Below are positions 1 through 36,690 of a stretch of DNA of 36,690 nt, piece by piece (within the stretch, counting starts at the first letter, position 1; every line of letters begins with the position of its first letter). Source of the stretch: Spirochaetaceae bacterium (lineage in GTDB: Bacteria > Spirochaetota > Spirochaetia > SZUA-6 > Bin103); contig JAPPGB010000133.1 in the NCBI GenBank assembly GCA_028821475.1, forward strand, positions 1-36,690, read 5' to 3'. Under the pieces are notes generated by a model. It made no database searches and was not told where the DNA came from. It was given only the letters and a program-made list of their open reading frames with translations. The translations under genes and the position numbers were made by a program.

Positions 1-20
1 AGATGTGTATAAGAAGACAG
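1..20. other. Sequencing-adapter remnant at contig end
   Basis: The first 20 bases equal the 19-base Nextera/Tn5 mosaic end with one inserted A (AGATGTGTATAAGA, then A, then GACAG). This is a library-preparation sequence and not part of the organism. It marks the left edge of the window as the end of an assembled contig. Confidence 0.9.
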
Positions 21-112
21 GCGCAGAGGCGCGCACGGCGCCCGGCACCGCACCGACCGCGGGCGGCGCCCACGACGAGGCCGTTGCCGCAAGGGTCGCC
101 GGCACCGATGTA

Positions 113-150
113 CGCGCTAGGGCGCGCGCCGGCACGCGCGGCCTAGCGCG
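113..150. repeat. Long GC-rich hairpin upstream of the radical SAM gene
   Basis: Arms CGCGCTAGG (113-121) and CCTAGCGCG (142-150) pair perfectly. After one G/G mismatch, CGCGCG (123-128) pairs with CGCGCG (135-140), leaving a 6-base loop. The stem has 15 pairs out of 16. No T run follows on either strand, so a standard intrinsic terminator is not shown. It could be a terminator of an upstream gene lost at the contig edge, or a cruciform. Confidence 0.6.
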
Positions 151-180
151 GCCTCGCGGCGCGTACGCCGAGGCTCAGAC

Positions 181-1272
181 GTGAGCCGGCGCGTGGTGCG
201 CGGGCGCGGGGCGGTGGCCAACCCCGGCAACCGCTTCGACGGTATCGATCACGTGCCCGATCCGGAGGCCCTGCAGGCGCAGCATGACGCCGGCGAAGCG
301 CCCGAGCGCCCGCGCACCGAGCTGCTGCGCGACACTTCGCGCAGCATCATCACCTACAACGACAGCCCCGACGTTCGCTTCGACGCCTCCATCAACCCCT
401 ACCGCGGCTGCGAGCACGGCTGCTCCTACTGCTTCGCGCGGCCCACCCACGAGTACCTGGGCATGTCCGCGGGGCTCGACTTCGAGACCCGCATCGTGGT
501 CAAGGAAGACGCCGCCGCCCTGCTGCGCGCGGAGTTGGGCCGGCCCGGCTGGCGCCCGCAGACGCTCGGCCTGAGCGGCGTCACCGATCCCTACCAGCCG
601 ATCGAGCGCCGGCTCGGCATCACCCGCTCCTGCCTGGAGGTGCTGTGCGAGGCGCGCAACCCGGTGATCGTCATCACCAAGAACTTCCTGGTAACACGCG
701 ACCTGGACCTGCTGGCCAGGCTGGCGCGGCGGCGCATGGCGGCGGTGTGCATCTCGCTGCCGACCATCGATCACGCTCTGAGCAGGGCCATGGAGCCGCG
801 CACCAGCACCCCGGAGCGGCGCCTGCATGCGGTCCGGAGGCTGGCGGACGCCGGCATCCCGGTAATCGCACTCGTTGCGCCGGTCATTCCGGGCCTCACC
901 GACCACGAGATACCGGCCATCCTCGCCGCCGCGCGCGGCGCGGGGGCCACCCATGCCGGCTACGTCACCCTGCGCCTGCCCCATGCGGTGGCGCCGCTGT
1001 TCACCGCCTGGCTGGAGGAGCATCGTCCCAACCACGCGCGCAAGGTGCTGGCACGCATCCGCGACCTGCGCGGCGGCACACTGTACGAGGCGCGCTTCGG
1101 CGCCCGCATGCGCGGCTCCGGCGCGTTCGCCGACCTGATCGAACAGATGTTCGAGGGCGCCTGCCGCCGCGCCGGCCTCAACAACGGCCGCGTCGACCTG
1201 CGTACCGACCTGTTCCGGCGCCCGGCCGGCGACCCGCGGCAACTGACGCTGTTCCCGGACACGGACCGGTGA
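181..1272 (+). CDS. Radical SAM protein, Rv2578c/PA0069 family (SplB-like)
   Basis: This 363-residue protein carries the 4Fe-4S cysteine motif Cys77-x3-Cys81-x2-Cys84 inside NPYRGCEHGCSYCFARP, typical of the spore-photolyase-like PA0069/Rv2578c family. Other family marks are the GVTDPYQPIE segment near residue 138 and the ITKN strand near residue 162. The motif indicates a SAM-binding radical enzyme in the cytoplasm. The substrate of this family is not established, and DNA repair is only suggested by the distant similarity to SplB. The GTG start at 181 is the first in the frame and has no clear ribosome binding site. The conserved opening (RGRGA.xNPxNRF) begins about eight residues in, which supports the start. 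It is followed at 102 bp by clpS with no evident functional link. Confidence 0.85.
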   Translation: MSRRVVRGRGAVANPGNRFDGIDHVPDPEALQAQHDAGEAPERPRTELLRDTSRSIITYNDSPDVRFDASINPYRGCEHGCSYCFARPTHEYLGMSAGLDFETRIVVKEDAAALLRAELGRPGWRPQTLGLSGVTDPYQPIERRLGITRSCLEVLCEARNPVIVITKNFLVTRDLDLLARLARRRMAAVCISLPTIDHALSRAMEPRTSTPERRLHAVRRLADAGIPVIALVAPVIPGLTDHEIPAILAAARGAGATHAGYVTLRLPHAVAPLFTAWLEEHRPNHARKVLARIRDLRGGTLYEARFGARMRGSGAFADLIEQMFEGACRRAGLNNGRVDLRTDLFRRPAGDPRQLTLFPDTDR

Positions 1273-1373
1273 CGCACGTGCATGGGCGGCACGTACCCGC
1301 AGCCCGTGGTGAAACTCCGCCTGCATTCGCGACGCCGGGCTCCACCACGGACTGCCTGGCGCTGCACGCGTTC

Positions 1374-1696
1374 ATGGCGGAGCAGGCCACACCGCCGGCG
1401 CCCGACCTGGCCGACCGTCCCGACAGCGACGAGGAGGTGCGCGAGCCGCCGCGGTACGAGGTGCTGATGCACAACGACCACTACACCACCATGGACTTCG
1501 TGGTCAGCGTCCTGGAGAGTATCTTCTACAAGGCCCCCTCGGAGGCGACCCGCATCATGCTGGCCATCCATCGCCACGGCGCCGGGCGCTGCGGCGTGTA
1601 TACCCGCGAGGTGGCGGAGATGAAGGTGGAACAGGTGCATCGACTGGCGCGCAAGAACGAGTTTCCCCTGCGCTGCTCCATTCAGGAGGCCCCGTA

Positions 1697-1697
<1 letters not shown>
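1374..1697 (+). CDS. clpS: ClpS, N-degron adaptor of the ClpAP protease
   Basis: This 107-residue protein matches ClpS along its core: YEVLMHNDHYTTMDFVVSVL, then the helix with LAIHRHG, then GVYTREVAEMKV and the ENEFPL-like end (KNEFPLRCSIQ). ClpS binds proteins with bulky N-terminal residues and hands them to ClpA. The Asn-Asp pair in the HND segment and the His of LAIH correspond to residues that hold the substrate alpha-amino group. The acidic, flexible N-terminus (about 25 residues) is normal for the family. The ATG at 1374 is chosen because it gives the usual length; an in-frame GTG at 1278 would add 32 unconserved residues. The TAG stop shares its G with the GTG start of clpA, so the two genes are translationally coupled. 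Confidence 0.93.
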
Positions 1698-4087
<2,390 letters not shown>

Positions 4088-4088
4088 T

Positions 4089-5276
4089 TCACGAATTCCG
4101 CAGCGGTCTGTCGTACATGCGATAGCGCTTGTAGACGCGCGCCCCCATCTTCTCCAGCGTGGTGCGCATGGCGACGTTGTCCTCCAGCACCCACGAGAAC
4201 TCGCCCTGGTTGAACCCCTTGGCGGTGCCGCGCGTGTAGGTCTCGTAGTAGAACAACGCATCCAGCCCCAGGTTGCGATACCGGTGGCGCACCCCGGCCA
4301 GCACCACCCGCAGCAGGTCGATCCGGCGCCTGTACCAGAGCACCTTGAACACGCCTGCCGGAAACAACCGCCCGTTCATGCGCCGCAGCACCTGGTTGAA
4401 GTCGGGCACCGCCAGCGAGAAGCCTGCCGGCTCGCCGTCCACGAAGGCGAAGAACGCCAGGTCCGGATCCAGCACCATCTTCAGGTCGGCGGCGGCGTAG
4501 TCGATCTCGGCGTCGGTGAACGGCACGAACCCCCAGTTCTTCGTCCAGGCGTCATTGTAGATCAGCTTGACCAGCGCCATCTCGCGGTCGATCCGCTTGA
4601 GGTCCGCGCTGCGGATGGTCACGTTGTGACGGCGGCGCACCAGTTCCGCCACGCGGGCCACCTTGGGCGGCACCGGCGTCTCCTCCTCCGCCATGTACAG
4701 CGCCACCATGTCCTTGGCCTTGCTCAGCCCGGCACTCTCCAGCAGGCGCGGGTAGTAGGGCGGGTTGTAGGCCATCATGATGGCCGGGGGCCGGTCGTAG
4801 GCGTCCAGCAGGATGCCCATCGATTCGGCGGTCGACGGGTTGACGGGGCCGCGCAGGCGCTCCATGCCGCGCGCCGCCACCCACTCCGCCGCCGCGTCGA
4901 ACAGCGCACCCGCCACCGCGTCGTCGTTCAGCGCCTCGAAGAACCCGAAGAACCCGGTGCGCTCGGCGTGAAAGCTGTTGTAGTGGTGGTCGATGATCGC
5001 CGCCACCGTGCCCGCCGGAGCGCCGTTCCGGCGCGCCAGGAACAGCTCGATCTCGGCATGCTCGTAGAACGGGTTGCGCACGGTGTCCAGCTTCTTCTTG
5101 AAGTCGCTGATCAGCGGCGGCACCCAGGCATCCATGCCGCGGTACACCGTCCACGGAAAGCGGATGAAGCGCCTCCGGTCGGCCGCCGCGCGAGCCGGGC
5201 GCACGGTTATGCCACTGTTCGAGGTCGTGGACGCGGCACTCACGGTAGCGTGTATGGTACGGGCTCGTGCCGACAT
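4089..5276 (-). CDS. GNAT-family N-acetyltransferase, YghO-like
   Basis: The protein has 395 residues from the ATG at 5276. After a poorly conserved leader it shows the family opening ITVRPARAAADRRRFIRFPW..YRGMDAWVPPLISDFKKKLD, then a GNAT fold with the RGPVNPSTAESMGILLD and AYNPPYYPRLLE segments, and at the end the YETYTRGTAKGFNQGEFSWVLEDN block and a KMGARVYKRYRMYDRPL tail. These resemble the large YghO-like acyl-CoA N-acyltransferases, whose acceptor is unknown. The gene converges on clpA with one base between stop codons. The frame stays open far upstream (to 5810), but that part is low-complexity and not protein-like. No good ribosome binding site marks the start, so it may lie 10-30 residues downstream (for example GTG at 5249). 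Confidence 0.8.
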   Translation of the reverse strand: MSARARTIHATVSAASTTSNSGITVRPARAAADRRRFIRFPWTVYRGMDAWVPPLISDFKKKLDTVRNPFYEHAEIELFLARRNGAPAGTVAAIIDHHYNSFHAERTGFFGFFEALNDDAVAGALFDAAAEWVAARGMERLRGPVNPSTAESMGILLDAYDRPPAIMMAYNPPYYPRLLESAGLSKAKDMVALYMAEEETPVPPKVARVAELVRRRHNVTIRSADLKRIDREMALVKLIYNDAWTKNWGFVPFTDAEIDYAAADLKMVLDPDLAFFAFVDGEPAGFSLAVPDFNQVLRRMNGRLFPAGVFKVLWYRRRIDLLRVVLAGVRHRYRNLGLDALFYYETYTRGTAKGFNQGEFSWVLEDNVAMRTTLEKMGARVYKRYRMYDRPLRNS

Positions 5277-5788
5277 GAACAACAGATCGGCGGTACCTGG
5301 CGGTACCTGGCCCGAGGTAGCTGCCACCCTCCGTGCTGCCTCCGGAAGAGAAATGGGGCGGGCGCGCGCCGCGATGTCGGATCGGATAGCTCCCCGGTCA
5401 GTTTCGCTGGAAGTCGCGGCATGTGCGCCCGCCCTGCTTTCATCATCGGCGCGGCCGCGGGGGCGTTGTAGCTTCTCTTTCGTCACCAAACCATGGACGA
5501 AGGAGGCCCGGAAGTGTTCGTTCAGTGTCTTGTTGGGAGCAAGGGGGCGCAGGCGAGCGCCCGCGCAGGAGTCGAACGCGGGCGCCGTGCCGGCTGTGCC
5601 GCGGCCAACCCCTGCCGCCGTGAGCGGCGCGCCGGTGGGGCGCGCCCCGTGGTAGCATCGATCAGGAATTGATAGTAGCCTTACCACATATCCGTTTTCG
5701 CGGTAATAGCTATTTTTTGCGTAACCGTGTGCGTAAACGTGCCAAGGCCCGGGTGGTGCTTGGATCGAGGACGCGAAGGAGAGACTAC
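5277..5788. other. Intergenic region, divergent acetyltransferase / kinase 1
   Basis: About 510 bp without a supported gene. Open frames exist on both strands but have no recognisable protein character. It holds two tandem copies of CGGTACCTGG (5291-5310) and an AT-rich stretch (about 5660-5735) that is the likely promoter zone for the kinase gene at 5789. No convincing -35/-10 pair could be fixed there. Confidence 0.5.
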
Positions 5789-8158
5789 TTGCATCAAGCC
5801 ATGGACCCAAACCAGGAACTCAAGGCGCTTCGCGAGCGCATCTCCACGCTCAGCTCCGCGATTCTGCGCATCAGCGCGACCCTCGACGTGACCACCGTCC
5901 TGCAGGAGGTCGTCGACAGCGCGCGCACTCTCACCGGCGCCCGCTACGGCGTGATCACTACCAACGACGAGCAGGGACAGTTGCAGGAGTACGTCAGCTC
6001 CGGCTTCACGGCGGAGGAGCACGCCGAGTTCGCGGCCTGGCCGGACGGGCCCAAGCTCTGGGAGCACCTGCGTGACCTGCCGGGACCGATACGCCTGTCG
6101 GACCTGCCCGCGTTCGTCCGCTCGCTCGGCTACTCCCCGGACCTGATGCGCTCGAAGACGTTCCAGGGAACGCCGATCCGACACCGCGGCATGCAGGTCG
6201 GCCAACTGTTTCTCGCCGAGAAGGAAGGCGCGCCGGAGTTCACGACCGAGGACGAAAAGGTACTCGTGATGTTTGCCTCGTTGGCAGCGACGGCGATCGC
6301 CAACGCTCGCACCCACCGCGACGAGCAACGCGCGCGGGCCGACCTGGAAGCGTTGGTCGAAACCTCGCCGATGGGCGTCGTGGTGTTCAACGCCGGAACC
6401 GGCCACCCGACGTGGTCCAATCGGGAGGCGCGGCGCATCGTGGAAAGCCTGCGCTCGCCGGGGCGTCCGGTCGAAGAGCTGTTGGAGTCCATCACGTGCC
6501 GGCGCGCGGACGGCCGCGAGATCGCCTTCGCCGAATTCTCGATGGCAGTGCAGTCCAGCAACATCGACACGGTGCGCGCGGAGGAGATCGTGCTCTCGGT
6601 TCCGGACGGGCGCAGCGTCAGGACTCTGGTCAACTGTACACCGATCCAGTCCGAGGAAGGCGCGGTAGAGTCGGTGGTGATCACCATGCAGGACCTGGCC
6701 CCGCTCGATGAGCTGGAACGCCTCCGCGCCGAGTTCCTCGGGATGGTGAGCCACGAGTTGCGAGCGCCGCTCACCGCCATCAAGGGCTCGGTCGACATCC
6801 TGTTGGAGGCGGCGCCGGAGCTCGACCCGGCCGAACGCCATGAGTACTTCCGGATCATCCATGATCAAGCGGAACGCATGCGCGGCCTCATCGGCGACTT
6901 GCTCGACGCCGGCCGCATCGACTCCGGCACGCTGTCGGTATCGCCCGAGTCATCCGAGGTGGCCGACCTGGTGGACCGGGCGCGCAACACGTTCCTGAGC
7001 GGAGGCGGCCCGCACACCGTGCTGATCGACCTGCCGCTCGACCTGCCACCGGTCATGGCCGATCGGCGACGCATCGTGCAGGTGCTGAACAACCTCCTCT
7101 CGAACGCCGCGAGGTGCTCTCCCGAGTCTTCCCCGATCCGGGTCGGCGCGGTGCGCCGCGGCTTTCACGTCGCCATTTCGGTTTCGGATGAAGGCCGGGG
7201 AGTGCCGCCGGAGCTGCTGCCGCGACTGTTCCAACGGGGCGCCGGCGGCGCCGGAAGCGGCGGGCTTCGCGACAAGGGCGGCACCGGCCTCGGGCTGGTC
7301 ATCTGCAAGGGACTGGTGGAGGCGCACGGGGGCCGGATCTGGGCCGAGAGCGACGGCGCCGGGCAAGGCGCGCAGTTCACGTTCACCGTGCCGGTGACCG
7401 AGCACGTCGACGCCGCCGGCTCGGCAGCCGTCGATCCTCGCCGCCCACCCCGGTCTCGGGCGTCGCAGGAACGCGCTCGCGTCCTGGTGGTGGATGACGA
7501 CCCGCAGACGCTGCGCTACGTGCGCGACGCGCTCACCGCCGCGCACTACTCGCCGCTCGTGACCGGTGACCACGCCTCACTGTCGCACATCATCCGCACG
7601 GAGCAGCCTCAACTTGTCCTGCTCGACTTGATGCTCCCGGGGACCGACGGCATCGAACTGATGGAACGCGTGCCGGAACTCGACGATCTGCCGGTCGTCT
7701 TCATCTCGGGGTACGGACGCGACGAGACGATCGCCAGGGCATTGGAGGCGGGCGCCGCCGACTACATCGTCAAGCCGTTCTCGGCGACGGAGTTGACGGC
7801 CCGAGTTCGGGCGGCGCTGCGCAGGCACGCCGAACCTGAACCGTTTGCGCTCGGCGAACTCGCCATTCACTACGAGCAGCGGCGGGTGACGGTCGGCGAG
7901 CGTGAGGTGGTGCTCACTGCGACCGAGTACGAGCTGCTGAGCACGCTGGCGCGCAGAGCGGGACGGGTCGTAACCTACGATGCGCTGCTGCGCCAGATTT
8001 GGGGCGAGCGCGACACCGGCGATGTCAACCTGGTACGCAACTTCGTGAAGAAGCTCCGGGCGAAGCTCGGTGACGACGCCGCGACACCAACCTGGGTGTT
8101 GAACGTGCGCGGCGTCGGTTACCGCATGCCCCCGCCGTCCGCGCCACTGCCACAGTGA
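5789..8158 (+). CDS. Single-chain two-component system 1 (GAF-PAS-HisKA-HATPase-REC-wHTH)
   Basis: This 789-residue protein holds a whole phosphorelay. An N-terminal GAF domain (about 30-180) is followed by a PAS domain (about 185-305), a HisKA domain with phospho-acceptor His322 in SHELRAP, and an HATPase with N-box NNLLSNA (434-440), G1 DEGRG (467-471) and G2 GTGLGL (498-503). Then come a receiver with acidic pair Asp569-Asp571, acceptor Asp613 and Lys662, and an OmpR/PhoB-type winged helix (about 690-780). All catalytic residues are present. It is soluble, with no membrane segment, so the signal is probably cytoplasmic and sensed by GAF/PAS. The TTG start is chosen because AAGGAGA (5776-5782) lies 6 bases upstream and the resulting N-terminus has the same length as paralog 3. 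An ATG at 5801 is the alternative. Confidence 0.88.
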   Translation: MHQAMDPNQELKALRERISTLSSAILRISATLDVTTVLQEVVDSARTLTGARYGVITTNDEQGQLQEYVSSGFTAEEHAEFAAWPDGPKLWEHLRDLPGPIRLSDLPAFVRSLGYSPDLMRSKTFQGTPIRHRGMQVGQLFLAEKEGAPEFTTEDEKVLVMFASLAATAIANARTHRDEQRARADLEALVETSPMGVVVFNAGTGHPTWSNREARRIVESLRSPGRPVEELLESITCRRADGREIAFAEFSMAVQSSNIDTVRAEEIVLSVPDGRSVRTLVNCTPIQSEEGAVESVVITMQDLAPLDELERLRAEFLGMVSHELRAPLTAIKGSVDILLEAAPELDPAERHEYFRIIHDQAERMRGLIGDLLDAGRIDSGTLSVSPESSEVADLVDRARNTFLSGGGPHTVLIDLPLDLPPVMADRRRIVQVLNNLLSNAARCSPESSPIRVGAVRRGFHVAISVSDEGRGVPPELLPRLFQRGAGGAGSGGLRDKGGTGLGLVICKGLVEAHGGRIWAESDGAGQGAQFTFTVPVTEHVDAAGSAAVDPRRPPRSRASQERARVLVVDDDPQTLRYVRDALTAAHYSPLVTGDHASLSHIIRTEQPQLVLLDLMLPGTDGIELMERVPELDDLPVVFISGYGRDETIARALEAGAADYIVKPFSATELTARVRAALRRHAEPEPFALGELAIHYEQRRVTVGEREVVLTATEYELLSTLARRAGRVVTYDALLRQIWGERDTGDVNLVRNFVKKLRAKLGDDAATPTWVLNVRGVGYRMPPPSAPLPQ

Positions 8159-8185
8159 TCACGGCTGATCACGGCTGATCACGGC
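8156..8185 (+). repeat. Three tandem copies of TGATCACGGC
   Basis: Three perfect 10-bp units run from 8156 to 8185. The first begins with the TGA stop codon of the kinase 1 gene. Each unit contains the palindrome TGATCA and the spacing is one DNA turn. They lie between two convergent paralogous genes; function unknown. Confidence 0.85.
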
Positions 8186-8250
8186 CTTGCTTCCCGCGTC
8201 AAACACGAACGGCATGATGCGAAGGCGACCGCTACCTCGGGGCGACATCT

Positions 8251-10116
8251 TCATCGATCGTCCGGCACCGCCATTCGGTAGCCGACCCCGCGTTCGTTGA
8301 AGATGTACGTCGGGCATGCCGGGTCATCGCCCAGCTTGCCGCGCAGCTTCTTCACGAACGTTCGCACCGGTTCGGAACCGGCGGTCACCCGTTCTCCCCA
8401 GATCTGCCGCAGCAGCGAGTCGTAGGTCAATACGCGCCCCGCGTTGACCGAGAGCACGCGCAGCAGCTCGTACTCGGTCACGGTCAATCGCACGGTACGG
8501 CCTGCGACGGTCACTCGCCGCATCTCGTAGTCGATCGCCAGGTCCGCTACCAGGAATGGTGCGGGGCTGTTCCGCTTGCGCAGGGCGGCCCGGACGCGCG
8601 CCGTCAACTCCGTCGCCGAGAACGGCTTGACGATGTAGTCGGCGGCGCCCGCCTCCAATGCCCTGGCGATCGTCTCGTCCCGTCCATAGCCGGAAATGAA
8701 GATGACCGGAAGGTCGGCCAGCGCGGGGACGGACTCCATCAGTTCGATGCCGTCGACATCCGGGAACACCAGGTCGAGCAGTACCAACTGTGGCCTTCTT
8801 GTGCTGATGAGGTGCGACAACTCTCGCGGATCGCCGGTCACCGACGTTGCGAATCCGGCACTGACCAGGGCTTGACGGACAATGCGCAACGTCAGCGGGT
8901 CGTCATCGACAACGAGTATCCGGGCACGCTCCTCACCGCGAGGCGAAGCCGCACACGGCGGCGAGGTTCGCCCTCCGGTGTCTTCGACCGCTGGCAGCGT
9001 GAATATGATCCGCGTCCCCCGGCCCGGCCCCAGGCTCTCGGCGCGGATGCGGCCGCCGTGGGCCTCCACCAGCCCCCTGCAGACAACCAGGCCGAGGAGT
9101 CGGTCGCGGCCCCTCGTTCCCCTGCCGCCGCCGGTGGCAGCGTGTTTCCGGAACAGGTGGGGCAACCGGTCGGGCGCCTCGCCCGCGCCTTCGCCGGTTA
9201 CCGAGATCGCCAGCTCAGTTCCTTCCTGCAGCGCGGTGACCCGAATGGGCGAAGACTGCGGGGAGTTGCCGGCCGCGTAGGAGAACAGGTTGTTCAGGAC
9301 TTGCGCGATGCGCAGCTCGTCGGCCATCACCCGCGGCAGGTCCGGCGCCAGGTCGATCTTCAGGACGTGCCGGGCACCGCTGCTCAGGAACGTCCGCCTC
9401 GCATGGTCCACCAGCGTGGCAGCATCAACGAGTTGCGGGTCCACGGACAGCGTGCCGGTTTCGATACGCCCGGCATCGAGCAAGTCCCTGATGAGGCCGT
9501 CCATGTCATCGGCCTGTTGTGCGATGATTCGGAAGAACTGCCGCACCTCGGCCGGGTCTACGATCCCCAAGTTGCCGAGCACGGTAGCGGTCAGGCCCTT
9601 GATGGAACTCAGCGGTGCCCGCAACTCGTGGCTCACCATGTCCAGGAACTCCGCCCGCCGGCGCTCCAACTCGTCCAGTGGCCCGAGGTCCTGCATCGTC
9701 ACGACCACCGACCGGACCGTGCTGTCCTCGGTCTTGATCGGCGTCGCGTTGATGAGTGCCCTGACGCTCCTTCCGCCGCGTACCGAGAGCGCGATCTCTT
9801 CGGCGCTCACCGCGGCGGCGCTGTTCAGGACCACCGCCAACGGGAACTGGTCGAACGCCACCTCCCGCCCGTCGGCGAACCGGCACGTCGTTGCCGGCAA
9901 CAGCTCTTCCACGGTCTGCCCGGGGTCGAGCAAGCCCGAAACGATCCGCCTCGCTTCCCGATTGCAGGACACCGGATGGCCGGTTCGGGCGTCGAGCACC
10001 ACGACTCCCACCGGCGAGGTATCGATCAACGTCTCCAGGTCAGCCCGGCTCAGGCTCGGTATACGGTCCGGTAGCGCTCTGTTCTGCAGGCTGAGTTCTT
10101 CTCTGCTCTTCATCAT
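8251..10116 (-). CDS. Single-chain two-component paralog 2, no GAF, degenerate ATPase
   Basis: This 621-residue protein is homologous to the two flanking proteins but lacks the GAF domain. It starts almost directly at PAS (about 25-145), then HisKA with His163 in SHELRAP, an HATPase-like domain, a receiver (Asp403-405, acceptor Asp448, Lys497) and an OmpR-type winged helix (about 525-618). The ATP-binding part is altered. The Asn of the N-box SNAA is Tyr280, the G1 Asp is Gly308 (GEGAG for DEGSG), and the G2 GxGLGL motif is replaced by RDRLLGL (about 337-343). The phospho-acceptors are kept. It may therefore be a kinase-dead partner phosphorylated by a paralog, or a regulator under relaxed selection. 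It starts at ATGATG, with GGGAG some 15 bases upstream as only a weak ribosome site. It is divergent from the TetR gene. Confidence 0.85.
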   Translation of the reverse strand: MMKSREELSLQNRALPDRIPSLSRADLETLIDTSPVGVVVLDARTGHPVSCNREARRIVSGLLDPGQTVEELLPATTCRFADGREVAFDQFPLAVVLNSAAAVSAEEIALSVRGGRSVRALINATPIKTEDSTVRSVVVTMQDLGPLDELERRRAEFLDMVSHELRAPLSSIKGLTATVLGNLGIVDPAEVRQFFRIIAQQADDMDGLIRDLLDAGRIETGTLSVDPQLVDAATLVDHARRTFLSSGARHVLKIDLAPDLPRVMADELRIAQVLNNLFSYAAGNSPQSSPIRVTALQEGTELAISVTGEGAGEAPDRLPHLFRKHAATGGGRGTRGRDRLLGLVVCRGLVEAHGGRIRAESLGPGRGTRIIFTLPAVEDTGGRTSPPCAASPRGEERARILVVDDDPLTLRIVRQALVSAGFATSVTGDPRELSHLISTRRPQLVLLDLVFPDVDGIELMESVPALADLPVIFISGYGRDETIARALEAGAADYIVKPFSATELTARVRAALRKRNSPAPFLVADLAIDYEMRRVTVAGRTVRLTVTEYELLRVLSVNAGRVLTYDSLLRQIWGERVTAGSEPVRTFVKKLRGKLGDDPACPTYIFNERGVGYRMAVPDDR

Positions 10117-10223
10117 CCCGTCGCTCGTTACTCCCGGAAGAACGGCGCGACCGCGCGGCGCGGCGCCGCGTGATGTCGATCCATCTCAGCACGCGACATC
10201 AGCCCGGAAATCCACAAATTCGC

Positions 10224-10244
10224 CACTATAATAGCACAATAGTG
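10224..10244. promoter_or_regulatory. Candidate operator in the divergent kinase 2 / tetR promoter region
   Basis: Inverted repeat CACTAT (10224-10229), 9 bases, ATAGTG (10239-10244), in an AT-rich intergenic stretch. It overlaps TATAAT (10227-10232), a perfect -10 hexamer reading toward the TetR gene, although no good -35 sits at the right distance. Size and position fit a TetR-type autoregulatory operator; binding is inferred only. Confidence 0.45.
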
Positions 10245-10308
10245 CACAGTGTGTTCACGATCAAATTCTATGATTCGGCCTTCCACTACTTCAATTTCGA
10301 GAGACGGT

Positions 10309-10950
10309 ATGCCGAGAACAAAGACATTCGACCCCGAGTGGGCACTGACCAAGGCGATGGAGGTATTCCGGGCACGCGGCTATGGATCCACGCACATGGG
10401 CAAGATCGCGGAGCATATCGGGGTCAGCCGGAGCAGCTTGTACGCTACGTTCGGTGACAAGCGTACCTTGTTCCTGAGTGGCCTGCGGCGGGACGCGCAG
10501 GCGTACCGGACGGAGCGGATGCCGGGCCTGGAGACGGCCGCCGCGCCGCGCAAGGCGATCGTCGACCTGTTCGAGTCGACATTCGTGGAGGGCGGCGGCG
10601 CCACGCCACCTGGCGGCATTCTGCTCATCAGGGCGGCACTCGAGCTTGTGCCCAACGATCCGGAGGTGTCTGCCTTGGTCCAGGACGAAGTCGCGGTTCT
10701 CGAACAGAACATTCGTCGTGGGATCGAACGCGCACAGGCGGTGGGCGAGGTCGACAGCGACGTTGACGCTGCCCAGGCGGCTTGGGCTCTGCTCGGTCTG
10801 TTCCTCGGCACGCACCTGCTGCTGCGGAGCAAACCGGTGCTGCACGCCGCCGCGCGCCAGGTCGAAGCGCTGCTGCCGCCGCCTCAGGGGCGTCGACGTC
10901 GTGGCCGGGGACCGGTCAGCCCGCGCCCGCCCAAGCTCTCCTCGGAGTGA
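10309..10950 (+). CDS. TetR/AcrR-family transcriptional regulator
   Basis: The protein has 213 residues. The N-terminal helix-turn-helix (about 28-47: THMGKIAEHIGVSRSSLYATFGDK, with the FGDK cap) is typical of TetR regulators. The rest is helical and would form the ligand-binding and dimer part, ending in a basic Pro/Arg-rich tail. The ATG at 10309 gives the usual short lead before helix 1; upstream in-frame codons would add unconserved residues. It lies between kinase paralogs 2 and 3, divergent from the first and convergent with the second, so it may control kinase 2 and itself. The ligand is unknown. Confidence 0.85.
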   Translation: MPRTKTFDPEWALTKAMEVFRARGYGSTHMGKIAEHIGVSRSSLYATFGDKRTLFLSGLRRDAQAYRTERMPGLETAAAPRKAIVDLFESTFVEGGGATPPGGILLIRAALELVPNDPEVSALVQDEVAVLEQNIRRGIERAQAVGEVDSDVDAAQAAWALLGLFLGTHLLLRSKPVLHAAARQVEALLPPPQGRRRRGRGPVSPRPPKLSSE

Positions 10951-11002
10951 ATGCGGCAGTACAGCCTGCCCAGGTCTCGAATGCCGGGTGCGGCGTCAAC
11001 CT

Positions 11003-13336
11003 CTACTCGTCGCCCGGTGCGGCCATGCGGTAGCCGACCCCACGCTCGTTGAAGATGTAGGTCGGGGTTGCCGAGTTGTCGCCGAGCTTGCCGCGCAGCT
11101 TCTTCACGAACGTCCGCACCGGTTCGGTATCCTCCCGCTGTCCCCAGATCTGCCTGACCAGTGATTCGTAGGTCAATACCCGGCCCGCGTTGACCGAGAG
11201 CACCCGCAGCAACTCGTACTCGGTCGCGGTCAGCCGCACCGGTCGGCCGGCCACGGTCACGTGGCGCTTCTGGTAGTCGATTGCCAGCTCCGCCACCACG
11301 AACGGGTCCGGCTTGGTCCGCCTGCGCAGCGCGGCTCGGACCCTCGCCGTCAGCTCCGTCGGCGAGAACGGCTTGACTATGTAGTCCGCGGCTCCCGCCT
11401 CCAGAGCCCTGGCAATCGTCTCCTCACGTCCGTAGGCGGACAGAAAGATGACCGGAATGTCCGCCATCTCCGGGATCGATTCCATCAACTCGATGCCATC
11501 CATGCCAGGCAACACCAGGTCGAGCACCAGGAGCTGGGGCCTTCTTGTCGTGATCATGTGCAGCGCCTCCTGCGGATCTCCGGTCCCCGTAGCCGTGTAG
11601 CCGGCCGCGGTGAGAGCGTCCCGGACGTAATGCAGCGTCAGCGGGTCGTCGTCCACGACGAGTATGCCGGTACGCTTGCGGCCATCGCGAGTCAGACGCG
11701 ACCGCAGCGGTGAGGCGCCATCGCCGGCCTCGTCGACTACCGGAAGCGTGAAGGTGAACCGCGTCCCTCGGTCCGGCCCGGGACTCTGGGCCCGGATGCG
11801 CCCTCCGTGGGCCTCCACCAGCCCCTTGCAGATGGCCAGCCCGAGACCGGCCCCCCGCCTGCGCGCTCCTCTGTCGTCGACAACGGTGTGCTTGCGGAAC
11901 AGATGCCGCAGCCGATCCGGCGTCACCCCACTGCCTTCGTCGGACACCGAGATCGCTACCTCGGCGCCATCGTGCACCGCCTCGACCCGAATCGGACAGG
12001 ACTCGGGAGAGTGCTGCGCCGCGTTGGAAAACAGGTTGTTCAGGACTTGTACGATCCGTCGCTTGTCCGCCATCACCGGCGGCAGGTCCACCGGCAGGTC
12101 GATGTTCAGCACGTGCCGAGCGCCGCCGCTCAGGAACGTGCTCCGCGCCTGGTCCACAAGCGCCGTCACCTCCGCCGGTTCAGGGTCCACCGAAAGCGTG
12201 CCCGTGTCGATGCGTCCGACATCGAGCAGATCTCTGATGAGGCCGTCCATGTGATCGGCCTGCTGCTCGATGATCCGGAAGAACTGGCGTACCTCGGCCG
12301 GATCCGCGACCCGCGAGTTGCCGAGCGCGGTGGCGGCCAGCCCCTTCACGGAGCTCAACGGTGCCCGCAGCTCGTGGCTCACCATCCCCAGGAACTCCGC
12401 CCGCTGCCGCTCCAGCTCCTGCAGTGGCCCCAGGTCCTGCATCGTCACCACCAATGACTGAACCGCATCGCCCTCGAACTTGATCGGCGTGGCGTTGATC
12501 AGCACCGTGACACTGCGGCCGTCGCGCACCGACAGCACCACCTCTTCGGCGCGGACCGTGGGGGCGTTGCTGAGCACCGTCGCCAGCGGGAACTCGTTGA
12601 GCGAGACTTCCTGCCCGTCGGCGAGCCGGAAGATCAACACGTGCAGCAGTTCCTCCACGGTCTGGCCCGGATCGATCAGCCCGGCCACGATCCGCCTTGC
12701 CTCCCGGTTGATCGACACCAGGCGGGCGGTTCTGGCGTCGATCACCACGACCCCCACCGGCGAGGTGTTGATCAGCGCCTCCAGGTCGGCCCGCACGCGC
12801 TGCTCGGCACGGTACGTGCGAGCGTTCGCGATCGCCGTCGCCGCCTGCGCGGCGAACATTACCAGCACCTCCTCGTCCTCCTTGGTGAACTCCTGTCCGC
12901 CTTCCTTCTTGCCGAGGAAAAACGAGCCGGCCTGCACGTTCCGATGGCGAATCGACGTTCCCAGGAAGGTGTCCACGAAAATGACCTCCGACGAGAAACC
13001 GAGCGAGCGCACGTAGCCGCGCAGGTCGGACACCCGCAGCGGCGCGGGCAGATTTCTCAAGTGCTCGAACAGCCGCAGCCCGTCCGGCCACTCGATCAAC
13101 TCGCGCTCCTCGTCCGCGGTGAGGCCAGAGGTCACGTAGTCGACCCGCCCGGCGTCGTCCAAGGCGGTGATCGCGGCGACGCGGGCACCGGTAAGGGTGC
13201 GGGCGTTTTCCGCGATCTCCTTCAGGACGGTGTCGACGTCGAGGCTTGCGCTGATGCGTAGCACCGCGCCGCTCAGGTCCGAGATGCGCTTCCGCAGCGC
13301 CCCGATCTCCCTCGTGAGTTCATCGGTACTCTTCAT
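11003..13336 (-). CDS. Single-chain two-component system 3 (GAF-PAS-HisKA-HATPase-REC-wHTH)
   Basis: This 777-residue protein has the same domain order and length as paralog 1: GAF (about 30-180), PAS (about 185-303), HisKA with His321, HATPase with NNLFSNAA (433-440), G1 DEGSG (466-470) and G2 GAGLGL (495-500), a receiver with acceptor Asp606 and Lys655, and a C-terminal OmpR-type winged helix. All catalytic residues are intact. Its PAS-kinase-receiver part is closer to paralog 2 (for example IDPGQTVEELL, LSSVKGL, DPAEVRQFFRII) than to paralog 1, suggesting 2 and 3 arose by the later duplication. The ATG at 13336 follows AGGGGAGGG at a good distance. The gene is divergent from the thiamine operon. 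Confidence 0.9.
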   Translation of the reverse strand: MKSTDELTREIGALRKRISDLSGAVLRISASLDVDTVLKEIAENARTLTGARVAAITALDDAGRVDYVTSGLTADEERELIEWPDGLRLFEHLRNLPAPLRVSDLRGYVRSLGFSSEVIFVDTFLGTSIRHRNVQAGSFFLGKKEGGQEFTKEDEEVLVMFAAQAATAIANARTYRAEQRVRADLEALINTSPVGVVVIDARTARLVSINREARRIVAGLIDPGQTVEELLHVLIFRLADGQEVSLNEFPLATVLSNAPTVRAEEVVLSVRDGRSVTVLINATPIKFEGDAVQSLVVTMQDLGPLQELERQRAEFLGMVSHELRAPLSSVKGLAATALGNSRVADPAEVRQFFRIIEQQADHMDGLIRDLLDVGRIDTGTLSVDPEPAEVTALVDQARSTFLSGGARHVLNIDLPVDLPPVMADKRRIVQVLNNLFSNAAQHSPESCPIRVEAVHDGAEVAISVSDEGSGVTPDRLRHLFRKHTVVDDRGARRRGAGLGLAICKGLVEAHGGRIRAQSPGPDRGTRFTFTLPVVDEAGDGASPLRSRLTRDGRKRTGILVVDDDPLTLHYVRDALTAAGYTATGTGDPQEALHMITTRRPQLLVLDLVLPGMDGIELMESIPEMADIPVIFLSAYGREETIARALEAGAADYIVKPFSPTELTARVRAALRRRTKPDPFVVAELAIDYQKRHVTVAGRPVRLTATEYELLRVLSVNAGRVLTYESLVRQIWGQREDTEPVRTFVKKLRGKLGDNSATPTYIFNERGVGYRMAAPGDE

Positions 13337-13407
13337 CAGGCCCTCCCCTTTCTGTCGACAGATCCACAATACAGACATAATATATCGCGAGCATACACAC
13401 TAATTCC

Positions 13408-13435
13408 ACTGTATACCCTCAGGTCCCCTTGTCAA
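13408..13435 (-). promoter_or_regulatory. Promoter for kinase paralog 3
   Basis: On the minus strand, TTGACA (13435-13430), 16 bases, then TACAGT (13413-13408). The -35 is consensus and the -10 is partial. It would give a leader of about 65 bases before the ATG at 13336. Confidence 0.5.
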
Positions 13436-13509
13436 GTGTAGCAGTTCCCGTCTATGGTGTTGCCAACGCAGTATTGTGAGTGGATTCTGGAAACTATCCA
13501 CAGCCACGG

Positions 13510-13539
13510 TTGACCCTTTGCCGGAGGGTGGCTTAGTAT
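13510..13539 (+). promoter_or_regulatory. Promoter of the thiamine transport operon
   Basis: TTGACC (13510-13515), 18 bases, TAGTAT (13534-13539). Transcription would start near 13546, just before the first helix of the TPP riboswitch, which supports the assignment. Confidence 0.65.
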
Positions 13540-13555
13540 GTGCGGACAGACCGGG

Positions 13556-13668
13556 GAGCTTGGTGTTGCCAAGCTGAGAGGAGAGCCGTGGGATGAGGCG
13601 CCGGGCGCCGACCTCAAAGCTTTCGACTCGTATACACCTGATCCGGGTAATGCCGGCGGAGGAAGCTC
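13556..13668 (+). promoter_or_regulatory. TPP riboswitch (THI element)
   Basis: The closing helix P1 is GAGCTT (13556-13561) with AAGCTC (13663-13668). The conserved CTGAGAGGAG bulge starts at 13574, and the 3' sensor core ACCTGATCCGGGTAATGCCGG runs from about 13636. This is the classical thiamine pyrophosphate aptamer and lies 55 bp before thiB, so the operon is expected to be shut off when TPP is plentiful. A variable arm lies between the two conserved halves (about 13585-13630). Confidence 0.95.
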
Positions 13669-13703
13669 ATCGCCCACCCGCAGCCTGTCCATCAGTCATT
13701 TCA

Positions 13704-13717
13704 CTCCCCGGCGGGAG
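13704..13717 (+). promoter_or_regulatory. Hairpin that can hide the thiB ribosome binding site
   Basis: CTCCC (13704-13708), loop CGGC, GGGAG (13713-13717). The 3' arm is the Shine-Dalgarno of thiB (GGGAGGA, followed by ATG at 13724). No T-rich terminator follows the aptamer, so this suggests that the riboswitch acts on translation initiation. The switch between folds is inferred. Confidence 0.55.
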
Positions 13718-13723
13718 GAATTC

Positions 13724-14776
13724 ATGCGTTATCTGTTCGTATTGCCGTGCCTGCTTGTACTGCCGTGCGCGGCTCACATCGGTGCGGAGCCGGCCAGGGA
13801 AGAACCCGACGTGCTCACCGTGATGGGCCACGACTCGACCGTCGTTCCCGAGGAGGTGCTGGCCGAGTTCGAGGAGCGCTACGGCGCCAAGGTCAGCGTC
13901 CTGCTGGCCGGCGACGCCGGCTCCTCGCTCAACCGTGCCATTCTGGCCAAGGGCAACCCGCTCGCCGACGTGCTGTACGGCGTTGACAACGCGTTCCTGA
14001 GCCGGGCGCTCGAGGAAGGCGTATTCGAGCCCTACGAGCCCGCGGCCCTGGCCGGCATCGCCGCCGAGCTGCGCCTCGATGCCACCGGCCACGCCACGCC
14101 GATCGACTTCGGCGACGTGTGCGTGAACTACGACATCACCTGGTTCGAGGAGGCCGGACTTGAGCCGCCGCACACGCTGGAAGACCTGGCCGATCCCGCC
14201 TACGTCGACCTGCTGGTGGTCCAGAACCCGGCCGCCTCGTCGCCCGGCCTCGCCTTCCTGCTGGCCACCATCGGCCGCTTCGGCGATCCCGGCTACCTGG
14301 ACTACTGGCGCGAGCTGCAGAACAATGGCGTGCGCGTGGCCCCCGACTGGGAGACGGCCTACTTCGCCGAGTTCAGCGGCGGTACCAGCGCCGGCGACCG
14401 CCCGCTGGTGGTGTCCTACGGTTCCAGCCCGCCGTTCGAGGTGATCTACGCCGAGACCCCGATAGACGCGCCCACCACCGGGGTGATGGTCGGCGACCAG
14501 AGCTGCTTCCGGCAGATCGAGTTCGCCGGCATCCTGGCCGGCACGCCGCGCCGCGAGCTGGCTGAGCGCTGGATCGACTTCATGCTGGAGCCCAGCTTCC
14601 AGGCGTCGCTGCCGCTCAACATGTTCGTGTTCCCGGTCATCGCCGACACTCCCCTGGCGCCCGAGTTCGAACGCTTCCTGACGATTCCCGAGCGCCCCGC
14701 GCACGTCGAACCGGCCGCCATCGCCGAACACCGCGAGCGCTGGATCCGCCAGTGGCGCGAAGCGATGGCGCGGTAG
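13724..14776 (+). CDS. thiB: Thiamine ABC transporter, substrate-binding protein
   Basis: This 350-residue protein starts with a Sec signal peptide (about 1-20: LFVLPCLLVLPCAAHIGAE). The mature part matches ThiB/TbpA: LTVMGHDSTVVPEEVLAEFEERYG, the NPLADVLYGVDNAFL segment, a DFGDVCVNYD strand near residue 128, then NPAASSPGLAFLLAT and VSYGSSPPFEVIYAE. ThiB captures thiamine, TMP or TPP in the periplasm and delivers it to ThiP. There is no standard lipobox, so it is likely a free periplasmic protein. It is the first gene of the operon and its start is set by the strong ribosome site at 13713-13719. Confidence 0.92.
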   Translation: MRYLFVLPCLLVLPCAAHIGAEPAREEPDVLTVMGHDSTVVPEEVLAEFEERYGAKVSVLLAGDAGSSLNRAILAKGNPLADVLYGVDNAFLSRALEEGVFEPYEPAALAGIAAELRLDATGHATPIDFGDVCVNYDITWFEEAGLEPPHTLEDLADPAYVDLLVVQNPAASSPGLAFLLATIGRFGDPGYLDYWRELQNNGVRVAPDWETAYFAEFSGGTSAGDRPLVVSYGSSPPFEVIYAETPIDAPTTGVMVGDQSCFRQIEFAGILAGTPRRELAERWIDFMLEPSFQASLPLNMFVFPVIADTPLAPEFERFLTIPERPAHVEPAAIAEHRERWIRQWREAMAR

Positions 14777-14914
14777 CAGTGCACTCCACGGCGGTGACCC
14801 GGGCCGGGGCAGGCCGATTCGCCTGTCTCGGCCACGCCTCGGCGCCGGGTTGAGCGATGGCCACGGCGGCGGGTGGCGTAACCGCGCGGCGGCGCGCGGC
14901 GCGCAGGTAAGGAC

Positions 14915-16639
14915 TTGCGCGGCGCCACGCTGGCGGACCGGAGCGCACCGCGGGCGCCGGCCGGGCAGGCGGGATTCGACCGGCCCGGCGGCAGGCCGTG
15001 GCTGTGGCTCCTGCCGCTGGCGTTCCTGGGCCTGTTCTACCTCTACCCCCTGGCCGCCATCATCGCGCGCGGGCTCGGCAGCCCGGCGGACGAGGGCATC
15101 GGCATCCGGCAGATCCTGACCGCCGCCACCACGCTGCGCGCGCTCTGGTTCAGCACCTGGCAGGCCGCGGTCTCGACCCTGTGCACGCTGGCGATCGGCC
15201 TGCCGGCCGCCTACGTGTTCGCACGTTACCGGTTTCCCGGCAAGCGCCTGCTGCGCACCATCACGCTGGTACCGTTCGTGCTGCCCACGCTGGTGGTGGC
15301 GGCGGCCTGGCAGGCGCTGCTCGGGCCGCGCGGCTTGGTGAACCAGGCGCTGCCGGCCCTGGCGCTGGCGCCGCTCCACTTCACCGGCACCGCGGGCGCG
15401 ATCGTCGCCGCCCACGTGTTCTTCAACACCGCGCTGGTGGTGCGGCTGGTGGGCGATGCCTGGGCGCAGATGCATCCGCGTGTCACCGAGACCGCGGCGG
15501 TGCTCGGCGCCGGGCCGCTACGGCGCTGGCGCACGGTCACCCTGCCGCTGCTGACCCGGCCCATCGTCGCCGCCGCACTGCTGGTGTTCCTGTTCGACTT
15601 CACCTCGTTCGGGGTGGTACTGCTGCTCGGCGCCGGGCGCTTCGCCACCCTGGAGGTGGAGATCTACCTGCAGACCGTCACCCTGTTCGACCTGCGCGCG
15701 GCGGCGGTGCTGTCGCTGCTGCAGCTCCTGCTCACCGCGCTGGTCACCACCGCATACAGCGGAGCCGCCGTCCGCTACGGCGCCACCGCCCGGCTCGGCC
15801 GCGCCGCCACCCACGAGCGCCGGCCGGTGTCCGGCCGCGAACGGCTGCTGGTGGCGCTCACGATCGGCGCGCTGCTGGTGTGGCTGGTGGTGCCGCTGGC
15901 GGCGCTGGCGCTGCGCGCGCTGTTCTCGGTTGAGGACGGGCGGCTCACCCTGGCCCTGTTCACCCGTCTCGGCAGCCGCCCGCGCGGCGCGGCCCTCACC
16001 GTGCCGCCGCTGCTGGCGATCCGCAACTCGCTGCTGTTCGCCGTACTGACCGCCCTGCTCAGCCTGGCGGTGGGGCTGCCGGCGGCCTGGGCGGCGATCG
16101 GCGTGCGGCGCGCGTGGCTGCAGCGGCTGGTCGACGTCGTCGTGATGCTGCCACTGGGCACCTCGCCGGTCACCATCGGCTTCGGATTCATCCTCGCCCT
16201 CGGGCTGCCGGGCTTCGACCTGCGTGCCTCGCCGGTGCTGCTGCCGGTGGCGCACACCTTGGTGGCGCTGCCGCTGGTGTTCCGTTCGCTGGTCGGCGGG
16301 CTGCAAGCGGTGCCGGCGCGCCTGCGCGAGGCCGCCGCCGTGCTCGGCGCCTCGCCGGCGCGGCGCTTCATCCACGTGGAGTTGCCGGTGCTCGGCCGCG
16401 CCGTGGCCAGCGCGGCGCTGTTCGCGGCCGCCATCTCGCTCGGCGAATTCGGCGCCAGCGCGCTGATCGCGCGTCCCGAGCTGCCCACCATCACTACCGC
16501 GATCTTCCGCTCACTGTCGCGCCCCGGCGCCGCCAACTACGGCCAGGGCATGGCGCTGGCCACTGTCCTGATGCTCACCACCGCGTTCAGCATTGCCGCC
16601 ATCGAACGGCTGCGCGTCGCCACCGCGCGCGACTTCTGA
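14915..16639 (+). CDS. thiP: Thiamine ABC transporter, fused double permease
   Basis: This 574-residue inner-membrane protein has two MetI-like permease halves, as in ThiP. The EAA loops are visible as [20 protein letters not shown] (about 191-210) and [20 protein letters not shown] (about 470-489). About twelve hydrophobic segments are present. It starts at TTG 14915, the first start in the frame; the ribosome site (AAGGA at 14909-14913) is too close for a clean fit. The 138-bp gap after thiB and the atypical start leave room for a sequencing error at the N-terminus. It is coupled to the ATPase gene by a TGATG overlap. Confidence 0.9.
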
Positions 16640-17940
16640 TGGATGCCACGATCGACAGGGATCAGGATGCCGCAAGGGGCCGGAATGGCGACGATCCCGG
16701 CTCGCCGGAAGCTGGCGGGGGAGACGCGCTGGAGGTACGTCACGTGAGCGTGCAACTTGGCGGAACCGCGGTGCTGGAAGACGTGTCGCTGACCGCCGGC
16801 GCCGGCGAGATCGTCGCCCTGCTCGGGCCGAGCGGCTGCGGCAAGACCACCCTGCTACGGGTGATCGCCGGACTGCAACCGCACGCCGGGGACGTGCGCT
16901 GGCAGGGCCGGTCGCTGGCCGCCACCCCCGCGCACCGGCGCGGCTTCGGGCTGGTGTTCCAGGACCAGGCGCTTTTTCCGCACCTGGAGGTGGCGCGCAA
17001 CGTCGCATTCGGGCTGCGCATGCAGCCGCGCACGCGGCACGGCGGCGCCGCCGAGCGCGGCCGGAGGGTGGCGGAACTGCTGGATCTGGTGGGGCTGAGC
17101 GGCTTCAGCCGGCGGCCGGTGGACTCCCTGTCCGGCGGCGAGGCGCAGCGGGTGGCGCTGGCGCGTGCCCTGGCGCCGCACCCGCGCCTGCTGATGCTGG
17201 ACGAGCCGCTGTCCGGCCTCGACCGCCCGCTGCGCGAGCAGCTCCTGGTCGACCTGCCGCGCATCCTGCGCCGGCTGCGCCAGACCGCCCTGTTCGTGAC
17301 CCACGACCTGGAGGAAGCGCTCGCCGTTTCGGACCGGGTGGCGGTGATGCGCGCCGGCCGCGTCGTCCAGGTCGGCACCCCGCGCGCCCTTTATGAGCGC
17401 CCGGCCAGCGTATTCGTGGCCCGCTTCCTCGGCCGCGCCAACATCCTGTCCGGCAAGGTACTTGCCGCCGGCTCGGAACGTACGGCCGCGTCGGATCGCG
17501 CCGACCCGCAAGCCGGCAGCAGCCCCCCGGACGGCGCAGGCTCACCCGCGGGCGGCGGCCTGCCGGCCACCGGACACACTCGCCCGCGGCTGCTCGAAAC
17601 CGGGATCGGCCTGCTGCCCTACGCAGGCCCCGCCGGGCCCGGCGAACGCGGCACCGTCCTGCTCCGCCCGGAGCGGATCAGTCTGGCCACCACCGACCTC
17701 GGCCCGCAACCTTCCGGCCACCCCGCCGCGGCCGGCGCGGCCGGCCCCCGGCACACCTTGTACGGCACGCTGCGGGACACGTCATTCCGCGGCATCGCCG
17801 CCCTCGCCACGATCACCGTGGGAAGCACTTCACTGCAGGTGCTGGTACCGGCCGGCCGTACCCTCCCGGCCGCCGGCGCCCCGGTTACCGTCAGCTTTGA
17901 CCCGCGCTCGGCAGTCGTCCCACTTGCCGACAGCCGCTGA
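16639..17940 (+). CDS. thiQ: Thiamine ABC transporter, ATP-binding protein
   Basis: This 433-residue ATPase has Walker A GPSGCGKT (63-70), Q-loop Gln108, signature LSGGEAQ (164-170), Walker B LLMLDEP (184-190) and switch His222. A C-terminal extension (about 266-433) carries a TOBE-like end ([10 protein letters not shown] and later VSF) interrupted by Ala/Gly/Pro-rich stretches. Typical ThiQ is about 230 residues, so this one resembles the longer PotA/FbpC-type ATPases in architecture, but the riboswitch and the thiB-thiP context fix its role in thiamine uptake. The ATG at 16639 overlaps the thiP stop by one base. It converges on the toxin gene at 17975. Confidence 0.88.
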
Positions 17941-17974
17941 CGCAACACGCCGGCCGGTGTCCGGCCTGCTCTTG

Positions 17975-18373
17975 TTACTCGACCGGGACGTGAACCCAAG
18001 CCAGCCCATCAACGTCCTTGAAGTGTCCGTCGGAGGAAATCAGCTCGGTTCCGGTCTCCATCGCATGAGCGGCTATCCAGATGTCGTTGGTCGGTATGGG
18101 CCGGCCCTTCGCTCGCAGCGCTGTCGCTATCCGCGAGTAGCGGTCCGCCGTAGTCCGACTTACCGACACCAGGGTCACGTATGGATTGGCCAGGAAGTCA
18201 TCGAGTTCGCGCAGATTCCGAGCCATGCGCGAGCCGTACCGATACCCGTAGAGTAGTTCCCCGATCACGACCGCGGACATCACCACTTCCTGAGATCGCC
18301 GAACGATCTCGGCAACCAAGGGATGCCCACGGAACATCAGTGAGTACACATTGGAGTCGAGCGCCACCCTCAT
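17975..18373 (-). CDS. PIN-domain ribonuclease toxin (VapC family)
   Basis: This 132-residue protein has the PIN-domain acidic residues Asp6 (ALDSN), Glu39 (VIGEL), Asp97 (TNDIWIAAHA) and Asp115 (ISSDGHF), which bind Mg2+ for RNA cleavage. The length and the preceding antitoxin make it a type II VapC-like toxin. The ATG at 18373 overlaps the antitoxin stop as ATGA; a GTG two codons upstream (18379) is the alternative. The RNA target cannot be told from sequence. Confidence 0.88.
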   Translation of the reverse strand: MRVALDSNVYSLMFRGHPLVAEIVRRSQEVVMSAVVIGELLYGYRYGSRMARNLRELDDFLANPYVTLVSVSRTTADRYSRIATALRAKGRPIPTNDIWIAAHAMETGTELISSDGHFKDVDGLAWVHVPVE

Positions 18374-18633
18374 GACCACATCGACTCGTCGATGCTCTCG
18401 AAGTCCGTCAGCGCCCGGTCCATCTCGTCCGCCTGCCGGCCTGTCCAGCTCCCAATGAATTGATCCAGAGAGGTCCCCACCGTGTCGTCGCCCGCCTGAT
18501 CCGTTTCGAGACCGGCTCCGCGCCGCAGGAGGCGCAGTACCGCCTGATTCAGTGAGATTCGTTCTTGCTGCGCGAGCTTGCGGATGCGGTCGGCCAACTC
18601 AGGCTCGAATCCTCGTACGGTTAATTGATGCAT
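18370..18633 (-). CDS. Ribbon-helix-helix antitoxin (FitA/VapB type)
   Basis: This 87-residue protein has an N-terminal ribbon-helix-helix (MHQLTVRGFEPELADRIRKLA..ERISLNQAVLRLL), typical of FitA-like antitoxins that bind their own operator as dimers. The C-terminal half (about 45-87) is acidic and Trp-containing and should wrap the toxin. It is the first gene of the pair and overlaps the toxin start by 4 bp. A GGGAG ribosome site lies upstream of the ATG. Confidence 0.85.
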   Translation of the reverse strand: MHQLTVRGFEPELADRIRKLAQQERISLNQAVLRLLRRGAGLETDQAGDDTVGTSLDQFIGSWTGRQADEMDRALTDFESIDESMWS

Positions 18634-18675
18634 GGCTTGCTCCCGGGCGAGTCAGATCACGACTCATACAGATTC

Positions 18676-18705
18676 ATTCTATGATTCACGGTGGAGGAGA
18701 ATCAA
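18676..18705 (-). promoter_or_regulatory. Promoter of the first toxin-antitoxin pair
   Basis: On the minus strand, TTGATT (18705-18700), 18 bases, TAGAAT (18681-18676). The start would fall near 18669, about 36 bases before the antitoxin ATG. GATTC/GAATC half-sites surround it and could be the autoregulatory operator. Confidence 0.55.
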
Positions 18706-18724
18706 GGTCACGGACGGCATCCAG

Positions 18725-18767
18725 AAAAAAAGAACGCCGCACCCTCCCGGAAGCAGGTGCGGCGTTC
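18725..18767 (-). terminator. Intrinsic terminator after the orphan binding-protein gene
   Basis: Perfect 12-bp stem GAACGCCGCACC (18732-18743) with GGTGCGGCGTTC (18756-18767) and a 12-base loop. On the minus strand it is followed by a run of seven T (18731-18725). It ends transcription of the gene at 18790-20856. Confidence 0.93.
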
Positions 18768-18789
18768 ATGCGAGGAATGCGGGTGTGCG

Positions 18790-20856
18790 CTACTCCTCGA
18801 TGTACCACTGGGCGGGCGCGGCCTGCACCCACAGGAAGCTGGCGAACGAGAACGGCAGCACCTCCGGCACGTTGCGGACCCGGTTGTTGATGATGATCGG
18901 ACGCACCACCTTCGCCACCGTGCCGAGGTTGCCGAGATTCTCGGCCTGAAAATCCCACAGCTCGGTGCCGACCCGGTTGAATTCCTCGGCGTTGGGCGCG
19001 GCGACCCACTGCCGCCACAGGTCGATGTAGTGTCCCCACTCACCGGTCGGCTCGACTCCCGCGGCCGGCTCCTCGCCTTTCCGGCCGCCCTCGATCCACA
19101 GTTGATGACGGAGCCATTGGTGCCACTCGGGCGCGTACGCCACGATGCCTTCGCCGATGTGGGGCAGCCCGATGCGTCCCGGCAGGGACGACTGCGAAAT
19201 CCAGATCGACAGGTCCAGCTCGTTGGCGAGCACCTGCTCCAACCACAGTTCCTCCGACACCTGCTTGTAGTTGGTCCTGATGCCGATCTCGTTCCAGTAC
19301 GCCTGCGCCAACTCGCTGACGTTGTCGCCCATGGTGCCGATCACGGAGCTGGTGTGCGGGCGCATCTCCAGGATGAACTCCTCGCCGCCGGGGGCCTCGC
19401 GCCAGCCGTCGCCGTCGCGGTCGGTCATGCCCATCTCGTCGAGCAGCGCCATCGCCCCTTGCGGATCGTAATCGGCGTAGGAGCGCGCCCAATCCGGGTT
19501 GTAGAACGCCGCGCCGGCGTCCACGGTGTACTGCTGCGGCGTCGCCATGCCCAGGAACACGAACTGGTTGATCTCCTCGCGGTTCATCGCCAGCGACATC
19601 GCCTGCCGGAACCGCTTGTCCAGGAAGATCGGGCCCTTCACCGGGTCCGGGTGGTTCAGGTTGAACCCGAACGTGACGCGCGAGTCCTTGGTGTCCTGCC
19701 ACTCCAGCACGCGGTAGTCGCCGATCTCCTCGTTCTCCTTGTACAGCGGAAAGCTGCCCGGATCGGTGAGGCGCCCGCCGAGGTCCACCTTGCCCTGCAT
19801 CATGGCGAGGATCGCCACCTGCTTGTCGGCGAAGAACGACGCCTTGACGCGGTCGATGTAGGGAAGCTGATTGCCGACGCCGTCGACCGCGAAGAAGTAG
19901 GGGTTGCGGGTAAAGAAGATGGCGGTCGAATCGCGCCGCTCCTGAACCCACGGCGCCAACTCCGGGCGCGGGTGCTTCAGCGAGGGCGAGCCGGACATGC
20001 GCGCCAGCAGGCCGGCGATCCAGTTGTCGTGGCCGTCCTCCTCGGCCAGCTTCTCCGCTTCGGCGTTGAACGCGGGATGGAACTGCCGCATGTGGTGCGC
20101 CGGGGTGAACAACCGGCCCGACTGCACCAGGGACCAGTTCAGCAGCAGGGTCCGGGTGTTGAGCGTGATCGGAGCGGGGAACGTGATGACCAGCGTGTAG
20201 TCACCCTCCGCCTCCCAGTCGGCGATTTCGCCCCCCGCGGAGAACCTGTTGCGGGTGCTGAACGGAATATCGTAGTCCAGGAACACATTGTCATAGATCC
20301 ACGTGAAGTCCGCGGTGGTAAACGGCTCGCCGTCCGACCACTTCATCCCCTCGCGCAGGTGGATGGTGAGCACGGTCTGGTCGTCCGACATCTCCCACCC
20401 CTTGGCGGCGTACGGGATCGCTTCGTTGAGCGTCGGATCGGCCCGGAACAGGAACGCCTTGCGGCCGCGGTGCATGTCGCCCCAGTCGGACGGCCCGGTG
20501 CGCGCCGCCCGCAGCTCGCCGCCGTAGACGCCGGTCTGCTCGTACGGCTCCAGCACCAGCGGATCGTCCGGCAGCCGCTCGGTTACCGGCGGCAGCTCCC
20601 CGCTCTGCACCATGGCGGCCAGCATCGGCGCCTCGCTGAACGTGGTAATGCCCACCTGCGACGCCGTGGGCGCAAGCAGCCAGCTCTCCTTTACCGTGTA
20701 CCGCCCCGCCACCTTGACGACGTCGGTACCGGCAACGGCCGCGGACGCGGCCGCCGTGTCTCCCGCCGACTCCTCGGACGCCGCGGCGGCGAACGCCGGC
20801 ACCGTGCCCAGCGCCACCAGCGACGCGACGAGCATGAATGAACGTACCACTCTCAT
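18790..20856 (-). CDS. ABC transporter substrate-binding protein, peptide/nickel (SBP family 5) type
   Basis: This 688-residue secreted protein has a signal peptide (about 1-25, ending AFAAAA). Its core matches the family-5 solute-binding fold: WEMSDDQTVLTIHLREGMKWSDGEPFTTADFTWIYD near residue 160, then RFRQAMSLAMNREEI near residue 412 and a GYDP-like YADYDPQGAMALLDEMG. It would bind oligopeptides, opines or sugars outside the membrane. It is long for the family, and no permease or ATPase lies nearby, so it is an orphan or serves a transporter elsewhere. The start is supported by GGGGAGG upstream of the ATG. It has its own promoter and terminator and is a single-gene unit. Confidence 0.88.
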   Translation of the reverse strand: MRVVRSFMLVASLVALGTVPAFAAAASEESAGDTAAASAAVAGTDVVKVAGRYTVKESWLLAPTASQVGITTFSEAPMLAAMVQSGELPPVTERLPDDPLVLEPYEQTGVYGGELRAARTGPSDWGDMHRGRKAFLFRADPTLNEAIPYAAKGWEMSDDQTVLTIHLREGMKWSDGEPFTTADFTWIYDNVFLDYDIPFSTRNRFSAGGEIADWEAEGDYTLVITFPAPITLNTRTLLLNWSLVQSGRLFTPAHHMRQFHPAFNAEAEKLAEEDGHDNWIAGLLARMSGSPSLKHPRPELAPWVQERRDSTAIFFTRNPYFFAVDGVGNQLPYIDRVKASFFADKQVAILAMMQGKVDLGGRLTDPGSFPLYKENEEIGDYRVLEWQDTKDSRVTFGFNLNHPDPVKGPIFLDKRFRQAMSLAMNREEINQFVFLGMATPQQYTVDAGAAFYNPDWARSYADYDPQGAMALLDEMGMTDRDGDGWREAPGGEEFILEMRPHTSSVIGTMGDNVSELAQAYWNEIGIRTNYKQVSEELWLEQVLANELDLSIWISQSSLPGRIGLPHIGEGIVAYAPEWHQWLRHQLWIEGGRKGEEPAAGVEPTGEWGHYIDLWRQWVAAPNAEEFNRVGTELWDFQAENLGNLGTVAKVVRPIIINNRVRNVPEVLPFSFASFLWVQAAPAQWYIEE

Positions 20857-20912
20857 GGGAACCTCCCCGAATACTGTGGTCCAGCCTGCCGAAGCGGGTG
20901 AGGACCGCCCTC

Positions 20913-20940
20913 ATCATACCCCCCCGGCCCGGCAATGCAA
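20913..20940 (-). promoter_or_regulatory. Promoter of the orphan binding-protein gene
   Basis: On the minus strand, TTGCAT (20940-20935), 16 bases of G/C, TATGAT (20918-20913). The start would be about 50 bases before the ATG at 20856. Confidence 0.5.
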
Positions 20941-21010
20941 GTTCGCCACGGGACGCCGCCGCCGTTGCCGGCGAGCCGGGAGCGTGACCGCGCTGCCGGC
21001 GGCGCGCGCC

Positions 21011-21133
21011 TCAGCCCGCTTCGCTGCGTCCGCGCCGCCGCATGCCCGCGAAGCCGCGCACGGTGTCATTCACGAATACGTCGTACCAGCCCATCACGTT
21101 CAACTGCATGACGATGTCGTGCACGGCCATCAT
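21011..21133 (-). CDS. Possible small protein of 40 residues
   Basis: A 40-residue frame (MMAVHDIVMQLNVMGWYDVF, then a basic tail RGFAGMRRRGRSEAG) begins with ATGATG and has AGGGAGG (21144-21138) 4 bases upstream. The centre is hydrophobic and the end is Arg-rich. No family is recognised. The ribosome site is the main support; it could also be chance in this GC-rich gap. Confidence 0.35.
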   Translation of the reverse strand: MMAVHDIVMQLNVMGWYDVFVNDTVRGFAGMRRRGRSEAG

Positions 21134-21203
21134 CGAGCCTCCCTGGCAGCCCGGCACCATCCTACCGCCCCCGCCACGCGGGTCTTGGGCACCGGGCATG
21201 GCG

Positions 21204-21731
21204 TCACATTGCCTCTATTACGCCGCATGATATGCGGCCGCCGGCGCCGCCGATCGGCTGCGTGAGGTGGTCGTCAGGATTCTCGTGAATGATCACCGCC
21301 GAGCCGTCCTCGTCCAGCAGCGCCGGCATGTCGCCGCCGGCCACCGATACCAGGACGGTGAAGAACTCCGCCCGCGCGGAGCCGTCGGCGTGCACGAACA
21401 GGTTGGGGAGGTCGCCGTGGTCCGGGCCGTCCGGGTTGCGCAGGCCGTGCGGCACCCCGTCCGGGTTGATGTGTCCGGTTGCCGCCGTGAAATCCGGCGT
21501 GCAGGCGCCGACGGCGTGCAGGTGGATGCCATGCGCCCCGGGCGGCAGTCCCGCAACCTCGACGTTCATCAGTACGCCGTGCGGCGTCTGCTCGAACGTG
21601 GCCTTGCCGATCACGGCGCCACCGGTGTCGATCATCTCCGCGGCGGCCATGTCCGCCAACGCCACCACCGGCGCCGCAACAGCGGCCACCGCCACCAGTG
21701 CCGCTGCCAGGATCCTCTTGCTGCAATTCAT
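21204..21731 (-). CDS. sodC: Periplasmic Cu/Zn superoxide dismutase
   Basis: This 175-residue protein has a Sec signal peptide (about 1-27, ending VVALADM). The SOD core shows the copper ligands His70 and His72 (HGIHLHAVG), bridging His87 (GHINP), the zinc-site His95 and Asp107, and His149 (IIHENPDDH). Cys77 and Cys169 (GGRISCGVI) form the conserved disulfide. It converts superoxide to peroxide and oxygen outside the cytoplasm. One oddity is the second zinc histidine: the motif reads PDHGDLPN, with His105 two residues before the Asp, where H-x-x-D is usual. The start is supported by GAGGAG upstream of ATG 21731. It is a single-gene unit divergent from the sulfatase. Confidence 0.92.
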   Translation of the reverse strand: MNCSKRILAAALVAVAAVAAPVVALADMAAAEMIDTGGAVIGKATFEQTPHGVLMNVEVAGLPPGAHGIHLHAVGACTPDFTAATGHINPDGVPHGLRNPDGPDHGDLPNLFVHADGSARAEFFTVLVSVAGGDMPALLDEDGSAVIIHENPDDHLTQPIGGAGGRISCGVIEAM

Positions 21732-21752
21732 CCGATAGTCTCCTCGGAAACG

Positions 21753-21782
21753 ATTAGAGACAGCTTGTACCGAAACAGTCAA
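21753..21782 (-). promoter_or_regulatory. Promoter of sodC
   Basis: On the minus strand, TTGACT (21782-21777), 18 bases, TCTAAT (21758-21753), each 5 of 6 to consensus. The predicted start is 15-20 bases before the ATG and leaves room for the ribosome site. The rest of the gap to the sulfatase (21783-22053) shows nothing clear. Confidence 0.6.
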
Positions 21783-22053
21783 CAATCGACCGCTCCCACC
21801 TGCTCCCACCGCCGCGGCGGCGCGGCGCCGCAACACGGTCCAGCGCCGTCCCGTCCGCGTTACCCCGGACGCACCGCCTTGTGGTAGGCTCGGTGACGTA
21901 GCAGCCAGCGGTGGAACCCGGCGTCGCACCGACAGCGGCGAGGCGCCCGGCTGGCCAGGCGCGACGTGTGCGGGGAGCACCGCAGCCCAGCCGGGCCGCG
22001 TCACCGCGTTCGACGCAGCCGTGGATGCGCCACGAGCTGCCACAGGAGGCCGC

Positions 22054-23466
22054 ATGGCGCAGCAACCCGGTTCCGATCAACCGCGCACCCCCAACTTCGT
22101 GGTCATCTTCTGCGACGATCTCGGCTACGGCGACCTGGGCTGCTACGGGTCGCGCGACCATGACACGCCGCGCCTGGACGGCATGGCGGCGGAGGGCACC
22201 CGCTTCACCAACTTCTACGTGCCCTCGCCGGTGTGCTCGCCGTCACGCGCCGGCCTGCTCACCGGCTGCTACCCGAAGCGCGTCGGGCTCGACAGCGGCG
22301 AGAGCTTCGTGGTCCTGCTGCCCGGCGATCCGATCGGGCTGTCCCCCGATGAAGTGACCATCGCCTCCCTGCTGCGCCGGCAGGGCTACGCCACCAAGAT
22401 GGTGGGCAAGTGGCACCTCGGCGACCAGCCGGAGTTCCTGCCCGACCGGCACGGCTTCGACGACTGGTTCGGCCTGCCCTACAGCAACGACATGCTGCCC
22501 GACCTGCGCATCCCGGGCCAGAAGCCGTTTCCGCCGCTCATGCTGATGCGGCGGGACAAGGTGGTGGAAACCGACCCCAACCAAGTGTCCCTTACCGACC
22601 GCTACCTGGTCGACGCGCTACGCTTCATCCACGACAACCGCGACCGGCCGTTCTTCCTGTACCTCGCGCACATGTACGTGCACGTGCCGATCTACACCCC
22701 GATGAACTACCACGCCGCGTCCCGCAACGGCCCCTACGGCGCCGCCGTGGCGCACCTCGACTTCACCACCGGCGCCATCCTCGACACGCTGCGCGACCTG
22801 GGGCTGGACGACAACACCATCGTCCTGTTCACCTCCGACAACGGCGCCGGCGTGCCGCGCACCCCCGCCGGCGTGGACACCATACGCCTGAGCCGCGGCG
22901 GCGTCGGCAGCAACCGGCCGTTGCGCGGCGGCAAGGGCAGCACTTGGGAGGGCGGCATGCGCGAGCCGTTCATCGCCTGGGGGCCGGGCCTGGTGCCGGC
23001 CGGCGCCACCTGCGACGAGCTGTGCTGCACGCTCGACCTGCTGCCCACCCTGGCCCGCATGGCCGGCACCGGCGAGCCGCGCGACCGCGTCATCGACGGC
23101 GCCGACATCGGCCCGCTGCTCACCGGCCAGGCGGGCGCCGCCACCCCGCACGAGCAGTTCCTGTACTACGGCGCCGGCACCCGCAGCCTCGACGCCATCC
23201 GCGCCGGGCGCTGGAAGCTGCACCTGGACAAAGACGAGCTGTACGACCTGGACGCCGACGCCGGCGAGACCGCCAACCTGTTCGCCCGCCACCCCGAGGT
23301 GGTGCGCGAGCTGCGCGACCGCGCCGACGCCGCCCGCGACGACCTCGGCGACGCCCGCACCGGCATCACCGGCACCGGCTGCCGCCCCGCCGGCCGCGTC
23401 GACAGTCCCCGCACCCTGCTCCCCGTGCCCACCACCGACCCCTGGGTCCGCGCCGTCTACGACTGA
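22054..23466 (+). CDS. Sulfatase, formylglycine-dependent (arylsulfatase family)
   Basis: This 470-residue protein belongs to the alkaline-phosphatase-like sulfatases. The active-site motif is Cys61-Ser-Pro-Ser-Arg65 in PSPVCSPSRAGLLTG, where the Cys must be oxidised to formylglycine. Metal ligands are Asp21-Asp22 at the start and the DNG of FTSDNGAG near residue 268; VGKWHLG (about 125) gives the conserved Lys/His. It hydrolyses sulfate esters, possibly on a sugar given the nearby sugar transporter. No signal peptide is present, so it should act in the cytoplasm. The ATG at 22054 follows AGGAGG by 4 bases; a GTG at 22021 is less likely. No formylglycine-generating enzyme is in the window. 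Confidence 0.92.
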   Translation: MAQQPGSDQPRTPNFVVIFCDDLGYGDLGCYGSRDHDTPRLDGMAAEGTRFTNFYVPSPVCSPSRAGLLTGCYPKRVGLDSGESFVVLLPGDPIGLSPDEVTIASLLRRQGYATKMVGKWHLGDQPEFLPDRHGFDDWFGLPYSNDMLPDLRIPGQKPFPPLMLMRRDKVVETDPNQVSLTDRYLVDALRFIHDNRDRPFFLYLAHMYVHVPIYTPMNYHAASRNGPYGAAVAHLDFTTGAILDTLRDLGLDDNTIVLFTSDNGAGVPRTPAGVDTIRLSRGGVGSNRPLRGGKGSTWEGGMREPFIAWGPGLVPAGATCDELCCTLDLLPTLARMAGTGEPRDRVIDGADIGPLLTGQAGAATPHEQFLYYGAGTRSLDAIRAGRWKLHLDKDELYDLDADAGETANLFARHPEVVRELRDRADAARDDLGDARTGITGTGCRPAGRVDSPRTLLPVPTTDPWVRAVYD

Positions 23467-23502
23467 ACCCGCCGCAGCCCCGGTCCAGGGGCCAGCGGGT
23501 TT
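23466..23502 (+). terminator. Hairpin terminator after the sulfatase
   Basis: Nested stem: AACCCGC (23466-23472) with GCGGGTT (23495-23501), and GCCCC (23477-23481) with GGGGC (23488-23492). Only three T follow, so termination may be partial. Confidence 0.6.
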
Positions 23503-23746
23503 GCGTGGGTTCGCGTTGTGGCGGCAGGCGGCAATCGACCGTATCCTCGTCGCCATCCGTCTTCCCGAGGCATCGCTCAAGAGCCGCGAGTACATACCGT
23601 TCTGGGCATCGTCGGAGCAGTCGACAGCCCTATAGTGCCGATTCTACTTGATCGGTACCGTGGCCAGGCTCTTCGTGGTGTGACTATATATTTACTATAC
23701 AACAACCTATGTTACTTTACGGGTACTTGATTGGAGCCGTACGAAA
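23503..23746. other. Intergenic region with an AT-rich island
   Basis: The segment has no supported gene. Its right part (about 23675-23735) is strikingly AT-rich (TATATATTTACTATAC) against the GC-rich surroundings. It lies downstream of both flanking genes, so the AT-rich part is not an obvious promoter for either. Confidence 0.4.
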
Positions 23747-24709
23747 TCACTCGCCGGCCAGGGTGGCGCGGGCCAAAATCTGTTCGGCTACCTCCATGGT
23801 CTTGATGCAGTCGCGGAAGGGGGAGGTGGTCACGTCGCGGCCGCTCTTGATCGAGTCGATGAACTCGCGGTTCTTGGCGCGGTGGCCGCCATATACGAAC
23901 CGTTCGTCGCTGCCGGCCACCGCCCGCGTGTCGTAGGCCACCCCCTCGCGGTCGCCGCCGGCGTACAGCCGGGCGGTGCCCTCCACCTCGGCGTCCACGT
24001 ACACCGAGGGCGCGTGCATCTGCACCCGGAACACGCGGCGCCCGCTGGTCCAACTGTTGATCACGAATCCGGTCGCGCCGCTGTCGAAGTGCAGCATGGC
24101 CCCGATCCAGTTGATGTCCGGCGTGCCGATCCGCCGGCAGCGGCTGTCCACGCCGGTCACCTCGCCGCCGCACATCCAGCGGACGGTGTCGATCGAGTGC
24201 GTGCAGTCGTCCATCATGTGGTCGCGGGAGTGGTAGCGCGGCTCCGGCTCGCACTTGTAGAACTCGCACACCGCGTGCGTAATCGGGCCGCGGCGCAGGC
24301 ACTCGTCGCGCATCCGCACCAGGAGCGGGGCGCTGCGCCGCTGGTGGTTGACCTGGGTAATCACGCCCCGCTTCTTCGCCAGGTCCGCCAGCACGATCGC
24401 CTGGTGGCGCGTGAGCCCCATCGGCTTCTCGATATACAGGTTCAGGCCCTGCTGCAGGCACCAGACCCAGACGTCGAACATGATGTTCGGCTGCCCGATC
24501 GCGTACACGCCGTCGGGCGCCACCTCCTCCACCATCCGGCGGTAGTCGGTAAAGCGCCGCTCGATGCCGTACCGGTCGGCGGTGGCTGCCAGCAACTCCT
24601 CGTCCAGATCGCACACCCCGGCGAACTCCACGTCGTCGAACGAAGCCAGCGACGGATAGTGCACGCTGTTGGCCATGCGCCCCGCCCCGATCATCGCCAC
24701 CCGTACCAT
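23747..24709 (-). CDS. Gfo/Idh/MocA-family oxidoreductase
   Basis: This 320-residue NAD(P)-dependent dehydrogenase has an N-terminal Rossmann fold with VAMIGAGRMA (4-13), the acidic residue after strand 2 in CDLDEE, and the EKPMGLT motif near residue 94 that includes the catalytic Lys. The C-terminal half has the alpha/beta domain with the conserved HSIDTVRW helix near residue 172. Members oxidise or reduce sugars, inositols or their derivatives. The substrate is not decided. It lies on the same strand as, and downstream of, the sugar ABC genes at 28649-31946, from which it is separated by the inserted segment, so it may have been their last operon gene. Confidence 0.88.
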   Translation of the reverse strand: MVRVAMIGAGRMANSVHYPSLASFDDVEFAGVCDLDEELLAATADRYGIERRFTDYRRMVEEVAPDGVYAIGQPNIMFDVWVWCLQQGLNLYIEKPMGLTRHQAIVLADLAKKRGVITQVNHQRRSAPLLVRMRDECLRRGPITHAVCEFYKCEPEPRYHSRDHMMDDCTHSIDTVRWMCGGEVTGVDSRCRRIGTPDINWIGAMLHFDSGATGFVINSWTSGRRVFRVQMHAPSVYVDAEVEGTARLYAGGDREGVAYDTRAVAGSDERFVYGGHRAKNREFIDSIKSGRDVTTSPFRDCIKTMEVAEQILARATLAGE

Positions 24710-24798
24710 TCGCCGTCGATCCTATCACCCGCCGAGCCGCGTCGCACGCGGTACGCCGCCGATTCGGGCGACGCGCTCCGCCGGCGCGCCGCGCGGGC

Positions 24799-24822
24799 CC
24801 GCTGCTACTTGAGGCCGGTGAG
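24799..24822. repeat. Outer direct repeat, left copy (24 bp)
   Basis: Identical over 24 bp to 28643-28666. The sequence is the last codons and stop of the downstream permease plus 8 bases beyond the stop (minus strand: CTCACCGGCCTCAAGTAG, then the 3' flank). It marks the left edge of the inserted segment. Confidence 0.9.
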
Positions 24823-24945
24823 CGCAGCCAGCGACTGGCCCGCCCCGATCCGGAAGTCAGTGAACGAGGTCTCGTAGATCTTCAGCACGATGGTCAGCGC
24901 GTGCCGGCAATCGGCCCGCCGAAGTAGGTGCCGCCCCTGCCTGCC
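24805..24945 (-). pseudogene. Chimeric remnant of sugar ABC permease genes
   Basis: On the minus strand this piece encodes LTIVLKIYETSFTDFRIGAG plus QSLA, identical to the end region of permease 1 (29534-30457), fused directly to ALTGLK-stop, the end of permease 2 (28649-29530). The nucleotide match 24827-24899 to 29613-29685 is 70 of 73. Upstream (24910-24945) similarity goes on but with small indels that break the frame. It is what is left of a duplicated or recombined transporter operon at the edge of the insertion. Confidence 0.85.
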
Positions 24946-24992
24946 GGGTCGCGGCCCACGCGGACCAGTCCCCGGGCCCGTCCGACCAGACT

Positions 24993-25010
24993 GCGCAGAG
25001 TTGCCGGCAC
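24993..25010. repeat. Inner direct repeat, left copy (18 bp, 16/18)
   Basis: GCGCAGAGTTGCCGGCAC, matching 28489-28506 (GCACAGCGTTGCCGGCAC) at 16 of 18. It lies just before the promoter of the two-gene module and the partner lies 6 bases after its last stop codon, so the pair brackets the module exactly. Confidence 0.7.
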
Positions 25011-25032
25011 GACCGCGACGCGACTCGGATGC

Positions 25033-25060
25033 TTGACATTGCCGGCAGCGCGAATAGGAT
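25033..25060 (+). promoter_or_regulatory. Promoter of the unknown two-gene module
   Basis: TTGACA (25033-25038), 16 bases, TAGGAT (25055-25060). The -35 is consensus. Transcription would start near 25067, giving a leader of about 90-145 bases depending on the start of the first gene. It lies inside the repeat-bounded segment, so the module carries its own promoter. Confidence 0.6.
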
Positions 25061-25157
25061 TTCACAGCAGGTTTTCGAGTGGTGACATCGTTGTGCGTGG
25101 TATTCGCCCAGGTGATGACTCGTCCAATGGCGAAATAGGAATCGCGCTGAACGACAG

Positions 25158-26123
25158 ATGCATTTCGCGAGCCCCGCCTTGAACCGCTTGATGGCTGCAC
25201 GTGGAGGTCCTGTGGAGTCCGCCGAACAGACTAACCTTTGTCTGGAGGAACGCGTCAGCGGCTCCCGGCAAGCTCGTTACGAGAGCATGATGGGCACGCC
25301 CCATAACTGGACAGATTGGCAGAAAGCCCACTTCCGCTACGTGCAGGAAGAGGTCCGTGGGCGCAGTCCGTTGAGTGCGGCGTTTACGCCCGGCGAGCCA
25401 TCGCTCAGATCTCGAATAGAGCCAAACCAGTATCTTTATCGTGTCGAACGGATCGACCGGTTGCTCCGGAACTTCGGCACGACATCCGGTGTGTCCGTTG
25501 GAGTATCTGACCTCAACGATTGGATATCGGATCGTAACGCCGCCAGTACGGCAACGACAGCGGCTCCCGCGATTGCCTCCTCTTCCCCGGTGACCGCGCT
25601 CGATGAGTTGACCGAGTTGTTCAACCACGGACGAGACGGTCGGCCGACCTTCGTCGCGTGCGAGGCCGAGTTCCCCGGATTGGATCGGCGGCGTAACTGG
25701 GCGGAGCACATGTGCGAGAGGTGCGGTCTTGCTCACTTTTACCAGAGCAAGGACGTGATACTCGCCTTGTTTCGTTACCGGGTGCAGGAGGTGCTGGACC
25801 AAACGAAGCACCTTGGCGCAGCCGCCGCGCGGTTCGCGGCGCCGACGGTGATCGACCAGGAGATGTCGAACGTGTACTTCACCGCGCCGCGCGGCATCGG
25901 GCGGGGCCACGCGGTCGGCCTGTCACCGGCAAGCGGCTGCAGTCACCTTGCCGCCGAATTGATTCACGTTCGGATCGACTACAGTTCGCACCATTGGGTT
26001 GCCGTCGATACACTGAACAGGCGTTCCCTTTCGTCGACCACAGTCGCGTCACTTCGTGACTCGCACCTGCATTGCATACGCCGCGTCCACGGGCTTCCGA
26101 CCTATGGAAAGGGCTGCATCTGA
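25158..26123 (+). CDS. Unknown protein A of the two-gene module
   Basis: I do not recognise this protein (321 residues from ATG 25158). It appears to have two domains: an N-terminal part (about 1-127) with a Trp/Tyr-rich helix (TPHNWTDWQKAHFRYVQEE) and a C-terminal part (about 147-321), joined by an Ala/Ser/Thr linker (128-146). The C-terminal part has a Cys pair Cys186-x2-Cys189 (MCERCGLAHFY), further Cys at 168, 261, 306 and 320, and several His, so a metal site is possible. There is no signal peptide or membrane segment. Starts at ATG 25191 or GTG 25212 are possible, and the last is preceded by GGAGGT. Its stop overlaps the next start (TGATG), so both proteins are made together. Base composition is visibly less GC-rich than in the neighbours. 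Confidence 0.7.
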   Translation: MHFASPALNRLMAARGGPVESAEQTNLCLEERVSGSRQARYESMMGTPHNWTDWQKAHFRYVQEEVRGRSPLSAAFTPGEPSLRSRIEPNQYLYRVERIDRLLRNFGTTSGVSVGVSDLNDWISDRNAASTATTAAPAIASSSPVTALDELTELFNHGRDGRPTFVACEAEFPGLDRRRNWAEHMCERCGLAHFYQSKDVILALFRYRVQEVLDQTKHLGAAAARFAAPTVIDQEMSNVYFTAPRGIGRGHAVGLSPASGCSHLAAELIHVRIDYSSHHWVAVDTLNRRSLSSTTVASLRDSHLHCIRRVHGLPTYGKGCI

Positions 26124-28483
26124 TGAGCATCTACGAACGAGACCATGATGAAGGCCGTGATCCCTTCGCGGTGTGGGGCCAGGCGTTGCTCAGGGAACCG
26201 GACGACGCCCTCGACCGGATACTGTCCGGTGCTGGCGGACGCGGATCGCAGCGGCGCGCTGAACCGGATGACTTTCTGTCCGATCTCCTCGCAAACCCGG
26301 CTCACCAGGGGAATCTTGCGCGGTTGACGAAAGGCCTGGACAAGGCGTTGCTGCGATGGATCGAGGCCCGGTCCGGGTGGTCTCCAACGCGCATCGTCGA
26401 GTTCGGCCCGCGCGCCTACGCGGCGCAGATGGCGGACGCACTGGCGGTCGTCGCGCGATTGTCCCTGACCGAGACGGCGGGCGAACTGATAAGGAATCAC
26501 GTCGTGTGGGACGATCGGTTCGACGCGCTGCGCCGCCCCGGCGACATTGACCTGCTGAGGGAATTCGACTTGGTGCTGGCCACGCATCAGACCGATATGC
26601 GGTTCGTCCCGCGCTGGTTCGCGGCCTGCGAGGAGGCTGCGTGGAGTAGTCCCTCTTGGCAGACGCGCCTCACTATTGGTCTTCTCGGCTTGCGCAAGCT
26701 CCCCGCCACGATTGGCACGGAGCCGGAGATGATGCAGGCAACCGCCTTGGCGCGATTTGCTGCGTTGGGGCTTGCCCGCGGGATGGATTCCGATCTGGTG
26801 GAGCGCGCGTTCAGGCAGCGAGCGGGTGCGATGACCACCCTGTATCCTCGCGATGTCGGGTATTGGCAGCGGCTATGGGGTGAGGTGCTCGCTCATCTTT
26901 GCGGCGCGTCGGACTCGAGCGTCGCGCGACTGAGCAGTTGGCTCGGTATTGCCATGGTCTCCGACAATGGGACAGCGACGCACCGGGCAAAGCAGCCGCA
27001 AGCTTCCAACGGACGCGCGGAACTTCCTGAATACCGTAGACGGGAGTGGCTCGAACAGGACATTCGCGACACGTCGTATGTGGATCCACACCTCTTTGAC
27101 AGCGTTCGCGGGTTGATTCGCGACCACTGGCGCTACGCGTTCGCCTCGGGACAGAGTTACTACGCCGTTCGTACTACGGCAAGCCTGTGCAATCTGATTC
27201 TGCGGTCCGATGCTAATGAACAACAGGTCGAGCAGATCCACCCATGGGCCCTGCAAGCCGTTGAAGCGGAACCGGGAAACCCCTACACGTGGGATCTTTG
27301 GGCAAAAGTGCTCTCCGTATTGGGGCACGTCGATGCCGCGCTCTCGGTGCGATGGGAATCGATCCGCCGATTCCCCCAGAACGGCGTGCTCCGCAATTCG
27401 TTGGCCTACCTGCTGGCGAAGCAGGATCGCACGACTCTGGCCGAACATCTCCTGCGTGAGACCATGAAGGACTTCCGAGACGACCCATTCTGCCGGAGCA
27501 TCCTCGCCAATCTGCTGATCCGGGCCGAACGCGAAGGGGAGGCGGAGCATCTGCTGGAGGAGACGACGCGAGAGTTTCAGCGCGACACCGTGAGCCGGCA
27601 CACTTTGGCAATGTTGCTGTGGCGGCAGGGTCGCCAGCGCGAAGCTGAGAGCGTGATGCGTGCACTGCATGCAATGGCCCCCGACGATGTTCATGTCGGG
27701 CGGCTGGCGGAACGCATTCGGGCGCAGCGACATATCTCGGCGGCATTCGCCGAGTCCGAACTGAACAGCATCTACCAAGGTGCCGGGATCCGCGGTGGTC
27801 TCGACGCTTCGGCGGCACATGGCACGGAGGCACGAACTTCGTGGCCGTGGCGGGGCGAGTCCCGACCGGCGGACGAACAAACCGGCACCCTCGGCGACGG
27901 GTCGACCGTAGCGGCCTACTTGTCCCGGCTGGAGTCTCGAACCGGTTTGCTGGAACGGTTCTTCGCATCGCCCGAAGCTGACCCCGGGAAGCCGAGCGGC
28001 GAAGTGGCCCACCACGAGTGTACGTCGGATCTGGCCCTGGTGGCAGCGCACCGAGCCGGCTTGCTGGACGAAGCCAACCGCCGGAAGGAGCTTCACACCT
28101 GGATTGAGGCTCATCCTTCTTCGTACAGTGTCCGGTTGCTGCTGGTGTGGCGCGGAACCAGCTCCCGCGGGCCGGACAGCGACGCCTTGCGCGCGATCGA
28201 GCGGGAGTTTCCGGAACATCGCGAGTGGAACGAGTGGTTGAGCTACGCATTCAATTCGAGGGACCACGGCGGATTTCCGAAGAAGATGAACAGGGATGGT
28301 CCGGACTCCTGGGCGAGCCGATTGGTTGCCGTGTATCCGTCCGCGACCACGCAACAAGGTGACGCCCCGGTACGCTACGTTCCAGGCGCGCGGAGACGGC
28401 TGATGGAGGACATCGCATTTGCCAACGCCGAACGAGCCGTGCCGAGCATCGGTGCGAACCTTTCGACTTCGGCGCTCCCGTAA
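26123..28483 (+). CDS. Unknown TPR protein B of the two-gene module
   Basis: This 786-residue cytoplasmic protein has a large helical N-terminal region (about 1-370) of no recognised family, then about four tetratricopeptide repeats (386-521; for example NPYTWDLWAKVLSVLGHVDAA and NLLIRAEREGEAEHLLEE). A linker (about 545-610) follows, then a C-terminal helical region (about 610-786). TPRs usually bind protein partners, so it may be a scaffold or sensor for protein A. No nuclease, protease, NTPase or membrane motif is visible. The ATG at 26123 overlaps the stop of gene A; GGAAAGG lies about 10 bases upstream. Codon use is more mixed than in the flanking genes, which fits acquisition by transfer. 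Confidence 0.75.
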   Translation: MSIYERDHDEGRDPFAVWGQALLREPDDALDRILSGAGGRGSQRRAEPDDFLSDLLANPAHQGNLARLTKGLDKALLRWIEARSGWSPTRIVEFGPRAYAAQMADALAVVARLSLTETAGELIRNHVVWDDRFDALRRPGDIDLLREFDLVLATHQTDMRFVPRWFAACEEAAWSSPSWQTRLTIGLLGLRKLPATIGTEPEMMQATALARFAALGLARGMDSDLVERAFRQRAGAMTTLYPRDVGYWQRLWGEVLAHLCGASDSSVARLSSWLGIAMVSDNGTATHRAKQPQASNGRAELPEYRRREWLEQDIRDTSYVDPHLFDSVRGLIRDHWRYAFASGQSYYAVRTTASLCNLILRSDANEQQVEQIHPWALQAVEAEPGNPYTWDLWAKVLSVLGHVDAALSVRWESIRRFPQNGVLRNSLAYLLAKQDRTTLAEHLLRETMKDFRDDPFCRSILANLLIRAEREGEAEHLLEETTREFQRDTVSRHTLAMLLWRQGRQREAESVMRALHAMAPDDVHVGRLAERIRAQRHISAAFAESELNSIYQGAGIRGGLDASAAHGTEARTSWPWRGESRPADEQTGTLGDGSTVAAYLSRLESRTGLLERFFASPEADPGKPSGEVAHHECTSDLALVAAHRAGLLDEANRRKELHTWIEAHPSSYSVRLLLVWRGTSSRGPDSDALRAIEREFPEHREWNEWLSYAFNSRDHGGFPKKMNRDGPDSWASRLVAVYPSATTQQGDAPVRYVPGARRRLMEDIAFANAERAVPSIGANLSTSALP

Positions 28484-28488
28484 CGGCC

Positions 28489-28506
28489 GCACAGCGTTGC
28501 CGGCAC
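28489..28506. repeat. Inner direct repeat, right copy (18 bp)
   Basis: GCACAGCGTTGCCGGCAC, 16 of 18 identical to 24993-25010. It starts 6 bases after the last gene of the module. Confidence 0.7.
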
Positions 28507-28642
28507 ACCGGTTAAGTCCGGTTGCCGGGCGCCGTTGACGTAGTGTTGCACTGGCAGGAGCGCCGGCAGGCCCTCGTGCGCGGCGCGCCCGGCGCGTTCG
28601 ATGAGCGGGCGGTGTTCACGCCCACCGTGATGGTGACCGAGG

Positions 28643-28666
28643 CCGCTGCTACTTGAGGCCGGTGAG
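28643..28666. repeat. Outer direct repeat, right copy (24 bp)
   Basis: Identical to 24799-24822. Here it is the true 3' end of the intact permease 2 gene (stop codon at 28649-28651). Confidence 0.9.
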
Positions 28667-29530
28667 GGCGATGCCGCGTACGAAGTAGCGCTGCGAGAAG
28701 AAGAACACCAGCAGGATCGGCACCACCGCCATGGTCGCCGCCGCCATGCGCGCGGCCGGCTCCTGCGCGAACTCCGCGGTCAGCACCGACAGCACCTGCT
28801 CGATCAGCATCTTCTTGCGCGAGTTGAGAATGATCAGCGGCCACAGGAAGTTGTTCCAGGCCCCCAGGAAGGCGAAGATGGTAATGGTGCCGATCGCCGG
28901 CTTGATGTTCGGCACCACCACGTGCCAGTAGCGCCCGAGCACGCCGCTGCCGTCGATGCGGGCCGCGTCGAGCAGGTCGTCCGGAATGCTCTTCACATTC
29001 TGCCGGAAGAAGAACACCGCGAACGGGGTGATGATCGACGGCAGCACGATGGCGGCGTGCGTGTCCACCAGCCCCAGGTCGCTCATCAGCAGGAACAGCG
29101 GCACCATCTCCGACTGGAACGGGATGATCATCGTCACCAGGATCAGCGTGAAGCACAGCTCCCGGAAGCGGAACCGTCCCTTCTCGAAGATGTAGCCGGC
29201 CACCGAGCAGAACAGGAGCTGCGCCAGCACAATGTAGAGCGTGGTGTAGAACGTGTTCCAGTACGCCCGCCCCAGCGGAATCACCTCGAACACGCGCAGG
29301 AAGTTGTCCAGCGTGACCGTCTGCGGGATCAGCGTGGGCGGGAACTTGAACATCTCGCTCTGCGGCTTGATGGCCGAGGCGATCATCCAGTAGAACGGCG
29401 TGATGTAGATCACCGCCACCACCCCCAGCACCAGGTAGGTGACCATCCGCCAGGGTGAAAGAGATGCCCGCCCAACGGTCCGTGCTGCGCGGACAACGTC
29501 CTGTTCGAAGCGGGGGATCTCGGTGCTCAT
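28649..29530 (-). CDS. Sugar ABC transporter permease 2 (MalG-like, CUT1)
   Basis: This 293-residue membrane protein has six predicted segments and the EAA-loop DDLLDAARIDGSGVLGRYWH (about residues 186-205) that docks on the ATPase. The opening TPFYWMIASAIKPQSEMF and the ending RYFVRGIALTGLK are typical of MalG-type permeases of the CUT1 sugar family. The start codon lies 2 bases past the stop of permease 1, so they are co-translated. No ATPase gene (MalK-type) is in the cluster; CUT1 systems often share one encoded elsewhere. Confidence 0.93.
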   Translation of the reverse strand: MSTEIPRFEQDVVRAARTVGRASLSPWRMVTYLVLGVVAVIYITPFYWMIASAIKPQSEMFKFPPTLIPQTVTLDNFLRVFEVIPLGRAYWNTFYTTLYIVLAQLLFCSVAGYIFEKGRFRFRELCFTLILVTMIIPFQSEMVPLFLLMSDLGLVDTHAAIVLPSIITPFAVFFFRQNVKSIPDDLLDAARIDGSGVLGRYWHVVVPNIKPAIGTITIFAFLGAWNNFLWPLIILNSRKKMLIEQVLSVLTAEFAQEPAARMAAATMAVVPILLVFFFSQRYFVRGIALTGLK

Positions 29531-29533
29531 CGC

Positions 29534-30457
29534 TCAGTAGTCATAGTCGAAGCGCTTGAATGCCTTGCGCTGGATGGTGGTGATCACCACCACGATGGCG
29601 GTCAGCACGAACGCCAGCGACTGGCCCGCCCCGATCCGGAAGTCGGTAAACGAGGTCTCGTATATCTTCAGCACGATGGTCAGCGTGCTGTTCATCGGGC
29701 CGCCGAAGTAGGTGCCCCCCTGCTGGCCCATCACGAACACCTGCGTGAACACCTTGAACGCCCCGATCGTGTTGACCACCACCACCAGCAGCGTGATCGG
29801 CGTCAGCAGCGGAATCGTCACCCGGCGCGCCACCTGCCAGGCGCTCGCCCCATCCACCCGCGCGGCGTCGTAAAAGTGCTCGGGAATCGTTTTCAGGCCC
29901 GCCATGAAGATAACCAGGGCGAACCCCATCTCGCGCCACACGTTCATGATGATGATCGAGGACAGCGCGTAGCGGGTGTCGACCAGCCAGCCGACCTTGC
30001 CGATGCCGACCAGCGACAGCGCCCAGTTCAGCAAGCCCAGATCGCGGTGATAGATCCAGATCCACAGTTGCGACAGCGCCACCACCGACACCACCACCGG
30101 CATGAAGTAGATGGTGCGCAGCACCACCGAGCCCCTGCCCAGGCGGTCCAGGAGCAGGGCGAAGAACAGCCCCAGCAGGGTGTCGCCGACCACGTTGCCT
30201 ACCACGTAGATCGAGGTGTTGGCGATCGACCTCAGCGAGCGCTGGTCGGTGAACGTGTCGATGTAGTTGTCGATGCCGACGAACGAGAACGCGCCGGTCA
30301 GCAGGTCGTACTTGTTGAAGCTGACGAAGAACGCGAACAGGGTGGGATAGAAGTGGCGCAGCGCGAAGTACGCCATCAGCACCGCCACGATCACCCAGGT
30401 GGTGATCAACTCCCGGTTCAGACGGCGGCTCCGGTCGTGTTTGACGGCAGTGCTCAT
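29534..30457 (-). CDS. Sugar ABC transporter permease 1 (MalF-like, CUT1)
   Basis: This 307-residue membrane protein has an N-terminal cytoplasmic lead (MSTAVKHDRSRRLNRE), six predicted membrane segments and the EAA loop EHFYDAARVDGASAWQVARR (about 206-225). The YPTLFAFFVSFNKYDL and FVGIDNY segments are typical of MalF/UgpA-type permeases. The ATG at 30457 follows CGGAG. It lies between the binding-protein gene and permease 2. Part of its 3' region is duplicated at 24827-24945. Confidence 0.93.
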   Translation of the reverse strand: MSTAVKHDRSRRLNRELITTWVIVAVLMAYFALRHFYPTLFAFFVSFNKYDLLTGAFSFVGIDNYIDTFTDQRSLRSIANTSIYVVGNVVGDTLLGLFFALLLDRLGRGSVVLRTIYFMPVVVSVVALSQLWIWIYHRDLGLLNWALSLVGIGKVGWLVDTRYALSSIIIMNVWREMGFALVIFMAGLKTIPEHFYDAARVDGASAWQVARRVTIPLLTPITLLVVVVNTIGAFKVFTQVFVMGQQGGTYFGGPMNSTLTIVLKIYETSFTDFRIGAGQSLAFVLTAIVVVITTIQRKAFKRFDYDY

Positions 30458-30614
30458 CGTTGCTCCGGGCGGCACGGGCCTGGAGGCCGGCGGCGCGTGC
30501 CTGCCCCGCGCCGCCCGGCACAAAGCGCCGCCGCGCCCGGCCGGAGAGCCGTGCCGGGCCGGCGACGCCCGTGTGCAATCCTCCGCGTCACGGAATGACC
30601 GTGCCGGCTGCCGA

Positions 30615-31946
30615 CTACTCCTCGTAGGTGATCGGCAGCTCCCGGATCGGACGATCCTCCATGATCTTGTCGAACGCGGCCGCCAGGTCGTCCAGGCTCT
30701 GGTCCAGGCTCTTGGCCTGCGACAGGTACGCCTCCACCGCGCGCCCAACCTCCTGCCACGCCTCGTTGGCGCCGAGGCCCTGCATGCGCAGGCGGCGGTT
30801 GGGCTGCTGCAGGAACGTCTCCCACGCCGGATGATCGTGGGCCACCAACTCCGCGGTGGTCCGGTACGGCGACAACTGGCTCTCGCTCTTCGGGTCGAAC
30901 AGCGTCTTGTGGCGTTCCGGTTCGAGCGAGAAGCGCAGGAAGTCCCACGCCACCTCCGGGTTCTCGGACTTGCTCGACACCGAGATGCCGCCGACCGCGC
31001 ACACCGGGCTGGAGTAGGTGTCCTTGGGGATGTTGTCCAGGATGTAGTCCAGCTCGGGCGCGTTGCGGTGCAGGTGGGCGATCTCGTAGATGCCCTCGGC
31101 GTGGATGGCCACGTCGCCGTTCCAGAACAGCTCACGCGGATTGCCGGCGCCGAAGTCGCCCGAACCGTCCTCCCAGGTGATGTCGTAGATGTACCGCATG
31201 GCGCGCTCCCAGGCGGCGCGGCCCTCCGGCGTGGTCACCGCCGCGGCGGTCTGGTCCGCGTTCAGGTAGGTGCCGCCGGCGCCGAACACCCACGGCGACA
31301 TGTGCCAGTGCGGGTTGGGCATCTTGAAGGTGTAGCCGGCGCGCACCATGTTGCCGTTGGCGTCGCGCACGGTGAGTTTCCTGGCCCAGTCGCGGAACTC
31401 GTCCCGGTCCTCCGCGCCGCGCTCCGGAAGACCGGCCTCCACCAAGTAGTCGCGGTTGTAGAGGTACTGCTGGCACTGCCAGGTGATCAGGGCGGCGTGG
31501 ATCGGCTTCTCCGGATCGCCGTCCAGGTGCTGAAACATCAGCGCGTTCTGAGCGATCGTCTCCTCCTCGATGATCGCCACGATGTAGTCCGGCGCGGGTG
31601 CGGTGAACCCGGCCGACATGAGCGAGGTCAGGTTGACGTCGTGCGGCTCATGGATGATGTCGGGTCCGGTTCCCGCGCGATGCGACAGCCGCAGCTTGGC
31701 GCCGTAGTCGGAGTGGCTGCCGCCTTGGTGCTCCATTCTCAGCGTCACCTGCGGGTGCGCCTCCATGTATTCCTGGGCGTTGCGTTCGAACCACTCCACG
31801 CCGCCGGGCCCTCCGCGCAGCCAGGCGACGATCTCCGCCGGCCCCTCGGGCACGCTGCCCTCCCCGCGGCCGCCGGCCCACAACACCGGTGCGGCCAGAA
31901 TCAACACCGCCACGAGAGCGGTACCTGTGCGAACATTACGGGACAT
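30615..31946 (-). CDS. Sugar ABC transporter substrate-binding protein (family 1)
   Basis: This 443-residue secreted protein has a signal peptide (about 1-23, ending PVLWAGG) without a lipobox Cys. The mature domain is a family-1 solute-binding fold: IVAWLRGGPGGVEWFERNAQEYMEAHP near residue 38, GTGPDIIHEPHDVNL near residue 93, and the QCQQYLYNRDYLVEAGLPE hinge near residue 159. It would bind a sugar or oligosaccharide and feed the two permeases downstream. ATG 31946 is chosen for its AGGAGG site and leader; a longer frame upstream lacks both. A sulfatase and a Gfo/Idh enzyme nearby hint at a modified sugar. Confidence 0.92.
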   Translation of the reverse strand: MSRNVRTGTALVAVLILAAPVLWAGGRGEGSVPEGPAEIVAWLRGGPGGVEWFERNAQEYMEAHPQVTLRMEHQGGSHSDYGAKLRLSHRAGTGPDIIHEPHDVNLTSLMSAGFTAPAPDYIVAIIEEETIAQNALMFQHLDGDPEKPIHAALITWQCQQYLYNRDYLVEAGLPERGAEDRDEFRDWARKLTVRDANGNMVRAGYTFKMPNPHWHMSPWVFGAGGTYLNADQTAAAVTTPEGRAAWERAMRYIYDITWEDGSGDFGAGNPRELFWNGDVAIHAEGIYEIAHLHRNAPELDYILDNIPKDTYSSPVCAVGGISVSSKSENPEVAWDFLRFSLEPERHKTLFDPKSESQLSPYRTTAELVAHDHPAWETFLQQPNRRLRMQGLGANEAWQEVGRAVEAYLSQAKSLDQSLDDLAAAFDKIMEDRPIRELPITYEE

Positions 31947-31978
31947 GCCTGCCTCCTCTGAATGTGCTTGTAGCACCC

Positions 31979-32006
31979 ACCTTATTGCACTCCCGCACCG
32001 TGTCAA
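31979..32006 (-). promoter_or_regulatory. Promoter of the sugar ABC operon
   Basis: On the minus strand, TTGACA (32006-32001), 16 bases, TAAGGT (31984-31979). The -35 is consensus and the -10 is weak (3 of 6), which fits a promoter that needs an activator. The leader would be about 25 bases. Confidence 0.5.
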
Positions 32007-32011
32007 GTGCG

Positions 32012-32070
32012 CATTTCGGTCAATCATTTACCAAGATGCCATACATTTCAGGCAATCATTTTCTGAAATG
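32012..32070 (-). promoter_or_regulatory. Direct-repeat activator site upstream of the sugar operon
   Basis: Read on the minus strand, AAATGATTGCCTGAAATG (32061-32044) and AAATGATTGACCGAAATG (32029-32012) are 16/18 identical and start 32 bp apart, about three DNA turns. A third half-site, CTGAAATG (32063-32070), is inverted and forms a perfect 8-bp inverted repeat with 32044-32051. The near copy ends 6 bases from the -35. Tandem direct repeats just upstream of a weak promoter are typical of AraC-type activator sites; the regulator is not in the window. Confidence 0.5.
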
Positions 32071-32130
32071 ACCTTTTGGGATGCGCGCGGGAATGTTGAT
32101 GTATAAATGTTATCATGCCAGAATGATGTC

Positions 32131-32373
32131 ATGGTGCGGACGCAGATCCAGCTTCCGGATGCGCTGTACGAGGAAGTGAAGCGCGTAGCGCGCGAGCGGG
32201 AGATGTCGCTGGCGGAAGTGGTGCGCCGCGGCGTCGAGTACATCACGCAGGTGTACCCGCCGCTGGCGGACGGAGAGCCGTGGTGTCCGCCGGAGCCAAG
32301 CGACCTCGGCCCGTTCAAGGCGCCGGAGGAGGATTGGCGGCTGATCGTGAACGACCCCGCCCCGGACGGTTGA
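32131..32373 (+). CDS. Ribbon-helix-helix antitoxin (VapB type)
   Basis: This 80-residue protein begins MVRTQIQLPDALYEEVKRVAREREMSLAEVVRRGVEY, a clear ribbon-helix-helix DNA-binding fold. The Pro/Trp-rich, acidic tail (about 45-80, EPWCPPEPSDLGPFKAPEEDW) should bind the toxin. The ATG at 32131 has no Shine-Dalgarno; an ATG at 32107 would add 8 residues but overlaps TATAAA (32102-32107), a possible -10 element. The toxin starts 4 bases after its stop. Confidence 0.82.
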   Translation: MVRTQIQLPDALYEEVKRVAREREMSLAEVVRRGVEYITQVYPPLADGEPWCPPEPSDLGPFKAPEEDWRLIVNDPAPDG

Positions 32374-32377
32374 CGGC

Positions 32378-32827
32378 GTGCTGGCCATCGACACCAACCT
32401 GCTGGTGTACGCGCAAAACACCCGCGCCCCGCAACACGACGCCGCGCGGGCGTTCGTCACCGGCTGCCGGGATCGCGAGATCGTCATCTGCGAACTGGTG
32501 CTGGTCGAACTGTACCTGGTCTTGCGCAGTGCGGCGATCGTCTCCCGTCCGCTTGGCGCGGCGGAGGCGGCCGCCGTGTGTACCCGCTACCGCAACAACG
32601 CGCGTTGGCGCCTGGTCGAGTGCGCCCCGGTGATGGGTGACGTATGGCGGCGCGCGGGCGGCGCCGGGTTCGCACGGCGCGAGATCATCGATACCCGGTT
32701 GGCGCTGACGTTGCGCCACCACGGTGTCACCGAGTTCGCCACGGCGAATACGCGGCACTTCGAAGAGTTCGGATTCTCGCGCGTGTGGAACCCGGTGGCG
32801 GCGGCAGGTGCGGAGCCGAACGCGTGA
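32378..32827 (+). CDS. PIN-domain ribonuclease toxin (VapC family)
   Basis: This 149-residue PIN protein has Asp5 (MLAIDTN), Glu44 (LVLVELYLVL), Asp105 (REIIDTRLALTL) and Asn124 (TANTRHFEEFGF) at the metal-site positions. The fourth position being Asn is common in this subgroup. The GTG at 32378 lies 4 bases after the antitoxin stop. Its TGA overlaps the GTG start of the large nuclease-helicase gene (GTGA), so toxin and repair gene are translationally coupled. The two toxins in the window are not close paralogs. Confidence 0.87.
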   Translation: MLAIDTNLLVYAQNTRAPQHDAARAFVTGCRDREIVICELVLVELYLVLRSAAIVSRPLGAAEAAAVCTRYRNNARWRLVECAPVMGDVWRRAGGAGFARREIIDTRLALTLRHHGVTEFATANTRHFEEFGFSRVWNPVAAAGAEPNA

Positions 32828-35800
32828 AGCTGGTTGCCGACATTCACCTGCATTCGCACTACTCGCGCGCCACCAGCCGGAACCTGACGCTGGAGCACCT
32901 GTGGAAGTGGGCGCAGATCAAGGGCGTGCAGGTGGTGGCTACCGGCGACATCGCCCATCCGGGCTGGCTCGCCGAGCTGCGCGACAAGCTCGAACCGGCC
33001 GAGGCGGGGCTGTTCCGCCTCAAGCCGGAGCACACCGCGGCGCTGGCCGAACAGGTGCCGGCCGCCTGCCGCGGCACCGTGCGCTTCCTGGTCGGCGGCG
33101 AGATCAGCAACATCTACAAGAAGTACGACCGCACCCGCAAGGTGCACAACATCGTGTTCGCGCCCTCGTTCGACGCCACCGCCCGCCTGCAGGAGGAGCT
33201 GGAGAAGATCGGCAACATCCGCTCCGACGGGCGCCCGATCCTTGGCCTGGACAGCCGCGACCTGCTGGAGATCGTGCTGGCCGTGGACGACCGCTGCCAC
33301 CTGATCCCGGCGCACATCTGGACGCCGTGGTTCTCGATCCTGGGCTCCCGGTCGGGCTTCGACTCGGTGCAGGAGTGCTATGCCGACCTCACCCCGCACA
33401 TCTTCGCGGTGGAGACCGGGTTGTCGTCGGACCCGCCGATGAACTGGCGCGTCTCCTGGCTGGATGACTACACGCTGATCTCCAGCTCGGACGCGCATTC
33501 GCCGCCGAAGCTGGCGCGCGAAGCGACCTGCTTCGACACCGAGTTGAGTTACGACGCCCTGTTCGACGCGCTGCGCGGCGGCGACCGGCACGGCTACCGC
33601 GGCACCATCGAGTTCTTCCCGGAAGAGGGCAAGTACCACATGGACGGCCATCGCAAGTGCGGGGTGTGCTGGGAGCCGGCGACCACGCGCGCCCACGGCG
33701 GTCGCTGTTCCGCCTGCGGCAAACCGGTGACGGTGGGCGTGTACCACCGCATGGAGGAGCTGGCCGACCGCCCGCGTGGTGCGCGCCCCGCCTGCGCCGG
33801 CCCGTTCGCCAGCCTCATTCCCCTGCCGGAAGCGCTGTCCGAGATGCTCGGCGCCGGCCCCAATTCCAAGCGCGTGCAGCGCGAGTACCACCGCCTGGTG
33901 GAACGCCTCGGGCCGGAGCTGGCCATCCTGCGGGAGGTGCCGCTGGAGGAGATCGATGCCACCGGCGGCGCGGTGCTGGCCGAGGGCATTCGCCGCATGC
34001 GCGCCGGCGAGGTGCGTGCGCAGGGCGGCTACGACGGCGAGTACGGGGTGATCCGCCTGTTCGACGGCGAGGCGGACCGCTCGTCGGTGGTGCAGCTCGG
34101 CATGTTCGACCAGCCGCCCGATGCCGGCTGCGATAGCGCCGTTCCGCAGCCGCCCGCTGACAAGCCGGCCGCGCTGCGCGGCCGGCGGCCCGAAGCGGCG
34201 GGGCCGCCCCCTGAACCGCCGCCGCCACAGGTACCGCTCCCCCTGCCAGGGCGGCATGCTGCGCGCGACCTGCCTTCGGCGCCGAAGTCCCCTGCCGCGG
34301 CCGACCCGCCGACTCCGGAGCCGTCTGCACACAGGCCCCCTGCCTCACGAGGATCGCCGCCGCCGAACCTGCCCGCAGCGCCCGCGCCTCCGGGCGCGGA
34401 GCGGCAATCCGCGAACAGCCCGTCGCCGAATCCGGCACCCACGCCGCGCCCTTCTGCCTGGTCCGAAAAAGCCGGCTGGAGGGCGATGCCCGGGCATCGG
34501 TTGTCATCGTCTTCCATGGCACGGAGTGACCGTACCGCCTCTCGGGACGAGCCTTCGGCGCTGAAGTCGCGCGCCATGCCCGCACCGCCGGCGGCAGAAC
34601 ACCGCCGAGGTCACGGCGCCGAGACCGAGGCGGAGCAGCAAGTGCTTACGACGGACCGGACGCGTCCCGCGGCACCCTCAGCTCCCGCGCCCGCGGACCC
34701 TCCCGCGGCGCGAACCGAGACCGGAGCCGCTCCGGCGTCAGGAGAAGGCCCGCACCGTTGGCTCACCGGGCTGAACCCGGCGCAACGGGCCGCGGCCACC
34801 CATACCAGCGGGCCGCTGGCGATCGTCGCCGGACCCGGTACCGGCAAGACCCGCACCCTCACCGTGCGCATCGCTCACCTGGTGCGCGCGCTGGCGGCGG
34901 ACCCGGCGTCGATCCTGGTGCTTACCTTTACCCACAAGGCGGCCGACGAGTTGCGCGAACGCCTGGGCGAGTTGTTGCCGGCGCGAGCGGCGGCAAGGAT
35001 CGGCGCCGGTACCTTCCACCAACTGGGGGCGCACCTGCTGGAGGAGTTCGGCGACGCCGCCGGCGTACCGCGACCGTTCGTGATATTCGACGAGGCTGAC
35101 CGAACGGTGCTCCTGAAGCAGTGCTTCCCGTCGCTGTCCGCACGCCAGGCGCGCGACGCGCTGGCGGCCATCTCGGCGGACAAGAACGGCCTGCCGCCGA
35201 CATCGGATGGACCTCGCGGGTCCACGGCCGACGCTCGCTCACCGAGTACGCGGCCCGGCCCGCCCCCGCCAGCGCCGGCGGACGCATCCCCGCGGACAGC
35301 GGCCGCTTCCCAGGCGTGCCCGCCGCCGGCTCCGCCCGCCACGCCCGGCCTGCCGTCACCGCCCGATGTGGCCACGCTACGTGCGCGCTACGACAGCGCT
35401 CTCGCCGCGGCCGGCGCGCTCGACCTGGACGACCTCGTCGTCCGCACCGTGCAGTTGCTGGACAGCGACGCGGCCGTGCTGCGCACGCTGCAGCAGCGCT
35501 ACCGCTGGATCTCGGTGGACGAATACCAGGACGTGAACGCGGCCCAGTACCGCCTGCTGCGGCGGCTCGCCGGCGGCGGCGCCAACCTGTGCGTGATCGG
35601 AGACCCGGACCAGGCGATCTACGGCTTCCGCGGCGCCGACCGCCGCTTCTTCCTCTCGTTCGGCGCCGATTTCCCCGCCGCCGAGACCCTCCGGCTGGAC
35701 CGCAACTACCGCTCCGCGCAGACCATCCTGACCGCCGCCGGCCAGGTGATCGCCGGCAACCCCGGCCACCAGGCGACCCGGTTGATCGCCGCCCCCGACG

Positions 35801-36690
35801 TGCAGTCACCCAACGACGCAGGAGACCGCGAACACCCGGGCACAGGGATCGCCCGCGCAAGACGGCTCTCGCACCTGGAGGCGCCATCCCCCAGTGACGC
35901 CGGCGACCATGAACGCCTGCGCACGGGGGGCAGCCACGCGACACGGCTCTCGCACTCGGCGGCGCAGGTCAAGCTGGACGTGTACCGTGCGCCCACCGAC
36001 CGGGCGGAGGCGGAGTACGTCGTGCACCAGGTGGAGCGGCTGATCGGCGGTACCAGCTACTTTTCGCTCGACTCGGGCCGCGTGGAAGACGACGCAGTGG
36101 CCGAGGCCCGCTCGTTCGCGGACTTCGCCGTCCTGTACCGGCTCAACGCCCAGGCCAGGTTGCTGGAGGAGGCGTTCGACCGCTCCGGCATCCCGTACCA
36201 GACCGCCGGCGCCACGCCGTTGGCGGAGCAAGCGCCGGTCCGCGAGATCCTGGCGCTGCTGTGGCTCAGCGAGGCACCCGCCAGCCCCCTGCACTGGCGC
36301 CGCGTCCTGCTTGCCGGCGCCGGCGCTGCGAGCGAAGAGGATCTGACGCGTTTCCTGGCACAGGTCTCAGCCGCCGGCGCCGACGCTCAGCCACTGACGC
36401 CGCGCACCGGCCCGTCTCATCCGAACATCATCGCCGCAACCGCGGACACCGGCGCCGAACCGCCAGAGCCAAGCCGGAAGCCGGTGCGCCATGCGGCCAC
36501 CGAAGCGGCACGCAGCGCCGATGCGATCGCCAACGCCGCCGCTACTGCGGAGGTGGGCGCGGTTGCCGGAGCCGGCGCGGCCGCGGCAGCGCCCGTGGCC
36601 CACGGTTCGGCGCACGGCCGTCCAGCCGCGGCGCTGCACCTGGTGCGCAAGCTTGCCGCGGACCGCCGTGCACCGGTGGCGGAGCGCGCC
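32824..36690 (+). CDS. Endonuclease Q-like PHP nuclease fused to UvrD/PcrA-type helicase (partial)
   Basis: One frame of 1289 codons runs without a stop to the window edge. Residues 1-430 match the TIGR00375/Endonuclease Q family. The PHP metal site has His8-x-His10, Asp42, Glu93, His108, His164, and Asp223/His225. A zinc finger follows, with Cys279-x2-Cys282 and Cys295-x2-Cys298, then GKPVTVGVYHRMEELADRP. Known EndoQ enzymes nick DNA 5' of deaminated bases and abasic sites. A Pro/Ala-rich linker spans about 435-645. Then comes superfamily 1 helicase: LNPAQRAAA, Walker A AGPGTGKT (669-676), FTHKAADEL (about 702-710), Walker B VDEYQD (898-903), GDPDQAIYGFRGAD (926-939), and LDRNYRS (958-964). 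Low-complexity inserts interrupt the helicase near residues 792-850, 995-1048 and 1190-1270. The 3' end is missing. GTG 32824 overlaps the toxin stop. Confidence 0.9.
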   Translation, partial: MKLVADIHLHSHYSRATSRNLTLEHLWKWAQIKGVQVVATGDIAHPGWLAELRDKLEPAEAGLFRLKPEHTAALAEQVPAACRGTVRFLVGGEISNIYKKYDRTRKVHNIVFAPSFDATARLQEELEKIGNIRSDGRPILGLDSRDLLEIVLAVDDRCHLIPAHIWTPWFSILGSRSGFDSVQECYADLTPHIFAVETGLSSDPPMNWRVSWLDDYTLISSSDAHSPPKLAREATCFDTELSYDALFDALRGGDRHGYRGTIEFFPEEGKYHMDGHRKCGVCWEPATTRAHGGRCSACGKPVTVGVYHRMEELADRPRGARPACAGPFASLIPLPEALSEMLGAGPNSKRVQREYHRLVERLGPELAILREVPLEEIDATGGAVLAEGIRRMRAGEVRAQGGYDGEYGVIRLFDGEADRSSVVQLGMFDQPPDAGCDSAVPQPPADKPAALRGRRPEAAGPPPEPPPPQVPLPLPGRHAARDLPSAPKSPAAADPPTPEPSAHRPPASRGSPPPNLPAAPAPPGAERQSANSPSPNPAPTPRPSAWSEKAGWRAMPGHRLSSSSMARSDRTASRDEPSALKSRAMPAPPAAEHRRGHGAETEAEQQVLTTDRTRPAAPSAPAPADPPAARTETGAAPASGEGPHRWLTGLNPAQRAAATHTSGPLAIVAGPGTGKTRTLTVRIAHLVRALAADPASILVLTFTHKAADELRERLGELLPARAAARIGAGTFHQLGAHLLEEFGDAAGVPRPFVIFDEADRTVLLKQCFPSLSARQARDALAAISADKNGLPPTSDGPRGSTADARSPSTRPGPPPPAPADASPRTAAASQACPPPAPPATPGLPSPPDVATLRARYDSALAAAGALDLDDLVVRTVQLLDSDAAVLRTLQQRYRWISVDEYQDVNAAQYRLLRRLAGGGANLCVIGDPDQAIYGFRGADRRFFLSFGADFPAAETLRLDRNYRSAQTILTAAGQVIAGNPGHQATRLIAAPDVQSPNDAGDREHPGTGIARARRLSHLEAPSPSDAGDHERLRTGGSHATRLSHSAAQVKLDVYRAPTDRAEAEYVVHQVERLIGGTSYFSLDSGRVEDDAVAEARSFADFAVLYRLNAQARLLEEAFDRSGIPYQTAGATPLAEQAPVREILALLWLSEAPASPLHWRRVLLAGAGAASEEDLTRFLAQVSAAGADAQPLTPRTGPSHPNIIAATADTGAEPPEPSRKPVRHAATEAARSADAIANAAATAEVGAVAGAGAAAAAPVAHGSAHGRPAAALHLVRKLAADRRAPVAERA
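35806..35967 (+). repeat. Tandem 81-bp duplication inside the helicase gene
   Basis: Two 27-codon units, 35806-35886 and 35887-35967, share SP-x-DAGD-x-E and, near the end, RLSH (residues 995-1021 and 1022-1048). They have diverged and lie in a surface insert after helicase motif IV. The frame is kept. Confidence 0.75.

Follow-up and report, generated by a model that had tools for sequence, protein, structure and literature searches.

Organization of the A/B locus

The analysis concerns one 36.7-kb contig, referred to as the window, from a 5.7-Mb genome in 183 contigs. It carries two plus-strand genes, called A and B, with the following features at and around them:

23747-24709, minus strand: Gfo/Idh/MocA oxidoreductase gene, left flank; its ortholog in a genome of the same genus (G002) shows 81% DNA identity
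24799-24825, minus strand: left copy of the outer 27-bp repeat, permease-2 3' end
24827-24940, minus strand: decayed copy (114 bp) of the permease-1 3' region (29613-29723), ~90% identical with small indels
24993-25014, plus strand: left copy of the inner imperfect direct repeat, GCGCAGAGTTGCCGGCACGACCG
25033-25060, plus strand: promoter-like site TTGACA-16-TAGGAT, 5' of A
25158-26123, plus strand: gene A, 321 aa, ATG start at 25158
26123-28483, plus strand: gene B, 786 aa, ATG start at 26123
28489-28510, plus strand: right copy of the inner repeat, GCACAGCGTTGCCGGCACACCG, just 3' of the B stop
28546-28650, plus strand: GH43 glycosidase remnant, 105 bp, codons ~72-105 of the G002 gene
28643-28669, minus strand: right copy of the outer repeat, formed by the 3' end of intact permease 2, on the side of its stop codon

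A preliminary description had proposed two genes joined by TGATG in this segment, and the open reading frames bore this out, with a one-base overlap of A and B within that motif. For A, translation is as likely to begin at GTG 25212 (303 aa), which has GGAGG just 5' of it, as at the ATG at 25158. The length of each frame was compared with 500 dinucleotide shuffles of the segment. The B frame exceeded the longest frame (536 codons) in 500 of 500 shuffles. A frame of at least 321 codons arose in 77 of the 500, placing the length of A alone within chance, and a second frame of at least 321 arose in 4 of the 500. The coding order GC3 > GC1 > GC2 was present in all three 300-bp blocks of A and in most 300-bp blocks of B. 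Since length alone is insufficient, A is counted as a gene on this GC1/GC2/GC3 pattern and its coupling to B, and its standing as a gene is weaker than that of B.

The segment had also been described as lower in GC than its neighbours. This did not hold for total GC (A, 61.3%; B, 63.7%), which is level with the adjacent permeases (62.5-63.3%), but it held for GC3, at 0.71 in A and 0.73 in B against 0.94 in the Gfo/Idh and permease genes, 0.92 in the binding protein and 0.95 in the sulfatase. The true compositional anomaly of the pair is GC3 and not total GC. A and B are real genes and look acquired. A promoter-like site does exist at 25033-25060, where a promoter of the pair's own had been proposed, but the number of such sites is within shuffle expectation (0.6 ± 0.7 per shuffle); the promoter and terminator of A/B remain putative.

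Elsewhere in the window, three hybrid sensor kinases are encoded at 5669-8158 (plus strand), 8251-10116 (minus strand) and 11003-13378 (minus strand). Each combines HisKA, HATPase, receiver and OmpR-type DNA-binding (Trans_reg_C) domains in a single polypeptide, an entire two-component pathway in one chain.

Comparison with the sister locus

In window orientation, the G002 locus (L038) reads Gfo/Idh (minus), a complete GH43 gene (plus; PF04616, E 8.7e-13), a permease-2 remnant and VapBC. The window order is Gfo/Idh (minus), the A/B segment, the GH43 remnant, permease 2, permease 1 and the binding protein (the last three minus), and VapBC. The window's GH43 remnant matched the G002 gene at 83% over 105 bp by blastn and at 72% over 32 aa by tblastx. 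Pairwise alignment placed one segment breakpoint at ~24757, with the GH43 start codon of G002 following 13 bp later, and the other at ~28546, at about codon 72; about 3.79 kb in the window replaces about 226 bp of G002. A second join, at a shared short word (GCT/CTACT), deleted the remaining GH43 up to the permease-2 stop codon. In G002, the permease-2 3'-end remnant is 143 bp long (L038 8552-8694) and 96% identical to window 28645-28786; VapBC is 84% identical to window 32095-32827.

Because GH43 occupies this place in G002 and a 105-bp remnant of it persists in the window, the segment does not sit inside one operon but covers the front of a GH43 gene on the opposite strand. The preliminary view that it splits one sugar operon was rejected, since in G002 a divergent GH43 gene separates Gfo/Idh from the remnant of the permease. 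The wider proposal of an acquired two-gene unit otherwise finds support in GC3, in absence from congeners and in the replacement relative to G002. A and B are absent from the two same-genus genomes compared. In the simplest account, GH43 and the permease operon would both have been present in the common ancestor, the operon then being lost in G002 and GH43 in the window lineage.

Three further observations concern this neighbourhood. At 96% identity, the G002 permease-2 remnant clearly exceeds the flanking genes (81-84%), and the rest of the ABC operon is missing from G002 at L038. The VapBC-type toxin-antitoxin pair (RHH and PIN; window 32131-32827, plus strand) occupies the same place in G002. 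Between Gfo/Idh and the sulfatase, G002 has an ATP-binding/HTH-type regulator-like gene (L038 10889-11971; named by eye) that is absent from the window.

Repeats at the segment edges

The segment had been called repeat-bounded. The outer direct repeat was confirmed (32 nt at 91%, its 24-nt core being identical), but it is not a simple boundary repeat, its left copy being fused to the decayed permease-1 copy. By its sequence, the outer repeat is debris of a duplicated, partly deleted permease region, which rules it out as a target-site duplication or recombination site. The inner repeat, with GTTGCCGGCAC exact, brackets the promoter-like site, A and B. When the two edges, picked after the repeat was seen, were shuffled 2000 times, a repeat as good arose 3 times. 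The 11-mer GTTGCCGGCAC occurs 16 times in the genome against about 8 expected from a composition-based estimate; these numbers are of the same order, so the 11-mer is not a genome-wide element.

The A/B locus contained no transposase, integrase, tRNA or Rfam RNA. No clean repeat or target-site duplication was present in the segment, the ~226 bp of the G002 locus being replaced instead, and inspection by eye revealed no integron attC. A transposon or integron cassette was rejected, as the segment holds neither transposase or integrase nor a clean repeat.

Sequence relationships of proteins A and B

B had been described as a 786-residue protein with central TPRs and unrecognised flanks, and the profile searches agreed. 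The TPRs span about 200 residues (aa 345-545). Pfam TPR_19 (PF14559) matched whole B at E 1.9e-6 and 28.5 bits (cut-off 25), and its central piece at E 2.2e-9 and 37.9 bits over three stretches. As several TPR motifs exceed the curated cut-off, B belongs to the TPR protein superfamily. The TPR-S family PF20308 is a sensor family linked to NTP-dependent conflict systems; against it, the central piece reached 20.2 bits, below the 27.6 cut-off, with E 9e-4. PADLOC returned a generic TPR model at 1e-3 and one further model at E 0.019. The best PDB sequence match was LbcA (7rqf; E 5.8e-8, B aa 388-533). Family and PDB searches recognised nothing in the flanks (aa 1-340 and 550-786). The N-terminal 345 residues had no credible relative in 393 genomes of the phylum, and matches of whole B in 97 relatives were confined to the TPR region. 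A weak match of the N-terminus in L068, to an amidohydrolase-like frame, was dismissed as chance. The N-terminal part (1-340) is probably helical. Single-sequence AlphaFold2 gave a nearly all-helical model of low confidence (pLDDT 44.5), and Foldseek on it returned unspecific helical-repeat proteins (TM < 0.3), which were not used.

Protein A likewise remained unrecognised, as first described. Its C-terminal half carries a CxxC pair (HMCERC). No family match was obtained in Pfam, NCBIfam, PHROGs, PADLOC or PDB, none in Pfam or PADLOC when A was split in halves, and no enzyme, catalytic or toxin family was recognised in profile searches. No relative emerged from tblastn of plasmids and phages or from peptide-pattern scans of genome contigs and viral contigs; matches in the 393 phylum genomes were at chance level, and the C-terminal half had no credible relative in 395 genomes of the class. 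Weak matches elsewhere (SufC antisense, FliJ, GlmS-like and others) proved to be chance on inspection. A KamA-like assignment, from a weak match in L014, was rejected: the profile gave 2.2 bits, 11 of 2000 shuffles of A scored as high, and the match to the N-terminal region of KamA (lysine 2,3-aminomutase) was not beyond shuffles. Single-sequence AlphaFold2 yielded an unusable model (pLDDT 32). In the profile searches, A had no family and B generic TPRs only.

No recurrence of A or B was found in the other genomes searched. The pair is likeliest lineage-restricted, given the lack of a credible relative of A or of the non-TPR N-terminus of B among the roughly 390 genomes sampled from the phylum. 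Outside the phylum, the search comprised exact 8-residue patterns and tblastn of plasmids and phages, which would miss a relative of 30% identity; "orphan" here means orphan within what was searched. As no relative of either protein was found, co-occurrence and transfer of the pair are not directly demonstrable.

Possible origin and role of the A/B pair

Our leading explanation, which we place a little short of an even chance, is that A and B form a lineage-restricted accessory operon that was illegitimately recombined into the locus and is made as one transcript, that B binds A, and that a conflict or stress role is the most plausible. As observed, the two coupled genes have a foreign codon composition, and their segment (~24757-28546) takes the place of the GH43 start and first ~70 codons; the rest of GH43 is deleted to the permease-2 stop, and the left edge keeps fused debris of both permeases. 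The pair would have arrived by illegitimate recombination. B would be a soluble helical TPR solenoid that most likely binds A, and A may be a smaller client, effector or adaptor. We can only infer the function of the pair; a conflict or stress function would be typical of patchily distributed acquired operons.

A defence role for A/B is possible. The proposal of a defence or conflict module gained no positive support: PADLOC gave a generic TPR model only, nothing recurred elsewhere, and next to the pair lie sugar genes and a VapBC of ancestral origin, with no defence-specific match among the neighbours tested. An anti-phage or toxin-antitoxin-like module, with A as a toxic effector that the TPR sensor B holds or triggers, is in our judgement rather unlikely. 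An acquired, coupled pair of a small protein and a large TPR protein with patchy distribution fits it, as do the PF20308 score of the B TPR piece, below the curated cut-off, and the generic PADLOC score, although such matches are what any TPR protein yields. A belongs to no recognised catalytic or toxin family, no defence genes lie around, and the VapBC at 32131-32827 is ancestral, being present in G002 also. We give little credence to the more specific idea that the two genes make up a defence or conflict system not yet described, A having a new effector fold and B being a TPR sensor with new flanking domains.

The carbohydrate transport and degradation genes nearby suggest another reading, a pair of accessory genes with a regulatory or metabolic task (TPR adaptor and client enzyme) in a carbohydrate or stress niche with no conflict role, and TPR proteins serve very many assemblies, LbcA of Pseudomonas among them. 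However, these genes are ancestral and stand on different strands or in different operons, and A has no recognised enzyme family; we regard this reading as rather unlikely as well. It seems quite improbable that the pair is a decaying, non-functional passenger, left over from a larger acquired island and no longer expressed. Gene debris lies all round (GH43 and permease fragments), the promoter-like site is not significant and the A frame length is near chance, but B is intact over 786 codons and the coding GC pattern marks both genes.

Comparison with the sister genome allows the arrival of this lineage-specific pair to be placed, the broken GH43 gene recording what stood at the site before. 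A new defence pair would be the larger pay-off, and depends on relatives or a phenotype.

Comparison with known systems

The codon anomaly, absence from relatives and broken target gene are shared with an ordinary insertion of an accessory operon or genomic island into a carbohydrate locus. Unlike such an insertion, the A/B segment has no integrase, tRNA or clean repeats, and its edges are rearrangement debris. A further comparison is with conflict systems that depend on NTP and have effector-associated domains (eLife 2020;9:e52696, PMC7159879). With the TPR-S sensor family linked to such systems, the pair shares the idea of a TPR sensor beside a small effector or adaptor. Membership would call for an associated NTPase and a recognised effector in the operon; such domains are absent from both A and B, and the neighbours are sugar genes. 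Nor did the pair match a known anti-phage system, A having no PADLOC match and B no defence-specific model. B can be likened to LbcA (PA4667), a TPR protein that partners the protease CtpA of Pseudomonas aeruginosa. The match covers the repeat region only, the partner genes are unrelated, and LbcA is a lipoprotein partner (PDB entry name), whereas no signal peptide is evident by eye in B; the likeness is that of a partner-binding TPR solenoid.
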